Below are positions 1 through 64,000 of a stretch of DNA of 64,000 bases, in pieces (position 1 is the stretch's first letter; each line of letters begins with the position of its first letter). The translations under genes were made by a program, and so were the position numbers. The DNA comes from Myroides odoratus. GTDB taxonomy: Bacteria; Bacteroidota; Bacteroidia; Flavobacteriales; Flavobacteriaceae. The notes below the pieces were generated by a model that was not told where the DNA came from, made no database searches, and saw only the letters and a program-made list of their open reading frames with translations. The stretch is taken from contig NZ_LROZ01000001.1 in assembly GCF_001549985.1 (NCBI RefSeq), positions 1 to 64,000 of the forward strand, given 5' to 3'.

Positions 1-330
1 CCACTTCCAAACTTTATTCATCCTTTTTTTTAAAGTATTTTCGATTTAAATCGCAACTACCTACTATAACGCCTCTTACATCGAAAAGTTTTTTGAGCTT
101 TTTTCAAGGAGTACGGGAACAGTTCGCTTTTTTGCAGTTTTGTAAGTCGCCTTTTTGTACAATACAGCAAATAAAACAAGATTTTCCCCTAGATAGAAAA
201 CAGTTTTTTTAACTGTAAACTCGGTTTTGTGGTTTAAAACAGTAGTTTTTTCTGCAATACACCAGGTAAAAAAAGATGATCATTTAAAAAAATGGCCCAA
301 TACGGCAATAAATGACACCTTGCTCCTACC

Positions 331-504
331 TATATATAAGGAGAGCATCAAACAACTTTACAAAAAAGCAAAAAAACCCTTCTATATATAAGGAGAGAAT
401 CTAACAACTTTACAAAAAAACAAAAAAGCAAAAAAAACACTCCTAATATATAAGGAGAGAATCAAACAACTTCACAAAAAACAAAAAAGCGAAAAAACAT
501 CCCA
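331..504. repeat. three tandem imperfect ~55-60 bp repeats in a gene-free stretch
   Basis: Bases 1-557 contain no gene. Within them a unit reading roughly tatataaggagagaatc, then aaacaactttac and an A-rich spacer with aaaaaagcaaaaaa, occurs three times, starting near 331, 383 and 445. A fourth, partial echo (aaggagag) forms the left arm of the terminator at 505-537. Copies 1 and 3 can fold into small hairpins (ctcct pairing with aggag around tatata). The units look like decayed duplicates of a terminator-like hairpin; that origin is inference. Bases 1-330 are AT-rich and I see nothing else in them. Confidence 0.7.
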
Positions 505-537
505 CAAAAAAAGGAGAGCGATGCTCTCCTTTTTTTA
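505..537. terminator. bidirectional rho-independent terminator
   Basis: Perfect 9-bp stem AAGGAGAGC (511-519), loop GAT, GCTCTCCTT (523-531). A run of A lies on the left and a run of T on the right, so it can work on both strands. It lies 20 bases beyond the stop codon of the subtilase gene on the minus strand. Confidence 0.85.
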
Positions 538-557
538 TATGGAATACTATTAAAGTA

Positions 558-2576
558 TTATTTTTTTACAATACGCTCTGTCTTGTCAAAGCCATTGCCT
601 TTTATCTTCACAAAATAAGTACCTGAAGATAATCCTTTCATATCTACTTTCACTTCATTAGAAGAAAGCGTTGGTAAACTTTGTACCAAACGACCTGTCA
701 TATCAAATACTTGAATAGACATACCTTTCACATTAACCTCTTCTGGAATCGTTACATTCAACTGATCCACTACCGGATTTGGCCAAACAGCAAAAGATAA
801 ATCTGTCAAATCAAATTCCTCTGTAGATAAATTATTGAAATCACTACGGCTCATAATAATTGAATACTCTTGGCTTCCTCCTCTTAACACACCTTTATGT
901 GTCACTTTTGCAGTATAAATACCAGCTTCTGCTCCCTCAATTTCAATTTTTTCGATATTATCCACGTTATTATCTCCTTTTTGAGCTATTAGATTATTGA
1001 AATCTTTATTTAATCTCCAAGGTAAATACTCTACTCCGTCTTTGAATACACGTAAATCTAAATCATTCACTAAAGAAGGATTATTCTTTGCATAATTTTC
1101 ATCCGAGTTATCGCCATTCGTTAATGAACCTTCTGGATCAGTCCAAGCTATTGTAACGATTACATTAATTCCACTCTCACCTACTGAAAATTGTTTTTCA
1201 TATGTTGCTCCTTGTACTAATACATTCTCTTCTAAAACAACGCCACTCACTTTACTTCCTTCCAGAATTTGAACACCTCCTTTTGCATTGATTAATCCCC
1301 ATCCAAATTTATGATCAGGTCCTTTTGCACTTCCAGCTTCATCTGCAGTATGTGCCATTAATGCACGAATTGTAGCTGACTTGAATGCATTATTGTTTTT
1401 TTCCATAGCCCATTGTTGCCACAAGGCAATCACACCTGTCACTGAAGGAGCGGCCATGGATGTACCACTAGAATTTGAATATAAATTATTTCTAGGCACT
1501 CCTGTTACTGGTGTTGGCAATTGATAAGTACTTGAAAATACTCTTACTCCTTTAGATGAAATATCTGGTTTAATACGAAAATCATTCGTAGGCCCATAGT
1601 TACTAAATTCAGACATCACTACACTTGCTGGCCCAGTATAATTCGCTACTTCTTGAACTGCTGCAACAACAATCGTGTTTTTAGCAACTGCAGATCCTGT
1701 AAGTAAATCATTTCCATTTTTAGCAGGGTTTATAATTCGATAATTATCTCGATCATTTCCTGCAGCAACAACGGGTTGGTAATATTTATATTCAAACGTA
1801 AGATTATCAAAGTCTGCACTCGTAAAATCATATGTCCCAAAATCGCTCACTGCAAGCACTGCATTTCCGCCATCGTCGATTGCTGTGTATCCGTACGAGT
1901 GATTCGATACCAATAATGCATCTGTTCTTGCTGCTTGACGCATAAATTGTGTATCTCTATCCCAATCGTAACTAATTATTTTTGCAGCAGGCGCTATTCC
2001 TTTTGCTGCAGCATTTAGTCCTTTTGCAGCGATTGTTCCTGACACGTGTGTAGCATGTGAACGTCCACCTTCAAAACGCAAACGGTCATCTTGTGAAGCT
2101 GTACCAAGATTGAGCAAAGGCTTTCTCAATGTCATACGACTTCCCCCTGCATCACCTTGAAACTCCACATGGGTATCCAAAGCTGGTTGACCATCCCATA
2201 CCCCAACAAGCATTCCAGTTCCATCTAAGTTTAAACCTAAACTTCCACCTGGTGCGACATCGTTTACTCTTGTTGTTTTTCTACTTCCTGCATTACTTGT
2301 AGTATAGTATATATACGAACCGTTTTCATTAATTCGCTGTAAAGAAAACACTCTACCATCTTCCGTAATTCCTGCAATGGGTTTATTGTTTTCTTTAGCC
2401 ATTTGATAGGCGAATTCTCTTTCTTGAATTCTCGCTTTTTCAAAGGCCTTAGCTTCTTCTACATTTAACTTATCATAAGTAGAAATAATTTTTTTACGAA
2501 TTTGTTCCGTTTGTGCATTCATACTCACTCCCCACAAGGAAAACAAGCTGAATAACAACAAGGTATTTTTTTTCAT
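558..2576 (-). CDS. secreted S8 (subtilisin-like) serine peptidase with type IX secretion C-terminal domain
   Basis: A 672-residue precursor. A signal peptide (about residues 1-21, ending MNAQ) is followed by a short pro-region and an S8 peptidase domain. The catalytic triad is visible: Asp128 in VGVWDG, His174 in SHATHVSGT and Ser373 in SGTSMAAP; Asn274 in AAGND is the likely oxyanion residue. After a jelly-roll-like segment the last ~75 residues form a Por-secretion type A sorting domain (WPNPVVDQLNV near its start, GTYFVKIKG near its end). This predicts export across the inner membrane by Sec and across the outer membrane by the type IX system, with cleavage of the tail. It is a single-gene unit ending at the 505-537 terminator. 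Its substrate cannot be told from sequence. Confidence 0.93.
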   Translation of the reverse strand: MKKNTLLLFSLFSLWGVSMNAQTEQIRKKIISTYDKLNVEEAKAFEKARIQEREFAYQMAKENNKPIAGITEDGRVFSLQRINENGSYIYYTTSNAGSRKTTRVNDVAPGGSLGLNLDGTGMLVGVWDGQPALDTHVEFQGDAGGSRMTLRKPLLNLGTASQDDRLRFEGGRSHATHVSGTIAAKGLNAAAKGIAPAAKIISYDWDRDTQFMRQAARTDALLVSNHSYGYTAIDDGGNAVLAVSDFGTYDFTSADFDNLTFEYKYYQPVVAAGNDRDNYRIINPAKNGNDLLTGSAVAKNTIVVAAVQEVANYTGPASVVMSEFSNYGPTNDFRIKPDISSKGVRVFSSTYQLPTPVTGVPRNNLYSNSSGTSMAAPSVTGVIALWQQWAMEKNNNAFKSATIRALMAHTADEAGSAKGPDHKFGWGLINAKGGVQILEGSKVSGVVLEENVLVQGATYEKQFSVGESGINVIVTIAWTDPEGSLTNGDNSDENYAKNNPSLVNDLDLRVFKDGVEYLPWRLNKDFNNLIAQKGDNNVDNIEKIEIEGAEAGIYTAKVTHKGVLRGGSQEYSIIMSRSDFNNLSTEEFDLTDLSFAVWPNPVVDQLNVTIPEEVNVKGMSIQVFDMTGRLVQSLPTLSSNEVKVDMKGLSSGTYFVKIKGNGFDKTERIVKK

Positions 2577-2765
2577 AAACTCTGTATTTGGGTTGTTTCT
2601 AATTTTAGGTTGTGAAAGTTAAGCATAAAACCAACAATAATGCTAATTTTAACTAAAAATCTACTTTATTGCAAATGTGATTAAAAAAAGATACACAAAG
2701 CTCAAGTTCAACTAACTAAAAAAAGGTTTTACACAAAGAAATCATCGAATATACACGATTTAAAT

Positions 2766-2802
2766 AAAAAAAGGTTCGATTGCGAACAATCGAACCTTTT
2801 TA
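2766..2802 (-). terminator. terminator overlapping the stop codon of the DUF2752 gene
   Basis: Perfect 12-bp stem AAGGTTCGATTG (2771-2782), loop CGAA, CAATCGAACCTT (2787-2798), flanked by A and T runs. The stop codon of the next gene (2800-2802) lies in the right-hand T run, so the hairpin starts immediately after translation ends. Confidence 0.9.
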
Positions 2803-3171
2803 TACATTTCTTATAACAAAAAAGAAGAGTATTATTCCTACAAAGAGAAATGCAAACGTATTGCTAAATCCAAATCGTTGCATAAATCTTTTATTCTTCA
2901 TTATATAGCTTTCCACCAAGAGTACATACATATAGATGATGACTCCTAGATAGAGATATATCAGTTGATTATAATAGAATGCATCTTTAAACTTTCCTTT
3001 AATAATAGCGTCAACTGCTCTTTGTCCACCACACCCTGGGCAATCCCATCCCGTATAGTCTTTTATTGAGCACGTTACAACGGCAGGAAAATAACTCAGT
3101 CCTTTACTTACAGCTACTATCACTGCTAGAGGAAGTATAGCGTAAAAAAGAATCCGATAAAAAATCTGCAT
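2800..3171 (-). CDS. DUF2752 membrane protein
   Basis: 123 residues with three predicted membrane helices (about 5-25, 55-85 and 103-121). The motif CPGCGGQRA near residue 45, followed by a short amphipathic stretch, is the signature of the DUF2752 family, small membrane proteins of unknown function. It lies 10 bases downstream of the CD225-like gene on the same strand, so the two probably form one transcript ending at 2766-2802. The cysteine pair could bind metal or form a disulphide; nothing in the sequence decides this. Confidence 0.85.
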   Translation of the reverse strand: MQIFYRILFYAILPLAVIVAVSKGLSYFPAVVTCSIKDYTGWDCPGCGGQRAVDAIIKGKFKDAFYYNQLIYLYLGVIIYMYVLLVESYIMKNKRFMQRFGFSNTFAFLFVGIILFFFVIRNV

Positions 3172-3181
3172 GCTATTAGTC

Positions 3182-3559
3182 TTACATTCCAGCTGCTTGT
3201 CCTTGTCTCATTGCTTCTTGAATAGACTCAATATAAGCATCCCATCCACCTAACTGTTGGATATTGTACCAACTGTAAGCAATGTGAACAACAAAAATAG
3301 CTAATACAATAAAGCTAATAATTTTAGCATTTTTTGCAGCTTTTACTGCACCATCATAATCTCCTTGTTCATATTTTTTACCTGACTGTGCAGACATTAC
3401 AATTGCAACAATACCTAGTAAAAGTCCAATACACGAACAAAAACCTAAAATTGTTGATACGATAGACAAAGCTAAATAATTATTAGGCTTCGCTGGCATT
3501 TGATTCTGCTGACTGCTTACAGCATGATCAAACTGTTGGTTAAACTGATTGTGATCCAT
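3182..3559 (-). CDS. CD225/dispanin-like small membrane protein
   Basis: 125 residues. A polar, Gln/Asn-rich N-terminus (residues 1-28) precedes two membrane segments: about 29-57, containing the cysteine-bearing GFCSCIGLLLGI, and about 78-98. The loop between them, with YEQGDYDGAVKAAKNAK, matches the conserved GDYxGAxxASxxAK loop of the CD225 (dispanin) superfamily, which includes eukaryotic interferon-induced transmembrane proteins. Function of the bacterial members is unknown. It is the first gene of a two-gene unit with the DUF2752 gene; that pairing recurs in Bacteroidota to my recollection. Confidence 0.8.
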   Translation of the reverse strand: MDHNQFNQQFDHAVSSQQNQMPAKPNNYLALSIVSTILGFCSCIGLLLGIVAIVMSAQSGKKYEQGDYDGAVKAAKNAKIISFIVLAIFVVHIAYSWYNIQQLGGWDAYIESIQEAMRQGQAAGM

Positions 3560-3599
3560 TTCTTAAAATTTTAACGCAATATACTACTTTTTGGTCTTT

Positions 3600-4193
3600 C
3601 TAAACAAAACGTTTGATATACTGCTCTAATTTTTCTTGATAAGTTGTTTGAGCATGATCAACGACAGCATCTACACCCTCGATTGTTAAGATAGGTTTTA
3701 ACTTTGCATCTGTTCGCAACCAATCCAAATACTCTGTACAGAATTCAGCAGGATTAAATTCTCCTTCCTCTTCTAAAACTTCTTTATCTTGAAAATAAAA
3801 TTCATCTTCAAATACGACAGCTTCCACATCATAAGCAGCTATCTGCAATAATTCTTGAATATTTTTAGCAACGACAAAAACACCTCCTTCATCGCCGAAT
3901 GCAACAATAGGAGCTTGAGTTAAATCATCTACTTCTGTGTTATTAATCCAAAAAGCATAAATACTTCCTGAGCTATTTGCTTCAGCAAAAGGAATAAATG
4001 CTTTTAGAAACTCTTCCTCTGTTGAAAAACTTTCAATCAGTGGGGTTTCTTCTGTCATTAAATAAATAGCATTTGAATAATAAGAGGGAATGTTTTCGGA
4101 TACTTGAAACTCTAATAAGCTCTTTAATTCCTTAGGAATTTTGTATCCTTTAAATAATGCAGTAAATTCTTGTTTTACCATTGTACTGTTCAT
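3600..4193 (-). CDS. SMI1/KNR4 (SUKH)-like cytoplasmic protein
   Basis: About 197 residues from the first ATG at 4193 (MNSTMVKQEF); the open frame extends upstream only to a TTG at 4223. There is no signal peptide or membrane helix. The pattern IPKELKSLLEF, then SGSIYAFWINN, then PIVAFGDEGGVFVVAKN resembles the SUKH fold (SMI1/KNR4), in which a conserved Gly-Asp-Gly-type turn follows a beta strand. SUKH proteins are often immunity proteins to polymorphic toxins, but no toxin gene lies nearby, so that role is not claimed. The protein is acidic. Family assignment is by resemblance only. Confidence 0.5.
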   Translation of the reverse strand: MNSTMVKQEFTALFKGYKIPKELKSLLEFQVSENIPSYYSNAIYLMTEETPLIESFSTEEEFLKAFIPFAEANSSGSIYAFWINNTEVDDLTQAPIVAFGDEGGVFVVAKNIQELLQIAAYDVEAVVFEDEFYFQDKEVLEEEGEFNPAEFCTEYLDWLRTDAKLKPILTIEGVDAVVDHAQTTYQEKLEQYIKRFV

Positions 4194-4368
4194 TTTCGCC
4201 CTGGATATAGGCTCTATTTTCAACTTAAATTAAATTAAACTATACAAAACCTCTTCCGTAGTTGAGGATCTTGTTTGATTGAATAAAGATAAAATTTTTT
4301 CTTTTACAAAAAACAATTCTGTAAACATTCTTATTTTTTTCTTTATTCATACTATAAAATTATGATTT

Positions 4369-4510
4369 TCAATTAAAAAAACCCCATACTTCTTCACTTT
4401 TAACAAATCTAATGGGGTCATTTCGTGAATATTCATTTAAAACCTTCAAGTAACTTTCTTCTTCTAATGCCCGAATTCCCTTACTTTTGGGGGTAAAATC
4501 TATACTATGT
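4369..4510 (-). other. 46-codon open frame without a start codon; possible gene remnant
   Basis: On the minus strand the frame ending at a TGA at 4369-4371 stays open for 46 codons and reads like ordinary protein (LNEYSRNDPIRFVK, then SEEVWGFF), but it has no ATG and its upstream end is a stop next to the Nudix start codon. A hairpin ACCCCAT/ATGGGGT (4381-4418) overlaps it. It may be the tail of a lost gene. At this base composition a chance open frame of this length is also plausible. Confidence 0.15.
4482..4489 (+). promoter_or_regulatory. -7 promoter element of the Nudix gene
   Basis: TACTTTTG matches the Bacteroidota -7 consensus TAnnTTTG and lies 18 bases before the ATG at 4507. No clear -33 TTG was found at the usual distance. 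Confidence 0.55.
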
Positions 4511-4926
4511 CAACTGTCCAAACAATTTATCTTGCTTCAGCGATGATAATTAATACCGATGGAGCACTCTTAACGGTTCGAAAAAAAGGATCCCGTTATT
4601 ATATGATGGCTGGAGGTAAAATTGAAGCTGGAGAAGAACCAATAGAAGCCTTGCTCCGTGAATTACAAGAGGAACTCAACCTAACCGTCGATGCAAGCGC
4701 CATCCATTATCTTGGTACACATCAAACCCAAGCAGTGAATGAAGCAAATACCCTGGTTCATGCGACCATCTTTCAATTAACCCTCACTCCCACACATTTT
4801 ACTCCTCATGCAGAATTAGAAGAGATTAAATGGCTGACCTATGAAAACTATCAACAAGTTCCCTTGGCTCATCTTTTAGAAGAATTCAGTATTCCCCTAT
4901 GGTTAAAAAACAAAAAATCCCAGTAA
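4507..4926 (+). CDS. Nudix hydrolase
   Basis: 139 residues. The Nudix box runs from about residue 37 to 58: Gly-Gly-Lys-Ile-Glu-Ala-Gly-Glu, then RELQEEL with the metal-binding RExxEE core intact; the usual Gly after EE is Asn here. The N-terminal strand region (LASAMIINTDGALLTVRKKG) fits the fold. Family members hydrolyse nucleoside diphosphates linked to another group, often as housecleaning enzymes; the substrate is not predictable. It is a single-gene unit with its own -7 element and a terminator overlapping the stop codon. Confidence 0.9.
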   Translation: MSTVQTIYLASAMIINTDGALLTVRKKGSRYYMMAGGKIEAGEEPIEALLRELQEELNLTVDASAIHYLGTHQTQAVNEANTLVHATIFQLTLTPTHFTPHAELEEIKWLTYENYQQVPLAHLLEEFSIPLWLKNKKSQ

Positions 4927-4942
4927 CCACTGAGATTTTTTA
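4912..4942. terminator. terminator between convergent Nudix and phnA genes
   Basis: Stem AAAAATC-CAGT with a one-base mismatch, loop AACC, ACTG-GATTTTT, with flanking A and T runs. It overlaps the end of the Nudix gene and sits six bases from the end of the convergent PhnA gene, so it probably serves both. Confidence 0.75.
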
Positions 4943-4947
4943 TTTTT

Positions 4948-5529
4948 CTATCCTTGTTTCTTTACATATTTAGTAAGAATAACAATCATCTGTCCATCCA
5001 CTTTACCTTCTATATACTCTACGTTATTTGGATCCAATCGAATATTGCGAACAGCAGTACCAATTTTAGCGTTCAATGAAGATCCTTTTACATCTAGATC
5101 TTTAATTAAGGTAACGGTATCTCCAGCTGTCAAAATATTGCCATTGCTATCTTTGTGTAATTCAACAGAACCATCTCCTGTATGGTCTCCAGTTGCTTTA
5201 GCAAACTCCATCAATTCATCATCCAAATACATCATTTCTAAATTATCCGCAGCCCAGCTTTCTTGTCTAAAACGGTTCAACATACGCCAAGCGACTACCT
5301 GAACAGCAGGTACCTCACTCCACATTGACGTCGTTAGACATTGCCAATGGTTGCTATCTAACTCTTGTCTTTTCTCAATTTGATCTAAACAAGTCTCACA
5401 AATATAAATTTCTTTATCTGCTTCATTAGCAGCCACAGGCGGAACCTCATAAACCTTTAATGGTCCTGTAGATTCACATAGTTCACATTTATTTCCACTT
5501 CTGTCTTTTAACTCCGCTTCTGTTTTCAT
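4948..5529 (-). CDS. phnA: PhnA domain protein
   Basis: 193 residues. The N-terminus holds a zinc-ribbon-like CxxC pair (CELCE near residue 15, CETC near 45). The C-terminal ~70 residues form the PhnA domain (DSNGNILTAGDTVTLIKDL, then KIGTAVRNIRL and the strand ending MIVILTKYVKK). Despite the historical name, alkylphosphonate uptake, the domain is widespread and not proven to act in phosphonate breakdown; no other phn gene is nearby. Bacteroidota versions are long, with the extra N-terminal region seen here. It is transcribed alone. Confidence 0.85.
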   Translation of the reverse strand: MKTEAELKDRSGNKCELCESTGPLKVYEVPPVAANEADKEIYICETCLDQIEKRQELDSNHWQCLTTSMWSEVPAVQVVAWRMLNRFRQESWAADNLEMMYLDDELMEFAKATGDHTGDGSVELHKDSNGNILTAGDTVTLIKDLDVKGSSLNAKIGTAVRNIRLDPNNVEYIEGKVDGQMIVILTKYVKKQG

Positions 5530-5650
5530 AATACGTATAGAATATAATTTAAAAGTGCAAATATAACTTTAAATATCTATTTATAAAAACCAATAAAACC
5601 CCTTTATATTAAAAATAAATACACTGGAATACCTCTAATTTGATAATCGC

Positions 5651-5830
5651 GAGGTTTGCTCTTTGTGCTTTGCTCTTTGTGAGGTCGTAAGATTTATCGA
5701 TTAAAGAAGAAACGTTGTTTTAATTAGAAAATTTACTTCTCTCCCTTTTCTCCTTTCCCCTATCCAATTGCTTTGTGAGGTTTGTGCTTTGCTCTTTGTG
5801 AGGTCGTAAGATTTGTCGATTAAAGAAGAA
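5651..5830. repeat. direct repeat pair of ctctttgtgaggtcgtaag type
   Basis: Two copies (5651-5711 and 5777-5830, about 126 bases apart) share gtgctttgctctttgtgagg, then tcgtaagattt, one variable base and tcgattaaagaagaa. Each is followed by a similar AT-rich stretch with aatttac. Read on the other strand the words become cctcacaaagagcaaagcac, which recur at 25875-26190. They sit in the 602-base divergent spacer between phnA and fhs. Confidence 0.8.
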
Positions 5831-5880
5831 TTCTCTTTAGCTAGATAATTTACCTCACCACCTCCCCCACTCACCCACTC

Positions 5881-6051
5881 ACCACCTCATCATCTCACCA
5901 CCTCATCATCTCACCACCTCATCATCTCACCACCTCATCATCTCACCACCTCATCATCTCACCACCTCATCATCTCACCACCTCACCACCTCACCACCTC
6001 ACCACCTCACCCACTCATCACCTCACCCACTCATCACCTCACCACCTCATC
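5881..6051. repeat. 8/16-bp minisatellite accacctcatcatctc
   Basis: Six exact head-to-tail copies of the 16-mer accacctcatcatctc (5881-5976), then four copies of the 8-mer accacctc (5977-6008), then two copies of acccactcatcacctc (6009-6040) and a partial unit. All steps are multiples of 8 bases. There are no unique spacers, so this is not CRISPR. The 8-mer is the exact reverse complement of gaggtggt, which is arrayed at 25400-25560. Confidence 0.93.
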
Positions 6052-6131
6052 AAAACAAACCACACCAACTCTATTTCAATATTCTATCAAAAGACTTAAC
6101 TTTACTCCATAACAACACATTTCTATATACG

Positions 6132-7799
6132 ATGAAAACAGATATTGAGATTGCAAGAGAGAGTGAATTAAAGAACATTTACGAAATTGCTAAAAATATC
6201 CAATTACCAGAGGAGTATGTGATTCCTTATGGTAAAAATATGGCAAAAGTTCAACTAGAAGCCCAACAACAAGAGCAACAAAAAAAATCAAATTTAATCT
6301 TGGTTACTTCCATTACCCCAACAAAAGCGGGAATTGGAAAAACTACGGTATCTATTGGTCTAGCCCTTGGATTAAATAAAATTGGAAAAAATGCTATTGT
6401 TGCGTTGAGAGAGCCTTCTTTGGGTCCGTGTTTCGGAATGAAAGGAGGGGCTGCTGGAGGTGGTTATGCTCAAGTATTGCCGATGGAAAATATCAACTTA
6501 CACTTTACAGGGGACTTCCATGCGATTACTTCTGCACACAATACCTTAAGTGCCTTATTGGATAACTACATCTATCAAAATAGGGCGGAAGCCAATGGCA
6601 TCAAGGAAATTTTATGGAAAAGAGTATTGGATGTCAATGACCGCAGCTTGCGCCATATCACAACAGGATTAAGAGGAAATGCCAATGGTATACCCCAAGA
6701 AAGCGGTTTTGATATTACGCCTGCATCGGAAATTATGGCCATTATGTGTTTAGCAACTGACATGGATGATCTACGCAGACGCATTGAGAATATCCTTTTA
6801 GGGTATCGTCACGATGGCAGTATGTTCACGGTAAAAGATCTAGGTGTAGCAGGAGCTATTACTGTTTTGCTAAAGGATGCCTTAAATCCGAACTTAGTTC
6901 AAACAACTGAAAATACCGCTGCTTTTATTCACGGGGGGCCTTTTGCTAATATTGCCCATGGTTGCAACTCTGTACTTGCGACTAAGATGGCGATGAGTTA
7001 TGGAGATTATGTGATTACAGAAGCTGGATTTGGCGCTGACCTAGGTGCGGAGAAGTTTTTTGATATTAAATGTAGAAAATCTGGCTTAGAACCGAAGTTA
7101 ACTGTAGTAGTTGCTACGGCTCAGGGATTAAAGATGCACGGTGGTGTTGCCTTAGAAAACATCAAGGATAAACATATTGACGGAATTAAAAAGGGCTTGA
7201 AAAACTTGCAAAAACACGTCGAAAACTTGCGTTCATTTGGACAAAGTATTGTGGTCGCGTTTAATAAATATGCAACAGATAGTTCAGAAGAAATCCAATT
7301 GGTTGAGGACTATTGTCGTACAAATGGATTAGGTTTTGCAATAAACAATGCTTTTGTTGAGGGAGGTACAGGGGCTATAGCATTAGCAAATGAAGTAATC
7401 CAGATGATTGAAACCAATCCTAGTCAGCCTTTACAATTCCCTTATTCAGATGATTTGACGATTGCTGATAAGATTAAAGCTGTTGCAACTAAAATTTATG
7501 GAGCCTCTACTGTTACTTTTAGTCCAATTGCCTATAAAAAATTAAATCAGATCAAAGGAACAAAACTAGATTTATTTCCTGTTTGTATTGCCAAAACACA
7601 ATATTCCTTCTCTGCAGATGCTAGTGCATACGGAGTAACCCATGATTTTACTATTGTTATTAATGACCTTGTGATTAACAATGGTGCTGAATTCATCGTG
7701 GCTATTGCTGGTGATATTATGCGTATGCCTGGACTTCCTAAAGTACCACAAGCAACAAAAATTGACTTAATAGATGGATTAGTTGAAGGTTTAAGCTAA
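6132..7799 (+). CDS. fhs: formate--tetrahydrofolate ligase
   Basis: 555 residues, the usual length. The enzyme joins formate to tetrahydrofolate using ATP and supplies 10-formyl-THF to one-carbon metabolism in the cytoplasm. The ATP-binding loop [11 protein letters not shown] spans residues 62-72. Downstream are the conserved segments [29 protein letters not shown] and [13 protein letters not shown], and the C-terminal [11 protein letters not shown], all typical of Fhs. It stands alone on the plus strand, between the long repeat-bearing spacer upstream and a strong terminator downstream. No clean TAnnTTTG was found directly before it (TAACTTTA near 6098 is one mismatch away). Confidence 0.97.
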
Positions 7800-7822
7800 T
7801 ACTCATCCTTTATATCCTAGTT

Positions 7823-7857
7823 AAAAAAGCGAAAAATTGAATTTTTCGCTTTTTTTA
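7823..7857 (+). terminator. terminator of fhs
   Basis: Perfect 15-bp stem AAAAAAGCGAAAAAT (7823-7837), loop TGA, ATTTTTCGCTTTTTT (7841-7855). Confidence 0.9.
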
Positions 7858-7950
7858 TTCTCTAAACTAGGAATTAAACAAATAACCCATACTCTTATTT
7901 ATAATTTAATTTCTAACAAATTGTCATTAACAATTAAAAACTATATTCAT

Positions 7951-7958
7951 TATATTTG
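7951..7958 (+). promoter_or_regulatory. -7 promoter element of the 8010 gene
   Basis: TATATTTG fits TAnnTTTG; it lies 52 bases upstream of the ATG at 8010, giving a leader of about 47 bases. A TTG at 7921-7923 is 27 bases upstream, longer than the usual gap. Confidence 0.5.
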
Positions 7959-8009
7959 AGAAAATTTAGAAAAAATAGCGTATAAAAATACGTATATCAC
8001 CTATTTTTA

Positions 8010-8300
8010 ATGAAAGATATAATTCACCACTTATTTCTCCCTATTTCTAATGCTATCATAACCGTTTTGATGATTATATCAGTCATCTATTGGTTATTTT
8101 CAGCCCTTATGGGGGAATTAGATGGAATCGGTCTAGATACCCAACCGGATGTAGACGTCAATGTTGATATAGATACTGATTTTGACTTACAGCAAAACCA
8201 CATAGATATCCTACAGTATAAAAATGCTGATTTTGACGAACCTACCTTATCCTCTAAGTGCCAGTATGGACAATGCGTATCGTACAGAACCGGCTTTTAA
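8010..8300 (+). CDS. short membrane protein resembling the N-terminus of a YqiJ/OB-fold membrane family, apparently truncated
   Basis: 96 residues. One membrane helix (about 13-36, ITVLMIISVIYWLFSAL) is followed by an Asp-rich linker (DVDVNVDIDTDFD) and an unremarkable tail. This order, helix, then GELDGIGLD, then alternating Asp residues, is how Bacteroidota proteins with a C-terminal OB-fold of the YqiJ type begin. The further helices and OB-fold of that family are missing, so I infer truncation or a remnant; a real small protein is also possible. Its 3' end overlaps the next open frame by 35 bases in another frame. Confidence 0.5.
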   Translation: MKDIIHHLFLPISNAIITVLMIISVIYWLFSALMGELDGIGLDTQPDVDVNVDIDTDFDLQQNHIDILQYKNADFDEPTLSSKCQYGQCVSYRTGF

Positions 8301-8637
8301 ATTACAAGGTTCTTATCGCGATATGAATAAGATGATTAGCAAAATCATTCCATTAATGAATGAGAAAGAAATTGAGGAATTGATATTGACCCATTATGAA
8401 AACGAATCGCAGACCTTAACGTCAGATACAGAAGCGAATTTATTAAAATTAAAAGAACTGGCAAATCAACTTTCCGCAACGGAGCGTGAACGTTGGGAGA
8501 ACATTAAAACTATATTCATCAAGCAAAACAAATTGAGTCTTGCAGGTCCGGATAATCAGGCGGCCCAAGTAGTTGATCAGCTAATGGATTTCAACCAAAA
8601 TTTAGCTAGCATTGCTCAAGCAATCAAAATAAAATAA
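8266..8637 (+). CDS. unrecognised small helical protein overlapping the previous gene
   Basis: 123 residues from the ATG at 8266 (MDNAYRTEPAF); an in-frame ATG at 8224 would add 14 residues that look less protein-like. No signal peptide or membrane helix. It is mainly alpha-helical and charged (NEKEIEELILTHYENES, LSATERERWENI), with a Gln-rich C-terminal helix. I do not recognise the family. The overlap with the truncated membrane gene suggests translational coupling or a past deletion joining two genes. A good terminator follows, supporting a real transcript end. Confidence 0.55.
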   Translation: MDNAYRTEPAFKLQGSYRDMNKMISKIIPLMNEKEIEELILTHYENESQTLTSDTEANLLKLKELANQLSATERERWENIKTIFIKQNKLSLAGPDNQAAQVVDQLMDFNQNLASIAQAIKIK

Positions 8638-8640
8638 TAC

Positions 8641-8676
8641 AAGAACGATCTGAACTACAGGTCGTTCTTCTTTTTT
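8641..8676 (+). terminator. terminator after the 8266 gene
   Basis: Stem AAGAACGATCTG (8641-8652) with CAGGTCGTTCTT (8658-8669), one wobble pair, followed by a T run. Confidence 0.88.
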
Positions 8677-8677
8677 A

Positions 8678-8685
8678 TACCTTTG
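8678..8685 (+). promoter_or_regulatory. -7 promoter element of the MFS gene
   Basis: TACCTTTG fits TAnnTTTG and begins just after the T run of the preceding terminator, 43 bases before the ATG at 8728. Confidence 0.5.
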
Positions 8686-8727
8686 TCACCTAAAACAAAC
8701 GCTTTTACAATCCTCTAATTCAAATTT

Positions 8728-9879
8728 ATGTCCAAACATTTGGCTCGAATAGCTGTCACCGTTTTATTCTTCTTTTTTGGTGGTATATCTGCCTCATGGG
8801 CTTCGCGAATACCTACCATTAAAGAATATTTTGAAGTAAATGATTCAGCATGGGGTTTTGTCCTATTGTATATTTCAATCGGAACGTTGATTTCTTTGCC
8901 TTTTGCAGGTTCCATTATTGCTAAATTGGGAAGTAAACGCTCTACGTTGTATTTCTTACTTTCCTATTTTGTCCTATTGGTTGGTATTGGTTATTGGGAC
9001 ATCCTTTGGCAATTGAAAATAAACTTGGTTCTATTTGGTGTTTTTAGCAACCTTACAAATATTTCCATCAACACCCAAGCGATTAATGTATCCAAACAAT
9101 ATAAAGGACAAATTATTGGATCTCTTCACGGTACTTGGAGCATTGGCGGTTTTGCGGCTTCTTGGTTAGGTGCTGAAATGATTAGCAGTTACGTTCCGCC
9201 TCTCGACCATTTCATCTATTTTTCATCCGTAGGTATTGTAGCTTCGCTATTCCTGTTTAAATTTTTGACCCCTGATGCAGCTCCTTTAGAAAAAGAATCA
9301 ACTACACCACAAAAAAAATGGCAGTGGCCCGATAAGAATTTAACCGTTCTAGGTTTACTTGCCTTCTTTTCAATGGTCACAGAAGGTACTATGACCGATT
9401 GGTCTAGTGAATACATGAAGCATATCGCTTTAGCTCCTATAGAATTAGTGGGATATGGATTAACAGCTTATATGTTTACTATGGCAAGTGGTCGTTTTAT
9501 CTCGGATTATACGGTACGAAAATATGGAGAGCGCAAAACATTATCTGTTTGTGGTTTACTTATTTTTATTGGTTTAGGTGCTGCAGTTTTATTTCCACAT
9601 GTCTATACAACTATTTTATCGTTTATGATTGTTGGATTTGGCGTTTCGGCAGTTGTCCCTATGGTTTATCATTTAGCTGGAAATAGCACAATAATGCCCC
9701 CGCAACAAGCGTTAACATTAGTAACAAGCATTGGTTTTATCGGATTCTTTTTAGGGCCACCCGTGATTGGTTTTATCGCTCAGCAGGCTTCCTTACAGAC
9801 TGCTTTTGCCATTATCGCTCTTTTCGGTTTGTCCATTACACTTTTAAATCGTTTTATCAAGCTAGATACTTCGAACTAA
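8728..9879 (+). CDS. MFS transporter, YbjJ-like
   Basis: 383 residues with about 12 predicted helices. The N-terminal SWASRIPTIKE, followed by a first loop with AGSIIAKLGSKR, is the pattern of the YbjJ/FucP-like branch of the major facilitator superfamily, inner-membrane carriers driven by ion gradients. The second half begins near LTVLGLLAFFSMVTEGTMTDW. The substrate is unknown. It is transcribed alone, with its own -7 element upstream and a separate promoter for the following exbB gene. Confidence 0.85.
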   Translation: MSKHLARIAVTVLFFFFGGISASWASRIPTIKEYFEVNDSAWGFVLLYISIGTLISLPFAGSIIAKLGSKRSTLYFLLSYFVLLVGIGYWDILWQLKINLVLFGVFSNLTNISINTQAINVSKQYKGQIIGSLHGTWSIGGFAASWLGAEMISSYVPPLDHFIYFSSVGIVASLFLFKFLTPDAAPLEKESTTPQKKWQWPDKNLTVLGLLAFFSMVTEGTMTDWSSEYMKHIALAPIELVGYGLTAYMFTMASGRFISDYTVRKYGERKTLSVCGLLIFIGLGAAVLFPHVYTTILSFMIVGFGVSAVVPMVYHLAGNSTIMPPQQALTLVTSIGFIGFFLGPPVIGFIAQQASLQTAFAIIALFGLSITLLNRFIKLDTSN

Positions 9880-9939
9880 ATTTATAAATTCTGTAACAAT
9901 TGAATCACTAAACCTCATACGATTGTTCATTTTTATTTT

Positions 9940-9947
9940 TATATTTG
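9940..9947 (+). promoter_or_regulatory. -7 promoter element of exbB-exbD
   Basis: TATATTTG fits TAnnTTTG and lies 22 bases upstream of the exbB ATG at 9970. Confidence 0.55.
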
Positions 9948-9969
9948 ATCATATTTTAAACTATCATTA

Positions 9970-10680
9970 ATGTTTACATTTTTGCAAGCTTCACCAGATG
10001 CAATTACTACTGCCGTAACTGATTTAAACGAAGTAGTAACTCAAGAAAGTCAAATTTCTGCGTTAGATTTTGTTCTTAAAGGAGGAATCTTTATGATTCC
10101 TATTATCCTTCTGTTTATCTACACGATATACCTTTCCATTGAGAGGTATTTGTATATTAGAAAACAGACAAAATACGATGCAACTGTACTTCCCAATACG
10201 CTCAACCTATTGGAGAAAGGTCAAATAGATTCTGTGGATTTAACCTTGTCAAGAGACAATAATTCGTATACGAAAGTCATTCTAGAAGGTACACATTCCA
10301 TTGGAAGACCCATTACTGAAATCGAAGCCAATATGGAACGCTTAGCGACTATTGAAATTGGAAAAATGGAGAAGAAGATGAGTCACCTGGGATTAATTGC
10401 TGGTATTGCTCCTACTTTAGGTTTCGTTGGAACAATTTTAGGGGTTATCCGTATTTTTTATAATATTAGTATTTCAGAAGATATTAGTATTGCTAATATT
10501 TCAGGAGGACTTTATGAGAAAATGATTAGTAGTGGTTCTGGTTTAGTAGTTGGTATTATCGCGTATGCAGCGTATCACTTGCTGAATTCATCTATTGATA
10601 CTTATTTGTTGAATACACAACAAACGATTCTAGATTTTATTAATGCAATACAAAGACCAAATGGCAATCAAAAGAAATAA
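9970..10680 (+). CDS. exbB: MotA/TolQ/ExbB proton-channel protein
   Basis: 236 residues. A periplasmic N-terminus and first helix (about 37-58, IPIILLFIYTIYLSIERY) are followed by a cytoplasmic domain and two helices in the conserved MotA/TolQ/ExbB domain (IAGIAPTLGFVGTILGVI near 140-160 and VVGIIAYAAYHLL near 195-212). It forms an inner-membrane proton channel with ExbD that energises TonB or Tol. It is followed directly by an exbD-like gene overlapping by 20 bases. Which energy transducer it powers is not certain; the convergent TonB-like gene at 11091 is the obvious partner. Confidence 0.87.
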   Translation: MFTFLQASPDAITTAVTDLNEVVTQESQISALDFVLKGGIFMIPIILLFIYTIYLSIERYLYIRKQTKYDATVLPNTLNLLEKGQIDSVDLTLSRDNNSYTKVILEGTHSIGRPITEIEANMERLATIEIGKMEKKMSHLGLIAGIAPTLGFVGTILGVIRIFYNISISEDISIANISGGLYEKMISSGSGLVVGIIAYAAYHLLNSSIDTYLLNTQQTILDFINAIQRPNGNQKK

Positions 10681-11056
10681 ACGCTTTAAAGCGGAAATTG
10701 CGACTTCCTCTTTAAGTGACATTATGTTCTTCTTGCTTTTATTCTTTCTGATTTTATCAACATTAGCAAATCCCAATGTGATAAAAATGATGCTTCCAAA
10801 AGCAGCATCCAATGAGAAGACGAATAAACAGCACTTGACCATATCGGTTACAGAAGATAAACGTTTTTTCATTAATAAGACTGAAGTCCCATACGAGGAA
10901 TTAGAACAGACTTTATTAGCAGAATTAGGAGGAAATACAGACCAATCGGTTGTTATTCGAATCCCATTTAATTCGCAGATTCAAGAACTTGTAGACGTTT
11001 TACAGATAGGTGTAAAAAACAACATTAAGTTTGTAATAGCTACACAAAAACAATAA
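10661..11056 (+). CDS. exbD: ExbD/TolR-family biopolymer transport protein
   Basis: About 131 residues from the ATG at 10661 (MAIKRNKRFK), which overlaps the end of exbB by 20 bases; an in-frame ATG at 10643 would overlap more. One membrane helix (about 20-40) carries the conserved Asp of the ExbD/TolR helix in SLSDIMFFLLLFF. It is followed by a periplasmic domain (TISVTEDKRFFINKTEVPYEEL) typical of ExbD. It partners ExbB in the proton channel. A terminator follows at once. Confidence 0.88.
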   Translation: MAIKRNKRFKAEIATSSLSDIMFFLLLFFLILSTLANPNVIKMMLPKAASNEKTNKQHLTISVTEDKRFFINKTEVPYEELEQTLLAELGGNTDQSVVIRIPFNSQIQELVDVLQIGVKNNIKFVIATQKQ

Positions 11057-11093
11057 AAAAAAGGAGCGATAAAATCGCTCCTTTTTTTTTTTA
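11055..11093. terminator. bidirectional terminator between exbD and the TonB-like gene
   Basis: Stem AAGGAGCGAT (11061-11070), loop AAA, ATCGCTCCTT (11074-11083), with A run to the left and T run to the right; it sits between convergent genes. Confidence 0.92.
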
Positions 11094-12041
11094 TGTTAGT
11101 TTAAACTGATATACTATTTTTCCTACTTGTTTCGCAGGTGCCTTATCATTGGCTTGCCATTTCGTTTGTAAAGCAGCAATCTTTGCTTGTTCTAATAAAC
11201 AACTAGCTGTATTGGTTGTTCCCTTTACTCCTGCTCTAGCTTCTACTGTATTTCCCGCTTGATCTACCCAGACTTCAACGACTACTGTTCCTATTTCATT
11301 ACAAGTGTATTTAGGAATGGCTTTTACTGTTGCACTTCGTCCATCCAGTGAATAACCAATACCATCTCCTCTACCATCTCCATGTCCGTTTCCTACTCCA
11401 CCACCTGATCCACTTCCGATACCTGATCCTGTGCCACTTCCTATACCACTTCCACTTCCTGTGCCATTACCAGTCCCTGTACCATAATACCCTCCATTCG
11501 TAGATAAGCCACCTTTTCCAGAACCAGTTGTTCCTCCACCTCCAGAACCAGTTCCTCCATTCATAAAGCTACTAATCGCATCTTTTGTCGTGTTGGAAAC
11601 ATCTGTTTTAGCTGGTGCAGTCGCTTTTTTCTCTGTTGTCTCTACTTTCTTTTCGGTCGTCTTTTTGGTTACATTCTCCACTTGTTTTTCAACAACGGGT
11701 TTCGCTTTTTTCGTTTCGTCCTTTTTATTTACAACAACCGTAGTTTCCTCTCCTTTTTCATACGCCAACACCTTATTGTCTTCTACTGGTTCTACTTTTG
11801 CAATTTGTTGTTCTTCTTGTACAACCTCAACGGGTTTCGACGAAGTTGTCAAATGATCTCCTGGAGTTCCCTCTAGTGAAATAGCAACACCATCTCCACC
11901 ACCTCCGCCTCCACCAAAACTGGTATACGACGTGTGACTATCCATAAATTTGATAAAAAATAAAAGAAGGAAAAACAATAGGGTAATTCCCAAGGTTATA
12001 ACGATCGACGTCTTTTCCTCTTTTGTATATTTTACATTCAT
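11091..12041 (-). CDS. TonB-like energy transducer with Gly-rich linker
   Basis: 316 residues. A cytoplasmic start (MNVKYTKEEKTS) and one membrane helix (about 13-32) are followed by a Lys/Glu/Val-rich region, then a long Gly/Ser/Thr repeat (GSGTGSGIGSGS style, about residues 165-235). The C-terminal domain has YTCNEIGTVVVEVWVDQAGN and ends IVYQFKLT, matching the TonB C-terminal fold. It probably spans the periplasm to energise outer-membrane receptors. Unusually it is not co-transcribed with exbBD but faces them across a shared terminator. A -7 element lies at 12082-12089. Confidence 0.83.
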   Translation of the reverse strand: MNVKYTKEEKTSIVITLGITLLFFLLLFFIKFMDSHTSYTSFGGGGGGGDGVAISLEGTPGDHLTTSSKPVEVVQEEQQIAKVEPVEDNKVLAYEKGEETTVVVNKKDETKKAKPVVEKQVENVTKKTTEKKVETTEKKATAPAKTDVSNTTKDAISSFMNGGTGSGGGGTTGSGKGGLSTNGGYYGTGTGNGTGSGSGIGSGTGSGIGSGSGGGVGNGHGDGRGDGIGYSLDGRSATVKAIPKYTCNEIGTVVVEVWVDQAGNTVEARAGVKGTTNTASCLLEQAKIAALQTKWQANDKAPAKQVGKIVYQFKLT

Positions 12042-12081
12042 ATCAATTACTCGATGCTATTAATTCATTCATTTGTTCTAA

Positions 12082-12089
12082 CAAATGTA
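12082..12089 (-). promoter_or_regulatory. -7 promoter element of the TonB-like gene
   Basis: On the minus strand TACATTTG, matching TAnnTTTG, 40 bases before the ATG. Confidence 0.5.
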
Positions 12090-12127
12090 CTTATTTTTTT
12101 GATTCTACTCCTTTTCTTCACTTCTTT

Positions 12128-15100
12128 TTACGAAGTTACGACCCTACTTCCTTTTTCTTCATCTTTCACAATGGACAAAGACAGCGGAATTCGCTCTTGC
12201 AATTCATCCACATGAGAAATGATTCCAACGATGCGATTCTCTTTATGCAAGCTACTCAACGTTTCAAAAACAATAGTAACTGATTCTGTATCTTGTGTTC
12301 CAAAACCTTCATCAATAAAGAAAAAGTTCTTATTGGATTTGGATAAACTCTGTACACTTTCCGCTAATGCTAAAGCTAACGATAGCGATACTTGAAAACT
12401 TTGTCCTCCCGATAAAGTCTTTACGCTACGTGCTTTTCCATTATTTAAATAATCAATAATTTCAAAATCATTATTTTCATTCAATTGCAAACTCAGTTGA
12501 TTATTCGTTAAACGATGAAAACGCTGATTGGCTATATCACAAAGATTACTCAAATAAATACTCGATACATAGTTGACAAATCCTGCACCTTTAAACATAT
12601 TATCCAATAGATTGATATTTTTCAATCGCTTTTCCACTTGATCAAACGCTTGCAGTAAAGTACCTTTCTCTTTATACTCTTGTTCCAATCGTTCAATCTC
12701 GCCCCCTAGTTTTACAACCAAAGTTGTATGTTCCTTCACTTGTTGTTCTAAGGTAGCTACAACTGTCATTTGGGTTTGAAAACGCACAGGATCAAAAGCA
12801 AGTGATTCCAATTTAGCAGCTAATTGCTTTACTTGATTACGCAACACTTCTAGTTTTAATATAAACGCTTGAATCATGGTTCTTCTTGCCTGTATGTCTA
12901 TATTTTTAGTGAGAATTTTTTCTACTGCTGTTACCTCCTCTAAATTAAACGTTTGAAGCAACTGAAAAATATGTCCTTCTATCCCTTCTACTGTTTTAGT
13001 CAACTCCTCTATTGCCTGTTGACTATTCTTCTGTTCGGTTTCTAAAGAAGCTAAAACGGGGGTTAGTTGCTGCACTTGCTGTGTTAAGGAACGGTAACTT
13101 GTTTCTACTCTTGCAATCGCTTCTTCTTTACTATGAATCTCTTGGGCAATCTTTTCTTTCTCTTGTACTAGGATTTCGTTGAGGTTCAACAATTGAATTT
13201 GCTTCGCTTTGGCCTCAATCTCTGCTTCCATTCTCGCCTGATCCAATTCGATCGCAGCTAATTTTGCGGTGTATAAGTCTACATTCGCGCGAGTGCTTTC
13301 TGCCTTTTTTATTTCTTGTTGTTGTTGACTTTCCAACTGTTCAAGCATTCCGTTCACTCGAATTGCTTCTTGTTTGACTTGCTCTAGTTGTGCTTTATTG
13401 CCTTTTTCAATTTCAGTCCAAACAAAGGTCATTTCCAATTGCTGTAATTGGTTCTGCTTTTCTCCTATTTGCTGGTTGATTTCTTGTTCTTGCACCATCA
13501 AAAGATGTCGCTTATCCACTAAGGCTTGTACTTCTCTTTCTCGTTGGTTTAGCTCCAGCGCTTCTTGTCGAAGTTTCTCTTGTTTACGTTCTAATTCTGC
13601 AATTAAACTCGATACATCTTCGCTCGTTAGAATTGTAGGATGTTCTAAAGCACCACATAAAGGACAGGCTTCCCCTTCTTTTAAAGTAGTCGCATAATGC
13701 GCCAATTGTTGAGACACGCGCAATTGATCCAATTCCTGAGTAAGCAGCATTTGAATTCCTTGACTGAGCTCTCTTTGTTTAGCCAAGTTGATCCGCCATT
13801 CTTCTTCTGTGGTAAAATCCAGCTTTTCCAAGGCACTACTCAACTGTTTAATTTCTCCTTGTACTAGTGCCTTTTTGTTTTGTAGTTCTTGGCTGTTTTG
13901 TTGTAAATACGTCCAATCCGTAAACCATTTATCCAAAGCCATCAAACGCATGGCATCCATTCGATTGGCTTTTAAACTTTGTATTTGTTGCTCAATTCCT
14001 ACAATCGCCTGTTGAATTTCTTGTAGTTCTTTTTTGGTCTGCACCACAACTTCATTGCCCTTTTTCAAGCGTTCACCTAAGGCTTTTTGAGATTCTTCCG
14101 TCTCTTTAATACTCTGAATTAATTGCAGCTCTCGGAGTCTTGCCTTTTCTTGTTCAATCGTTGTATATTGTTTTTCAACGGCTACCAATTCCCCAGCAAT
14201 CTGGGTATGCTGTGTTTTCTTTTCTTGAAAAACCTTGATTTGTTCTACTAAGAGTGTCTGTTTCTCAACTAACTTCGCTTTGTATTGTTGTTGCTCTTTT
14301 AATACGGAGCGAAAGGCTTTATCTACTTGCTCATATTGATCTAATTCCTTTTGTTGTGCCTGAATTTGAACTTCTTGAGCGTTTAATACTTCTACTTCTT
14401 TTTTACTTGTTTCTAGCAGTTCAAAGTCACTCTTCACAGCTTTTAATTGCTGAAAGAGTTCTTGTTCTGTTTTAAACGTTGCTGCCAGTTGTGTTAGTTG
14501 TGCTTCTTCTGCTTGATGTTGTGTCTTTTTCTCTTCAATCTGTTCTACTGTCAGTAAAGCGAAACGCTGCAACTGACCTTGTAAATGATCATAGCGCTGA
14601 CGAGTTTCACTATATAAGGCTTTGGTCTTGCCTGTTAAATCAAAACGATCCAAACCAAAGATTTCTTGCATCATCTTCGTTCGATCCTTTCCTCCTAATT
14701 CTATAAACTCTTTGAATTTTCCTTGCGGAATGATGATGGTGCGTTTGAAATTTTCATAGCTTAATCCAATAACCCCTTCCATATTTAAATCAGGTAATGG
14801 AATCCACTGCTCCTCCTTCCATTGATATAAGACTGCGTCTCCGCGTTTTACATCATCAAAACGCTTAGAATTACGTCTAAACTCTCTGTAGATACGGTAT
14901 TTTTCTTCTTTAAAATTCAGAAACTCAAAATCAATACTCATGCGGTCTGATTTTAAATTCATCATATTATAAGCCCGATTATCGCGGGCATTTAATCGTT
15001 CACTTTCGCCATATAATCCAAAAGATATGGCTTCTAAAATAGAAGATTTACCTGATCCTACTTTTCCGAAAATTCCAAATAAACCAGCTTGAATTAACTG

Positions 15101-15169
15101 AGTAAAATCAATAACTTGCTTTTCTTGATAAGAATAAAAACCTTCTAAAGTTAATTTAATGGGTATCAT
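12128..15169 (-). CDS. sbcC: SbcC exonuclease subunit (SMC-like ATPase)
   Basis: 1013 residues. Walker A is GKVGSGKS at residues 35-42. Two long coiled-coil arms flank the zinc-hook motif CPLCG near residue 500. The C-terminal half carries the signature TLSGGQSFQVSLSLALA near 918 and Walker B FFFIDEGFGTQD near 953. With SbcD it forms the Mre11-Rad50-like nuclease that opens hairpins and processes DNA ends. It starts eight bases after the sbcD stop, so the two are one operon, and its stop lies 38 bases from the TonB-like promoter. Length and motif order are normal. Confidence 0.95.
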   Translation of the reverse strand: MIPIKLTLEGFYSYQEKQVIDFTQLIQAGLFGIFGKVGSGKSSILEAISFGLYGESERLNARDNRAYNMMNLKSDRMSIDFEFLNFKEEKYRIYREFRRNSKRFDDVKRGDAVLYQWKEEQWIPLPDLNMEGVIGLSYENFKRTIIIPQGKFKEFIELGGKDRTKMMQEIFGLDRFDLTGKTKALYSETRQRYDHLQGQLQRFALLTVEQIEEKKTQHQAEEAQLTQLAATFKTEQELFQQLKAVKSDFELLETSKKEVEVLNAQEVQIQAQQKELDQYEQVDKAFRSVLKEQQQYKAKLVEKQTLLVEQIKVFQEKKTQHTQIAGELVAVEKQYTTIEQEKARLRELQLIQSIKETEESQKALGERLKKGNEVVVQTKKELQEIQQAIVGIEQQIQSLKANRMDAMRLMALDKWFTDWTYLQQNSQELQNKKALVQGEIKQLSSALEKLDFTTEEEWRINLAKQRELSQGIQMLLTQELDQLRVSQQLAHYATTLKEGEACPLCGALEHPTILTSEDVSSLIAELERKQEKLRQEALELNQREREVQALVDKRHLLMVQEQEINQQIGEKQNQLQQLEMTFVWTEIEKGNKAQLEQVKQEAIRVNGMLEQLESQQQQEIKKAESTRANVDLYTAKLAAIELDQARMEAEIEAKAKQIQLLNLNEILVQEKEKIAQEIHSKEEAIARVETSYRSLTQQVQQLTPVLASLETEQKNSQQAIEELTKTVEGIEGHIFQLLQTFNLEEVTAVEKILTKNIDIQARRTMIQAFILKLEVLRNQVKQLAAKLESLAFDPVRFQTQMTVVATLEQQVKEHTTLVVKLGGEIERLEQEYKEKGTLLQAFDQVEKRLKNINLLDNMFKGAGFVNYVSSIYLSNLCDIANQRFHRLTNNQLSLQLNENNDFEIIDYLNNGKARSVKTLSGGQSFQVSLSLALALAESVQSLSKSNKNFFFIDEGFGTQDTESVTIVFETLSSLHKENRIVGIISHVDELQERIPLSLSIVKDEEKGSRVVTS

Positions 15170-15177
15170 GAATCTTC

Positions 15178-16395
15178 TTAATTTATAATTTCATTGAACA
15201 AATCCATAATTTCATCATTGGGTTCTTGTCCATTGTTTTTTTGTTTAAAATAATCTGCAAAAAGTCCTTGAATATCTTGTTCTAAGTTGACTTGTTTTCT
15301 TCTATTCTCATCGGATTGATTGGCTAAATTCACCACGGGAATGATTGTAATAATTCCATCGTGCGCTTGGTGAATTCGCTTGATATCATCCGCCTGTAAG
15401 AACGTATCACTAACAAGCGTCAGTTCTACTAGGTGATGTGGGTGTTGTTGTAACCAAGCAACCGCATCATCTACGCTAGTGCATTTTTTTCGCGTTAAAG
15501 GACGTCCTTTTGTCAAGGGTATTTTCTGATAGGTAGCTGGTTGATTAGGTTCTACCTCAACCAGCATTGTATACTTTTCTTGTCCTGCCTCGCTAAAACT
15601 ATAGCATAACGGACTTCCTGCATACACTACCGGGCGATCTGCTTCGCCAATTTGATGGGCACGGTGCAAATGTCCTAAAGCGGTATATTGAATTTGTATT
15701 GGAATACTGTCACTGTAAATCAAATCCGCATTTCCGATTTTTAACGGTTTTTCTCCATCAGGTTCTTCTAATTCTTCCCCTCCTTTTTTCATCATATACA
15801 AATGGGAAATCAACAAATTGACTCCTGCTGTATCACAATATTCATTGGCTAACGTCTGCCAATTACTAGCCAAAACTTCATTGAGAGCCGTTGTTTTATC
15901 CGCTACATTCAAGGCTTTTTTCAATCGTACTTCATTGGCATAAGGGGTGTGAATCACACGAATCGGAAAAGGAAGATGAGCCAGCTTTAGCTCAATAAAT
16001 CCTTCTACTGAATGCGTTAATGTGAAAGCCTCATGTTCCTCTATGGGTTGTACTACAGTGTTGGGTAAACCAATCAAAAGGATTCCACAAGCACGGGCCA
16101 AAGGATCTGGTGCATCAATTCGCTCAGGGCTATCGTGATTGCCTGCAATTGCCAAAACGGGGCGCTGTCCATTGCGGGTTAAATGGCGAAGAGTTTTATA
16201 AAATAAATCTTCTGCTTCAATGGGAGGGTTAAACGCGTCAAATAAATCACCTGCAATCAAAATAATATCTGCTTGTTGTTCATCTGCCACTTGGCAGATT
16301 TCTGCTAATACTTCTTTTTGCTCTTCTATTCGTGAAAAATTATCTAATCGTTTGCCTAAATGCCAATCTGCAGTATGTAATATCTTAACTTTCAT
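15178..16395 (-). CDS. sbcD: SbcD exonuclease subunit (Mre11-like phosphodiesterase)
   Basis: 405 residues. The metallophosphoesterase motifs are all present: HTADWHLGK near residue 6, AGDLFDAFNPP near 46, AGNHDSPERI near 80, and near the end of the catalytic domain the pair ISHLYMM and GHLHRAHQ. Two metal ions bound there drive 3'-5' exonuclease and hairpin endonuclease activity in complex with SbcC. It is the first gene of the sbcDC operon. A -7 box (TATCTTTG, minus strand, 16418-16425) lies 23 bases upstream of the ATG, giving a short leader. Confidence 0.95.
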   Translation of the reverse strand: MKVKILHTADWHLGKRLDNFSRIEEQKEVLAEICQVADEQQADIILIAGDLFDAFNPPIEAEDLFYKTLRHLTRNGQRPVLAIAGNHDSPERIDAPDPLARACGILLIGLPNTVVQPIEEHEAFTLTHSVEGFIELKLAHLPFPIRVIHTPYANEVRLKKALNVADKTTALNEVLASNWQTLANEYCDTAGVNLLISHLYMMKKGGEELEEPDGEKPLKIGNADLIYSDSIPIQIQYTALGHLHRAHQIGEADRPVVYAGSPLCYSFSEAGQEKYTMLVEVEPNQPATYQKIPLTKGRPLTRKKCTSVDDAVAWLQQHPHHLVELTLVSDTFLQADDIKRIHQAHDGIITIIPVVNLANQSDENRRKQVNLEQDIQGLFADYFKQKNNGQEPNDEIMDLFNEIIN

Positions 16396-16417
16396 GCTTC
16401 CCTTGATGTTTAACTAT

Positions 16418-16425
16418 CAAAGATA
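16418..16425 (-). promoter_or_regulatory. -7 promoter element of sbcDC
   Basis: On the minus strand TATCTTTG, an exact match to TAnnTTTG, 23 bases before the sbcD ATG. No clear -33 TTG. Confidence 0.6.
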
Positions 16426-16495
16426 CAGGTTAAATTAGGTAATCACTAATGTTTTTATTTCATTTCGACGTACCAAGGGAAGGGCAATAAAACAC

Positions 16496-16503
16496 TACTT
16501 TTG
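16496..16503 (+). promoter_or_regulatory. -7 promoter element of the 16521 lipoprotein gene
   Basis: TACTTTTG matches TAnnTTTG, 17 bases before the ATG; it is divergent from the sbcDC promoter. Confidence 0.5.
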
Positions 16504-16520
16504 TTTCAAACACCCAAAAA

Positions 16521-17210
16521 ATGAAAAAACTAGTATTTTTAATTATTAGCCTGTGCTCTTTACTCTCTTTTATTTCTTGTAAAAATAAGGTGGAAGAAGC
16601 CCCTTTGCTAACTAATCCAGATGAAATAAACGCTCATAAAAAGATTTTTACCTCGCTTATGGACACCGTATATTATGCTTTTAAACATAGCGATGCTTCT
16701 TTACTCTATAATCATTTAGATCAAGAATCGATAGCCTACTATAACCGTTTACTCCAAAACACAAAAACAAAAAAAATACAAGGCTCTTATATGGAAAAGA
16801 GCGATTGTATAGTAGCTCTTATGTTTCTGTACGATGCTGAGTTACAAAGGATTGATGTCAAACAGTTCCTTCAAGTCATAGTAGACTATTATAAGCAACC
16901 TGAGTCAGACTCTAAACCAAAAAAAGAAAACAAGTCCATTGATTTGGAAGACCTCGAAGTCCGTGGTTCCTTAGCCACAGCAAATACTTCAACACTATCT
17001 CCCCTAAAATTCATTAACGAAAACAATCAATGGAAATATAATATCCTCCTGCGTTTAGAGCGAATGAGTGAAATAACGGTAGATTTAAAGAAAGTAAACA
17101 ATACCAATGAAAAACAAACGATATTCAATATTATTACAACTGGTCACTATGAGAATAATCCGAATATAAAACGATCATTCGACGAGGTCTGGTTATTGAT
17201 AAACAAATAA
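16521..17210 (+). CDS. predicted lipoprotein of unknown function
   Basis: 229 residues. The N-terminus MKKLVFLIISLCSLLSFISC is a lipoprotein signal with lipidated Cys at about residue 20, followed by charged residues. The rest is soluble, with a helical N-terminal half (ETYR-like acidic and Tyr-rich stretches) and a probable beta region after residue 140 (SLATANTSTLSPLKFINE). I do not recognise the family; it is likely anchored in the outer or inner membrane facing the periplasm. It stands alone, divergent from sbcD, convergent with the DsbA-like gene, and is followed by a strong terminator. Confidence 0.75.
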   Translation: MKKLVFLIISLCSLLSFISCKNKVEEAPLLTNPDEINAHKKIFTSLMDTVYYAFKHSDASLLYNHLDQESIAYYNRLLQNTKTKKIQGSYMEKSDCIVALMFLYDAELQRIDVKQFLQVIVDYYKQPESDSKPKKENKSIDLEDLEVRGSLATANTSTLSPLKFINENNQWKYNILLRLERMSEITVDLKKVNNTNEKQTIFNIITTGHYENNPNIKRSFDEVWLLINK

Positions 17211-17285
17211 TAATCACGTTTATATAATAAGAAATTCCTTTTAATCTGGGTGCATCATCCGCTGCTAATCTCCCGAAATAAAACA

Positions 17286-17316
17286 AAAAAAGACGAATTT
17301 TCATTCGTCTTTTTTG
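17286..17316. terminator. bidirectional terminator between convergent genes
   Basis: Thirteen-bp stem AAAAAAGACGAAT (17286-17298), loop TTTC, ATTCGTCTTTTTT (17303-17315). Confidence 0.92.
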
Positions 17317-17360
17317 TTTTATTTTCATTGGATAGTCAACCGTGAACGGTCAACTGTTAA

Positions 17361-18065
17361 CTAAATCTCACATCCATCAGGACCGCAAGCATTTGCATCT
17401 TGATCTCCTTTCATTTCGAATTTAGGCTGACTTTCTTCGTAAGCTTGTGTTAGTGCTTCTGCAAAAGTATCAATAGGTTGTGCACCCGAAATACCGTATT
17501 TGCGATCTACAACGAAGAATGGAACACCTGAAATCCCCAATGCTTGTGCTTCTTCAATATCATTTTTCACTTCTTGTGTTTGCTCTTCACTTTGCAATAA
17601 AGCAACTACTTCATCTTTATTTAAACCAATACTCATGGCTAAATCCGTCAATACCTCAAGATTCCCTACGTTCTTCCCTGCTGTAAAATGAGCGAAAAAC
17701 AAAGCTTCTTCCATCTCATTTCCTTTGCCTTTACTTTGTGCAAAGTGAATCAAACGATGAGCTCTAAACGTATTTACTGGAATAGCAATATCTTGTCTAA
17801 ACTCAATTCCTACTGCAGCTCCTGATTGATCTAAGTGATGCATCATCCCTTCGATTTGCTCTTTTGGCATTCCTTTTCTATTCACTAAATAATCAAGCGT
17901 TGATTGGGAAGCACCTTCTACAGGTAACGTTGGATCCAATTGAAAACTCTTCCACTCTACTTCTATTTTATCTTTAAAAGGCAATTGTGCTAAGGCATTT
18001 TCAAAATGTTTCTTTCCAACATAACAAAAAGGACACATCACATCGGACCATATTTCTACTTTCAT
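17361..18065 (-). CDS. DsbA-family oxidoreductase, FrnE-like
   Basis: 234 residues, cytoplasmic (no signal peptide). The thioredoxin fold begins MKVEIWSDVMCPFCYVGKKH with the redox pair CPFC at residues 11-14, followed by a helical insertion and the cis-Pro strand near ISGVPFFVVDRKYGISGAQ. The C-terminus ends in GPDGCEI, a short Cys-bearing tail seen in FrnE/YwbO-like proteins. These are thiol-disulphide isomerases or related to 2-hydroxychromene-2-carboxylate isomerase; the partner is unknown. It is a single gene with a -7 box at 18117-18124 and a shared terminator downstream. Confidence 0.9.
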   Translation of the reverse strand: MKVEIWSDVMCPFCYVGKKHFENALAQLPFKDKIEVEWKSFQLDPTLPVEGASQSTLDYLVNRKGMPKEQIEGMMHHLDQSGAAVGIEFRQDIAIPVNTFRAHRLIHFAQSKGKGNEMEEALFFAHFTAGKNVGNLEVLTDLAMSIGLNKDEVVALLQSEEQTQEVKNDIEEAQALGISGVPFFVVDRKYGISGAQPIDTFAEALTQAYEESQPKFEMKGDQDANACGPDGCEI

Positions 18066-18116
18066 GTCTATACTTTTTTAAATTAATACAAGGGAATTTT
18101 TAAACACCCTATTCTT

Positions 18117-18124
18117 CAAAGATA
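18117..18124 (-). promoter_or_regulatory. -7 promoter element of the DsbA-like gene
   Basis: On the minus strand TATCTTTG, an exact TAnnTTTG match, 52 bases before the ATG. Confidence 0.5.
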
Positions 18125-18295
18125 CAATTTAAGTAGGACTATCCCCTACACATTTAACAGATACTACGGGGTTCTTGCCATCAATTCTCCTATAATAAAA
18201 TAATTACCTTACAAATTGCCCTCATTTAATTTAACACAGCCTACTGTTGTTAACATTTTTTTAATACTTTTAATCCACCAAAATAACTGCAAATT

Positions 18296-19540
18296 ATGAA
18301 ACATTTTTACCTCCTTTCCTGTTTCCTATTGACTGTAATCATGTCCTACAGTCAGGTACGAAAATCGGTTTACTTTCTTGGCAATAGTTATACCTACTAT
18401 AACGATTTACCGAGTTTAATACAAAAAACGGCACAGTCTGTTGGAGATGTCCTAGAGTACGAATCTACCACTGGTGGAGGTCTTTCTTTACAAGATCATC
18501 TCTATAACCCAGCAGTAACTGCAAAAATAAATAGTAAAGCTTGGGACTACGTGGTTTTACAGGACCAAAGTCAACGTCCTGCCTTAGATGATAGCTATAC
18601 TTTTCCCTATGCAGCTGTCCTAAATGATCGCATTAAAAATTCTTCTCCTTGTGCTAAAACCTTGTTTTACATGACTTGGGGATACAAAACAGGAGATGAA
18701 CGCAATTGCAATGCTGGTTTAACTTATATGTGTACGTATGAAGGCATGGATGACAAAATTTACGATTCCTATATGCGTTTAGCTCTTGAAAATCAGGCGC
18801 ATGTTTCGCCGGTAGGAAAAGTATGGAGAAAAATACGTCAACAATACCCTGCTTATGAATTGTATAATCAAGATAAGTCACATCCATCCCCTCTAGGTTC
18901 GATGGTAGCAGCTTATACTTTTTACACCGTTATCTTCCGAAAAGACCCTACTTCCATCACCTTCAATGGATCCCTAACTTCAGAACAAGCACAAAACATC
19001 AAACGCTTGGTGAAAGAAATTGTGTACAATGATTTTGAAAAATGGTACATTGGTGTACACTACAATAAATCAGGGTTTACGTATGAAATCGTAGATGCTC
19101 CAAATGTACAGTTCAACAATACAACGCCTAATGTACAGCAAATTAGCTGGGACTTTGGTGATGGCACCACTTCAACAGAACTCAATCCACTACATCGCTA
19201 CCAGCAATTAGGCGAATTCACTGTAACCTTAACCGTAACAAGTTGTAAGGAAACCTTCACTGTAAAAGACACTGTAAATATTGAAACTTTAAGTAGCACT
19301 TCTTTTGAAGAACGAAATTTTGCTATTTATCCCAACCCAACCAGTGACCATCTCTTTGTTCAGATGGAATCCGAAGCGTCTTTTACTGTTTTTGATCTAG
19401 CAGGAAAAAAGCAAACAAGTTCCGTAATCCACCAAAATGGGTTATATCAAATTGACGTTCATCATTTGCCAAAAGGAACTTATTTACTGTCTATCAAAAC
19501 CTCGAAAACGCAAGAACATTTTAAATTTATAAGAAAATAA
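18296..19540 (+). CDS. secreted SGNH-hydrolase-like protein with PKD domain and type IX secretion tail
   Basis: 414 residues. Signal peptide (about 1-19, ending SYSQ). The first ~250 residues look like a DUF4886/SGNH-type hydrolase: FLGNSYTYYNDLP near 28 in place of the GDS block, VVLQDQSQRP near 86, and the C-terminal SHPSPLGSMVAAY block, whose Asp/His pair is represented here by KSHPS. Residues ~265-335 form a PKD domain (SWDFGDGTTSTELNPLHRY). The last ~75 residues (FAIYPNPTSDHLFVQ, then GTYLLSIK) are a type IX sorting domain. It is probably an extracellular esterase-like or carbohydrate-active enzyme; substrate unknown. Transcribed alone. Confidence 0.83.
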   Translation: MKHFYLLSCFLLTVIMSYSQVRKSVYFLGNSYTYYNDLPSLIQKTAQSVGDVLEYESTTGGGLSLQDHLYNPAVTAKINSKAWDYVVLQDQSQRPALDDSYTFPYAAVLNDRIKNSSPCAKTLFYMTWGYKTGDERNCNAGLTYMCTYEGMDDKIYDSYMRLALENQAHVSPVGKVWRKIRQQYPAYELYNQDKSHPSPLGSMVAAYTFYTVIFRKDPTSITFNGSLTSEQAQNIKRLVKEIVYNDFEKWYIGVHYNKSGFTYEIVDAPNVQFNNTTPNVQQISWDFGDGTTSTELNPLHRYQQLGEFTVTLTVTSCKETFTVKDTVNIETLSSTSFEERNFAIYPNPTSDHLFVQMESEASFTVFDLAGKKQTSSVIHQNGLYQIDVHHLPKGTYLLSIKTSKTQEHFKFIRK

Positions 19541-19680
19541 TCAAGTTATTTAAGGTGAAAAAATAAATCTTTCAATTATTTTGTCTAGATTTACCCCTGT
19601 GTATAAATTAATTATTAATTCACCTTATACCTTTTTTATACCACATCTATTTATTACCAACCCATCAACTTTATAGATTA

Positions 19681-19711
19681 AAAAAAGGAAGCTGATTAGC
19701 TTCCTTTTTAT
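19681..19711. terminator. bidirectional terminator between convergent genes
   Basis: Stem AAGGAAGCT (19685-19693), loop GATT, AGCTTCCTT (19698-19706), with A and T runs on either side. Confidence 0.9.
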
Positions 19712-19724
19712 CTATTTTTCTTCT

Positions 19725-20933
19725 TTATTTCACCCAGGTATCTTTTCCGGCTATAATTCCAGAAATTAAAAGCGTTGCGGACATGACTAACAAAAAGACT
19801 AAAGAATACATCCAATCTTTAGACAAGTCAAATAATGCACCAAAAATAGGAGGTCCACAAGCAGCAATCAGATAACCAAAAGATTGAGCCATTCCGGATA
19901 ATTCTGCAGATTGTACTGTACTTCTAGTACGCAAGACAAAAAGCAACATCGACAAGCTAAAAGCTAAACCACTTGCTAATCCAATAAGGACACACCACAA
20001 GATGATATATTCTGTACGGAAGATTAGAATTCCGCTAATACCGACCATAAACAACACTCCAACAACAAGCGCCAACAATTTTTGATTGTTCATTTTACTC
20101 GCGATAATTGCCCCAATAAACGTCATGGGCAATTGTGCAAATTGTACATAAGACAAAATCCATCCCGAATCCTCTACAGACATCCCCCAAGTTTGCATCA
20201 CTTTAGGTAGCCATGCTGCTAAACAGTAAAATAAGAGTGATTGTACTCCCATAAATACAGTAACAGCCCAAGCTAATCCTGATTTATAGAGATTCACGGT
20301 TTGTTCTTCAACTGCAAAATTCCCTTTGATTGGATCTTCTTTCTTTTTCTTGACTTGTGGAATCCACACAAAAATAGTCACCAGAGATAGAACCAACCAA
20401 ATACCGATGGATCCTTTCCAACCCATTGTGGTATAAGAGCCTAAACTGATACTAAATCCCGCGGCTAAAGCAGCTGTTAAATTCATGGCTACGGAATAAA
20501 TCCCCATCATGCTTCCTACTTTATGAGGAAAATTATTTTTAATAAAAGCTGGCATTAGCACATTTCCTACTGTAATAGCCGTTCCTACTAAAGCAGCACC
20601 TAAAAAAAGAGAAACAATAGTTCCTAACGGACGGATAAACAAACCAATACTCAACAGTACTAAAGAAAGTAGCAATACCACTTCCATTCCATATTTTCGA
20701 GAGAATTTAGGCACAATACCTGATAAGAAAGCAAAAGCCATCAAGGGAATAGTGGTTACTAAACCTGCTGTGGTATTAGACAAAGCTAGGGACTTACTTA
20801 TCTCACCAATAACAGGCCCTACAGAAGTTAGTGGAGCACGGAGATTAGACGCAATAAATATAACCCCTAGCAGCATCAAGATTTCTTTCGTTTTTGAAAC
20901 TTTTTCGATCTCTTTATCAATTGAATTACTCAT
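19725..20933 (-). CDS. MFS transporter, CynX/NimT family
   Basis: About 402 residues from the ATG at 20933 (MSNSIDKEIEKV); the open frame runs upstream to 21005, but that start would lie upstream of the -7 box at 20963-20970 (TAATTTTG on the minus strand). About 12 helices. The motif FIASNLRAPLTSVGPVIGEI in helix 1 is diagnostic of the CynX/NimT (cyanate / 2-nitroimidazole) branch of the MFS. Substrate unknown; efflux or anion uptake is possible. It is divergent from an AraC-type regulator 88 bases away, which probably controls it. Confidence 0.9.
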   Translation of the reverse strand: MSNSIDKEIEKVSKTKEILMLLGVIFIASNLRAPLTSVGPVIGEISKSLALSNTTAGLVTTIPLMAFAFLSGIVPKFSRKYGMEVVLLLSLVLLSIGLFIRPLGTIVSLFLGAALVGTAITVGNVLMPAFIKNNFPHKVGSMMGIYSVAMNLTAALAAGFSISLGSYTTMGWKGSIGIWLVLSLVTIFVWIPQVKKKKEDPIKGNFAVEEQTVNLYKSGLAWAVTVFMGVQSLLFYCLAAWLPKVMQTWGMSVEDSGWILSYVQFAQLPMTFIGAIIASKMNNQKLLALVVGVLFMVGISGILIFRTEYIILWCVLIGLASGLAFSLSMLLFVLRTRSTVQSAELSGMAQSFGYLIAACGPPIFGALFDLSKDWMYSLVFLLVMSATLLISGIIAGKDTWVK

Positions 20934-20962
20934 ATTAATGTTGTGCGTTTGTTTTACAAGGG

Positions 20963-20970
20963 CAAAATTA
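20963..20970 (-). promoter_or_regulatory. -7 promoter element of the CynX-like MFS gene, within the divergent promoter region
   Basis: On the minus strand TAATTTTG, matching TAnnTTTG, 30 bases before the ATG at 20933. The whole divergent control region is 20934-21021. Confidence 0.5.
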
Positions 20971-21021
20971 AACGGAATTAAATGATTATATTCGCCATAT
21001 ATCATAACTAAAACGACAAGT

Positions 21022-21801
21022 ATGTATGGACCCGAATTAGTCGATCAAGTCAAAAAAAATGGATTTGTTTGGCATGCAGAAAATTGGAAACACAACAATG
21101 AATTCCACCAGCACCACAAAGCACAGCTTGTTTTTGTTGAATCGGGATATCAATACTTACACACCACAAACAATCAATTCTTATTGCCCCAATATCATGC
21201 TGCTTGGATTCCATCGGATCTTCCCCATAAAACCACCTCTGCATCGGAATCTGTTTCGTTGCGAACACTTTATTTTAATACCGATGGTATGCCTTCTTTT
21301 TATGATGATTTGTATTTATTTTCTGTTCCTGCTGTACTGCGAGAGATGATTATGTATACAGAAAAATGGTCGCTGAATATGGAATACCGTCAAAGTGAGC
21401 AAACCTTTTTACTTGCTATTTTAGAGGAGCTTCCTTCTTTTATCCAAGAATCTATTCCCTTAATTACGCCAGTGCCTAAATCGACCAATTTACTAGCTGT
21501 AACCGCTTATATCCATCAAGCATATAGCAAGCCAATTGCTATTGAAGATTTAGCTGCCAAAGGTTTTGTGAGTATCCGCACCTTAGAGCGTCAATTTAAA
21601 AAGGAGACTGGAATCAGTTTAGCAAAATACATTCAGATGGTCCGCATAATTAAATCGCTAGAACTCCTCAGTGAAGGAGACCTCAACATTGGTGAGATTG
21701 CCTTTCGCGTTGGGTATCGTAGTGCCCAATCATACAGCAATGTTTTCACCAAATTACTAGGCAAACGCCCGAGTGAATATTTTGAATCAAATCTGAAATA
21801 A
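21022..21801 (+). CDS. AraC-family regulator with N-terminal cupin
   Basis: 259 residues. An N-terminal cupin sensor (HAENWKHNNEFHQHHKAQL, with His residues typical of the fold) is followed by a C-terminal AraC pair of helix-turn-helix motifs: AVTAYIHQAYSKPIAIEDLA near 160, then SIRTLERQFKKETGISLAK near 185 and IGEIAFRVGYRSAQSYSNVF near 225-245. It is divergent from the CynX-like MFS gene, its likely target. It resembles regulators such as YdhB/NimR-like genes paired with the same transporters; ligand unknown. A perfect terminator follows. Confidence 0.9.
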   Translation: MYGPELVDQVKKNGFVWHAENWKHNNEFHQHHKAQLVFVESGYQYLHTTNNQFLLPQYHAAWIPSDLPHKTTSASESVSLRTLYFNTDGMPSFYDDLYLFSVPAVLREMIMYTEKWSLNMEYRQSEQTFLLAILEELPSFIQESIPLITPVPKSTNLLAVTAYIHQAYSKPIAIEDLAAKGFVSIRTLERQFKKETGISLAKYIQMVRIIKSLELLSEGDLNIGEIAFRVGYRSAQSYSNVFTKLLGKRPSEYFESNLK

Positions 21802-21807
21802 GCATAT

Positions 21808-21842
21808 AAAAAAAGCCAACTCAATTGAGTTGGCTTTTTTTA
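21808..21842. terminator. bidirectional terminator
   Basis: Perfect palindrome: AAAAAAGCCAACTCA followed by TGAGTTGGCTTTTTT around the centre AT, between convergent genes. Confidence 0.93.
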
Positions 21843-21848
21843 TATGCT

Positions 21849-23882
21849 TTAGTTTACTGCAGGTAAGAAATTGTATTCTTTCGTGTAGTATAACATTTGC
21901 TCTTCAAAGGTTTTAGGTTGTTTAATTACGTAATCTGTAACTTCTCCTTTATCATTTGTAACAGGTACAATATAAGGGTTTACAAATCCTCTATATGGAG
22001 CTGAATTAAACTTCGCATTGCGCTCTAACACTTCTTTGTGAATCGCTTGATCTACTTTTACACCGTAGTTTTCAACCAACTGTTTTGCTGCATTGTAATC
22101 TCCTTCTGATTTGATTCGTTGCGTTTCTTTCAACAATTCACCAAACAAAGCGTGTAATTTTTCGTAATCCGTGATATTGAAATATGTTTTTCCATCGCGA
22201 ACTACTTTTTCAATTACATTGTCTTTCTTTCCTTTTTCAAAAACCCATGCACTTACCCATTGGCGGTTTCTCATGTGTGCTTCTTCAATATCAGCTCCTG
22301 GCTCTAAACGCACTAATTGCGTCATTAAACCATTGCGGATATACCCATCGTAAGCAGCCATTCCTACAGCTTTCCAATCATCTACCAATCCTATTTCTTG
22401 TAATTTAGGATTGTATAAATAGAATAAACCAACTAAGTCAGCACGTCCTTCTTCTAAAGTAGAAGCATAACTTTTTAGCGTTTCTTTTGGTTGACCGATT
22501 CCTGGGTTGATTTGTCCAGAAGCATGTCCAATTACTTCGTGTAAAGCAGTATGTAACTTATCTGCTAATTCGCCATATTGTTCTTCTAGTTTCACTTCTT
22601 CCTCATCATGTGCAAACTCTTTTAGTTTACCTGATCCACCTGCATGGTTGTATGAGTCAATGATATTTCCTAAAGAGATTGATTTTGAACCATGTTCTGC
22701 TCTAATCCAATCTGCATTTGGTAAATTCACTCCAATTGGTGTAGAAGGCGATGAATCTCCAGATTCTGAAGCTACAATTACCGTTTTATACGTCACCCCT
22801 GTCACATTTTTCTTTTTGTGTTCAGGCATTAACGGAGAATTATCCTCAAACCATTGCGCTTCTTTAGATAAAACTTCCATTTTCTTAGACATATCGAAAT
22901 CTTTGATCTGCACCACACTTTCATAAGAAGCTTTGTGTCCTAATGGATCGTTATATACTTCAATAAATCCATTGTTATAATCAATATTTCCATCCGTTGC
23001 TCCAACCCATGCTACATTGTAATCGTCCCATGTTTTTAAATCTCCCGTTTGGTAGTATTTGATTAATAATTTTAACGCATCTGCTTGTTTTTGATTTTCA
23101 GCAACTGTTACTGCTTTTTCTAACCAGTAAATGATTTTGTCAATCGCTTGACCATACATTCCACCGCTTTTCCAAACTTTTTCAACTAGCTTTCCGTTCT
23201 CTTTTACTACTTTCGAGTTTAACCCTGTTGAAAGTGGACGTAAAGGATCTGGGCTTTTCATTGCATTGTAAAAAGATTCTACTTCTGCTTCTGTAATTCC
23301 ATCTCCATAAAAGTTTACTGCAGATCCTTCAACTAAACCTTTCGCTAAGTCTAAGTTTACTTTTTTACTGTCAACATCATTGAATAAAATAGCCACAATA
23401 CCCGCATCTAATTTTGTTTTAGTTGCTTCTAACAATGTATTGAAATAAGCTTCTGTAAAAGCAGGCTTGATTTTATCATTTGAATAATGGTGGTGAATAC
23501 CGTTAGAGAACCACACTCTTTTCACATAGACTACGAAGTTTTTCCAGTCTTCTGTTTCCTTATCACCTGCATAGTTTACATAAATGCTTTCTAATGCTTG
23601 ACGGATTGCTAAGTTGTGCTTGTAGTTTTGATCCCAAATAATATCGCGCCCAGCATATCCTGCTTGACTCAAATAGTACACCAATTCTTTTTCTTTTAAT
23701 GTCAAATCTTCCCAACCAGGAATTTGATATCTCAATACTTCAATATCAGCAAATTGATCTACACTATATTCAAAATTCTCAACTGCTCCCACCGTATGTT
23801 CTCCTTCTTTTTCTTTGTTTTTTCCACATGATAATGCCATTGCCGAAGCCAATACAATACATGCCATTGTGTTTAATTTCAT
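21849..23882 (-). CDS. dipeptidyl-peptidase III family lipoprotein (M49)
   Basis: 677 residues. A lipoprotein signal (MKLNTMACIVLASAMALSC, Cys19) precedes a large M49 zinc peptidase. The zinc motif HEVIGH (residues 448-453) matches the family HExxGH, and EEGRAD (477-482) supplies the third zinc ligand and second motif. DPP III releases dipeptides from the N-terminus of short peptides; Bacteroidota forms are exported, as the signal here suggests. It is transcribed alone, with a -7 box TATATTTG (minus strand) 26 bases upstream of the ATG. Confidence 0.93.
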   Translation of the reverse strand: MKLNTMACIVLASAMALSCGKNKEKEGEHTVGAVENFEYSVDQFADIEVLRYQIPGWEDLTLKEKELVYYLSQAGYAGRDIIWDQNYKHNLAIRQALESIYVNYAGDKETEDWKNFVVYVKRVWFSNGIHHHYSNDKIKPAFTEAYFNTLLEATKTKLDAGIVAILFNDVDSKKVNLDLAKGLVEGSAVNFYGDGITEAEVESFYNAMKSPDPLRPLSTGLNSKVVKENGKLVEKVWKSGGMYGQAIDKIIYWLEKAVTVAENQKQADALKLLIKYYQTGDLKTWDDYNVAWVGATDGNIDYNNGFIEVYNDPLGHKASYESVVQIKDFDMSKKMEVLSKEAQWFEDNSPLMPEHKKKNVTGVTYKTVIVASESGDSSPSTPIGVNLPNADWIRAEHGSKSISLGNIIDSYNHAGGSGKLKEFAHDEEEVKLEEQYGELADKLHTALHEVIGHASGQINPGIGQPKETLKSYASTLEEGRADLVGLFYLYNPKLQEIGLVDDWKAVGMAAYDGYIRNGLMTQLVRLEPGADIEEAHMRNRQWVSAWVFEKGKKDNVIEKVVRDGKTYFNITDYEKLHALFGELLKETQRIKSEGDYNAAKQLVENYGVKVDQAIHKEVLERNAKFNSAPYRGFVNPYIVPVTNDKGEVTDYVIKQPKTFEEQMLYYTKEYNFLPAVN

Positions 23883-23907
23883 AATTAATACTTTATTCGT
23901 CTTTCAA

Positions 23908-23915
23908 CAAATATA
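23908..23915 (-). promoter_or_regulatory. -7 promoter element of the M49 peptidase gene
   Basis: On the minus strand TATATTTG, matching TAnnTTTG, 25 bases before the ATG. Confidence 0.55.
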
Positions 23916-23979
23916 TAAAATATGGATATACCCTCCATCTTTTACCTCCGTCAAAAAACCTAATTCTATTTTTTTTCTT

Positions 23980-24543
23980 CTATTTTTTTAAATAATCGTC
24001 AGTAAAATGCGTGTCTGAATTTGGATTATTAAATTTTTCTTGGTTGTAATCCTTGGATTTATTGCGGGGAATAGACAAGGATTGCCAAGCTTCATTTTTG
24101 ATGAGTTTTCCAATAAATACAATTTGACCAATATGATAAGGATAATGAGCCAATTGACGGTATAACGCTTCTCCAACAGTATGATCTTGGTTTCTAATTT
24201 TCACCACTGCTTCTACATTTTCTGCGGTAATCGAATCTAAAACGGTAAACAAAATGGTCCAGCTTTTATCCCAATTCGTAATTAACTCATGTCTATTGTA
24301 AACGCCTGTTGCAAATTCACCATCACGATCTCTCCATTCTTTTTCTCCATCTTCTGTGAAAAAATTTGTAAAACGAGAGGCTAAATTTCCAGTTATATGA
24401 CGCATCAACATAGCAATAGAATTACTTTCTTCATTGTATTGCCAATTCAATTCTTCTTGAGAAAGAAGTAATATCGTTTTGTCGGCTAACGTACGATAGT
24501 ACTCAAATTGTTTGCGAATGCCTTGTACTTCTTGTATAGTCAT
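23980..24543 (-). CDS. DinB-superfamily (DUF1572-like) protein
   Basis: 187 residues forming a predicted four-helix bundle. Motifs SIAMLMRHITGNLASRF near 43 and RQLAHYPYHIGQIVFIGKL near 130 carry the His residues (HITGN, HYPYHIGQ) that bind a divalent metal in the DinB/YfiT superfamily. Members may act as thiol-S-transferases, but function here is unknown. Transcribed alone, convergent with nothing; its 5' side opens into the 358-base spacer holding the small-RNA candidate. Confidence 0.87.
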   Translation of the reverse strand: MTIQEVQGIRKQFEYYRTLADKTILLLSQEELNWQYNEESNSIAMLMRHITGNLASRFTNFFTEDGEKEWRDRDGEFATGVYNRHELITNWDKSWTILFTVLDSITAENVEAVVKIRNQDHTVGEALYRQLAHYPYHIGQIVFIGKLIKNEAWQSLSIPRNKSKDYNQEKFNNPNSDTHFTDDYLKK

Positions 24544-24698
24544 GCTTTATTAGGTTTTGTTCTTTCTAAATGTACTTCATTTTATAAAAATATCCATTAA
24601 TTTACTCAAAAAAATGACCTCTTTTATACCAACGCCAGTCAAGTATTTTAACGCGATAATCATCCTTTTACTTTTCTTTTTTTGTTACAAATAAAAAT

Positions 24699-24715
24699 TT
24701 GGCACAATAGTTGTA
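24699..24715 (+). promoter_or_regulatory. candidate sigma-54 promoter
   Basis: TTGGCACAATAGTTGTA resembles the -24/-12 consensus TTGGCAC-N5-TTGCA with one change (GC to GT at -12) and the exact 10-base spacing between the two key dinucleotides. It would start transcription near 24725, upstream of a terminator and not of a gene. Confidence 0.45.
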
Positions 24716-24724
24716 TTTCTATTA

Positions 24725-24787
24725 GAAACTTTTTTTCATACTACTTTTGCCCTATACGCCCCCCAAATTTCGTATAGGGCATTTTTT
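24725..24787 (+). ncRNA. candidate orphan small RNA ending in a strong terminator
   Basis: No open frame lies between the putative start near 24725 and the hairpin GCCCTATACG (24749-24758), C-rich loop CCCCCCAAATTT (24759-24770), CGTATAGGGC (24771-24780), followed by ATTTTTT. Neighbouring genes are the DinB gene reading away to the left and the GNAT gene starting at 24902, so this terminator ends neither of them. A ~60-base transcript is inferred. The rest of the 358-base spacer is AT-rich without other features. Confidence 0.45.
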
Positions 24788-24901
24788 AGACTTCATTTCA
24801 TCCATACTTTCAATACTTTGTACCCTTGGTCGAAATAAAGAACAATACAAACGAATAATTTCATTTAGAAATACCGAACTTTGTAAGAAACACCCATTCA
24901 A

Positions 24902-25390
24902 ATGAAACTACTAGAACTAGAGCGAACATTTTTTCGCCTATTAAACTCAGCAGATAAAGAGGCTTTATTTGAGATTTACTCTGATAAAGACGCTATGCAA
25001 TATAGAACAACCGCTCCCTTTGAGACGTTAGAAGAAATTGACACCTACTTAGAACAAGTCGAACAAGAAAATCTAAGCGGAAAAAAATTTCGCTGTGCTA
25101 TTGTACACACAGACACCAATCAATTAATGGGAACTGCTGTTTATACCCTACTTGATACAACCTCTGCAGAAATTGGTTTTTCCATTGGTCGATCGTTTTG
25201 GAAAGGAGGATATGGAACAGAAGGAACCTTGGGGTTACTTGAGCTTATTAAACAAAGAGAACCGCAGATTCAACGAATCGTAGGAATTGCTCAAACAGCT
25301 AATGAAAAATCGGTGCGCATGATGGAACGTATGAATTTCACTTTTGTCAAAGAAGAGGGAAATAAAACCCATTTTGAATATCTACTGTAG
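24902..25390 (+). CDS. GNAT-family N-acetyltransferase
   Basis: 162 residues of the RimJ/RimL-like GNAT type (acetyltransf_3). The opening LELERTFFRLLNSADKEALF and the acetyl-CoA region (GFSIGRSFWKGGYGTEG, then ANEKSVRMMERMNFTFVKEE) fit this family, which acetylates ribosomal protein N-termini or small amines. The particular substrate is not predictable. It stands alone and is followed immediately by an 850-base repeat block with no recognisable terminator. Confidence 0.88.
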   Translation: MKLLELERTFFRLLNSADKEALFEIYSDKDAMQYRTTAPFETLEEIDTYLEQVEQENLSGKKFRCAIVHTDTNQLMGTAVYTLLDTTSAEIGFSIGRSFWKGGYGTEGTLGLLELIKQREPQIQRIVGIAQTANEKSVRMMERMNFTFVKEEGNKTHFEYLL

Positions 25391-25399
25391 GAAAAGGAT

Positions 25400-25860
25400 G
25401 AGGTGGTGAGGTGGTGAGGTGGTGAAATCGAAACGTAGTGAAGATTCATCGAACACCAAAAAAAATATAAAATAGGTGAGATATATTCATCAAACACCAA
25501 AGCAAATATAAAAACAGATGAGATGGTGAGGTGGTGAGATTGGTGAGGTGGTGAGATGGTGAAATCGAAACGCAGTGAAAATCGAAACGTAGTGAAGATT
25601 CATCGAACACCAAAAAAAATATAAAAACAGATGAGATGGTGAGGTGTTGAGATTGGTGAGGTGGTAAGGTGGTGAAATCGAAACGCAATGAAAATCGAAA
25701 CGCAATGAAAATCGAAACGTAGTGAAGATTCATCAAACACCAAAACAAATATAAAATAGGTGAGATATATTCATCAAACACCAAAACAAATATAAAATAG
25801 GTGAGATATATTCATCGAACACCAAAAAAAATATAAAATAGGTGAGATAGATGGTGAGAT
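25400..25860. repeat. mosaic repeat block: (gaggtggt)n, atcgaaacgtagtgaa and ttcatcgaacaccaaa modules
   Basis: Three modules alternate. Module A is gaggtggt and variants (three exact head-to-tail copies near 25400-25425, more at 25515-25560 and 25630-25675). Module B is atcgaaacg-t/c-a-g/a-tgaa, six copies. Module C is ttcatc-g/a-aacaccaaa, then an A-rich stretch to aaatataaaa, six copies (near 25445, 25487, 25599, 25729, 25769 and 25811). There is no convincing gene; open frames here only read the repeats. Module A is the exact reverse complement of the minisatellite at 5881-6051. Confidence 0.9.
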
Positions 25861-26190
25861 GAAAGAACAAAGAATAAACCTCACAAAAAACAACGAGCAA
25901 AAAACAAAAAAAAGAACAAAGAACAAAGAACAAAGAACAACGAGCAAAGAACATCCCTCACAAAGCATCAACTGTAAACCAAAAAAGAATAAACCTCACA
26001 AAAAACAAAGAGCAAAAAACAAAGAACAAAAAAAAAGAACAACCCTCACAAAGCATCAACTGTAAACCAAAAAAGAATAAACCTCACAAAAAACAAAGAG
26101 CAAAAAACAAAGAGCAAAAAACAAAGAACAAAAAACAAAGAACAACGAGCAAAGAACACCCCTCACAAAGCATCAACTGTAAACCAAAAT
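25861..26190. repeat. A-rich tandem repeats with ccctcacaaagcatcaactg
   Basis: The phrase ccctcacaaagcatcaactg followed by taaacc occurs three times (starts 25955, 26043 and 26160). Between the copies lie runs of cctcacaaaaaacaaagagc, aaaaaac and aaagaac words. Spacings are 88 and 117 bases. Words cctcacaaag and caaagagcaaa are the reverse complements of those at 5651-5830. No start codon or conserved protein is credible here. Confidence 0.88.
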
Positions 26191-26192
26191 AA

Positions 26193-26223
26193 TTGCTCAT
26201 CCCGATTTATTCGAATAAATTTG
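26193..26223 (+). promoter_or_regulatory. full promoter TTG-N20-TAnnTTTG of the 26242 MFS gene
   Basis: -33 TTG at 26193-26195, 20-base gap, -7 TAAATTTG at 26216-26223. This decides the start: the in-frame TTG at 26221 lies inside the -7 box, so translation must begin at the ATG at 26242. Confidence 0.8.
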
Positions 26224-26241
26224 CAGCAATTGAATTCAACT

Positions 26242-27417
26242 ATGTCTTTACTCTCCCGCTCCGTGCACCCCATATACAACCTACAATTCCTGTTGGTTTG
26301 TTTAAGTTCTTTATTATTTTCTGCTAGTTTTAATATGCTAATTCCTGAATTACCTGATTATTTATCGAGTTTAGGTGGAGCAGAATACAAAGGATTAATT
26401 ATTGGTTTGTTTACGATTACAGCTGGAATTTCAAGGCCCTTCAGCGGAAAATTGACGGATAAAATTGGTCGAGTCCCCATTATGGCTATTGGATCAATTG
26501 TTTGTTTCATTTGTAGCTTGCTTTATCCGATTTTAACAACTGTTTCTGGTTTCTTATTTTTGCGATTACTGCACGGTTTTTCAACGGGATTTAAGCCTAC
26601 AGCGACTGCAGCGTATGTTGCTGATATTGTTCCAAAAGAACGCTGGGGCGAAGCCTTGGGGTTACATGGCATTTGTTTCAGTACAGGTATGGCTATCGGT
26701 CCAGCTATTGGAAGTACCATCAAGATTTATACTTCAATGAACTTCTTGTTTTATACTTCTGCTTTATTTGCGCTCTTATCCATCCTTATCTTACTCAACA
26801 TGAAGGAGACATTAAAGGTCAAAGAGAAATTTTCTTTTTCCCTCTTTAAAATTTCCCGTCAAGATTTATTTGATTTCAATGTTTTACCAGCCGCTTTGGT
26901 GACCTTTCTGTCTTATATTGCGTATGGAGTTATTCTAACATTAATTCCAGACTGGACAGGACATTTAGGATTGGAGAACAAAGGAATCTTCTTTATGATT
27001 TTCACCATATCGTCCTTGTTGGTTCGCTTCTTTGCGGGGAAAGTATCTGATCGCTATGGGCGCGTACTAATCATTACTATCGGATTGGTTTTACTGCTTA
27101 TATCTTTACTTATCATTGCTTTCTTTCAAACGGTGAATGGTTTGTATTTAGGCGCTTTTATGTATGGTATTGCCTTGGGAGTTTTATCTCCTGCGTTAAA
27201 TGCTTGGACCATTGATTTCAGTACACCTGATCAAAGAGGAAGAGCTGTTTCTACCATGTATATCGCCTTAGAAGCAGGAATCGGTGGTGGTGCCTTTGCT
27301 GCAGGTTGGTACTACAAAGATCATCTTGAGCACATCCCAACCATTATGTATATCAGTTCGGCGATCATTCTGCTGAGTTTATTCTATATGTTTTCTAGAA
27401 AATTCAAAACAAACTAA
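26242..27417 (+). CDS. MFS transporter (multidrug-efflux type)
   Basis: 391 residues from the ATG at 26242 (MSLLSRSVHPIYN). Twelve predicted helices. The loop after helix 2 reads GKLTDKIGRVPIM, the canonical MFS motif A, repeated in the second half as AGKVSDRYGRVLII. Motif C of drug antiporters is suggested by GFSTGFKPTATAAYVADI and by GICFSTGMAIGPAIG. It is most like the YfcJ/tetracycline-type efflux proteins; substrate unknown. It is preceded by the repeat block and a clear promoter, and is convergent with an AraC gene. Confidence 0.88.
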   Translation: MSLLSRSVHPIYNLQFLLVCLSSLLFSASFNMLIPELPDYLSSLGGAEYKGLIIGLFTITAGISRPFSGKLTDKIGRVPIMAIGSIVCFICSLLYPILTTVSGFLFLRLLHGFSTGFKPTATAAYVADIVPKERWGEALGLHGICFSTGMAIGPAIGSTIKIYTSMNFLFYTSALFALLSILILLNMKETLKVKEKFSFSLFKISRQDLFDFNVLPAALVTFLSYIAYGVILTLIPDWTGHLGLENKGIFFMIFTISSLLVRFFAGKVSDRYGRVLIITIGLVLLLISLLIIAFFQTVNGLYLGAFMYGIALGVLSPALNAWTIDFSTPDQRGRAVSTMYIALEAGIGGGAFAAGWYYKDHLEHIPTIMYISSAIILLSLFYMFSRKFKTN

Positions 27418-27541
27418 CGGGGGGTTTGCTTTTTTGTTGGTTGCTTTTTTGTGGGGTTTGTTTAGAACACATTTACAACGAGCAAAAAAACAAAATAGCG
27501 AAATAGCGAAAGAACAAAAAAGCATCTAGCAAAAAAACAAC

Positions 27542-28315
27542 CTACAAAAAATACTTCGCGGGTGTTGTACCTGTATGATTTTTAAAGAACTCAATAAAAG
27601 CACTATTGGAAGAGAATTCCAATTGATAGCTAACTTCTGAAATACTAGTATTTTCTGCTAGGAGCTCTATCGCCCGATAAACACGCCATTGCTGACGCCA
27701 AGCTTGATAAGTCATATTGGTTTCTCGTTTGAATATGCGCGTAATAGTCTTCTCACTCGCTCCTACATATTGTGCAAATTCATGTAAAAAAGGAGGCATT
27801 TTTTTTTCTAACATAAAGGACATCATGTATGCTTGCAAACGATAATCTGAAGGAATATCCAACGCATACGATTCTTCTTTTGCTTCCCGAAATTCATCCC
27901 AAAACACTGCTAAAACATGTTGTTGTTTTTGCGTAGGTTCTCCCTCCCACTCCCACCAGCAAATACGTTCAATTATCTGTGCTAATAAAGGAGACACCAC
28001 TCGTACTTGCAGCGCGATAGGCTCTAGTTTAAGCTTGCGTATATCCAAGTAAATCGAACGGTAGGTTACGACATTGCGAAAGGTAACACGATGTTCTAAT
28101 CCTGCAGGAATATAAAGCAATTTTTGAGGAGGTAAAATAACCTGATGGTTACGCGTCAATAACGTCATACAACCACTTGGAGCATAGAGAATTTGCGCGT
28201 GTTCTAGATGTTGGTGAAATCCCGAATCATGTTGAACCAAATCGGAAGCTAAACCAATTACTTCTTGGTCGATTTGCCCTAAATTCAACTCTTGTTCTTT
28301 ATTCAAATACGCCAT
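27542..28315 (-). CDS. AraC-family regulator with N-terminal cupin
   Basis: 257 residues. The N-terminal cupin sensor includes DSGFHQHLEHAQILYAPSG; the C-terminal domain has the two AraC helix-turn-helix units, ASEKTITRIFKRETNMTYQ near 207 and SISEVSYQLEFSSNSAFIEF near 230, with the family ending HTGTTPAKYF. It is divergent from an MFS gene (Bcr/CflA type) 88 bases away and probably controls it. The 124-base spacer on its 3' side holds A-rich words (gagcaaaaaaac, atagcgaa) related to the repeat blocks. Confidence 0.9.
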   Translation of the reverse strand: MAYLNKEQELNLGQIDQEVIGLASDLVQHDSGFHQHLEHAQILYAPSGCMTLLTRNHQVILPPQKLLYIPAGLEHRVTFRNVVTYRSIYLDIRKLKLEPIALQVRVVSPLLAQIIERICWWEWEGEPTQKQQHVLAVFWDEFREAKEESYALDIPSDYRLQAYMMSFMLEKKMPPFLHEFAQYVGASEKTITRIFKRETNMTYQAWRQQWRVYRAIELLAENTSISEVSYQLEFSSNSAFIEFFKNHTGTTPAKYFL

Positions 28316-28403
28316 TTGTCCGATTTTTGGTATTTTTTGCTTTTATACTGTTATAAAGATAATGGAAATTCATCAGAATTTTGCACGACAAATAACAATA
28401 GAA

Positions 28404-29540
28404 ATGAAAACAAACGTACAACTGAGTTTTATGGTGCTCTTAATGATGTTTCCGCAATTTGTTGAAACCATTTATAGTCCAGCATTACCCTCTATTGCTC
28501 AATATTATCAAGTAACAGATACACAAGCATTACTTACCATCAGCACTTATTTTATTGCTTTTGCATTGGGTGTAATTTGGTGGGGGATTCAAAGTGATTA
28601 CATCGGAAGAAGAAAGGCGATGATTTGGGGCTTAACTACCTATATGATTGCTTCTTTATTGGCTTTACTGGCTCCAACTTTCGAACTGGTATTGGCTGCG
28701 CGTATTCTCGCTGCCTTTGGTATTGCTGTCGGATCTGTGATTACCCAAACCATGATGCGCGATGTATATACAGGTGTAGAGCTGAGTAAGGTATTTTCAA
28801 TTATGGGTATTGCGTTATCCATCAGTCCGGTTATTGGATTATTATTAGGAGGAATAACCGTTTCTACTTTTGGGCATGTTGGCGTTTTTGCTCTACTTGC
28901 TCTACTCGCCCTATTTTTGGTTATCAAAGCCTATTATCAATTGCCTGAAACCAAACAAACACAAGATAAAATTACGGTTCAAACGGTTCTTCAACTCGCC
29001 AAACAAATGTACACCGATCGAGATATTTGGCGTTATGCTTTGTTAGTGATGAGCTACAATGTCTTGCTCTTTAGCTACTATTCGTTTGCTCCTTTTATCT
29101 TTGAGTCTAATGGATATGATGCTTCCGTTTATGGCTATAGTGGTATTGTATTAGCTCTAGGATCATTTGTGGGAAGTTACTGTACTAAGATTTGCATCAG
29201 CAAGGGGATTTCTAGCAATAGACTAATTCTTGCCTCCGCAGCATTAGCTTTAGTGAGTGCCCTATGTGTTTGCCTCTTGCTTCATTCAATGTGGTTTTTG
29301 CTTCCTGTTTCATTGGTTGTAGTTGCATTTGGTATCGCAATTCCCACTATTTTAAGTCAGGCCTTAATATCCTACAAAACAGCCATTGGATCAGCAGGAG
29401 CTTTATTTGGTTTACTATATTATATCTTGATTGGTATAGGGTTATACAGCAGTAGTTTACTCCACCACTTTGGATGGGTATTGGTCTTATTTTCGAGTAT
29501 TGCTTTTATTCTAGCCTTAACTATGACCCAAAAACGATAG
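28404..29540 (+). CDS. MFS transporter, Bcr/CflA drug-efflux family
   Basis: 378 residues from the ATG at 28404 (MKTNVQLSFMVL). An in-frame ATG at 28362 would add 14 residues, but a -7-like GAATTTTG lies at 28376-28383 between the two, which favours the later start. Twelve helices. ETIYSPALPSIAQYYQVTD is the Bcr/CflA opening, and WGIQSDYIGRRKAM is motif A. Family members export drugs such as bicyclomycin or chloramphenicol and some dipeptides. It is divergent from the AraC gene at 27542 and ends one base before the stop of the convergent endonuclease gene. Confidence 0.88.
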   Translation: MKTNVQLSFMVLLMMFPQFVETIYSPALPSIAQYYQVTDTQALLTISTYFIAFALGVIWWGIQSDYIGRRKAMIWGLTTYMIASLLALLAPTFELVLAARILAAFGIAVGSVITQTMMRDVYTGVELSKVFSIMGIALSISPVIGLLLGGITVSTFGHVGVFALLALLALFLVIKAYYQLPETKQTQDKITVQTVLQLAKQMYTDRDIWRYALLVMSYNVLLFSYYSFAPFIFESNGYDASVYGYSGIVLALGSFVGSYCTKICISKGISSNRLILASAALALVSALCVCLLLHSMWFLLPVSLVVVAFGIAIPTILSQALISYKTAIGSAGALFGLLYYILIGIGLYSSSLLHHFGWVLVLFSSIAFILALTMTQKR

Positions 29541-30575
29541 TTATCGCTCGTTTAAAGCTAAACGCGTAACAATCGGAAAGTGATCAGAATTTTTAAAATC
29601 ACTATAGGTTTTAAAGGACTTCACTTGAATACTTGGATCAACAAAAACGTAATCAATACGCATCGGATAATACGGAAAATCATAACTTTTTCCAAATCCA
29701 CTTCCTGCCTCAATAAAGGCATCCTTTAAATCTCCCTTAATATTACTATACACATACGAAAAGGCGCTATTATTCATATCACCGCAAATTACCTTGCGGT
29801 GTGTGGCGTCTTTCATATGAGACTGAATCAACTCAGACTGCATTTGCTGCTCCTTGAAAGCACTAGCAATGCGTTTGAAAATGCGTTTTGATTTTTCCTC
29901 ATCTAACTTTTCATGTATATCGGGACTAATACTTACCGATTGCAAGTGAATGCTGTATACGCGAATTGTATCTGCTTGTATCAATACATCAGCAAAAATG
30001 ACGTTATTATTGGAATTAGGAAGATTAATTTCTCCTTTATCAATGATTCGATGTTTAGAATAAATGGCTTGTCCTGTTTTAATTTTATCTCCATGAGAAA
30101 CCACATATTTATAGGGATATTGTTTAAAGTTTAATCCTGCACTTTTAGAATACTCTTGCAGACACAAAATATCGGGGTCTTGTAGATCGACAAATTCCTT
30201 AATTTTTTGCGGAACAAATTCATCGGGAATCCACTTAAACAAGTTAAACAAGCGAACATTATACGTCATCAATACAATATCATGTTGTTCCGTAGCTTCT
30301 TCTTTTCCTGTTATTTTATAGAACTTCGTAATAAAGGTAAAGCCGAGTAATAGAATCACCACAGATAATATAACCTGTTTTTTTACTTGAATGGCCCAAT
30401 ACAATAAGAAGAAGAAATTCAACAACAAAAGAGAAGGTAGAATCAGCGTAAAAACAGATAGTAGAGGAAACAACTTGGGTGCTAAAAAAGGCAATACATA
30501 GCCCAATAATGTTCCTATTGCAACGAGAACATTAAAGAAAAATATAACTCTATTAAACCAAGATAGTTTCTTCAT
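29541..30575 (-). CDS. endonuclease/exonuclease/phosphatase family membrane protein
   Basis: 344 residues. Three N-terminal helices (about 8-30, 38-62 and 66-85) anchor a C-terminal EEP-fold domain: MTYNVRLFNLF near 103, CLQEYSKS near 137, YSIHLQSV near 207, GDMNNSAFS near 262 and the C-terminal FKNSDHFPIVTRL. All the metal-binding and catalytic Asp/Glu/His of this fold are visible. Its substrate (DNA, lipid phosphate or other) is not known. It is the last gene of the mutL-rhomboid-rhomboid unit, three bases after the preceding stop. Confidence 0.88.
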   Translation of the reverse strand: MKKLSWFNRVIFFFNVLVAIGTLLGYVLPFLAPKLFPLLSVFTLILPSLLLLNFFFLLYWAIQVKKQVILSVVILLLGFTFITKFYKITGKEEATEQHDIVLMTYNVRLFNLFKWIPDEFVPQKIKEFVDLQDPDILCLQEYSKSAGLNFKQYPYKYVVSHGDKIKTGQAIYSKHRIIDKGEINLPNSNNNVIFADVLIQADTIRVYSIHLQSVSISPDIHEKLDEEKSKRIFKRIASAFKEQQMQSELIQSHMKDATHRKVICGDMNNSAFSYVYSNIKGDLKDAFIEAGSGFGKSYDFPYYPMRIDYVFVDPSIQVKSFKTYSDFKNSDHFPIVTRLALNER

Positions 30576-30577
30576 AT

Positions 30578-31402
30578 TTACTTATTTCCTTGACGAAAAA
30601 GAAAATCCTTTTCTTCTTTACTCAAACTTTCATATCCTGACCTACTGATCTTATCCAAAATGGCATCTATTTCCTTTTGTGCGGTCGCTTCCTTAGTAAC
30701 GTTTTTCTCTACTGTTTTATTGACATAAACCTTTTTAAATGTTGATTTACTTTTTGCAGTGCGTTTCATCGGTTTAGCTAAATCCGTGCCTCTTTTTAGC
30801 AAGAAGATATAACCAAAGCCTACTAGGGCGCCACCAAGATGGGCTAAATGCCCCCCAACGTTGCTCGAAGACAGTTGAAACAAATCAATAAGGATAATAA
30901 ACCCCGCAATATAAATCATTTTTATACGTCCTAAAAGTGCCAAACGCACTTCCATTTGTGGAGCAAAACTAGCCACAGCAATAAGTGGAGCCATAACCGC
31001 GGCTGAGGCTCCGACAAGTCCAGCCCCCATCGCGAAGAAAAAAGCACTCAAATAATATATGATACTTCCTCCCAATGCCCCTACCAAGTAAACAAATAAA
31101 AATTGTCTAGTCGTAAAAAACGTAAAGAATAGATTGCTGACAAAGAACAGCATGATCATATTCAAGAGCAAATGCCAAATGGTTGCATGTACAAAAGAAT
31201 AGGAAATAAATGTCCAAAAGCGTCCCAGTGATGCAACTCCGTCTGCTACAAAAGCAAGATAAGGGAATACGCTGTGGTACACACTGGAAGAAACAACAGA
31301 GAGTCCGTATAACAAGATAAAGACAACAATATTGAGGATGATCAGTAGTTGTACTTTATCCCCCAATTTAATGTTTCGTTTTAAATCCTCTAATCCTTTC
31401 AT
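30578..31402 (-). CDS. rhomboid-family intramembrane serine protease
   Basis: 274 residues, six predicted helices then a cytoplasmic tail (KRGTDLAKPMKRTAKSK and a helical end). The catalytic Ser lies in LVGASAAVMAPLI and the catalytic His in LAHLGGALVGFGY; the HATIWHLLLNMIMLFF segment gives the conserved His/Asn pair. It cleaves transmembrane substrates within the bilayer; the substrate is unknown. It overlaps no gene but sits two bases after the previous rhomboid, inside the mutL operon. Confidence 0.9.
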   Translation of the reverse strand: MKGLEDLKRNIKLGDKVQLLIILNIVVFILLYGLSVVSSSVYHSVFPYLAFVADGVASLGRFWTFISYSFVHATIWHLLLNMIMLFFVSNLFFTFFTTRQFLFVYLVGALGGSIIYYLSAFFFAMGAGLVGASAAVMAPLIAVASFAPQMEVRLALLGRIKMIYIAGFIILIDLFQLSSSNVGGHLAHLGGALVGFGYIFLLKRGTDLAKPMKRTAKSKSTFKKVYVNKTVEKNVTKEATAQKEIDAILDKISRSGYESLSKEEKDFLFRQGNK

Positions 31403-31403
31403 T

Positions 31404-32153
31404 TTACAAATCCCAACGATTTTGTTTGAACTGGTTTTGTTTCCAGTACCTCACCAATAAGAAGCCTGTTAATGCACCACCTACGTGAGCAAAATGGGCA
31501 ATTCCAGTTCCACCTCCAAAAATACTGAATCCGCCTGTTAATCCACCGATTAAGTCAATGGCTAAGATTCCAGGTACAAAGTATTTCGCTTTGATTGGCA
31601 CAGGAATAAACATCATCATCAATTCCGCATTAGGAAACATATAAGCAAACGCAACTAGAAAGCCATAAACAGCTCCAGAAGCCCCTACTACAGGATTGTT
31701 GAATGCAGAAAACATCGATTCTACATTAGAAGGTCCAATTATAGAATTCCAGTGAACTATATATTGTCCACTAGGTAACATCGCATAAATATCTGCTTTG
31801 TTATAACCAGCTGCTACTAGTTGATTGACATTGGATACTACTGTATAATAATTCACTCCCATGTGTAATAAAGCAGCTCCTAAACCAGACAATAAGAACA
31901 AGACATACAATCGCTTCGTTCCAAAAATCATTTCTAATGTACTTCCAAAAGAAAACAACGCAAACATATTGAAAAAGATATGCATATACCCACCATGCAT
32001 AAACATATAAGTCAGCGGTTGCCAAAATTGAAATTTGGCATTTTCAAAATAGTACATCGCTAAATAATCATAGGTAGCAGGTACAAACTGGCTCCCTATA
32101 AAAAATAGGATATTTATAATCAATAACTGTTTTACTCCTTCTGATATTCTCAT
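31404..32153 (-). CDS. rhomboid-family intramembrane serine protease
   Basis: 249 residues, six helices. The Ser/His dyad is in VVGASGAVYGFLVAF and FAHVGGALTGFLL, and MHGGYMHIFFNMFAL supplies the conserved His and Asn. It is a paralogue of the neighbouring rhomboid gene, without its long C-terminal tail. The ATG overlaps the mutL stop codon by one base (TAATG), indicating translational coupling. Two adjacent rhomboids after mutL are a recurring arrangement in Flavobacteriia as I recall it. Confidence 0.92.
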   Translation of the reverse strand: MRISEGVKQLLIINILFFIGSQFVPATYDYLAMYYFENAKFQFWQPLTYMFMHGGYMHIFFNMFALFSFGSTLEMIFGTKRLYVLFLLSGLGAALLHMGVNYYTVVSNVNQLVAAGYNKADIYAMLPSGQYIVHWNSIIGPSNVESMFSAFNNPVVGASGAVYGFLVAFAYMFPNAELMMMFIPVPIKAKYFVPGILAIDLIGGLTGGFSIFGGGTGIAHFAHVGGALTGFLLVRYWKQNQFKQNRWDL

Positions 32154-34276
32154 TACAGTATAAATTTTCGTTCAATATCTTCTACTTTCATGGTAATAAA
32201 AGTAGGTTTCATAAATGGTGAGATGTTGGGTTCTTTACAGCCGAATAAAGAATTCACAATATCTTCTTGTTCTGTTTCATTTAAAATCGTTCCTGATTTT
32301 ACGGACAAACTTTGTGCCAGTGTTTTAGCAATGCGTTCCGTTTGAATATAGTTCGTTTCAGGAATTCCTTCTTGGAAGCTCATAATCAAATCGTCTAACA
32401 CAATTTGCGCTTCACTTTCGGCTACATTTACTGGTAATCCAGATAAAATTACATGATCCTCACCCATATCTTCAAAATCAAAGCCCATTTGTTTGAGTGA
32501 ATGTCGAATTTCCTTCAACAAGACCACTTCATATGGAGCATAATATAAGGTTAAGGGAAAGAGTAGCTGTTGAGAAACGGCATTGGATTTGGCAATATTT
32601 CCAATGAACTTCTCATAGAGAATTCGCTGGTGTGCTCGTCCTTGATTGATGATCACCATCCCAGATTTAATTGGGCTGACAATATATTTTCGCTGAATCT
32701 GAAACGTACGAGAGGCCAAGGTGGTTTCTGTACTTTCATCAAATAAACTCCCAGTAACCTCTTCTTCTTCGAATGTCAAGCCACTAATATCAATATCACT
32801 TCCTTTGCCTTTCAATCCCTCAAAAACTTCTTGCCAAGCCCCTACTTCCGTAGCTGAAGACTTTTTAATTTCTGTTTTATTGGATTTACTAGCAAAGAAA
32901 ACAGCTTCATCTGCTTTTCTCCCTTCTTGTTTAAACGAAGAAAAATCAATCGTTGATTTAGCCGTAGTCAATTTACTTTCGAATACCTCCGCTTGCTCTT
33001 CTTCATCTGGTGCTATCGGTTCTTCAGCTTCCTCTTTGCGCAAAAAGGAACTCTCTTCAAAAGGATTGAATCCCCTTGCTACAAAATCCGAAGGTAGACC
33101 ATTTGTTGTACTTGCGGGCGTTTGTTTGAAGGGATTAAAAATCTCTTCTTCAGGGTTTAGCAATTCATTGCTAAATGGATTATAATGTGTGTCGATTTCA
33201 ATCAAAGGGGTTTCTGCCTCTCTATCTTTAAACTCATAAGGAACATCTAGTCCTTCATCTCGATGAAAATCGAGCACAGGAGCCACGTTAAACTGCCCCA
33301 AGCTATGTTTAATTGCAGAGCGCAAAATACTATACAGCGCTTGTTCATCATCAAACTTAATTTCCGTTTTTGTCGGATGTATGTTGATATCAATGGAACT
33401 AGGAGGTACAGACAAATAAATAAAATAAGTTGGCTGTGTGCCATCCTTTAACAATCCCTCATAAGCAGCTAAAACAGCATGATGCAAATATCCACTTCGG
33501 ATAAAGCGATCATTGACAAAAAAGAATTGTTCTCCTCGACTTTTTTTTGCAAATTCAGGTTTCCCGATGAATCCGCGAATCGTTACAATTTCAGTAATTT
33601 CTTCAATTGGAACTAACTTTTCATTCGTTCTCGTTCCAAATACATTAACGATGCGTTGACGCAAATTCGAGCTCGGTAAGTTGAATACTTCACTGCCATT
33701 GTGGATCATCGTAAAACCAATCCCCGGATGTACCAAGGTAATGCGTTCAAATTCATCCACAATATTGCGAAATTCAACATTATCTGATTTTAAGAAATTT
33801 CTACGAGCAGGAATATTAAAGAATAGATTTTTCACGGAGAACACCGTTCCTGGAGGTGTTACTGCCACTTCTTGTGACATGACTTTAGACCCCTCAATCA
33901 CGAGGTGTGTTCCTAATTCACTATGATGCAAACACGTTTTTAAGTCTACATGTGCAATAGCAGCGATGGAAGCTAATGCTTCTCCTCTAAATCCTTTTGT
34001 ACTTAAGGCGAATAAATCTTCTGCTTTGGATATTTTAGATGTAGCATGGCGTTCAAAAGCCATTCTAGCATCCGTTTCATTCATTCCCTTTCCATTATCA
34101 ATTACCTGAATCAACGTTTTTCCTGCTTCTTTTAGCACCAACTTGATTTCCGTTGCCCCCGCATCCACCGCATTTTCTATCAATTCCTTCACAACAGAAG
34201 CTGGTCGTTGAACCACTTCTCCTGCGGCAATTTGATTGGCTACGTGATCTGGTAATAATCGAATAATATTAGACAT
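32153..34276 (-). CDS. mutL: DNA mismatch repair protein MutL
   Basis: 707 residues. The N-terminal GHKL ATPase is complete: EVVQRPASVVKELIENAVDAG near 20, DNGKGM near 61, then ATSKI and TKGFRGEALASIAAI near 90-105. A long acidic linker (about 340-520) leads to the C-terminal dimerisation domain. There the endonuclease motif DQHA-x2-E-x4-E of most MutL proteins appears as NQGRAHQRILYE (about 540-552), lacking the Asp and a His, so nicking activity is doubtful. First gene of a four-gene operon; -7 box TAAATTTG (minus strand) at 34326-34333. Confidence 0.95.
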   Translation of the reverse strand: MSNIIRLLPDHVANQIAAGEVVQRPASVVKELIENAVDAGATEIKLVLKEAGKTLIQVIDNGKGMNETDARMAFERHATSKISKAEDLFALSTKGFRGEALASIAAIAHVDLKTCLHHSELGTHLVIEGSKVMSQEVAVTPPGTVFSVKNLFFNIPARRNFLKSDNVEFRNIVDEFERITLVHPGIGFTMIHNGSEVFNLPSSNLRQRIVNVFGTRTNEKLVPIEEITEIVTIRGFIGKPEFAKKSRGEQFFFVNDRFIRSGYLHHAVLAAYEGLLKDGTQPTYFIYLSVPPSSIDINIHPTKTEIKFDDEQALYSILRSAIKHSLGQFNVAPVLDFHRDEGLDVPYEFKDREAETPLIEIDTHYNPFSNELLNPEEEIFNPFKQTPASTTNGLPSDFVARGFNPFEESSFLRKEEAEEPIAPDEEEQAEVFESKLTTAKSTIDFSSFKQEGRKADEAVFFASKSNKTEIKKSSATEVGAWQEVFEGLKGKGSDIDISGLTFEEEEVTGSLFDESTETTLASRTFQIQRKYIVSPIKSGMVIINQGRAHQRILYEKFIGNIAKSNAVSQQLLFPLTLYYAPYEVVLLKEIRHSLKQMGFDFEDMGEDHVILSGLPVNVAESEAQIVLDDLIMSFQEGIPETNYIQTERIAKTLAQSLSVKSGTILNETEQEDIVNSLFGCKEPNISPFMKPTFITMKVEDIERKFIL

Positions 34277-34325
34277 TTAAAAAAGGAAGTTTTTTTTTTG
34301 ATTAAAACGTTGAACTCTATCCATA

Positions 34326-34333
34326 CAAATTTA
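34326..34333 (-). promoter_or_regulatory. -7 promoter element of the mutL operon
   Basis: On the minus strand TAAATTTG, matching TAnnTTTG, 49 bases before the mutL ATG. Confidence 0.5.
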
Positions 34334-34393
34334 ATTAAATAAATAGGGGAATTACTTCCTTAACTATTTTTTCACTTTTCAACTTCGTATGAT

Positions 34394-34422
34394 AAAAAAA
34401 AGCCTGCTTTTACACAGGCTTA
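34394..34422 (-). terminator. terminator of ribH
   Basis: Stem AAGCCTG (34400-34406) with CAGGCTT (34415-34421), followed on the minus strand by a run of seven T. Confidence 0.75.
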
Positions 34423-34433
34423 TCTTTTTTCTT

Positions 34434-34922
34434 TTATAGATTATTTAAAGCAATCATTTTCAAGGCAGTGACCGCGGCCTCAACCCCTTTATTTCCCATA
34501 TCACCTCCGCTTCGAGCGAGTGACTGTTCTATTGTGTTATCTGTAAGTACACAAAAAATCACAGGGATATCTGCTATTAAATTTAAATCTTTAATTCCGT
34601 GTGTAACACCTTCACAAACAAATTCAAAATGCATGGTTTCTCCTTTGATTACGCAGCCAATTACGAGAACTGCATCTAAGTCTTCAAACCGTTCTATCAT
34701 TCGTTTTGCACCAAAAACCAATTCAAAGCTTCCTGGTACATCCCAACGAATTAATCCTTCTTCTTGTAAACCACAATCTAAAAGTGTTCTTTTGGCACCC
34801 TCAAATAATCCTTCTGTAATCGTATCATTCCAATTTGAAACGACGATTCCCACTTTCATATTTGTTGCCGAAGGTAATGTTGTTTTATCGTAAGCCGATA
34901 AGTTTTTATTCGCTGTTGCCAT
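34434..34922 (-). CDS. ribH: 6,7-dimethyl-8-ribityllumazine synthase
   Basis: 162 residues from the ATG at 34922 (MATANKN); the open frame allows four more codons from 34934, but those overlap the preceding stop. It makes the riboflavin precursor from ribityl-aminouracil and dihydroxybutanone phosphate. Key segments: VVSNWNDTITEGLF near 29, VPGSFELVFGAKRMIE near 63, VLVIGCVIKGETMHFEFVCE near 85 (phosphate and catalytic loops) and DNTIEQSLARSGG with GNKGVEAA near the C-terminus. It lies one base after the TPR gene (TAA-T-ATG), so the two are co-transcribed. Other rib genes are not in the window. Confidence 0.96.
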   Translation of the reverse strand: MATANKNLSAYDKTTLPSATNMKVGIVVSNWNDTITEGLFEGAKRTLLDCGLQEEGLIRWDVPGSFELVFGAKRMIERFEDLDAVLVIGCVIKGETMHFEFVCEGVTHGIKDLNLIADIPVIFCVLTDNTIEQSLARSGGDMGNKGVEAAVTALKMIALNNL

Positions 34923-34923
34923 A

Positions 34924-35712
34924 TTATTGAGCAAGACCGATTAAAGACTCTACTAACGTTGCTTCTGCAGCCGTTGAATAGTTATTCTTAACCTCGTTAA
35001 ACATTTTTAAAGCTTCTGCTTTTTTCCCTTCTTCTAAAGCAGCAAGTCCTGCTTTATATAAAAATCTAGGTGTAGTGAAGCTATTTTTATTGTGATCTGC
35101 TGCTTTTTTATAGTAATCAAATGCATCTGCATGTTGCCCTAATTCAGAGAAAGCATCTCCAATAGCACCTAATGCTGAAGCACCAATAACTGCTTCTGAT
35201 CCTAATTTATATTGTTCTAATTGCTCAATTGCTTTTTTAAACTCCCCTTGGTTTAGGTAAGTCGTTCCTGCATAATAATGTGCTAAATTAGCAGATGCAG
35301 TACCTTTATAGTTATCGATGATTCCTAAAAATCCTAATTTACCTTCTCCACCATTCAAGGCTAAGTTAAATAAATTTTGTCTTTCTGCCTCATTAGTGAA
35401 AGCGTCATTGTAGTAAGATTGTGCCTGAAACATCTCATTTGCTGCTTCTTCGTTTTTAGGCTCAACTACAAACTTATTATATCCAACATAACCAATAGTC
35501 ACTAAAGCAATGGCTCCAACGATACCAAAAATTGCTTTTTGATTTCTCGCTACCCAACCTTCCATTTTATTTGCTCCTTGATCTAAGGAATTAAATACCT
35601 CTGCCGTAGTACTCTTAGAAGTATCAACTGAACCATACTGATCAAATTCGTTATCTACCGTTTCGTCTTCCGGTTTTGGAGCTTTATAACCTCTTTTATT
35701 ATAAGTTGCCAT
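34924..35712 (-). CDS. membrane-anchored TPR protein (YfgM-like)
   Basis: 262 residues. A cytoplasmic N-terminal region (about 1-60) precedes one membrane helix (IFGIVGAIALVTIGYVGY, about 65-85). The rest is a string of tetratricopeptide-like helix pairs (for example ANLAHYYAGTTYLNQGEFKKA, ALGAIGDAFSELGQHADAFD and AGLAALEEGKKAEALKMF). The arrangement is like YfgM, an inner-membrane-anchored chaperone partner of the Sec translocon in E. coli, but function here is inferred only by layout. First gene of the pair with ribH; -7 box TATTTTTG (minus strand) at 35735-35742. Confidence 0.85.
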   Translation of the reverse strand: MATYNKRGYKAPKPEDETVDNEFDQYGSVDTSKSTTAEVFNSLDQGANKMEGWVARNQKAIFGIVGAIALVTIGYVGYNKFVVEPKNEEAANEMFQAQSYYNDAFTNEAERQNLFNLALNGGEGKLGFLGIIDNYKGTASANLAHYYAGTTYLNQGEFKKAIEQLEQYKLGSEAVIGASALGAIGDAFSELGQHADAFDYYKKAADHNKNSFTTPRFLYKAGLAALEEGKKAEALKMFNEVKNNYSTAAEATLVESLIGLAQ

Positions 35713-35734
35713 GTATAAAAAGTTTAATGAAAGG

Positions 35735-35742
35735 CAAAAATA
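35735..35742 (-). promoter_or_regulatory. -7 promoter element of the TPR-ribH pair
   Basis: On the minus strand TATTTTTG, matching TAnnTTTG, 22 bases before the ATG. Confidence 0.5.
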
Positions 35743-35846
35743 TGATTTTTATTGTAATATAAAAGTGCTTACTATTAATATTTTTGATAATTTGCAACCA
35801 AATTAGATAATACTATCACTCACTCGTTAAAAACACCTATATTCTC

Positions 35847-36929
35847 GTGTATTTAAAAAAATTAGATCTTCTCAATTTCAAAAATATTGAAGATAAATCT
35901 TTTGAATTTAACGCTAAAATCAACTGTTTTATTGGATTAAATGGCGTTGGTAAGACCAATATATTAGATGCAATCTATTATATTGCCTATGGACGTAGTT
36001 ATTTTAATCCTATTGCTGTTCAGAATATCAAACATGGGGCTGATTTCTTTGTTATCGACGGTCTGTTTGAAAAAAATGAGCAGCGTGAACACATTTTATG
36101 TAGCTTAAAGAAAGGACAAAAAAAAATACTCAAACGCAACAACAAAAACTACGAGCGTTTTTCAGATCACTTTGGTTTTATTCCGCTCGTTATTATCTCT
36201 CCTTCCGATAGTGATTTAATCATTGAAGGAAGTGAAACTAGACGCAAATTTTTAGATAGTGTTATTTCTCAAATGAACAGCAATTATTTACAATTGCTGA
36301 TTCAACATCAAAAATTGATTACACAACGCAATGCTTTATTAAAGAGTTTTGTCAGCAACAATTACTTTGATCGAGATACACTTGAGATTTACAACGAACA
36401 AATTGAAGCAATTGCTCAACCTATATACGAAACGCGTCGTGATTTTTTGCATGAGTTCATTCCTATTTTTAACCAATACCATCAATTAATTACGGGAAAT
36501 AAGGATGATGTCCATTTACTATATGAGTCGCAATTGGAACATCATAGTATGCGAGAACTTTTTGATCAACATATCCAAAAGGATCGTGCTTTGCAATATA
36601 CGTCCGTAGGGATTCACAAAGATGATCTCGTTTTTTTACTCAAGGGAAGTCCAATTAAAAAATTTGGTTCGCAAGGGCAACAGAAATCTTTTTTAATTGC
36701 CCTCAAACTCGCTCAATTTGATTTTTTAAAGAAACAGCATAACATAGCGCCTATTTTGCTATTTGACGATATCTTTGACAAATTAGATGAACTACGAGTA
36801 CGTCAAATTTTAGAGCTGGTTAACTTGGATACTTTTGGGCAAATGTTTATTACGGATACCCATTTAGATCGAACAGAATCACTCTTAAATTCGATTAATC
36901 AAGATTTCAAAATCTTTACCATAGAATAA
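35847..36929 (+). CDS. recF: RecF DNA repair ATPase
   Basis: 360 residues. Start codon is GTG (35847-35849), giving [15 protein letters not shown]; no upstream ATG fits. Walker A is GLNGVGKTN near residue 31. The C-terminal part has [17 protein letters not shown] (signature), and [15 protein letters not shown] (Walker B with the D-loop). RecF binds gap edges and loads RecA with RecO and RecR. It is divergent from the TPR-ribH pair and is followed 24 bases later by murB, so these may form one transcript. Confidence 0.93.
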
Positions 36930-36953
36930 CAAACTGCTTTCAATTCATACGCT

Positions 36954-37964
36954 ATGATTCAAGAAAATATTTCTTTAAAACCATACAATACCTTTGGCAT
37001 TGATGTTCAAGCAAAGCGCTTTACACAAGTCAATTCGATTACAGAACTTCAACACCTGATTCAATCCTTTCCACAAGAACCTTACTTTGTGTTAAGTGGA
37101 GGAAGTAATATGTTATTAACGCATGATGTTGAACAATTGGTCATCAAGTTAAATATCAAGGGGATTGAAGTTATAAAAGAAGAGGAAGATTTTGTTTGGG
37201 TAGAAGCTCAGGCGAGTGAAGTATGGCATGATTTTGTGCAATGGACACTTGCAAAAGATTATGGAGGATTAGAAAATTTATCGTTAATTCCTGGACATGT
37301 AGGTACAACACCTGTTCAAAACATTGGCGCTTATGGCGTTGAGATTAAAGATACGATGGTAAGCTGCAAAGCTTTACACATTGAGACATTGGAAATTGTA
37401 GAATTTACCAATGCCGCTTGTCAGTTTGACTATAGAGAAAGTATCTTCAAAAAAGCAGCGAAAGATCAATATATTATCCTTTCTGTGGTTTATCGATTAA
37501 CCAAGAAAAATCACGTTTTACATACCAATTATGGTGCAATTAAGGGAGAATTAGAGCAAATGGGCATCACTGCTCCAACCATTCAAGACATTAGTCAAGC
37601 GGTCATTGCTATTCGCAGTAGTAAATTACCTAATCCAGCAGAATTAGGCAATAGTGGTAGTTTTTTCAAAAATCCAATTGTATCCAAAGCATTATTTGAT
37701 ATCCTATTGAAAAAATATCCAACAATGCCTTCGTATGCGATTGATGAGGATCATGTTAAGATTCCTGCAGGTTGGTTAATTGAAACGAGTGGATACAAGG
37801 GCTATCGAATTGGCGATGCTGGTGTACACAGTAAACAAGCCTTAGTTTTAGTTAACTACGGTCATGCACAAGGCATCGAGTTAAAAAAATTATCCGAAAC
37901 AATTCAGCATGAGGTTTTTAAGATTTTTAATATTCACTTAGAAGCTGAAGTGAATATCTTTTAG
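36954..37964 (+). CDS. murB: UDP-N-acetylmuramate dehydrogenase
   Basis: 336 residues. It reduces UDP-GlcNAc-enolpyruvate to UDP-MurNAc with NADPH and FAD, for peptidoglycan synthesis. FAD-binding segments: VLSGGSNMLLTHD near 46 and LENLSLIPGHVGTTPVQNIGAYGVEI near 105. The C-terminal substrate domain has GNSGSFFKNPIV near 229 (with the catalytic Ser) and KIPAGWLIETSGYKG near 270; the catalytic Glu lies near the end (HLEAEVNIF). It is the type I form. It is 24 bases after recF, and the next promoter begins only six bases after its stop. Confidence 0.96.
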   Translation: MIQENISLKPYNTFGIDVQAKRFTQVNSITELQHLIQSFPQEPYFVLSGGSNMLLTHDVEQLVIKLNIKGIEVIKEEEDFVWVEAQASEVWHDFVQWTLAKDYGGLENLSLIPGHVGTTPVQNIGAYGVEIKDTMVSCKALHIETLEIVEFTNAACQFDYRESIFKKAAKDQYIILSVVYRLTKKNHVLHTNYGAIKGELEQMGITAPTIQDISQAVIAIRSSKLPNPAELGNSGSFFKNPIVSKALFDILLKKYPTMPSYAIDEDHVKIPAGWLIETSGYKGYRIGDAGVHSKQALVLVNYGHAQGIELKKLSETIQHEVFKIFNIHLEAEVNIF

Positions 37965-37969
37965 ATGTA

Positions 37970-38000
37970 TTGCACAAAAAAGCGATTATTGATACCTTTG
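37970..38000 (+). promoter_or_regulatory. full promoter TTG-N20-TAnnTTTG of the glycosyltransferase gene
   Basis: -33 TTG at 37970-37972, 20-base gap, -7 TACCTTTG at 37993-38000, 28 bases before the ATG at 38028. The same 20-base spacing occurs in the promoter at 26193. Confidence 0.8.
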
Positions 38001-38027
38001 CCTCTTGCTTAATATAGTTCACACACC

Positions 38028-39134
38028 ATGCTAACCATCTTATTTTACATACTGATTGGTATTCTATTATTTCATGCGCTTTATTATGTTGTTTTATACA
38101 GCAATATTGCCTTTAATAGCTCCTTAAAGAGCAAATCCAACGAACAGCAACTAGCTGTTTCGGTCGTGGTGTATATCAAAGATAATGAAGCAGAACTACC
38201 TCAGTTTCTTGAGGCAATGCTTTTACAGGACTATTCTTCCTATGAACTGATCCTCATAAACAATGCTTCCGAAGATGAGAGTTTACCTCTTTTAGAACAA
38301 TTTGTTGCACAACATCGTTTTGCTAAATTGGTCAATGTAGAGAATAATGAAGCCTTTTGGGGAAATAAGAAATACGCTTTAACCTTGGGAATTAAGACAA
38401 CGTCCTATGACTATCTCTTATTCACAGAACCGAAAGCACTTCCTGATTCACCGCATTGGATTGCTAGTATGACGGCTCTTTTTACAACCAAAAAACAAGT
38501 TGTTATTGCACATACCTCACTGGCAAAAAAGAAAAAAAGCCTCAGCAATAAATACGAAAGATTTCAACTGTTTCTCCATACACTCCACAACTTCATTTGG
38601 ACAGAATTGGGTAAACCGTTATATGGCAATAGCTTAAATCAAGCCTACAAAAAAACGCTATTCTACCAAGTGAATGGCTTCATCAAAGAGATGAAAATCA
38701 GTCAAGGGGAAGAACAAGAGTTTATTAGACAGATTGGAACAAAATCAAATACTGCCATCACCCTTGCTCCTGAAAGTATGAATACGTTGCACCAACAGAC
38801 TTCGTGGAAATCGGCTTTTCAACTCCAGCGAAAAAACGATTTACTTTTTAAGCGAATTGGACTTTTCAATCAGTTAAAATTGAGATTCTACCATTTCAGT
38901 GTACTCGTATTTTATATCCTGCTTGCACTTCTCCTTATCAATTTACATCAGTGGGAAATTGTATTGGGGGTATTTGTTTTCCGATATTTTATCACTATCT
39001 TCTACTTTGCAAAACTTTTGAAGAATTTCAATGAAAAAGACTTGGTGTGGTTCATTCCATTTTTTGAATTTACTCACATACTATCGGGTCATTATTTTGC
39101 GTTTAAACACTTTATCACACGTAAGAAAATTTGA
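38028..39134 (+). CDS. family 2 glycosyltransferase, membrane-anchored
   Basis: 368 residues. One N-terminal helix (about 1-27) leads to a GT-A domain: SVVVYIKDNEAELPQFLEAM near 44, then DYSSYELILINNASEDESL near 72 (the nucleotide-binding Asp region), and the acceptor region with NLNQAYKKTLFYQVNGF near 205. The usual DxD is not obvious, being replaced by TEPKAL near 131. Two more helices follow (about 285-320). It probably adds a sugar to a lipid or surface polymer. It overlaps the sigma-factor gene by four bases (TTGA). Confidence 0.85.
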   Translation: MLTILFYILIGILLFHALYYVVLYSNIAFNSSLKSKSNEQQLAVSVVVYIKDNEAELPQFLEAMLLQDYSSYELILINNASEDESLPLLEQFVAQHRFAKLVNVENNEAFWGNKKYALTLGIKTTSYDYLLFTEPKALPDSPHWIASMTALFTTKKQVVIAHTSLAKKKKSLSNKYERFQLFLHTLHNFIWTELGKPLYGNSLNQAYKKTLFYQVNGFIKEMKISQGEEQEFIRQIGTKSNTAITLAPESMNTLHQQTSWKSAFQLQRKNDLLFKRIGLFNQLKLRFYHFSVLVFYILLALLLINLHQWEIVLGVFVFRYFITIFYFAKLLKNFNEKDLVWFIPFFEFTHILSGHYFAFKHFITRKKI

Positions 39135-39706
39135 AAACAAGCTCAACAAGTCACACGATAGAAGCTGCTAAAAAAGGAGATCAAACTGCTTTTACTTCGC
39201 TATTAAATCAATATTGGTCGGAAGTCTATCATTTCATTCTCAAACAAACGGGAAATGAAACGGACGCCGAAGATATCACCATTGAAACTTTCTCGAAAGC
39301 CTTTAGTAGTATTGAGTCTTATGACAACAAATTTGCTTTTAATACTTGGTTACTAACTATTGCAAAAAATACGCATATCGACTTAATTCGCAAAAGACGA
39401 AACCTGCACTTCGTGGATATTACGGATGAAGAACAAACATACAATAATATTATTGACGACTCTGAAACCATAGAAGACGAGCTAATCCGTGAACAGAATT
39501 TACAAATCTTCAAAAACTACATCCGTCTTTTAAAACCTCATTACCAAGAAGTAATTGAATTGAGGTTTTTCCAAGAACTTTCCTATAATGAAATCGCCAG
39601 TATTCTCAATGAACCGCTGAATAATGTGAAAATCAAAATTATGCGTGCGAAAAAGTTATTGGCAGAAATTATCCTGAAACAAATCGATCAGAATTTTTCG
39701 ATTTAG
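39131..39706 (+). CDS. RNA polymerase sigma factor, ECF/sigma-70 family
   Basis: 191 residues, with a TTG start (39131) overlapping the stop of the glycosyltransferase gene as TTGA, a translational-coupling arrangement. Region 2 includes QTAFTSLLNQYWSEVYHFI and DAEDITIETFSKAFSSIESY, then FAFNTWLLTIAKNTHIDLIRKRR. Region 4 (HYQEVIELRFFQELSYNEIASIL then NVKIKIMRAKKLL) completes the two-domain ECF layout. No anti-sigma factor gene follows, as is common for some ECF groups in Bacteroidota. Target genes are not identifiable from the window. Confidence 0.92.
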   Translation: MKTSSTSHTIEAAKKGDQTAFTSLLNQYWSEVYHFILKQTGNETDAEDITIETFSKAFSSIESYDNKFAFNTWLLTIAKNTHIDLIRKRRNLHFVDITDEEQTYNNIIDDSETIEDELIREQNLQIFKNYIRLLKPHYQEVIELRFFQELSYNEIASILNEPLNNVKIKIMRAKKLLAEIILKQIDQNFSI

Positions 39707-39791
39707 TTGTACCGTTGTTTTTTTGCTTCTTTGCTTTTTTGAGCACTACTCTTTTTTGCTATCCTATCTCTTGAAATTCCTTTTACCTACC

Positions 39792-39990
39792 CCATACACT
39801 CTGTATGTCATACTGACAAAGGAAACATCGCATCTGTTACCCAACGCTTGTTAGGAGAAAATCTATATAATAGAACGTTTTTTCTTTTGTGAAGGCGCTT
39901 TTTTGTTTTTTTGCTATCCTGTCTATCCACACCTTACCCTACACCCAGTATATCATACTGACGAAGGAAATATCACATCTGTATAATAGA
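39792..39990. repeat. pair of diverged interspersed repeats (gtcatactgac-aaggaa)
   Basis: Two copies, near 39800-39895 and 39945-40015. Each reads cagt/ctgt, then atatcatactgacgaagg (copy 2), atcacatctgt and taatagaa (with changes in copy 1, which has an extra inserted stretch). The phrase tcatactgacgaaggaa resembles a short intergenic repeat I recall from other Bacteroidota genomes, but I cannot check this. The rest of the 537-base spacer (39707-40243) is AT-rich, and its last 70 bases form the nirK control region. Confidence 0.65.
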
Positions 39991-40177
39991 ATGTGCTTTC
40001 TTTTTTGAAATCGCTTTTTGCTTTTTCGAAAGATTCTCTTTTTGAAATAGCCCTCTCTTTTACGAAGGTGATAACCTTCAATGGTAGACCAATAAAGAAT
40101 CACACTTTCGATTCATTGTCTATTCAAAAAAAAAAGCAAACACACACAAAACAAAAAATCCCGCTCTCAAAAAAACC

Positions 40178-40189
40178 TGATAAATATCA
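40178..40189 (+). promoter_or_regulatory. Crp/Fnr-type activator site upstream of nirK
   Basis: TGATAAATATCA, a perfect inverted repeat TGAT-N4-ATCA, lacking only the outer T/A of the Fnr consensus TTGAT-N4-ATCAA on one side (the downstream base is A). It is centred at 40183.5, 41.5 bases before the start predicted from the -7 box at 40213-40220, the standard class II activator position. The same core occurs before the cco genes. Confidence 0.75.
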
Positions 40190-40195
40190 ATATAA

Positions 40196-40211
40196 AAGAC
40201 AAAAATGTCTT
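40196..40211 (+). promoter_or_regulatory. palindromic operator AAGACA-N4-TGTCTT, likely for the NsrR-like Rrf2 regulator
   Basis: AAGACAAAAATGTCTT sits between the activator site and the -7 box, overlapping the -33 region. The same 16 bases form the centre of a longer palindrome (48921-48950) in front of the rrf2 gene. Binding here by a repressor would block RNA polymerase. That the Rrf2 protein is the ligand-binding repressor is inference from the shared site. Confidence 0.7.
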
Positions 40212-40212
40212 C

Positions 40213-40220
40213 TATATTTG
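40213..40220 (+). promoter_or_regulatory. -7 promoter element of the nirK operon
   Basis: TATATTTG, exact match to TAnnTTTG. No -33 TTG at the usual distance, consistent with activator dependence. Predicted start near 40225. Confidence 0.7.
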
Positions 40221-40246
40221 ATAGACTAAAATGAACTAACACAGTG

Positions 40247-41719
40247 ATGATTATGGATACAAAATCACGAAATTTAAAAGGAGGGCTTGGGGCAATTGTT
40301 TTGGCTTTAGGTCTACTAAGTTTGGGTGGATGCTCTCAAAAGGAAACTAAGAACTTGGTCAAGGATGCTGATTGGGCAGAACGCGTAATTGCGCATGGAG
40401 AACGAGAGGCAGAATTAACCGCGCCTCCATTTGTACCTAAACCAGTAGGAAAAAGAGCAGCAACTAAACTAAATGTCAATTTAGAAATTCTTGAACAAGA
40501 AGGTGAAATGGTAGATGGTGTAAAATACATGTATTGGACTTTTGGCGGTACAGTACCTGGTAGTTTTATTCGTACACGCGTAGGGGATGAAGTTGAGTTT
40601 ACCCTTAAAAATCACCCTGACAATAAACTACCTCACAATATTGATTTACATGCAGTAACAGGTCCAGGTGGTGGGGCAGCTTCTTCTTTGGTAGCTCCAG
40701 GACACGAAGTAACATTTTCGTTCAAAACGCTTCATCCAGGTCTTTATGTTTACCACTGCGCAACGGCTCCTGTAGGTATGCATATTGCCAATGGAATGTA
40801 TGGACTTATCCTCGTAGAGCCTGAAGGTGGACTTGCTCCTGTTGATCGAGAATACTATATTATGCAAGGAGATTTTTACACTAAAGGAAATTACGGAGAA
40901 AAAGGACTACAACCTTTTGATATGAATAAAGCCATCAAAGAACAACCTGATTATGTTGTATTTAATGGACATGTTAATGGCTTGGTTAATGACAATGCCA
41001 TCACTGCTAAAGTAGGTGAAACCGTACGCTTATTTGTTGGAAATGGAGGTCCTAACCTAGTTAGCTCTTTTCACGTCATTGGAGAAATTTTTGATCGCGT
41101 ACAGGTAGAAGGAGGTGATTTAATCAATGAAAATGTACAAACTACCTTGATTCCAGCAGGTGGTGCTGCCATTGTAGAATTTAAAGTGAATACTCCAGGT
41201 ACTTTTGTCTTAGTTGATCATTCCATCTTTAGAGCCTTTAACAAAGGAGCATTGGGAATGCTAAAAGTTGAAGGAGAAGAAAATGAAAAGGTTTTTGCTG
41301 GTAAGATTAAAGAAGGTATTTATTTACCTGAAGGAGGAACCATCCAAACCATGCCGACCGATACGAATAAAAAAGCGCCCATTGAAAATAAAACACTGGC
41401 TCAGCAAATGGCAGATGGAAAAAACGTATTCACCAGAACGTGTTTTGCTTGTCACCAATCAGAGGGCCAAGGAATTGAAGGGATCTTCCCTCCTCTTGCT
41501 AAATCTGATTATTTAAATGCGGAGGTCAACCGAGCGATAAAAACAGTGATTAATGGTTTAGAAGGAGAGATTACGGTAAATAAAATTAAATACAACTCCA
41601 TCATGACTAGTCAAAATCTAAGTGATCAAGAAATTGCGGATGTATTGACTTATGTATACAATAGTTGGGGAAATAATAAAACTGTTGTAACCCCTCAAAT
41701 GGTTCAAAAAAATAGATAA
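40247..41719 (+). CDS. nirK: copper-containing nitrite reductase with C-terminal cytochrome c domain, lipoprotein
   Basis: About 490 residues, from ATG at 40247; a GTG at 40244 and ATG at 40253 are alternatives. It reduces nitrite to NO in the periplasm. A lipoprotein signal (LLSLGGC) precedes two cupredoxin domains. Numbering from 40244, type 1 copper ligands are His131 (LPHN), Cys172 (YHC), His180 and Met185. Type 2 ligands are His136, His171 and His326 (VDHSIFRAF), with the catalytic Asp134 and His277. A fused cytochrome c domain follows with CFACH (400-404), a probable built-in electron donor. First of three genes; activator and repressor sites lie just upstream. Confidence 0.95.
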   Translation: MIMDTKSRNLKGGLGAIVLALGLLSLGGCSQKETKNLVKDADWAERVIAHGEREAELTAPPFVPKPVGKRAATKLNVNLEILEQEGEMVDGVKYMYWTFGGTVPGSFIRTRVGDEVEFTLKNHPDNKLPHNIDLHAVTGPGGGAASSLVAPGHEVTFSFKTLHPGLYVYHCATAPVGMHIANGMYGLILVEPEGGLAPVDREYYIMQGDFYTKGNYGEKGLQPFDMNKAIKEQPDYVVFNGHVNGLVNDNAITAKVGETVRLFVGNGGPNLVSSFHVIGEIFDRVQVEGGDLINENVQTTLIPAGGAAIVEFKVNTPGTFVLVDHSIFRAFNKGALGMLKVEGEENEKVFAGKIKEGIYLPEGGTIQTMPTDTNKKAPIENKTLAQQMADGKNVFTRTCFACHQSEGQGIEGIFPPLAKSDYLNAEVNRAIKTVINGLEGEITVNKIKYNSIMTSQNLSDQEIADVLTYVYNSWGNNKTVVTPQMVQKNR

Positions 41720-41720
41720 T

Positions 41721-42500
41721 ATGATGATTACTCATCCCCTTCACTTTTTACTTTGTTTGTTGAGCATTTTGTCCATACAGCTGGCAGATGCTCAGCAAGC
41801 AATACCCATGCAAACCATTCGCGCTGGTGTATTTATTCCACTCTATGGCAGTACGGAAGAGGGTAATGTACGGGTAGGTTCCTTTCAATTGGATCGATTT
41901 GCAGTGACTAATGCACAGTATTTGGATTTCTTAAAGTTAAATCCTTCCTATCAACGCTCACAAATCAAAGCTCTATTTGCTTCAAAGAGTTATTTATCGC
42001 ATTGGAAGAGCGATTTGGATTTTGGGGATTTAAATCCGCAAGCCCCCGTAACGAATATCTCGTGGTTTGCAGCTAAGAAATACTGTGAATGCCTAGGAAA
42101 ACGGCTTCCAACTTTAGACGAGTGGGAGTATGTAGCCATGTCGGATGCACAGCAACTGGATGCAAGAGAAAAAGAAGCCTACAACCAATATATCTTGGCG
42201 TGGTATGAAACACCTAAAACCTACCTCAACCCCGTTGGAAGTACACAAAAAAACTACTGGGGCGTTTACGATATGCACGGTTTAATTTGGGAATGGGTAT
42301 TTGATTACAACTCTATTTTTTTATCTGGAGAAAGTCGAAAAGACAAAGGCAATGACGAGAATCTATTTTGTGGTAGTGCCTCTATCAACGCTTCCGATTT
42401 AATGGATTATGCCGCCTTTATGCGCTATGGTTTTAGAGGGAGCTTACGAGCTAATTTTACAACTAAAAACTTAGGTTTTAGATGCGCGAAAGACCTTTAA
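41721..42500 (+). CDS. nirV: NirV-like protein, formylglycine-generating-enzyme (SUMF1) fold
   Basis: 259 residues. A signal peptide (about 1-24, ending ADAQQ) is followed by an FGE-sulphatase fold: GSFQLDRFAVTNAQYLDFLK near 50, NISWFAAKKYCECLGKRLPTLDEWEY near 110, MHGLIWEWVFDY near 185 and the ending NLGFRCAKDL. NirV proteins of this fold lie next to nirK in several denitrifiers and are thought to help in nitrite-reductase function, but their role is not settled. The paired cysteines of true FGE are not seen at the expected place, so formylglycine activity is unlikely. It starts one base after the nirK stop. Confidence 0.8.
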   Translation: MMITHPLHFLLCLLSILSIQLADAQQAIPMQTIRAGVFIPLYGSTEEGNVRVGSFQLDRFAVTNAQYLDFLKLNPSYQRSQIKALFASKSYLSHWKSDLDFGDLNPQAPVTNISWFAAKKYCECLGKRLPTLDEWEYVAMSDAQQLDAREKEAYNQYILAWYETPKTYLNPVGSTQKNYWGVYDMHGLIWEWVFDYNSIFLSGESRKDKGNDENLFCGSASINASDLMDYAAFMRYGFRGSLRANFTTKNLGFRCAKDL

Positions 42501-42511
42501 AAAATGTACTT

Positions 42512-43132
42512 ATGAAAAAAATTTCCTTCCTATTACTCGCTTGTATCGCGTTATTGTTTTACAACTGTAACAAAGCCAGCACAGTGGAACAAGATTCCAT
42601 TAGAACAACCAACACCTCAACAGAAAAAATATCTGATTTATCCATCTATAATCTTCCCTCTACCTGGACAACCCAAGAAGGAAGGACAATGGAACTCAAA
42701 GAACTTCAAGGAAATGTCTTGGTCATGGTGATGATTTACACCTCGTGCAAAGCTGCTTGTCCTAGATTGGTGGCAGATATGCGTCATATTGAGGAAAAAG
42801 TAACGGGTAAAAACAAAGAGAAAGTAAAATATGTTTTGGTGAGTATTGACCCCGAAGTGGATACGCCAGAACGATTAAAAGCATTTGCCAAGGAGAATAA
42901 AATGGATGGTAATCAATGGATTTTCCTCCGTTCTTCAGCAGATAATACACGAGAATTTGCCGCTACTCTAGCTGTTAATTACAAGAAAATATCACCTATT
43001 GATTTTTCTCACTCTAATATTATTAGTGTATTTAACACAAAAGGCGAACTAGATTATCAACAGGAAGGTCTTGGTATTGATTATGAACCGACAATTAAAG
43101 AAATTGAAAAGCAAATTGCTTTAATTCCATAA
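42512..43132 (+). CDS. SCO1/SenC copper-chaperone lipoprotein
   Basis: 206 residues from the ATG at 42512 (MKKISFLLLACI); the frame extends upstream into the nirV gene. The N-terminal lipoprotein signal ends with NC near residue 19. The thioredoxin-like SCO domain shows the copper-binding CKAAC near 78 (CxxxC), and the His of DFSHSN near 165. SCO proteins deliver copper to cytochrome oxidase CuA, and in this setting probably to NirK copper sites; that is inference from context. Last gene of nirK-nirV-sco, followed by a terminator. Confidence 0.88.
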   Translation: MKKISFLLLACIALLFYNCNKASTVEQDSIRTTNTSTEKISDLSIYNLPSTWTTQEGRTMELKELQGNVLVMVMIYTSCKAACPRLVADMRHIEEKVTGKNKEKVKYVLVSIDPEVDTPERLKAFAKENKMDGNQWIFLRSSADNTREFAATLAVNYKKISPIDFSHSNIISVFNTKGELDYQQEGLGIDYEPTIKEIEKQIALIP

Positions 43133-43156
43133 GAAGTTAATTATTAAGTTGAAAAT

Positions 43157-43202
43157 ATACTGCTCTACACTGCTATCTATACAGCAAGAGCAGTATTTCT
43201 AT
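43157..43202. terminator. terminator of the nirK operon
   Basis: Stem ATACTGCTCT (43157-43166) with AGAGCAGTAT (43187-43196) and an inner TGCT/AGCA pair, followed by a T-rich stretch; located between convergent genes. Confidence 0.8.
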
Positions 43203-43204
43203 TT

Positions 43205-44341
43205 TTATTTGTTTTTCCTATAGACTAACAAGATAAAAAACAGACTTATTCCTGCAAATCCAAGCATGACTAAGGGCAAATCATGCAGTTCATAGTTTGC
43301 TATAACCTTTCCGCCTACAAAAGTTCCTAGCGCAATACCTAAATTTCCCAAAGAGGTAGAGAGACTACTACCTAATTCGAAAGGGATAGAAGTTGTCCGT
43401 TGTAAAAAAGCGGTAACCTGTAGAAAAACAGGCGTATAAAACAAACTCCAAATAACGATTAAACCAGTTACAACAAATAAATTACTCCCTGACACATAAA
43501 GCAAGATTGCTATACAAGCAGCACCTAGTACATAAAACGCATTACTAAATACAACTCCTCTAGTCAGTATTTTACCCCCAATATACATCGCTACTACCCC
43601 CACTACACCGAAAAGTAAAATCATACTACTTACCTCAAATCCGGACAATCCTTTTTCTTTGTTGAGGTAATCCGCAAAATAACTATATACGCTAAACCAC
43701 ATCGCAATAACAAATAAATTTACGAGCGCACTACGCAGAAAGGAAGCTTGTTTCAAAACGCGTAATGTTCCGACAGTACTCTTCTTTTCCTCTCCTGCAA
43801 CAGCAGGCAAGACAAGATAGATAGCGACAAAGGCAAGGATACTAATGATCGTTTGAATCATAAAAATGGCTTGTAAGCCAACTACATTGGTCCAATAGGT
43901 AGCTAATGGTATTGTAGTAAATGAGGCAATTGTTATACCACTAAAAACGATACTCATTCTATTACTAGTTTCTTCTTTTGGGCTAGTATTTACTGCTACA
44001 GCTAATGCATTGGCTATATATACTGGTTGAAGTAACGCTGGAATCATCCGCAAGAGCATTAAAATTCCAAAAGAAGGCAAAAAAATAGAAAAGAAACTAG
44101 TACTAGCGAATAGCCCAATAGCGAATAACATCATTTTCTTTTTATCTATACGAGCGGTAAGAATAGTCATCAAAGGCCCAAACAAGGCAATAACTAATGC
44201 GAAACCACTCAATAACCAACTGGCTTGATCAATCGAAATTTGATAATAGGTTGCAATCTGCGGCAATACTCCAATTACACCAAATTCAGTTGTAATAATA
44301 CTCCATAAACCCAGAGCTCCTACGTAAGCATATTTTTTCAT
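43205..44341 (-). CDS. MFS transporter, sugar-efflux/AraJ-like
   Basis: 378 residues from the ATG at 44341 (MKKYAYVGALGLWSI); the open frame reaches 44470 but runs through the -7 box at 44411-44418. Twelve helices. The opening WSIITTEFGVIGVLPQIATYY and the segment GFALVIALFGPLMTILTARIDKK (motif A form with Asp-Lys-Lys) match the AraJ/YdhP group of drug-and-sugar exporters. It is divergent from an HxlR regulator, its likely controller. It is not obviously part of nitrogen-oxide metabolism despite lying between the nir and nor operons. Confidence 0.86.
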   Translation of the reverse strand: MKKYAYVGALGLWSIITTEFGVIGVLPQIATYYQISIDQASWLLSGFALVIALFGPLMTILTARIDKKKMMLFAIGLFASTSFFSIFLPSFGILMLLRMIPALLQPVYIANALAVAVNTSPKEETSNRMSIVFSGITIASFTTIPLATYWTNVVGLQAIFMIQTIISILAFVAIYLVLPAVAGEEKKSTVGTLRVLKQASFLRSALVNLFVIAMWFSVYSYFADYLNKEKGLSGFEVSSMILLFGVVGVVAMYIGGKILTRGVVFSNAFYVLGAACIAILLYVSGSNLFVVTGLIVIWSLFYTPVFLQVTAFLQRTTSIPFELGSSLSTSLGNLGIALGTFVGGKVIANYELHDLPLVMLGFAGISLFFILLVYRKNK

Positions 44342-44410
44342 AAAAATAATCGTTATACTTTTGTACTGACAAGGCCATTCACATATTAGTTGCCTTGTAT
44401 TGATTTTGGA

Positions 44411-44418
44411 CAAAAGTA
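44411..44418 (-). promoter_or_regulatory. -7 promoter element of the 43205 MFS gene
   Basis: On the minus strand TACTTTTG, matching TAnnTTTG, about 70 bases before the ATG at 44341; it is part of the divergent control region with the HxlR gene. Confidence 0.5.
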
Positions 44419-44481
44419 AAACGAGAAGGATTTGGAAGCTAGCCCATCCTCTAATGTGAGTAACGAACAATTTTGTAAGTC

Positions 44482-44853
44482 ATGGCAAATAGAAAAGAAA
44501 ATTCAACCAATAGCATCAATCGAGATTTCATCACCTCGAATTGTGATGCCATCTATACGATTTGTAAAATAGGCGGTCGTTGGAAAATGATGATTTTATT
44601 CACGCTAGCGGAATATGAAGTATTGCGCTTTAGCGAATTAAAAGAAAAAGTTCATGGGATCACGGATCGCATGCTTACGCTTCAATTAAAAGAATTAGAA
44701 ACGGATCAGCTTATTCATCGACAAGTATTTGCTGAAGTCCCACCGCGTGTAGAATACACCTTGACTTCCATCGCACAAGATTTACTACCGATATGGCCAG
44801 CCTTAGAACAATGGGGAGCGAAACACCGAGCGTTTCAAGAAGAAACTAAATAA
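44482..44853 (+). CDS. HxlR-family transcriptional regulator
   Basis: 123 residues, a winged-helix protein. Cys26 in SNCDAIYTICKIGGRWKM is the usual redox-sensing Cys near the N-terminus of HxlR proteins, followed by FSELKEKVHGITDRMLTLQLKEL (recognition helix) and the wing RVEYTLTSIAQDLLPI. Members respond to aldehydes, quinones or other electrophiles. It is divergent from the AraJ-like MFS gene and probably represses or activates it. Its end is five bases from the convergent membrane gene at 44858. Confidence 0.9.
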   Translation: MANRKENSTNSINRDFITSNCDAIYTICKIGGRWKMMILFTLAEYEVLRFSELKEKVHGITDRMLTLQLKELETDQLIHRQVFAEVPPRVEYTLTSIAQDLLPIWPALEQWGAKHRAFQEETK

Positions 44854-44857
44854 GTAA

Positions 44858-45313
44858 TTATGCAATCCCCCCGTATCGCACAAAACTGCCCAAGATTAAC
44901 ATCGCTAAACTAATCAGGGTTACTGTAATCATATGAAAGGCCATTAACGGCAATTTTTTAATATCCGTTTTCAAGCGAGGGAGTACGTAAAACTGGGCGC
45001 TTAATGCAAGTATAACAATACCGATTAACAAGCTTAATTTAAGTGAAATAACGCGTTCAATTGGGGCTTCAAAAGCGAACCAATTTGCTATTTTCACATT
45101 GTAGAGGTACGCCATACGCACACCTGTAATCAACATCACCAACAAGGCAGGCATACCAATCCATTCATATCTACTTTCAAAAGCAAATAGTTTCTCCACA
45201 GCTTGTTCCTTCCAAACTTGAGGTAATATAATGACACATAATAAAATATGTCCACCTACCCAAATGGTAGCACCGAGTAAATGGAGAATTAATAAAAGAT
45301 GGATTTCACTCAT
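44858..45313 (-). CDS. four-helix CopD-like membrane protein
   Basis: 151 residues with four predicted helices. The first contains HLLLILHLLGATIWVGGHILL, with His and Trp-Gly-Gly-His residues that match the CopD/DUF2269-like copper or haem-binding membrane family; another His follows in PLMAFHMITVTLI in the last helix. The ligand is not certain. Its position after ric, on the same strand, hints at a link with the nor operon, but a terminator (45377-45408) separates them. No own promoter was recognised. Confidence 0.7.
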   Translation of the reverse strand: MSEIHLLLILHLLGATIWVGGHILLCVIILPQVWKEQAVEKLFAFESRYEWIGMPALLVMLITGVRMAYLYNVKIANWFAFEAPIERVISLKLSLLIGIVILALSAQFYVLPRLKTDIKKLPLMAFHMITVTLISLAMLILGSFVRYGGIA

Positions 45314-45376
45314 ACTGTATGCTTTACAACTAAACTACTCCTACTAAAATAAGGAGAATATTTTATTTTTAAAACA

Positions 45377-45409
45377 AGAAGTGCCTCGTTTTAGGGAGAC
45401 ACTTCTGCT
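45377..45409 (-). terminator. terminator after ric
   Basis: Stem GAAGTGCCTC with GAGACACTTC, one mismatch, with a T-rich stretch on the minus strand; 20 to 50 bases beyond the ric stop. Confidence 0.65.
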
Positions 45410-45426
45410 GCTATTTCATTTATTTG

Positions 45427-46140
45427 TTAGTTCATTTTATGTTCTAATACAATTGCACTAGGAAACAGAATATTATTTTCTAAGTGAATGTGTTTGTGTA
45501 GATCTTCTTCAAACTCTTTCAACATGGCATACGTTACCTTGTAGGTATTACAAGCATCTGCTGGAGGGGTATAGTTATCGGACAAAGCGGCAATTTTTCT
45601 GAATCGTTCGCCTTCCCCATCGTGTTCATGCATCATCATCGCTACTGGATTTTCAACAGTGCCAAAATGAGGAGCTTCAATCGGTTGTCCCGTAATCGTT
45701 GCTGATACCATTTTACGTACAAAAGGGAATAATACCAATTCTTCTTTTTTCAAATGTTGACTTAGTTCTTGCGCGCAGCCTATAAACAATTCGTTGATTT
45801 CATATAGTTCTGGATGTCGCTCCCCGTGAACCTTGCTTAACTTATTTAAAAACTGTAAGAGCACAGGAATCTTTTCTTCCACATAACGATGATGTGTTTT
45901 TTCAATATAATCCGCTAATAAATCTAACGGCCAATGTCTAAAATCAATATTGTTTTCCGCTTGTTGGCTTAATAGACGTTCTAATTCGCCAATCAATTCT
46001 TCCGCATCCACTGCTTTTTTCTCACATACTTCATCTAGGGTACGTCCACCTTTACAGCAAAAATCAATTCCATATTTGTTGAAAACTGCTGCTGTTCTAA
46101 AATCTTCTGCTACAAATGAGCCTATTGTTCTATTTTTCAT
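45427..46140 (-). CDS. ric: iron-sulphur cluster repair di-iron protein Ric (ScdA/YtfE)
   Basis: 237 residues. The N-terminal ScdA/DUF542 domain reads TIGSFVAEDFRTAAVFNKYG then DFCCKGGRTLDEVC (about 1-50). The hemerythrin-like domain follows with His residues HWPLDLLADYIEKTHHRY near 65, MMHEHDGEGERF near 175 and DLHKHIHLENNILFP near 215, which bind the di-iron centre. Ric repairs iron-sulphur clusters damaged by NO and oxidants. It overlaps the 3' end of norB by 11 bases, so it is translated from the nor message. Confidence 0.95.
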   Translation of the reverse strand: MKNRTIGSFVAEDFRTAAVFNKYGIDFCCKGGRTLDEVCEKKAVDAEELIGELERLLSQQAENNIDFRHWPLDLLADYIEKTHHRYVEEKIPVLLQFLNKLSKVHGERHPELYEINELFIGCAQELSQHLKKEELVLFPFVRKMVSATITGQPIEAPHFGTVENPVAMMMHEHDGEGERFRKIAALSDNYTPPADACNTYKVTYAMLKEFEEDLHKHIHLENNILFPSAIVLEHKMN

Positions 46141-48376
46141 GCTTGCTTTTTTTTAATGTTAATTTAAATATGAATAGGACGATTGCAAAAATTCCTATAG
46201 TGAATAGTACATCTCCAATTGTTCTTAACCATTTTAGGGTATTCATCGCAGGTAATTGCATTAACTCACTTGAACGCGCATACCACATACCGTGTTGAAT
46301 ACTTTCGATTGCCTGCCATATACCAATAGGCAACAGGCTTAATAGTGCCATGAGCAATAAACCTAAATTCAACCCCCAAAAGCCTATTTTCAATAATTTA
46401 TCATTCCATTGTACTGTTCTGTACATGCTGCGTAAGACAAATAGCATTAATCCAATTCCCAACATACCATATACTCCAAATAAAGCCGTATGTCCATGCA
46501 GTGGCGTTGTATTCAATCCTTGAACATAGTACAGTGCTATTGGGGGGTTAATAATAAATCCGAACACTCCTGCACCCAAGAAATTCCAAAACGCTACGGC
46601 TACCATAAAGTAAATAGGCCATTTATAATCTTGTAACCATCCTTTATGCGTTGAGATTTTATAATTTTCATAAGCCTCATATCCAATGAGGGTTAATGGC
46701 ACTACTTCCAAAGCACTGAATGTTGCTCCTAATGCCATCACTGCCGTTGGAGTTCCAGAGAAATACAAGTGGTGGAACGTTCCAATAATTCCCCCTGACA
46801 TAAAGATAATCGTAGAAAACAGAGCCCCATTTGTTGCTGTTTTGGTTTTAATCAAGCCCATTCGCACAAATAAGAAGGCCAGTACAACCGTTGCAAATAC
46901 TTCAAAAAATCCTTCTACCCATAGATGTACCACCCACCATCTCCAGTATTCTGCTATTGCTAGGTTGGTTTGTCTTCCCCACATTAATCCTGCACCGTAA
47001 AACAACGCAATTGCGCCACAAGAAATAAGAAACAGTACAATGAGGTTACGTTGACTTCCTTTCGCTCTTAAAACAGGGATTAAAGGTCGAATCATAAGTG
47101 CTAGCCATAAGAAGAGCCCCACAAATAAGAAGAGTTGCCAAAAACGACCTAAATCAACATATTCATACCCTTGATGCCCAAACCAGAAGTTTTGTACGAG
47201 ATCCAATTTTTGCATAATACCAAACCACTGCCCTATCATAGAGCCTACTACAATAATCAGCAAGGCAACAAATAAAAAGTCTACGCCAAACACTTGATAC
47301 TTGGGATCTTTTCCTCCTACCGCTGGTGCAATATACAATCCTGTACCTAACCAAGCGGTTGCAATCCAGAAAATAGCCAATTGTGTATGCCAAGTTCGCG
47401 TAACAGAATAAGGCAATATTTGATCCAAAGGAATACCATACAAACCTTGTCCTTCTACCCCATAGTGTGCCGTGATAATTCCCAAACCAACTTGAAGTAA
47501 CATCAGCAAGCTTACAACCCAAAAATACTTTTTGAGTCTTGTCATACTCTTTGTGGTTACTCCATTAGAAACAGGATCATCTACAGGTATTAATTCTTCC
47601 TCTTCTCGTTTTGAAGCTACGTGATAGTACACCAGAACCCCTACTGCGAAAATTAGAAGAATAATACTCACCCCAGACCAAGCTAATAAAGGCGTTGTCG
47701 CTTTATTTCCCACTAAATCATCTGCAGGCCAGTTATGCGTATAACTTACCTCGCTATCGGGTCTATTGGTTACCGTTGCCCAAGTTGCCCAAAAGAAGAA
47801 AGCATTCATCTGCTTCATTCGAGTGACATCTTTAATCAAGTTATTGGGAATTGCATAATCTTTGCGCAGCTGATCAAAAGCAGGATCATCTGTAAACAAT
47901 TTGCTATAGTAGTCTTCCAAATACAAGCGCGCTTGATTTCTTTCGGGTGTGATTGTTAGCACGCCTGTCGTTTTATCATACGTATTTGAGCGAATCATGC
48001 CTTGTAAACGCGCTTGCAGGAACGCTTGTTCCTCTTTGCTTGCCGCTTCATATGTTTTACCATATACCTCTTGTGCATAGTAATCCAACAAAAACAGCGC
48101 TTCTCTATGCAAATAATCGGCGGTCCAATCAGGAGCAACGTAGGCTCCATGTCCCCAAATAGAACCTACTTCTTGTCCTCCAATACTTTGCCAAACATTT
48201 TGGCCATCTTTAATATCACTTGCCACAAACACTACTTGTCCATCATTCGTTCTAACTTCTGTAGGCACCGGAGGTGCTTCTTGATAAATTTCTATACCAA
48301 AATAACCGAGTACCCCGAACGAGAATAGCATTACTACCGTAAAGGCTATCCATAATTTTCTTTGACTTATATTCAT
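46130..48376 (-). CDS. norB: quinol-dependent nitric oxide reductase (qNOR)
   Basis: 748 residues. An N-terminal extension with a helix (about 8-30) and a periplasmic domain starting YQEAPPVPTEV is fused to a 12-helix haem-copper-like core, the layout of quinol-type NorB (NorZ), which needs no NorC. It reduces 2 NO to N2O in the inner membrane. Visible ligands: HTQLAIFWIATAW near 331, HLWVEGFFEVFATVVLAFLF near 500 (catalytic Glu region), GTFHHLYFSGTP near 560 and HGHTALFGVYGMLG near 650. Part of rrf2-norB-ric; a hairpin lies just upstream. Confidence 0.95.
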   Translation of the reverse strand: MNISQRKLWIAFTVVMLFSFGVLGYFGIEIYQEAPPVPTEVRTNDGQVVFVASDIKDGQNVWQSIGGQEVGSIWGHGAYVAPDWTADYLHREALFLLDYYAQEVYGKTYEAASKEEQAFLQARLQGMIRSNTYDKTTGVLTITPERNQARLYLEDYYSKLFTDDPAFDQLRKDYAIPNNLIKDVTRMKQMNAFFFWATWATVTNRPDSEVSYTHNWPADDLVGNKATTPLLAWSGVSIILLIFAVGVLVYYHVASKREEEELIPVDDPVSNGVTTKSMTRLKKYFWVVSLLMLLQVGLGIITAHYGVEGQGLYGIPLDQILPYSVTRTWHTQLAIFWIATAWLGTGLYIAPAVGGKDPKYQVFGVDFLFVALLIIVVGSMIGQWFGIMQKLDLVQNFWFGHQGYEYVDLGRFWQLFLFVGLFLWLALMIRPLIPVLRAKGSQRNLIVLFLISCGAIALFYGAGLMWGRQTNLAIAEYWRWWVVHLWVEGFFEVFATVVLAFLFVRMGLIKTKTATNGALFSTIIFMSGGIIGTFHHLYFSGTPTAVMALGATFSALEVVPLTLIGYEAYENYKISTHKGWLQDYKWPIYFMVAVAFWNFLGAGVFGFIINPPIALYYVQGLNTTPLHGHTALFGVYGMLGIGLMLFVLRSMYRTVQWNDKLLKIGFWGLNLGLLLMALLSLLPIGIWQAIESIQHGMWYARSSELMQLPAMNTLKWLRTIGDVLFTIGIFAIVLFIFKLTLKKSKHEK

Positions 48377-48417
48377 ACCATTAAAATAGAAGACTTTTTT
48401 ATCCTTTATTTAGTTTT

Positions 48418-48441
48418 AAAAAAAGGGAATCACGTTCCCTT
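48418..48441 (-). terminator. hairpin between rrf2 and norB
   Basis: Stem AAGGGAA (48423-48429), loop TCACG, TTCCCTT (48435-48441), followed on the minus strand by seven T. It is a normal terminator by form, yet no promoter was found between it and norB, so norB probably depends on read-through. Confidence 0.75.
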
Positions 48442-48448
48442 CCTACCC

Positions 48449-48883
48449 TTATAGCTTCAAAAAAGTATCACCAGATTTGGTACCATTGGCTAACTCTTTC
48501 AAAGAAGTTGTTTCTAACATTTGCTTTAGCTCGTTGCGAATCGACTTGAATTTAAAATGCACTGGACAAGGATGTGTCTCGGAACATTGTGCTAAACCTA
48601 ATCCACAACCTTTATAAATAGAATCTCCATCTATAACATTGACGACTTCACATAGCATAATGTGCTCCAGCTCTTGCACGGGTATTTCAAATCCCCCTCC
48701 TGCTCCTTTGATGGATTCAATGATTCCGCCTTTGACTAACTTCTGTAAAATTTTCGCAACAAATGCTTCTGGAGCATCTATTTCTTTTGCAATTTCTTTA
48801 AACCCAACACGCGTTTCTTCCAGTGATGATACTGCAATAAACACAACAGAACGAATCGCGTATTCACAAGCTTTTGAAAACAT
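48449..48883 (-). CDS. Rrf2-family iron-sulphur regulator, NsrR-like
   Basis: 144 residues from the ATG at 48883 (MFSKACEYAIRSVVF). An in-frame TTG at 48904 is excluded because it is the last three bases of the -7 box. The N-terminal winged helix includes VGFKEIAKEIDAPEAFVAKIL. The cluster-binding cysteines are CGLGLAQCSETHPC (C-x6-C-x5-C), as in NsrR, IscR and RsrR. Before norB-ric and with its site shared with nirK, it is best read as an NO-sensing repressor; IscR-like or other Rrf2 identities remain possible. Self-regulated, by site position. Confidence 0.88.
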   Translation of the reverse strand: MFSKACEYAIRSVVFIAVSSLEETRVGFKEIAKEIDAPEAFVAKILQKLVKGGIIESIKGAGGGFEIPVQELEHIMLCEVVNVIDGDSIYKGCGLGLAQCSETHPCPVHFKFKSIRNELKQMLETTSLKELANGTKSGDTFLKL

Positions 48884-48901
48884 ACCTTCAATTTTACTAT
48901 A

Positions 48902-48909
48902 CAAAGATA
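48902..48909 (-). promoter_or_regulatory. -7 promoter element of rrf2-norB-ric
   Basis: On the minus strand TATCTTTG, exact TAnnTTTG. A -33 TTG at 48932-48934 lies 22 bases upstream, inside the palindromic operator. Confidence 0.7.
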
Positions 48910-48920
48910 AACTATTTTTT

Positions 48921-48950
48921 CAAATAAAAGACAAAAATGTCTTTTATTTG
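48921..48950 (-). promoter_or_regulatory. 30-bp palindromic operator overlapping the rrf2 promoter
   Basis: Perfect inverted repeat: arms CAAATAAAAGACA and TGTCTTTTATTTG (13 bases each) around AAAA. Its 16-base core AAGACAAAAATGTCTT is the same as at 40196-40211 before nirK. It covers the -33 element, fitting repression. Confidence 0.8.
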
Positions 48951-48955
48951 AAATT

Positions 48956-48997
48956 TAAAAAAGCGACAAAGAATTTTCATCTTTATCGCTTTGTTTT
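48956..48997. terminator. terminator after the DUF721 gene
   Basis: Stem AAAGCGACAAAG (48960-48971) with CTTTATCGCTTT (48981-48992), one wobble pair, flanked by A and T runs; it directly follows the stop of the DUF721 gene on the minus strand. Confidence 0.8.
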
Positions 48998-49327
48998 TTA
49001 TCTCAATACAATAGCTGTAATAAGCTCTCGTTTCAATTCTTCATTTAACATCTTCATAATTTTGTCTTTTCCGTAACTCAATTCATCACGGACAATAGAA
49101 GACGATAATTTGACATACAACGTTCCTCGTTTAAAAGCTACATCTTGGGTATATGAAATAATACCAGGACCAAGAACAGCTTTCCAAGCTTCGTATACGT
49201 CAAACTCATTCAATCCTTGATCCAAGTTGTTCTCTGTTCTAAACAGCTGTAACAATTCAGATATCCCCTTGCCCTCGCGAATACGAGGACTAATTTTATT
49301 GCGGTTGTAAGGATTGTTTTTATTCAC
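48998..49327 (-). CDS. DUF721 (DciA-like) protein
   Basis: 109 residues, starting at a GTG (49327). It has a basic N-terminus (NKNNPYNRNKISPR) followed by the DUF721 core: VYEAWKAVLGPGIISYTQDVAFKRGTLYVKLSSSIVRDELSY, where the Trp and the Gly-rich turn are conserved. DciA proteins load the replicative helicase in many bacteria; Bacteroidota members of this family are of uncertain role. It lies two bases after the lipocalin-like gene, co-transcribed with ftsY. Confidence 0.82.
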   Translation of the reverse strand: MNKNNPYNRNKISPRIREGKGISELLQLFRTENNLDQGLNEFDVYEAWKAVLGPGIISYTQDVAFKRGTLYVKLSSSIVRDELSYGKDKIMKMLNEELKRELITAIVLR

Positions 49328-49329
49328 GG

Positions 49330-49764
49330 TTATTCTTTAATTTGAATCGGATGTGCTCTTTTATAAAAGTACTTGATTTTATTTTCGTTTTCCATCACCA
49401 TATTGTCTTTACTCACTGTAATGACGCGTTCTTCCCATGTTGCAAAATCCGTTTTATACTGCAGCCAAACTGCCCCCTCTTTCTCTTGCATCACAAATGA
49501 TTCTGGCATATCATTCGTCAAATACTCCCCATTAAATTGAGGAACAACTTTAAAGCGAACACCTGTCTGATCTTCTTTCCATTCAAAATAATCGATGGTC
49601 GAATTGATGGTATAATCTTTTTCTGTTCCATCAGGTAGTTGAGCTTTTTCAATTTCCCAATATCCTGAGATGTGTTGTTTGACAGCTTCTGTATCTGCTT
49701 TAGATTGACAAGCTTGTAAAACAATAACAAGGCATAAGCTAAAAAAAACGTGTAAACTGCGCAT
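49330..49764 (-). CDS. lipocalin-like lipoprotein
   Basis: 144 residues. Lipoprotein signal (MRSLHVFFSLCLVIVLQAC, Cys19). The mature part is beta-rich with HISGYWEIEKAQLPDGTEKDY at the start, the WxI pattern seen in lipocalin-like domain proteins of Bacteroidota. Function is unknown. It is in a run with ftsY (9 bases upstream) and the DUF721 gene (2 bases downstream). Confidence 0.75.
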   Translation of the reverse strand: MRSLHVFFSLCLVIVLQACQSKADTEAVKQHISGYWEIEKAQLPDGTEKDYTINSTIDYFEWKEDQTGVRFKVVPQFNGEYLTNDMPESFVMQEKEGAVWLQYKTDFATWEERVITVSKDNMVMENENKIKYFYKRAHPIQIKE

Positions 49765-49772
49765 TCTTTCTT

Positions 49773-50726
49773 TTATTTAAAAAACGAATCTACGAACTCG
49801 TATTTGTTGAACACTTGTAAATCTTCAATTCCTTCACCAACACCAATATAGCGCACAGGAATTCTAAATTCATCTGAAATACCGATCACTACTCCTCCTT
49901 TTGCTGTTCCATCTAATTTAGTAACGGCTAATGAAGTAACTTCTGTTGCGGCAGTAAACTGTTTTGCTTGCTCAAAGGCATTTTGTCCAGTAGAACCGTC
50001 TAAAACTAGCATGACATCATGAGGGGCATCTGGAATTACTTTTTGCATGACGCGTTTCACTTTAGAAAGCTCATTCATTAGATTCACTTTATTGTGTAAA
50101 CGTCCTGCTGTATCAATAATTACAACATCGGCTCCTTGTGTTACTGCTGATTGCAACGTATCAAATGCTACAGAAGCAGGATCACTTCCCATTTGCTGGC
50201 GAACAATAGGTACACCTACTCGATCTGCCCATACTTGTAATTGGTCAATGGCAGCGGCTCTAAAAGTATCTGCTGCGCCTAAAACCACATTCAATCCCGC
50301 TTTTTTAAATTGATATGCTAATTTTCCGATGGTTGTAGTCTTTCCTGCACCATTCACCCCAACAACCATAATAACATAAGGTTTCTTATCTTTTGGAATT
50401 TCAAATTCTGTCGATTCACCCAAGGCTGTTTCAGATAACAATCCTGCAATTTCCTCTCTTAAAATTTGATTTAATTCCTCTGTTCCAACGTATTTATCAC
50501 GGGTAACTCTTGCTTCAATGCGCTCAATAATCTTTAATGTTGTATTTACTCCAACATCAGAAGTAACTAATACCTCTTCTAGATTATCTAAAACATCGTC
50601 GTCTACCTTAGATTTCCCGGCTACTGCTTTGGTTAATTTAGAGAAGAAAGACGTTTTAGATTTCTCTAATCCCTTATCTAAAGTTTCCTTTTTTTCTGAA
50701 GAAAATATTCTTTTAAAAAAACTCAT
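49773..50726 (-). CDS. ftsY: signal recognition particle receptor FtsY
   Basis: 317 residues, a short FtsY without the long acidic A-domain. The N helical bundle is followed by the GTPase G domain: GVNGAGKTTTIGKLAY (G1) near 123, DTFRAAAIDQL near 152, DTAGRLH (G3) near 205, TKLDGTAKGG (G4) near 265 and the C-terminal GVGEGIEDLQVFN. It docks SRP-ribosome complexes at the membrane. It has its own -7 box (50747-50754) but follows rpmB-rpmG-DUF4295 in the standard Bacteroidota order. Confidence 0.96.
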   Translation of the reverse strand: MSFFKRIFSSEKKETLDKGLEKSKTSFFSKLTKAVAGKSKVDDDVLDNLEEVLVTSDVGVNTTLKIIERIEARVTRDKYVGTEELNQILREEIAGLLSETALGESTEFEIPKDKKPYVIMVVGVNGAGKTTTIGKLAYQFKKAGLNVVLGAADTFRAAAIDQLQVWADRVGVPIVRQQMGSDPASVAFDTLQSAVTQGADVVIIDTAGRLHNKVNLMNELSKVKRVMQKVIPDAPHDVMLVLDGSTGQNAFEQAKQFTAATEVTSLAVTKLDGTAKGGVVIGISDEFRIPVRYIGVGEGIEDLQVFNKYEFVDSFFK

Positions 50727-50746
50727 AATGTTCCTATTAGTTTGTA

Positions 50747-50754
50747 CAAATATA
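50747..50754 (-). promoter_or_regulatory. -7 promoter element of ftsY
   Basis: On the minus strand TATATTTG, matching TAnnTTTG, 20 bases before the ATG; with the terminator at 50811-50842 it makes ftsY at least partly independent of rpmB-rpmG. Confidence 0.55.
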
Positions 50755-50810
50755 AAGAATAAAAGTATATCATCTTATAGCGGTTGCTATAACTAAACTA
50801 GATAAAAATG

Positions 50811-50842
50811 AAAAAAGCTACCTGTATCAGGCAGCTTTTTTT
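50811..50842 (-). terminator. terminator after the DUF4295 gene
   Basis: Stem AAAAAAGCT-CCTG with CAGG-AGCTTTTTT, one mismatch, loop TAT. Confidence 0.8.
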
Positions 50843-50861
50843 CAAGATATTTAATGGTAAA

Positions 50862-51014
50862 TTACTTTTTACTCAAGAATTCATCTACAAAATCAGGAGC
50901 CATAACAGACTCAACAAATGTGTAAGCACCTGTCTTTGGAGATCTAACCATTTTAATTGCTTTAGTCAACTTCTTAGAAGTTGTTCTTAAACTAGCTACG
51001 GTTTTCTTTGCCAT
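50862..51014 (-). CDS. DUF4295 small basic protein
   Basis: 50 residues, too short for most gene finders: starts MAKKTVASLRTTSKKLTK and ends APDFVDEFLSKK. It is Lys-rich with no membrane helix. DUF4295 proteins occur in Bacteroidota between rpmG and ftsY, exactly as here (7 bases after rpmG), and the N-terminal MAKK and basic character suggest a ribosome-associated protein. That role is inference from position. Confidence 0.9.
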   Translation of the reverse strand: MAKKTVASLRTTSKKLTKAIKMVRSPKTGAYTFVESVMAPDFVDEFLSKK

Positions 51015-51021
51015 GACTTAA

Positions 51022-51204
51022 TTATTTAATTTCTTTATGAACTGTTACTTTTTTCATGATAGGATTGAATTTTTTAATTTCCAATCTATCTGGTGTGTTT
51101 TTCTTGTTCTTAGTTGTGATGTATCTTGAAGTACCTGGTAAACCAGATGCTTTATGTTCAGTACACTCTAAGATTACTTGGATTCTATTACCTTTCTTTG
51201 CCAT
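51022..51204 (-). CDS. rpmG: 50S ribosomal protein L33
   Basis: 60 residues, usual length. It opens [18 protein letters not shown] and carries [20 protein letters not shown], the family core. The zinc-ribbon cysteines of the C+ form are absent apart from one Cys, so this is the zinc-free form. Second gene of rpmB-rpmG-DUF4295. Confidence 0.97.
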
Positions 51205-51231
51205 CGTTTTCCTTGTTTTTTATGGTCTGAA

Positions 51232-51468
51232 TTATTTTACTAATCCTTTTACTTTTGCTTCTTTCAAAACAGCAGTAATACCTTTCTTATTAATTGTTTT
51301 TAATGCAGTGGTAGACAATTTTAATGTTACCCATCTGTCTTCTTCAGCAATGTAAAAACGTTTTTTAATTAAGTTTACAGAAAACTTTCTTTTAGTTTTA
51401 TTCATCGCGTGAGAGACGTTGTTTCCAACCATCGCTCTCTTTCCGGTAATTTCACAAACTCTTGACAT
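51232..51468 (-). CDS. rpmB: 50S ribosomal protein L28
   Basis: 78 residues. [20 protein letters not shown] and ANNKTKRKF-type sequence (here [13 protein letters not shown]), then [19 protein letters not shown] are the L28 core. It is the first gene of the ribosomal run, 27 bases before rpmG. Confidence 0.97.
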
Positions 51469-51548
51469 TATATCTAATCTTTTATTTCAATATTCAAAAT
51501 CAGGGTGCAAAGTAAAGAAAAAGAAATTTATTAAACAAAATGTTTTGA

Positions 51549-52793
51549 CTATTTTTTTAATATTTCCTTATAAACCAACTCTAAAGCCCTACTAATTGTG
51601 CGTTCAATCACTTGTTCTCTAGGTTGACCTAATTCATACTTTACGGCATAGGTGCCCTGTTTAGAGGCAATCCCTACATATACGGTACCTACAGCTGCTT
51701 CGGAATCCCCTTTCGAAGGTCCTGCATTTCCTGTAGTAGCAACAGCAATATCCGATTGAAATTTTTGACGGGCTTGTTCAGCCATTTCGCAAGCAACTTG
51801 TTCACTTACTACACTATACGTCTCAATCGTTTCTTTTTTAACACCCAACACTTCTATTTTAGATGTTGTAGCATACGTCACCACACCTCCTTTAAAAAAC
51901 GCCGAAGCGCCTTCTTTTTCACTAAACAATACAGCTAAACGCCCACCTGTACAACTCTCTGCACAAGCAATTGTCTGACCTTCTGCTTTTAATTTTTCAA
52001 TCACCACATCTGAGCGACTTAAATCCTCATATGCGCGAATGTTTTCTTTCACTAACGAAGGGATGGCTTCAATCTGTTTATCTAATAGTTGTTCCATCGA
52101 CAATTTGTCCGTCCCTGTAGAAGATAAACGCAAACGTACTCTTCCCCTACTAGGTAAATAGGCTAATTGCACCGTTTCAGGTAAATTATCTTCCCATTCT
52201 GAAAGGTATTCGGCTAACAAACTTTCTCCAATACCATAGACCACGATGGTTTTGTGTACGTTAAATCCCAACGTGAATCGCTCTTTCAACAGCGGGGTTA
52301 ACTCTTTCTCCACAATTCCCTTCATTTCAAAAGGCACGCCTGGCAATGAAATGAAATAGGTTTTATCGCGCTGTAGCATCATCCCTGGTGCAGTTCCCAA
52401 TGCATTAAAGAGAACCGTTGCTTTCGATGGCACTAGGGCTTGTTTGCGATTAAGATCCGATATTGGTCGTTTAAAATAGTCTTCTATCAGCGCTTTAACG
52501 TGAACAAATACGGCTTCATTTTCAACCAAAACATCGTCAAAGAAGTCACAAAATACTTGTTTCGTCAAATCGTCTTTCGTTGGACCAAGTCCTCCCGTAA
52601 TCACCACAACATCGACGCGATTCAACTGTCTGTTCATCGCCTCTTTGATTGCTGCTTCTGAATCAGAAATTGACAGCATTTCAACAATTTCAAACCCTAG
52701 TTTATCCAAATACTTGGCTAGATAAGTAGAATTTGTATCGATGATTTGTCCAATCAATATTTCATCGCCAATGGTTATGATACTCGCTTTCAT
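51549..52793 (-). CDS. cinA: CinA-family nicotinamide mononucleotide amidohydrolase
   Basis: 414 residues, full two-domain CinA. The N-terminal COG1058 domain has ASIITIGDEILIGQIIDTN and VVITGGLGPTKDDLT (MoaB-like fold, pyrophosphatase on ADP-ribose), and the C-terminal domain has ACAESCTGGRLAVLFSEKEGAS and VATTGNAGPSKGDSEAAVGTVY (PncC, deamidates NMN). It recycles pyridine nucleotides. It overlaps the Hpt-like gene by four bases at its start and ends a four-gene unit. Confidence 0.94.
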   Translation of the reverse strand: MKASIITIGDEILIGQIIDTNSTYLAKYLDKLGFEIVEMLSISDSEAAIKEAMNRQLNRVDVVVITGGLGPTKDDLTKQVFCDFFDDVLVENEAVFVHVKALIEDYFKRPISDLNRKQALVPSKATVLFNALGTAPGMMLQRDKTYFISLPGVPFEMKGIVEKELTPLLKERFTLGFNVHKTIVVYGIGESLLAEYLSEWEDNLPETVQLAYLPSRGRVRLRLSSTGTDKLSMEQLLDKQIEAIPSLVKENIRAYEDLSRSDVVIEKLKAEGQTIACAESCTGGRLAVLFSEKEGASAFFKGGVVTYATTSKIEVLGVKKETIETYSVVSEQVACEMAEQARQKFQSDIAVATTGNAGPSKGDSEAAVGTVYVGIASKQGTYAVKYELGQPREQVIERTISRALELVYKEILKK

Positions 52794-53143
52794 TGTACTA
52801 CAATATGATAGTCTTTTTTAATCTCTTTTACTGCTGAACGGATGTGTTTACGCAACGATTTATACACTTCTTTAATTTCCTTGGTCTTCCCTTTTTGCTC
52901 AATCCAATGCTGAACACTATTAAATTCTTCAAATGCTTGATCCATGCCTAGCGTTTCTACCATCGGTTGTAGCACCTTTACGTGTTTTTGAAGCTTTTCA
53001 TAATTTTTAGCATCAATGTGCTTTTTCATCTTTTCTAATCGCTTTGTCATTTGTTCTACATAAAAAACAAGCTCATCTGCAACGAGTTCCCCTGCGTTAT
53101 TATGCTTTTTGCATAGCGATCTCACATCATAAAAGAGGGCCAT
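52790..53143 (-). CDS. small helical protein, degenerate Hpt-like
   Basis: 117 residues, all predicted helix, basic. Sequence KHVKVLQPMVETLGM near 69 sits where a histidine-phosphotransfer (Hpt) domain has its HxxK phospho-acceptor helix (AHxLKxxxxxxG), but the Lys spacing is changed, so phosphotransfer is doubtful. No kinase or response regulator gene is near. It lies six bases after the FAH gene and overlaps cinA by four. I would call it unknown with an Hpt-like fold. Confidence 0.5.
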   Translation of the reverse strand: MALFYDVRSLCKKHNNAGELVADELVFYVEQMTKRLEKMKKHIDAKNYEKLQKHVKVLQPMVETLGMDQAFEEFNSVQHWIEQKGKTKEIKEVYKSLRKHIRSAVKEIKKDYHIVVQ

Positions 53144-53149
53144 AACTAA

Positions 53150-53761
53150 CTATTTTACAGTTAAATAAAAAACTTTCTTATCTACTAAAAATCCTTCTAA
53201 TGTATCTCCAGGGTTTACTTTTCCTACACCAGCAGGTGTTCCTGTAAAAATCAAATCCCCTTTTTTCAGCATAAAATACTTGGAAACTTCTGCAATTAAT
53301 TCATCAATATTCCAAATCATTTGTGCCGTAGTAGCTTGCTGTACAACTTGTCCATTTTGTTGAAGCGAAAAAGGCAAATCCACCAAGGATTCAAACGCTG
53401 TTTTAGGAAAAAAAGTTCCTACTACAGCTGAATTATCAAAAGCTTTTGCCTTTTCCCAAGGCAGTCCTTTTTCTTTTAATTTCGTTTGGATATCACGAGC
53501 AGTAAAATCAATCCCTAACGAAACTTCATCATAGTATTTATGTGCAAATTTAGGATCAATATACTTCCCTACTTTCGTGATTTTCACCACGACTTCAGCT
53601 TCGTAATGAATATCTTGAGAAAAATCTGGAATAACAAACGGAAAATCTTTCGCTAACAGCGCTGAATCTGGTTTAATAAACAATACCGGTTCATCTGGTC
53701 TTTCGTTGTTTAATTCTGCGATATGCTCGACATAATTTCTTCCTACACAGATAATTTTCAT
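53150..53761 (-). CDS. fumarylacetoacetate hydrolase family protein
   Basis: 203 residues, a minimal FAH-fold hydrolase. MKIICVGRNYVEHIAELNN opens the domain; metal-binding Glu residues lie in DIHYEAEVVVKITK near 51, and DFTARDIQTKLKEKG near 90 and GDLIFTGTPAGVGKVNPGD near the C-terminus are the catalytic loops. Family members open acylpyruvates or oxaloacetate; the closest guess is acylpyruvase/oxaloacetate decarboxylase (FAHD1 type). Co-transcribed between the exonuclease and the Hpt-like gene. Confidence 0.9.
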   Translation of the reverse strand: MKIICVGRNYVEHIAELNNERPDEPVLFIKPDSALLAKDFPFVIPDFSQDIHYEAEVVVKITKVGKYIDPKFAHKYYDEVSLGIDFTARDIQTKLKEKGLPWEKAKAFDNSAVVGTFFPKTAFESLVDLPFSLQQNGQVVQQATTAQMIWNIDELIAEVSKYFMLKKGDLIFTGTPAGVGKVNPGDTLEGFLVDKKVFYLTVK

Positions 53762-53773
53762 CTTCCTTTTCTT

Positions 53774-54547
53774 TTATAATTTATTATTGAGTTTTCTCAA
53801 CTTAAGAGCAGTCAAAACCTTTTTGGTATACAAAGGAAAATCCGCATTTTGAATCCAACCGTAATATCCTGGTTCATTTTCAAGTACTTCGTCTACCAAA
53901 ACTCCTTTGTGTTTTCCAAAAGTAAAAACCTCTTGTCCGTCTTCATTCAAAGCAATAAAACCAGCAAAATCAACACTTTTCTTTCTTGTTGTAAATTCAG
54001 ACAACACACGCATATCATTTTCTAAATCGTCATAACGATCCAATTGAGCTTTTAATATTTCATAGGTTGCATTTGTATCTGCTGCTGCTGAGTGTGCATT
54101 TTCTAAGCTTTCATTGCAGTAAAATTTATACGCTGCACTTAGTGTACGCTCCTCTTTTTTGTGGAATATGGTTTGAATGTCTACGGTCACGCGATTGCCT
54201 AAATCAAAGTCGACTCCTGCGCGTAGTAATTCTTCCGCTAGTAAAGGAATATCAAATCGATCCGAATTAAATCCAGCTAAATCTGAATCTTTAATCATCT
54301 GATAAACCAAGGGTGCCAATTCTTTAAATGTAGGTTCATTTGCCACTTTTTCATCCGTAATTCCATGGATTTTAGAAGATGCTTCTGGAATTGGGCGCTC
54401 TGGATTGACCAACCAGGTTTTACTTTCTTTATTTCCATTAGGAAAGACTTTCAAAATAGCTATTTCTACAATTCTATCCCTTGCAACATCTACTCCTGTT
54501 GTTTCTAAATCAAAAAAACAAATAGGTCTATGTAATTTCAACTCCAT
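53774..54547 (-). CDS. DEDDh 3'-5' exonuclease (DnaQ-like) with C-terminal DUF3820-like domain
   Basis: 257 residues. Exo I is ICFFDLETTGVDVARDRIVE near 9-28 (Asp/Glu pair), exo II is SDLAGFNSDRFDIPLLAEEL near 93, exo III is NAHSAAADTNATYEIL near 150 with His-x4-Asp. The last ~55 residues read FTFGKHKGVLVDEVLENEPGY then YGWIQNADFP, a DUF3820-like domain found fused to or next to exonucleases. It may act in DNA polymerase III proofreading or in RNA/DNA turnover. First gene of the unit leading to cinA; -7 box at 54569-54576. Confidence 0.9.
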   Translation of the reverse strand: MELKLHRPICFFDLETTGVDVARDRIVEIAILKVFPNGNKESKTWLVNPERPIPEASSKIHGITDEKVANEPTFKELAPLVYQMIKDSDLAGFNSDRFDIPLLAEELLRAGVDFDLGNRVTVDIQTIFHKKEERTLSAAYKFYCNESLENAHSAAADTNATYEILKAQLDRYDDLENDMRVLSEFTTRKKSVDFAGFIALNEDGQEVFTFGKHKGVLVDEVLENEPGYYGWIQNADFPLYTKKVLTALKLRKLNNKL

Positions 54548-54568
54548 ATTTCTTGGTTTATTTATCTA

Positions 54569-54576
54569 CAAATATA
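54569..54576 (-). promoter_or_regulatory. -7 promoter element of the exonuclease-FAH-Hpt-cinA unit
   Basis: On the minus strand TATATTTG, matching TAnnTTTG, 21 bases before the ATG. Confidence 0.55.
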
Positions 54577-54675
54577 ACAAATGTAAAAGTTTAGCCAATA
54601 CAAATCCATGGGTTTAGTTTTAATTCCCTTCCATTAAAAGAACCTAACGTACAGATAAAGAGGCTAAAACTAGCT

Positions 54676-54714
54676 AAAAAAGCAAAAGCTGCTCTAGAAT
54701 AGAACAGCTTTTGC
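54676..54714 (-). terminator. terminator of the di-haem peroxidase gene
   Basis: Stem GCAAAAGCTG (54682-54691) with CAGCTTTTGC (54705-54714), followed on the minus strand by a run of six T. Confidence 0.85.
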
Positions 54715-54752
54715 AACCTACTTTAACCAAAACACAAAACGTGCACTACTAC

Positions 54753-55778
54753 CTAAAACGGTGATTTTTTCACCTCTTCTGGGATATCACTAGACAAACT
54801 ACCTAAAAATACGGTGATATCCTCTATTTGTTCTTGGCTCAATTTTATATTCGTTTGTAAACTCGCCATTATGCGAACTGCTTCTTTTAAATCTTGAACC
54901 GATCCATCGTGAAAATAAGGCCCTGTATGCGCGATATTTCGCAACCCAGGTACTTTAAAGAAATAATTTTCCGTTTCCTTTTTACTTAAATCAGCTAATC
55001 CTTTATCAACTTTCTCTGATTTTGTTTCTATCCAATAGTCACCATAAAGACCGAATTTCTGAAACATTTGACCACCTAAAGCTACTCCGCTATGACAAGT
55101 CGTACATCCAACTGTCATAAAGGCTTCTAGTCCTTTTTGTTCTTGGGCAGTTAATGCATCTCGATCTCCTTCTAAATAGGCATCAAAACGGCTTGCTGGC
55201 ATAAGTGTACGCTCAAAAGCCCCGATGGCATTGGTAATATTTTTAAAAGTGATGGGTTGTTGATCGGTTTGATACACTTCCGCAAACATCTTCTTATACA
55301 ATTCGATTTTACGCAAGCGTTCTTCTAATTCCTTTTCATCTTTGATGTTGTGCTCTACAGGATTTAAAATTGGTCCGCCTGCTTGTTCTTCAACATCTTT
55401 CGCACGACCATCCCAAAATTGCATGCTATGAAGTGCAGCGTGAAAAACGGTTGGTGAATTACGCCCTCCTAAAGAACCATCATCCCCAGGAGAAAAAGCA
55501 AGATTATCTACTCCATAGGTATTCAAATTATGGCAAGAATTACAACTGATATTCCCTTCTTTAGATAAACGGGTATCAAAATATAAATGTTTTCCTAAGG
55601 CTACTTTTGCCGAATCTAAAGGCGGTACTTCTACTGATGAAAGGGGCTGAAAAAACGTTTTCGCTTGTGTAAACAATTCAGTATTACCTTTTTGAACAAA
55701 TTCAAACGCATTTGATTTATCCTTTTTACACCCAATAATCATTGATAAAACAGCAAATAAAATAACTTTTTTACTCAT
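54753..55778 (-). CDS. di-haem cytochrome c peroxidase (CcpA/MauG family), lipoprotein
   Basis: 341 residues. The signal ends with a lipoprotein Cys (MSKKVILFAVLSMIIGCKK). Two c-type haem motifs, CNSCH near 80 and CTTCH near 226, flank the FDTRLSKEG, GDDGSLGGRNSPT and ALHSMQFWDGRAK segments of bacterial di-haem peroxidases. It uses electrons from cytochrome c to reduce H2O2 to water in the periplasm. Transcribed alone; an imperfect Fnr-like site lies 58 to 69 bases upstream. Confidence 0.93.
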   Translation of the reverse strand: MSKKVILFAVLSMIIGCKKDKSNAFEFVQKGNTELFTQAKTFFQPLSSVEVPPLDSAKVALGKHLYFDTRLSKEGNISCNSCHNLNTYGVDNLAFSPGDDGSLGGRNSPTVFHAALHSMQFWDGRAKDVEEQAGGPILNPVEHNIKDEKELEERLRKIELYKKMFAEVYQTDQQPITFKNITNAIGAFERTLMPASRFDAYLEGDRDALTAQEQKGLEAFMTVGCTTCHSGVALGGQMFQKFGLYGDYWIETKSEKVDKGLADLSKKETENYFFKVPGLRNIAHTGPYFHDGSVQDLKEAVRIMASLQTNIKLSQEQIEDITVFLGSLSSDIPEEVKKSPF

Positions 55779-55835
55779 AATTCACACTACTTTAATTTGT
55801 AGTATTAAATTACATCTCATTTTTTTGATAAAGCC

Positions 55836-55847
55836 TGACATATATCA
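55836..55847 (-). promoter_or_regulatory. imperfect Crp/Fnr-like site upstream of the peroxidase gene
   Basis: TGACATATATCA, one mismatch from TGAT-N4-ATCA, centred at 55841.5. A weak -7 candidate TAATTTAA (minus strand, 55805-55812) would put the start 41.5 bases away, as at nirK and cco. The -7 box is poor, so confidence is low. Confidence 0.35.
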
Positions 55848-56008
55848 CTTCTATCCAAAAAGTAGTTTTTAGAAATTTATCACCTTTTTCATCCGAAACA
55901 CTCCTACTTTCGGACAAAAAATAGCCTAAAAACTAATATTGTTTAAAAAATATTTTGTTTTATTGAATTATTATTCTATTTTGGTCTTATAGAATTACAC
56001 CAAAGCTT

Positions 56009-56455
56009 ATGAAAAAACTATTTCTTCTTACCCTATTAGCCTTGGCACCTCTTGTACAGAGCTGTCAAACTACTGAAACTATAGTTTCTTCACCTTACAC
56101 TTTAGATAAAAGCAAAACAAAGGTATTTACAGCGAAAACCTTTATGTTTAAAAACTACTACTTTACTTATAAAGACGGTAAAGCAACGTTAGTTTATCAA
56201 CAAGATACTAAGTTAAATGGAGTACAAGCTCCTGTTTTTTTAACGTTAGAAGAAGATCAAACCTCGAAGCGCCATCAACTATTTGTTGATTCTTCCAGAC
56301 AAATCTCCGTAAAAGTCATCAACAACGCTAAAGTAAAGTTACGTTTAGATAAAGTTACCTATACGTTGTATACAGAGAATTACTTAGAAAGCGTTCATTC
56401 TGATACAGATAAAATTCTAGCAGATGTAGCTGTTTGGCGTAAAGACAATTATTAA
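56009..56455 (+). CDS. predicted lipoprotein, unknown
   Basis: 148 residues. Lipoprotein signal MKKLFLLTLLALAPLVQSC (Cys19). The rest is soluble and beta-rich (TFMFKNYYFTYKDGKATLVYQ, LFVDSSRQISVKVIN), possibly a small beta-barrel or sandwich. I do not recognise it. It is divergent from the peroxidase gene and followed by its own terminator, so it is an independent unit. Confidence 0.7.
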   Translation: MKKLFLLTLLALAPLVQSCQTTETIVSSPYTLDKSKTKVFTAKTFMFKNYYFTYKDGKATLVYQQDTKLNGVQAPVFLTLEEDQTSKRHQLFVDSSRQISVKVINNAKVKLRLDKVTYTLYTENYLESVHSDTDKILADVAVWRKDNY

Positions 56456-56526
56456 TCATCAACTAAAAAATAAAAGTTCCTTTGCTTACTGAACGAAACA
56501 GGATGTTACAAAGGACATACTACAAA

Positions 56527-56562
56527 TAAAAAAAGGTTCTTGTTGTACAAGAACCTTTTTAT
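56527..56562. terminator. bidirectional terminator
   Basis: Stem AAAAGGTTCTTGT (56531-56543), loop TGT, ACAAGAACCTTTT (56547-56559), between convergent genes. Confidence 0.9.
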
Positions 56563-56583
56563 TTGATACAATTAATTCACTTA

Positions 56584-56982
56584 TTAATCCAAATATTCTT
56601 TTTGGTGATGATCTGCATAATTTACAATTTCATCATAATTGTCGTTGTTAAAATCCTCTTCTCCTGAATCGAAAAGAACAACATTCAATCTTTTAAATAA
56701 CAAACCTAACATTTGTTTTTGGCCTTCTGCATCAAGATCAAATTGCATTTTTACTAAATGATCTTTAAATGGAGTGCTTTTTTCTTTATCAACACAAAGC
56801 ATCGTTAATTCAAAATTTTGAATTCCTTGTAGAGAAACCCCTACAACTCTAAAACGCTCTTGATCTACACCGAAGTACTCCCCAATACTGCTGATGTAAT
56901 TTCCTTTGTTAACTGCAATCATATCTGATATGTCTGCAGCTACAGTACCTTTGAAATCGTTATACTGTACTTTTGCTTTCAT
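56584..56982 (-). CDS. conserved-looking cytoplasmic protein, unknown
   Basis: 132 residues from the ATG at 56982 (MKAKVQYNDFKG); the frame reaches a TTG at 56991. No signal or membrane helix; alternating strands and helices (VAADISDMIAVNKGNYISSIGE, VVGVSLQGIQNFELTMLC), ending in an acidic stretch (FDSGEEDFNNDNYDE). I do not recognise it. It is transcribed alone. The 535 bases upstream of it (56983-57517) are AT-rich, with only the terminator at 57357-57391 and no other feature that I can support. Confidence 0.65.
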   Translation of the reverse strand: MKAKVQYNDFKGTVAADISDMIAVNKGNYISSIGEYFGVDQERFRVVGVSLQGIQNFELTMLCVDKEKSTPFKDHLVKMQFDLDAEGQKQMLGLLFKRLNVVLFDSGEEDFNNDNYDEIVNYADHHQKEYLD

Positions 56983-57356
56983 AAACAACAAATTTTAATT
57001 TTTTCCTATGTGAATTTAAGCATTATTACCCAAGTTAAAAAACAGTCTCTAATTTTTAGCAATCCCACAGACTTATAAGAATCAATCATCCATTTCTTTA
57101 TATTTTATATTAAATAATGAAATATACGTTAAAAATAACAAAAATAAACAATTATAAAATCAAAAAATTAACACAGTAAAAAGTAACAAACTAAACAAAT
57201 AATTCAAAATTTTATGATATTCACCTATAAATAGAAATTTATGAACATATAGTATTCATTTTTCACTGTTTAAATAGGAGTAAAACAAGATAAAAAACTC
57301 TTTTTCTAGTTAATAATCACTCCATTTCTTCTAACCTTTGAGCCAACCCAAAGACA

Positions 57357-57391
57357 TAAAAAAAAGGAAAGCGTATGCTTTCCTTTTTTTT
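57357..57391 (-). terminator. terminator of the cco cluster (after the TauE/SafE gene)
   Basis: Stem GGAAAGC (57366-57372), loop GTAT, GCTTTCC (57377-57383), extended by A and T runs on both sides. It lies about 130 bases after the TauE/SafE stop codon. Confidence 0.8.
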
Positions 57392-57517
57392 CAACTTTTT
57401 CTATAGCAATATGAACATCAGTTGATACTCTTTTTCATAGCTAATAAATTTCGTATTTCCTGCTGTTCTATACTTAAGACAAGAGATTGAGGGAAAAGTC
57501 ACTTAATTAAGTTTTAT

Positions 57518-58213
57518 TTAACACATCGCCTCTCCTCGTACAAATAAATTCAAGGTATCTGGAGATAGATAAGGGATGTTTAACCCCAAGCCTCTTATAA
57601 TAAACAACATTCCAATAATCACAATTACAACGGGATAGTATTTCATAATCCCTCTTCTAAATCTGTCAGAGAACAGATTTTTAAAATAAATCACCAAACT
57701 CATCAAGGGTATTGTTCCTACCCCAAATAACGCCATATAAGCCATTCCCATCACGACATCTTGTGTTGCTAAAGCGCCAAATAAGGCAACATACACCATT
57801 CCACAAGGTAAGAATCCATTAAAAAAACCAATGAGAAACAACGCTTTGGGTGACTTTTTTTTAAACTGTTTTCCCAAGGAAGATTTGATCCAGTTCACAA
57901 AGCGATACAGCGGTTTCAACACATTGAAATTACCAATTCTATTGGATGGAACCAGTGCCAGTACAATCATGATAATTCCAACCACAATAGACAACTGTTG
58001 TTGAAATCCTGCTAAAAACAAACCTTTACCAAACAAACCAAAAATAACACCCAATAAAGAATAGGCAGCTATTCTCCCTATGTGATAGGTGAACATCTGC
58101 CTAATTTTTACAACTGGATTATGCTGGCTAATTGGCAACATTAAAGCAATCGGTCCACACATACCAATGCAATGCAGACTACTTACTAAGCCAAAAATAA
58201 GTGCCGAAATCAA
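57518..58213 (-). CDS. sulphite exporter TauE/SafE-family membrane protein in the cco cluster
   Basis: 231 residues with about six helices. Start is TTG (58213), seven bases after the ccoH stop; no in-frame ATG lies nearby. The first helix carries SSLHCIGMCGPIALMLP, the His-Cys-x2-Met-Cys motif typical of SafE-like proteins encoded in cbb3 oxidase clusters, and a candidate copper ligand. These are thought to help in cbb3 assembly, perhaps by copper or thiol handling; the true substrate is not shown by sequence. Last gene of the cluster. Confidence 0.85.
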   Translation of the reverse strand: MISALIFGLVSSLHCIGMCGPIALMLPISQHNPVVKIRQMFTYHIGRIAAYSLLGVIFGLFGKGLFLAGFQQQLSIVVGIIMIVLALVPSNRIGNFNVLKPLYRFVNWIKSSLGKQFKKKSPKALFLIGFFNGFLPCGMVYVALFGALATQDVVMGMAYMALFGVGTIPLMSLVIYFKNLFSDRFRRGIMKYYPVVIVIIGMLFIIRGLGLNIPYLSPDTLNLFVRGEAMC

Positions 58214-58220
58214 ATTTTTT

Positions 58221-58670
58221 CTACTTTATCGTTAGTTGTTTTACATTTCGATACGATACATCATTATAGTTCCATTCAACCACAATATCCCAACGACCGT
58301 CTACCAGATTTGTGTTAGGTATGAGCAAATTGGAAGAAGACAGTGATATGAGAGTATCAAAGTCTAATTGCTGGTTAGACGGTCTGTATAGGAATATTTT
58401 TCCATGTATTTTTTTATAGTCAAAGCTAGCAGGGAATGTAAATTTAATTCCCTCACTTGTACTGTATATTGTCACTTGTTCTTTTAGTTTTAGTGCTTCC
58501 ATTTCTCTCTCACGACGTGAATCCACCTCAACTTCTTGCTGATAATAGTTCTCCGTTACCAATTGATTGTCGTATTTCGAATCAACTTGTACGCGAATAA
58601 CATATTGTAAAATGAATATCATAAATAAGCCAATGGCGATTACGATTCCTGTTCCAAAATTAAATTTCAT
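58221..58670 (-). CDS. ccoH: FixH/CcoH-like cbb3 assembly protein
   Basis: 149 residues. One N-terminal helix (about 8-27, IVIAIGLFMIFILQYVIRVQ) and a periplasmic domain with YDNQLVTENYYQQEVEVDSR near 33 (the FixH YY motif region) and a beta-sandwich ending NDVSYRNVKQLTIK. FixH helps in cbb3 oxidase maturation. It follows ccoG by 20 bases. Confidence 0.87.
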   Translation of the reverse strand: MKFNFGTGIVIAIGLFMIFILQYVIRVQVDSKYDNQLVTENYYQQEVEVDSRREREMEALKLKEQVTIYSTSEGIKFTFPASFDYKKIHGKIFLYRPSNQQLDFDTLISLSSSNLLIPNTNLVDGRWDIVVEWNYNDVSYRNVKQLTIK

Positions 58671-58690
58671 ACCTAACTATTTTTTAATTT

Positions 58691-60112
58691 TTAATTCAAT
58701 AAGCGTGGGCCTAAGAAGTTGGTTTTCGTTGTTTGAATTAAACGATCTCCATCATATACCTCAATGGTTACTTTTGTACTATATCCATCGAGGTCCTTTT
58801 GAGGAATTTCAATAAACAGTACCCCTTCACTATAATTTTCTTTTTTAACTGTAATGACATCTTGACCGACCATTTTTACTTCTGCGCCTGCTGGTTTTTT
58901 CACTTTGAAGCTCAAATTATCGTAATCTTTCATCGTTTTATTCATGATTTTAAACGTATATACGTTAGAGATATTCGCACCTTTGTGTTCAAACGTTTTT
59001 CCTGCTACACGCAATACTCTTGCTTCAACATCTGTTCTCAAGAATACCAGTCCAATTAAGATGACAACTAAAATAGACAATACCGCAGTATATCCTTTTT
59101 GTCTCGGTGTAAACTGATATTTTTTGTTCTCTACGATTTCCTCTTCAGACGCATAGCGAATTAGCCCTTTAGGGAACCCTGCTTTTTCCATAACGAAATC
59201 ACATTCGTCAATACAAGCCGTACAATTCACACATTCTAATTGCGTTCCGTTTCGAATATCAATTCCTGTTGGACAAACGTTCACACATTGTTTACAGTCG
59301 ATACAATCACCAAAACCTTCAGCTTTTCTATCGATATTTTTTTTCAGTTTTGCTCTTCCGTTTGTACTTTCCCCTCTTACGTGGTCATAGGCTACAATAA
59401 TGGATTTATTGTCGAGTAAAACACCTTGTAAACGTCCATAAGGACAAGCGATTACACATACTTGTTCTCTAAACCAAGTGAAGACAAAATAGAAAGCACC
59501 AGTAAAAATAATTAAACCGATAAAATTCCCCATGTGTACAAATGGTCCATCTTCTACCATTAAAAGCACAGCATCACTTCCGATAATATAGGATAAGAAA
59601 ACGTTGGCAATGATAAAAGAAATCACAAAGAAAATGAACCACTTCAAGAGTCTCTTGCGTATTTTCTCCGAATTCCAAGGTTGTTTGTCTAATCTCATTT
59701 GCGCTCCTCTATCCCCGTCAATCCAATATTCGATACGCCTGAAAACCATTTCCATAAAAATAGTTTGCGGACATATCCAACCGCAGAAAATACGACCGAA
59801 AGAAACCGTAAATAAGGTTACAAAAACAACACCGATAATCATTGAAATTACGACCAAATAAAAATCTTGTGGCCAAAAAGGAAAACCAAAAATGTTGAAT
59901 TTTCTGTCAATAACATTAAATAACAACAATTGATTTCCATTAATCTTTATGAAGGGTGCAGCTATTAAAAAAATTAGCAGTAAATAACTAACTATTTTTC
60001 TTTTGTTGTAGTATGGCCCAGACGGCTTTTTAGGATAAATCCAAGCCCTTTTACCATCTTTGTCAATGGTACTTATCGAGTCTCTAAAACTCTCATTATT
60101 TCCATTTTCCAT
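58691..60112 (-). CDS. ccoG: CcoG (FixG/RdxA) ferredoxin-type cbb3 assembly protein
   Basis: About 473 residues from the ATG at 60112 (MENGNNESFRDS); an earlier in-frame start (60160) would fall inside the terminator hairpin. Four or five helices; NapH-like region with GRIFCGWICPQTIFMEMVF near 107 and the two-cluster segment CIDCKQCVNVCPTGI and CVNCTACIDEC near 260-290. The C-terminal Ig-like periplasmic domain starts at about 385. CcoG acts as a cupric reductase for cbb3 biogenesis in other bacteria. Possible read-through gene from ccoP. Confidence 0.93.
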   Translation of the reverse strand: MENGNNESFRDSISTIDKDGKRAWIYPKKPSGPYYNKRKIVSYLLLIFLIAAPFIKINGNQLLLFNVIDRKFNIFGFPFWPQDFYLVVISMIIGVVFVTLFTVSFGRIFCGWICPQTIFMEMVFRRIEYWIDGDRGAQMRLDKQPWNSEKIRKRLLKWFIFFVISFIIANVFLSYIIGSDAVLLMVEDGPFVHMGNFIGLIIFTGAFYFVFTWFREQVCVIACPYGRLQGVLLDNKSIIVAYDHVRGESTNGRAKLKKNIDRKAEGFGDCIDCKQCVNVCPTGIDIRNGTQLECVNCTACIDECDFVMEKAGFPKGLIRYASEEEIVENKKYQFTPRQKGYTAVLSILVVILIGLVFLRTDVEARVLRVAGKTFEHKGANISNVYTFKIMNKTMKDYDNLSFKVKKPAGAEVKMVGQDVITVKKENYSEGVLFIEIPQKDLDGYSTKVTIEVYDGDRLIQTTKTNFLGPRLLN

Positions 60113-60130
60113 AGCCTTGTGTCTTTTTAT

Positions 60131-60174
60131 AAAAAGGAGCTGAGCATGTAAAATACTCACTCAACTCCTTTTTT
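60131..60174 (-). terminator. internal terminator between ccoP and ccoG
   Basis: Stem AAAAAGGAGCTGAG (60131-60144) with CTCAACTCCTTTTT (60160-60173), one wobble pair, followed on the minus strand by a run of five T. It would lower assembly-factor (ccoG-ccoH) expression relative to the structural genes. Confidence 0.75.
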
Positions 60175-60210
60175 TATATGTTTATTAGTTTTTTTTGTTT
60201 TGTCAAGAGA

Positions 60211-61197
60211 TTATTCTTGACTTACTTCAGCTGCATCAGCAGTTGAAGCATCATCTTTTGCTTCTGTAGCTGTTTCAGTTGCTTCGGCAGCATCTCCGCT
60301 TGCTCCATCCAATTCAGCTTTAGACCAAATGATATCTCCTTCTGCCTCTTTCGGGCTTGCAGGAGTTGTTCCATTTAATGAAATAACATAAGATGCTACT
60401 TTTTCAATTTCAGATGGTTTTAATGTTTTTTCCCAATCTACCATTCCTTTACCAGGTCTTCCTCCTTTAGCAATGGTGTGGAAAATATTTTTAACTCCTC
60501 CACCTAAAATCCAATGATCATCCGTTAAGTTTGGTCCGATTCCTCCACCACCATCAGCTTGGTGACAAGCCACACAGTTCATTTCGAAAATCTTTTTACC
60601 AGCTGCTAACGAGCTTTCATCTGTTAAGTATTGCGCCTCATCCGCTGAGATTAAATCTGCAGCAGTCTTTCTATATTCTTCAATTTGTTCTTTGGCAATT
60701 GCCACTGACTTTTCGTATTCTACAATTTGGTTGTCGCCTCCAAATACGTGGAATCTCAATAAGTAAACAACAGAGAATATAACGGTAATATAGAACAAAC
60801 CAACCCACCATGGTGGTAATTCGTTATCTAACTCTTTAATACCATCGTAGTCATGCTCTAATAACAACTCATTTTCATCACTAATACCTTTAGTACGAGT
60901 CATTTTTTGCATTAATTTCTTCACCCATGGTCTATCCGCTAACGAAAGATTGTCTTCTCTTTCTTTCTCTGCGATTTCTTCAGGTGTCATTAATCGTCTT
61001 AGTACTCTATTGGTTGCTAATGCAACTATTTCCACCGCTATTAAAGCGAATAAAAACAATCCCAACAAAATAAGTACTGCAGGATGATCTACAAAAGCAG
61101 GTCTTTGTGCTGTTCCGCCTGCTACCCATTCTACTAATACATAAAATAGCAAGAATAGTAATGGAACTCTTACATATACTGGAAAATACTTTTTCAT
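60211..61197 (-). CDS. ccoP: cbb3 oxidase cytochrome c subunit CcoP, one-haem type
   Basis: 328 residues. Two N-terminal helices (about 10-30 and 40-62), a cytoplasmic-like loop, the CcoP-specific YDGIKELDNELPPWWV before a third helix (about 133-153), then one cytochrome c domain with CVACH near 207, ligand Met in GKGMVDWEKTL, and a tail of Ala/Glu/Thr. Only one CxxCH is present, against two in proteobacterial CcoP. Its ATG overlaps the ccoQ stop (ATGA). Confidence 0.92.
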   Translation of the reverse strand: MKKYFPVYVRVPLLFLLFYVLVEWVAGGTAQRPAFVDHPAVLILLGLFLFALIAVEIVALATNRVLRRLMTPEEIAEKEREDNLSLADRPWVKKLMQKMTRTKGISDENELLLEHDYDGIKELDNELPPWWVGLFYITVIFSVVYLLRFHVFGGDNQIVEYEKSVAIAKEQIEEYRKTAADLISADEAQYLTDESSLAAGKKIFEMNCVACHQADGGGGIGPNLTDDHWILGGGVKNIFHTIAKGGRPGKGMVDWEKTLKPSEIEKVASYVISLNGTTPASPKEAEGDIIWSKAELDGASGDAAEATETATEAKDDASTADAAEVSQE

Positions 61198-61400
61198 AAT
61201 TTTTTTGAATTAGGATCAACATTGTGCTTTTCATCATCTAGAAACGGCATATTGCTCAATTCCTCAATCGTCTCTTTTTTATAGGTAAATACCCATACAA
61301 ACAAGCCTACAAAAAAGGTAAAGAAAATTAACAGGGAGATAATCGGGTAAATCTCAATCCCGCCTATAGTTTCCATCGTATGTTTAATAAATTTCAACAT
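61194..61400 (-). CDS. ccoQ: CcoQ-like small cbb3 subunit
   Basis: 68 residues with one helix (about 16-38, YPIISLLIFFTFFVGLFVWV) and a charged C-terminal tail (SNMPFLDDEKHNVDPN). Position between ccoNO and ccoP and the tail pattern identify it as the CcoQ-type subunit, which stabilises the complex. It overlaps ccoP by four bases and begins 15 bases after ccoNO. Confidence 0.85.
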   Translation of the reverse strand: MLKFIKHTMETIGGIEIYPIISLLIFFTFFVGLFVWVFTYKKETIEELSNMPFLDDEKHNVDPNSKKL

Positions 61401-61415
61401 AATGCTCCTTTTTTA

Positions 61416-63599
61416 TTATTCCTCAACTCTATTTTTGATGTCTGTACCTAAACGTTGTAGGTAAGCAACCATAGCTACAATTTCGCGTTCGCTCATTGGA
61501 ACGAACTCTTGTCCATTTTCTTTAGCTGCTTTTTCACTAGCTAAATATGAATCTTTATAATCCGGATCCGTTTGGAAATTCAAAGCAATTTGTTCTCCTT
61601 GCTCCTTCATTGATTGTCTTGCATTTGCAATATCTTCATCCGTATAGGGAACACCCAACGTTCTCATTACATTCATTTTCTTCTCAATGTGTGAGAAATC
61701 TGCTTGCTTATTATCAAACAACCATTTATATCCTGGCATAATAGATCCTGGAGATGTTGATTGTGGATTATACATGTGGTTGAAATGCCAGATATCTGAA
61801 TATTTCTGTCCAACGCGCATTACGTCTGGTCCTGTACGTTTAGAACCCCATAAGAATGGATGATCATACACATACTCTCCTGATTTTGAATACTCTCCAT
61901 AACGCTCTACTTCTGAACGGAAAGGGCGAATCATTTGCGAGTGACATCCCACACATCCTTCACGGATATACAAGTCTCTACCTTCTAACTCTAGTGGAGT
62001 ATACGGTTTCACACTTGAAATTGTTGGAATATTCGATTTCACGAAGATTGTTGGAATAATCTGCACAACACCTCCAATTAAAATCGCTATTGTTGTTAAG
62101 ATTGTAAATTGGATTGGTCTTCTTTCTAACCAAGTATGCCAAGCTTCTCCTTTTAAACGAGAAGCAGAAATTCTTTTTAATGCTGGTGCTTCTGCTAATT
62201 CGTCTTCTACTGGTTTACCAGCTCTTACTGTTTTATATACTAAATAGATTAACACGAATAATCCGATTAAGTAGAACGAACCTCCAATTGCACGCATCAC
62301 GTACATTGGCATAATCGCCGTTACTGTTTCAAGGAAGTTTCCGTATTTTAATGTTCCTGATGGATCAAAGTCTTTCCACATTAAGTGTTGAGAGAATCCT
62401 GCTACATATAAAGGAATCGTATAAAGAATAATACCTAATGTTCCGATCCAGAAGTGGAAATTCGCAAGTGTTTTAGAATACAATTCTGTTTTGGTCATTC
62501 TAGGGATTAACCAGTACACCATACCGAAGGTCATGAAACCATTCCATGCCAAGGCTCCAACGTGTACGTGAGCAACGATCCAGTCTGTATAGTGTGCAAT
62601 AGCGTTTACGTTTTTCAACGATAACATCGGTCCTTCGAATGTTGCCATCCCGTATCCTGTAATACCTACTACGAAGAATTTCAACACAGGATCTACTCTT
62701 ACTTTATCCCAAACTCCACGTAGGGTAAGTAATCCGTTAATCATACCTCCCCAAGATGGTGCAATCAACATTACAGAGAAAACTACTCCTAAGTTTTGTG
62801 CCCATTCTGGTAAAGCTGAATATAATAAGTGGTGAGGTCCAGCCCAGATATACAAGAAAATTAAAGACCAGAAGTGGATAATAGATAAACGGTAAGAATA
62901 CACCGGTCTATTCGCTGCTTTTGGTAAGAAGTAATACATCAATCCTAAGAATGGTGTTGTCAAGAAGAAGGCCACGGCATTGTGTCCGTACCACCACTGC
63001 ACCAGTGCATCTTGAACCCCCGCATACACAGAGTATGATTTTAATCCGTGTACAGGTAACTCTAATGAGTTAAAGATGTGTAATACTGCTACTGTAACGA
63101 AAGTTGCTAAATAGAACCAAATAGCAACATAAATATGACGTTCTCTACGATTGATGATTGTCATAATCATGTTGATACCGAAGGTAACCCAAATTACCGC
63201 AATTGCGATATCAATTGGCCACTCTAATTCAGCATACTCTTTTGAAGTAGTAAAACCTAAAGGCAAGGTAATTGCTGCAGCAGCAATAATGGTTTGCCAT
63301 CCATAAAAGTGAATGTTACTTAGAACATCACTGTACATTCTTGACTTACACAAACGTTGTAAAGAATAGTAAACCCCTGCAAAGATTGCATTTCCAACGA
63401 AAGCAAAAATAACTGCATTCGTATGTAGCGGACGTAGTCTTCCGTAACTTAACCAAGGAATTCCATCCGTTAAGTTAGGAAATATAAACATCACCGCTAA
63501 TAGTAATCCTACAAGCATCCCAACAGCCCCGAAAAAGATCGACGCGTAAAGGAATTTCTTTACAATTTTGTTGTCATAATAAAATTGTTGCACTTCCAT
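61416..63599 (-). CDS. ccoNO: fused cbb3 oxidase subunits CcoN-CcoO
   Basis: 727 residues. The CcoN part has about 12 helices with haem and CuB ligands: RLRPLHTNAVIFAFVGNAI near 53, WWYGHNAVAFFLTT near 202, the HLLYSALPEWAQNLG stretch near 256, and VAHVHVGALAWNGFMTF near 343. After a loop and one helix (about 500-520), the CcoO part has a c-type haem site, CVGCHSQMIRPFRSE, near 548-562, with Met-bearing PGSIMPGYKWL near 620. Fusion of N and O is usual in Bacteroidota. Starts six bases after the ccoS stop. Confidence 0.96.
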   Translation of the reverse strand: MEVQQFYYDNKIVKKFLYASIFFGAVGMLVGLLLAVMFIFPNLTDGIPWLSYGRLRPLHTNAVIFAFVGNAIFAGVYYSLQRLCKSRMYSDVLSNIHFYGWQTIIAAAAITLPLGFTTSKEYAELEWPIDIAIAVIWVTFGINMIMTIINRRERHIYVAIWFYLATFVTVAVLHIFNSLELPVHGLKSYSVYAGVQDALVQWWYGHNAVAFFLTTPFLGLMYYFLPKAANRPVYSYRLSIIHFWSLIFLYIWAGPHHLLYSALPEWAQNLGVVFSVMLIAPSWGGMINGLLTLRGVWDKVRVDPVLKFFVVGITGYGMATFEGPMLSLKNVNAIAHYTDWIVAHVHVGALAWNGFMTFGMVYWLIPRMTKTELYSKTLANFHFWIGTLGIILYTIPLYVAGFSQHLMWKDFDPSGTLKYGNFLETVTAIMPMYVMRAIGGSFYLIGLFVLIYLVYKTVRAGKPVEDELAEAPALKRISASRLKGEAWHTWLERRPIQFTILTTIAILIGGVVQIIPTIFVKSNIPTISSVKPYTPLELEGRDLYIREGCVGCHSQMIRPFRSEVERYGEYSKSGEYVYDHPFLWGSKRTGPDVMRVGQKYSDIWHFNHMYNPQSTSPGSIMPGYKWLFDNKQADFSHIEKKMNVMRTLGVPYTDEDIANARQSMKEQGEQIALNFQTDPDYKDSYLASEKAAKENGQEFVPMSEREIVAMVAYLQRLGTDIKNRVEE

Positions 63600-63605
63600 A
63601 GTTGT

Positions 63606-63812
63606 TTATATTTGATTTTCTTTTTGATTATTTTTTTTGTCTTTTTCCTCCTCTTTGGGTTTCGTTTTTTTCAGCTCATCATCAAACAACATACGAACAG
63701 AAGGCGTATAAGCGTCGTCAAACTGACCACTTTTCACGGATCGAATGAAAATGTAGAGGAAGATCCCTGCAACGAAAACACTGATACTAATTAAGAAATA
63801 TATAACACTCAT
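63606..63812 (-). CDS. ccoS: CcoS-like cbb3 maturation protein
   Basis: 68 residues. One N-terminal helix (MSVIYFLISISVFVAGIFLYIFI) and the family core VKSGQFDDAYTPSVRMLFDDE; CcoS is needed for haem and copper insertion in CcoN in Rhodobacter. It is the first gene of the ccoSNOQPGH unit, 18 bases after the predicted -7 box. Confidence 0.93.
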   Translation of the reverse strand: MSVIYFLISISVFVAGIFLYIFIRSVKSGQFDDAYTPSVRMLFDDELKKTKPKEEEKDKKNNQKENQI

Positions 63813-63830
63813 ACCTGATAATTATTAAAA

Positions 63831-63838
63831 CAAAGTTA
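63831..63838 (-). promoter_or_regulatory. -7 promoter element of the cco operon
   Basis: On the minus strand TAACTTTG, matching TAnnTTTG. No TTG at -33, as at nirK. Predicted start near 63826, 14 bases before the ccoS ATG. Confidence 0.65.
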
Positions 63839-63861
63839 ACAATATATTTTACCTAAAACTA

Positions 63862-63873
63862 TGATAAATATCA
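63862..63873 (-). promoter_or_regulatory. Crp/Fnr-type activator site upstream of the cco operon
   Basis: TGATAAATATCA on the plus strand (TGATATTTATCA on the minus strand), centred at 63867.5, 41.5 bases upstream of the predicted start. The plus-strand 12-mer is the same as in front of nirK. Confidence 0.75.
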
Positions 63874-63897
63874 CCAAAAACCTAATAATTGTTTTTT

Positions 63898-64000
63898 TTA
63901 TTTTATCTTTTTTCCATAATAATTTGTCAATAAAGTAACGAAGCTAATGATTGTAAACGTGCTAATTGGCATCAAAATTGCCGCTAATAAAGGTGACATC
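63898..64000 (-). CDS. ccoI: C-terminus of CcoI/FixI copper-exporting P-type ATPase (partial)
   Basis: The last 34 codons (about) of a gene that continues beyond the window edge, on the minus strand. Residues read SPLLAAILMPISTFTIISF, then VTLLTNYYGKKIK and TAA. This matches the tail of FixI/CcoI-type P-type ATPases, which end with SPLxAAxxMPxSS. CcoI delivers copper for CuB of CcoN. Being upstream of ccoS agrees with the order ccoI-ccoS-ccoNO of Bacteroidota clusters. The frame has no earlier stop within the window. Confidence 0.8.
   Translation of the reverse strand, partial: MSPLLAAILMPISTFTIISFVTLLTNYYGKKIK

Follow-up and report, generated by a model that had tools for sequence, protein, structure and literature searches.

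A conserved palindrome at nirK, norB and rrf2 of Myroides odoratus as a candidate operator of a putatively nitric oxide-responsive repressor of the Rrf2 family

Introduction

NsrR, a regulator of Proteobacteria, Bacillus and Streptomyces, has an Rrf2 fold, three cysteines and nitric oxide (NO) genes as targets. In proteobacteria, its consensus site is gATGyAT-N5-ATrCATc and its targets include hmp and dnrN (PMC1274295); in Streptomyces, the targets are two hmpA genes and nsrR itself, and wing residues 59-64 of the protein (ScNsrR) touch the ends of the operator (PMC9338935). Asp8 of ScNsrR is a cluster ligand and is paired with Arg12 (PMC5411485). In Bacteroides and Porphyromonas, HcpR2, a member of the Crp/Fnr family, recognizes GTAAC-N4-GTTAC and targets hcp (PMC1274295); a term search of the accessible text of that study returned no mention of Flavobacteria or Cytophaga. 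Clade II nosZ fosmids, many of them assigned to Flavobacteriales, are reported to be enriched in Rrf2-family regulators (PMC6264515); that Rrf2 genes associate with nos clusters is thus already known. In the accessible part of that paper, neither an operator nor a regulon is given, and nothing ties these genes to the promoters of nirK, norB or ric. Our literature search, which lay mostly outside subscription journals, found no NO-responsive Rrf2 operator or regulon in Bacteroidota.

Here we describe a 64-kb stretch of the M. odoratus genome (referred to as the window) that encodes an Rrf2-family protein, R1, and its candidate operator. R1 resembles NsrR in its fold, its three cysteines and its predicted regulon of NO genes: this genome has sites before nirK, norB, hmp and nos, and relatives have them before nirK, norB, norC and ric. 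The operators are also similar in size, 23 bp in Streptomyces and 24 bp for R1. An earlier reading of the DNA, made from the letters alone (the sequence-only reading), had noted that the site differs from the proteobacterial NsrR box, and indeed ATAAARGAY-N6-RTCYTTTAT, with its core RGAY-N6-RTCY, is distinct from gATGyAT-N5-ATrCATc (PMC1274295). The proteins differ as well: cysteine spacing is x6/x5 in R1 and x5/x5 in ScNsrR, and R1 has an invariant histidine, H109. With IscR, R1 has in common three cysteines plus a histidine, a likeness of residues only, but the predicted targets of R1 are NO genes and the cut-offs of the IscR equivalogs are missed. RsrR and CymR have the folds closest to the R1 model; however, R1 also falls short of the CymR cut-off. 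RsrR and CymR have different targets from those predicted for R1. HcpR2 and the predicted role of R1 are alike in that both concern N-oxide genes in Bacteroidota, and they differ in family, motif and the target hcp, which is not found here. The Rrf2 genes of clade II nosZ clusters share with R1 their family and, for many of the fosmids, the assignment to Flavobacteriales, which does not imply orthology to R1 or to its paralogue R2.

Results

Three copies of a 24-bp palindrome in the window. The 16-mer AAGACAAAAATGTCTT is found at 40196-40211, before nirK, and again at 48928-48943, before rrf2, both as the sequence-only reading had reported. In the assembly (4,090,212 bases in 76 contigs, 98.15% complete), the pattern AAGACA-N4-TGTCTT has just these two exact matches, so the rarity check on the 16-mer came out in favor of a specific site; the reversed-pattern control has no exact match in the same 4.09 Mb. 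Once two mismatches are allowed, it is noise (337 matches versus 400 in the control). One description had to be corrected: positions 48921-48950 were taken for a 30-base perfect palindrome, but only the two 13-base arms are perfect, and the AAAA at the center is not self-complementary. Comparison with relatives puts the conserved unit at 24 bp rather than 16, with the consensus ATAAARGAY-N6-RTCYTTTAT. We derived a weight matrix from 114 distinct sites (24.6 bits without the center), taken from regions of the genus set described below, some of whose species are also among the named loci. Scanning with this matrix gave three operators rather than two, the third adjoining the norB start (Table 1), and no fourth site of at least 10 bits in the 64-kb window.

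Table 1. Genes and sequence elements around the three candidate operators
Feature	Position	Strand	Remarks
Crp/Fnr-type site TGATAAATATCA	40178..40189	.	centered near -42, supposing a transcription start at about 40226
nirK operator ATAAAAGACAAAAATGTCTTCTAT	40192..40215	.	26.2 bits; 3-base overlap with -7 box
nirK -7 box TATATTTG	40213..40220	+	
nirK, copper nitrite reductase with C-terminal cytochrome c domain	40253..41719	+	Pfam; TIGR02376, 345.9 bits (cut-off 296.3)
FGE-sulfatase-domain gene and SCO1/SenC gene, behind nirK	41721..43132	+	lack a separate operator
ric (ScdA/YtfE), di-iron Fe-S repair protein	45427..46140	-	TIGR03652, 245 bits (cut-off 204.7)
norB, nitric oxide reductase with fused cytochrome c-like domain	46130..48376	-	Pfam PF22085, PF00115
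norB operator ATAAAGGATAAAAAAGTCTTCTAT (minus-strand reading)	48386..48409	.	24.4 bits; 9 bases before norB start
Terminator-like hairpin GGGAA-CGTGA-TTCCC (48425-48439) plus T7, in the rrf2/norB gap	48418..48439	-	by eye; absent from terminator-scan list
rrf2 (R1), 144 aa, C93-x6-C100-x5-C106, E7, R11, H109	48449..48883	-	
rrf2 -7 box TATCTTTG	48902..48909	-	
rrf2 operator ATAAAAGACAAAAATGTCTTTTAT (plus-strand reading)	48924..48947	.	29.0 bits; over -33 region

The Bacteroidota -7 motif is TAnnTTTG, and the -7 boxes of nirK and rrf2 were confirmed. The arrangement of the two promoters in the sequence-only reading also stands: at nirK, the operator follows the Crp/Fnr-type site and precedes the -7 box, which the 24-bp unit overlaps, and the operator of rrf2 lies over the -33 element. 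The stacking of activator site, operator and -7 box at nirK would fit an AND gate for a Crp/Fnr signal and NO. The same reading had treated rrf2-norB-ric as an operon under one promoter. With a separate operator before norB and a hairpin behind rrf2, this is doubtful, and the three genes need not be one transcript. NorB appears to be of the quinol type; the gene has no NCBIfam match. The FGE-sulfatase-domain and SCO1/SenC genes are probably on the nirK transcript and may be NirK maturation genes. In the mapped regions of relatives, nirK is also followed by an FGE-sulfatase-domain gene and usually by a SCO1 gene.

The operator is kept before NO genes of relatives. We used two partly overlapping sets. 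The genus set holds 398 genomes, with an Rrf2 match in 261 at 1e-5 and in 177 at 1e-30 or better; nirK is present in 140 at 1e-60, and eighty regions were mapped. The named set is the best 80 of 466 relatives found with the regulator alignment as query, partly the same species as the 80 genus regions. It covers Myroides, which is nearest to the window, Flavobacterium, further Flavobacteriaceae such as Bizionia, Formosa, Aquimarina and Gelidibacter, and a few other Bacteroidota. In the genus regions, window included, we scored matches to ATAAAAGACANNNNTGTCTTTTAT of at least 16/20 within 350 bp upstream and 30 bp downstream, leaving out one nirK row with a short upstream region (L162). Such matches occur at 62/80 nirK, 34/72 rrf2 and 44/69 ric genes, where a single intergenic site between divergent ric and nirK can count twice. 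Among dinucleotide shuffles of the nirK regions, a score of 16 was reached in 0.25% and 17 never.

The weight matrix was also applied to the best 80 of 466 named loci. At 22 bits or more there are 52 sites, compared with a mean of 0.08 and a largest value of 4 over 60 permuted matrices; at 18 bits or more there are 73, compared with a mean of 0.72 and a largest value of 16. Marine genera in this set have a shifted form of the operator, approximately AATTCGGATAAATTTGTCCGAATT. In these loci, the 200 bp upstream of the gene contain the core RGAY-N6-RTCY for 23/24 nirK, 12/13 norB, 12/15 norC, 45/65 ric and 47/79 rrf2 genes, but it stands before only 22 of 689 control reading frames and before none of 20 copD, 27 FGE and 14 sco1 genes. 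These counts leave out genes with less than 100 bp upstream or a late alignment start, and control frames less than 400 bp from NO genes. At norB, the core is found in the upstream 110 bp in 10/10 close cases (window included) and in 11/12 distant ones. The conservation check proposed with the sequence-only reading, that the operator be kept before nir and nor genes of relatives, thus turned out positive. The sites keep their positions though the surroundings have diverged. An AT-rich genome and two-mismatch matches at noise level are what one would expect if the repeated 16-mer were chance or a dispersed repeat. Given two copies genome-wide, conserved positions amid diverged surroundings and controls near zero, we consider this explanation ruled out for practical purposes.

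The site at rrf2 depends on the neighboring genes. Where norB or ric follows closely behind rrf2, the core is present at 29 of 30 rrf2 genes in the genus regions and at 41 of 42 in the best 80 of 466 named loci; at other rrf2 genes, it is present in 4 of 42 and 6 of 37, respectively. This suggests that the operator serves the NO genes, and that self-control would come mainly with a shared transcript or neighborhood. Autoregulation of R1, as proposed earlier, is therefore plausible mainly where norB or ric follows.

Other sites in the genome. With at most one mismatch, TAAARGAY-N6-RTCYTTTA has nine places in the M. odoratus genome, four of which are at nirK, rrf2, norB and hmp. Four of the other five are inside reading frames (contigs C3, C10, C43 and C59), and one is intergenic (C7), with flanking reading frames that were not identified as NO genes. 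The hmp site is on contig C12 (L201:2730-4517), where a 23.3-bit site and a weaker one of 12.5 bits lie between hmp (NF009805 above cut-off) and a second Rrf2 gene, R2; at the equivalent place in a close relative, the score is 27.4 bits. On contig C4, a weak site of 17.2 bits (L295:3432-3455) is found upstream of a lipoprotein-like gene followed by nosZ (above cut-off). The corresponding nos place in a relative (G020, L210), where nosZ is confirmed, scores 27.4 bits. Two-mismatch matches were otherwise rejected as targets, because they are at noise level (58 versus 89 in the control); nos is excepted on account of its position and its relatives. We also dropped hcp as an operator target, since there is no Prismane (hcp) match in this genome.

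A scan blind to genes found exact matches to TAAARGAY-N6-RTCYTTTA in 158 of the 398 genus genomes and returned 30 loci. The site precedes an NO-related gene in 25 of them: nirK (9), norC (9), norB (3), ric (2), an R2-like rrf2 (1) and nos (1). At two of the 25 (L176 and L186), there is also an overlap between the site and a longer or different reading frame. Among the remaining loci, four have the site inside coding sequence only and one has it before pflB. In the sequence-only reading, a Bacteroidota-specific motif would let an NsrR-like Rrf2 protein control both nirK and its own gene. As a prediction this is supported, the 16-mer being rare and the operator conserved.

The regulator R1. R1 is a winged-helix protein of the Rrf2 family by both PF02082 (84.2 bits, cut-off 30) and TIGR00738 (90.6, cut-off 73.3). 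The C-x6-C-x5-C motif seen earlier is there, as C93, C100 and C106, and is invariant in 28/28 orthologue rows and in 15/15 of a first alignment. H109 is likewise invariant (28/28), and E7 is found in 26/28 and 12/15 rows, with N, Q or K in the others. E7 and R/K11 are four residues apart, the spacing of Asp8 and Arg12 in ScNsrR. By sequence score, membership in NsrR is rejected, with 26.6 bits in NCBIfam, far under the cut-off of 182. R1 also fails the IscR equivalogs (52.4 versus 207.55 and 36.3 versus 275), the SUF regulator (57.1 versus 110.65), CymR (42.4 versus 195) and RirA. Since all of these cut-offs are failed, R1 is better described as a protein that may work like NsrR than as NsrR itself. 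The predicted model of R1 has a pLDDT of 85.5, and Foldseek matches it to structures of CymR, RsrR, NsrR and IscR. The CymR/RsrR folds are closest (2y75, 1.8e-07; 6hsm, 2.5e-07); NsrR 7b0c follows at 5.7e-06, and 5n07 was matched as well.

R1 could instead sense Fe-S status, iron or redox in the manner of IscR, with NO acting as an indirect effector. H109 aligns with H107 of IscR in 4hf2, again a likeness of residues only; IscR is the best single-sequence match in the PDB, though a profile search puts RsrR and CymR first; and R1 scores higher with the SUF regulator than with NsrR, both below cut-off. We nevertheless think this unlikely. The sites are mostly at NO or N2O genes, the IscR and SUF cut-offs are missed, and E7/R11 mirror the Asp8-Arg12 pair of ScNsrR (PMC5411485).

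R1 as the reader of the operator. An exact match to TAAARGAY-N6-RTCYTTTA is present in 141 of the 177 genus genomes with an Rrf2 orthologue (E of at most 1e-30) and in 17 of the 221 without; 36 of the 177 have no exact match. Counted as sites, the ratio to the control is 269:40 with the orthologue and 18:38 without, over the 398 genomes. Genomes with both the regulator and nirK have the site in 126 of 136 cases versus 25 for the control, and those with the regulator but no nirK, in 15 of 41 versus 5, a smaller excess. However, the Rrf2 orthologue occurs in 136 of the 140 nirK genomes, so that presence of the site is confounded with presence of the genes. We therefore examined ric in genomes that lack the orthologue. 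The control comprised 80 of the 221 Rrf2-less genomes, taken at 98% completeness or more up to G248, plus G390, picked for its nirK. Nine have ric, and the core is at none of these nine ric promoters, where the best matrix scores are -2.6 to -14.8. In genus regions with Rrf2, the core is at 44/66 ric promoters, and at 44/46 once the ric genes directly behind norB are set aside. Fisher tests against 0/9, uncorrected for phylogeny, give p = 1.6e-4 and 8.6e-9, respectively; these counts exclude the window as well as rows with less than 300 bp upstream. Four nirK genomes have no detected Rrf2 orthologue. G002 has a 17/20 site at nirK, on a 3.4-kb contig, and no Rrf2 match at 1e-5; G390, which is 82% complete, has a good nirK palindrome; the nirK palindrome of G269 is decayed; and G384 has none.

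Could another regulator, for example of the Crp/Fnr family, bind the palindrome? The Crp/Fnr-type pattern TGAY-N4-RTCA is within 350 bp of 72/80 nirK genes in the genus regions, and at 52/80 the core lies no more than 20 bases downstream of it. The two are separate motifs, however, and part company in the Rrf2-less genomes: several ric promoters there keep Crp/Fnr-like sites (TGATTT-N-AATCAT type, by eye; L296-L304), while the palindrome is at 0/9. From this it seems that ric is activated in those genomes and is not under an R1-type repressor. Since the flanks of the palindrome also vary with the wing of the Rrf2 protein, as described next, binding by such a regulator is very unlikely.

The flank type is the same for nirK and other sites within a locus in 76/82 loci. 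We compared it with the two variable wing residues of R1 orthologues (residues 61-62, xx in KG-xx-GG) in 63 of the best 80 of 466 named loci, the rest having no core site in the stretches examined or no wing match. VG is found in 22 loci, all 22 with AA-flanked operators; A[YHA] is found in 37 loci, 35 of them with non-AA flanks; and four further loci have PT, PS, PY or IN. This co-variation is uncorrected for phylogeny and may stem from few evolutionary events.

The paralogue R2 is the other Rrf2 protein to be considered, and it might bind the operators alone or together with R1. It is 44.6% identical to R1, and much of the first helices and the recognition helix is common to both. R2 is encoded beside hmp and the 23.3-bit site in the same genome, and an R2-like gene is found behind an exact site next to nirK in one relative. 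On the other hand, the co-variation of wing and flanks is seen in R1 orthologues, which bear the site where norB or ric follows, and presence of the site tracks that of the R1 orthologue. We regard R2 as an improbable reader and R1 as the better candidate. In the relative with the R2-like gene (L173 of G195), this protein is 53% identical to R2 and 50% to R1. The nirK of that locus aligns over residues 12-349 only and apparently lacks the cytochrome c tail.

Discussion

We propose that ATAAARGAY-N6-RTCYTTTAT is the operator of a dimeric R1 repressor that is released by NO and jointly controls nirK, norB, ric, hmp and nos. As a reading of sequence data, we hold this to be highly probable. It rests on computed data: the sites, their conservation, the link to NO genes, the absence at ric in genomes without R1, and the wing co-variation. 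Binding, repression, the cluster and the NO response of R1 are what we infer from them.

In the proposed mechanism, a dimer of R1 with an intact Fe-S cluster would occupy the operator. At nirK it would cover the -7 region, at its own promoter the -33 region, and at norB the place directly before the start, and it would thereby bar RNA polymerase. NO would destroy or nitrosylate the cluster, as suggested by analogy with NsrR, and R1 would leave the DNA. This would switch on together nirK, which makes NO; norB, which reduces it; and ric, behind norB, which repairs the damage. In the same genome, hmp, which scavenges NO, and nos, which reduces N2O and has a weak site, would be co-induced. The nirK gene would presumably also need an activator at its Crp/Fnr-type site, and would be on only in the joint presence of NO and the activator signal, which is probably low oxygen. 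NO produced by NirK would then induce its own removal. Most likely, Myroides and its relatives turn on nitrite reduction and NO defense together.

A broader proposal has, in our estimate, an even chance of being right. R1 would represent an Rrf2 lineage distinct from NsrR, with a cluster site of its own made of three cysteines, an invariant histidine and a near-invariant glutamate, and would act as the general NO switch in Flavobacteriaceae that denitrify, perhaps also in other Bacteroidota. The operator ends would have co-evolved with the wing, and nirK would be derepressed by its own product in a positive NO loop gated by the Crp/Fnr-type activator.

Soils, sediments and wastewater are rich in Bacteroidota. 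A defined operator would make their NO and N2O regulon predictable from sequence, and the switch that it implies between nitrite reduction and the removal of NO can be put to the test. The wing of an Rrf2 protein and its DNA also furnish a natural example of co-variation.

Several smaller observations were made at sites outside the window. The exact match before pflB (formate C-acetyltransferase) lies 294 bp from the gene (L200/L211 of G315) and may be due to chance or point to a link with anaerobic metabolism. In another relative (L209 of G321), the operator stands behind a Crp/Fnr-type site and before the gene of a 422-aa outer-membrane-like protein; some other relatives carry comparable genes close to nirK or norCB. 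The locus of hmp and R2 in M. odoratus also contains a low-complexity repeat (L201:6774-7379), with plus-strand open frames of LLFVLCS/LLFALCS units.
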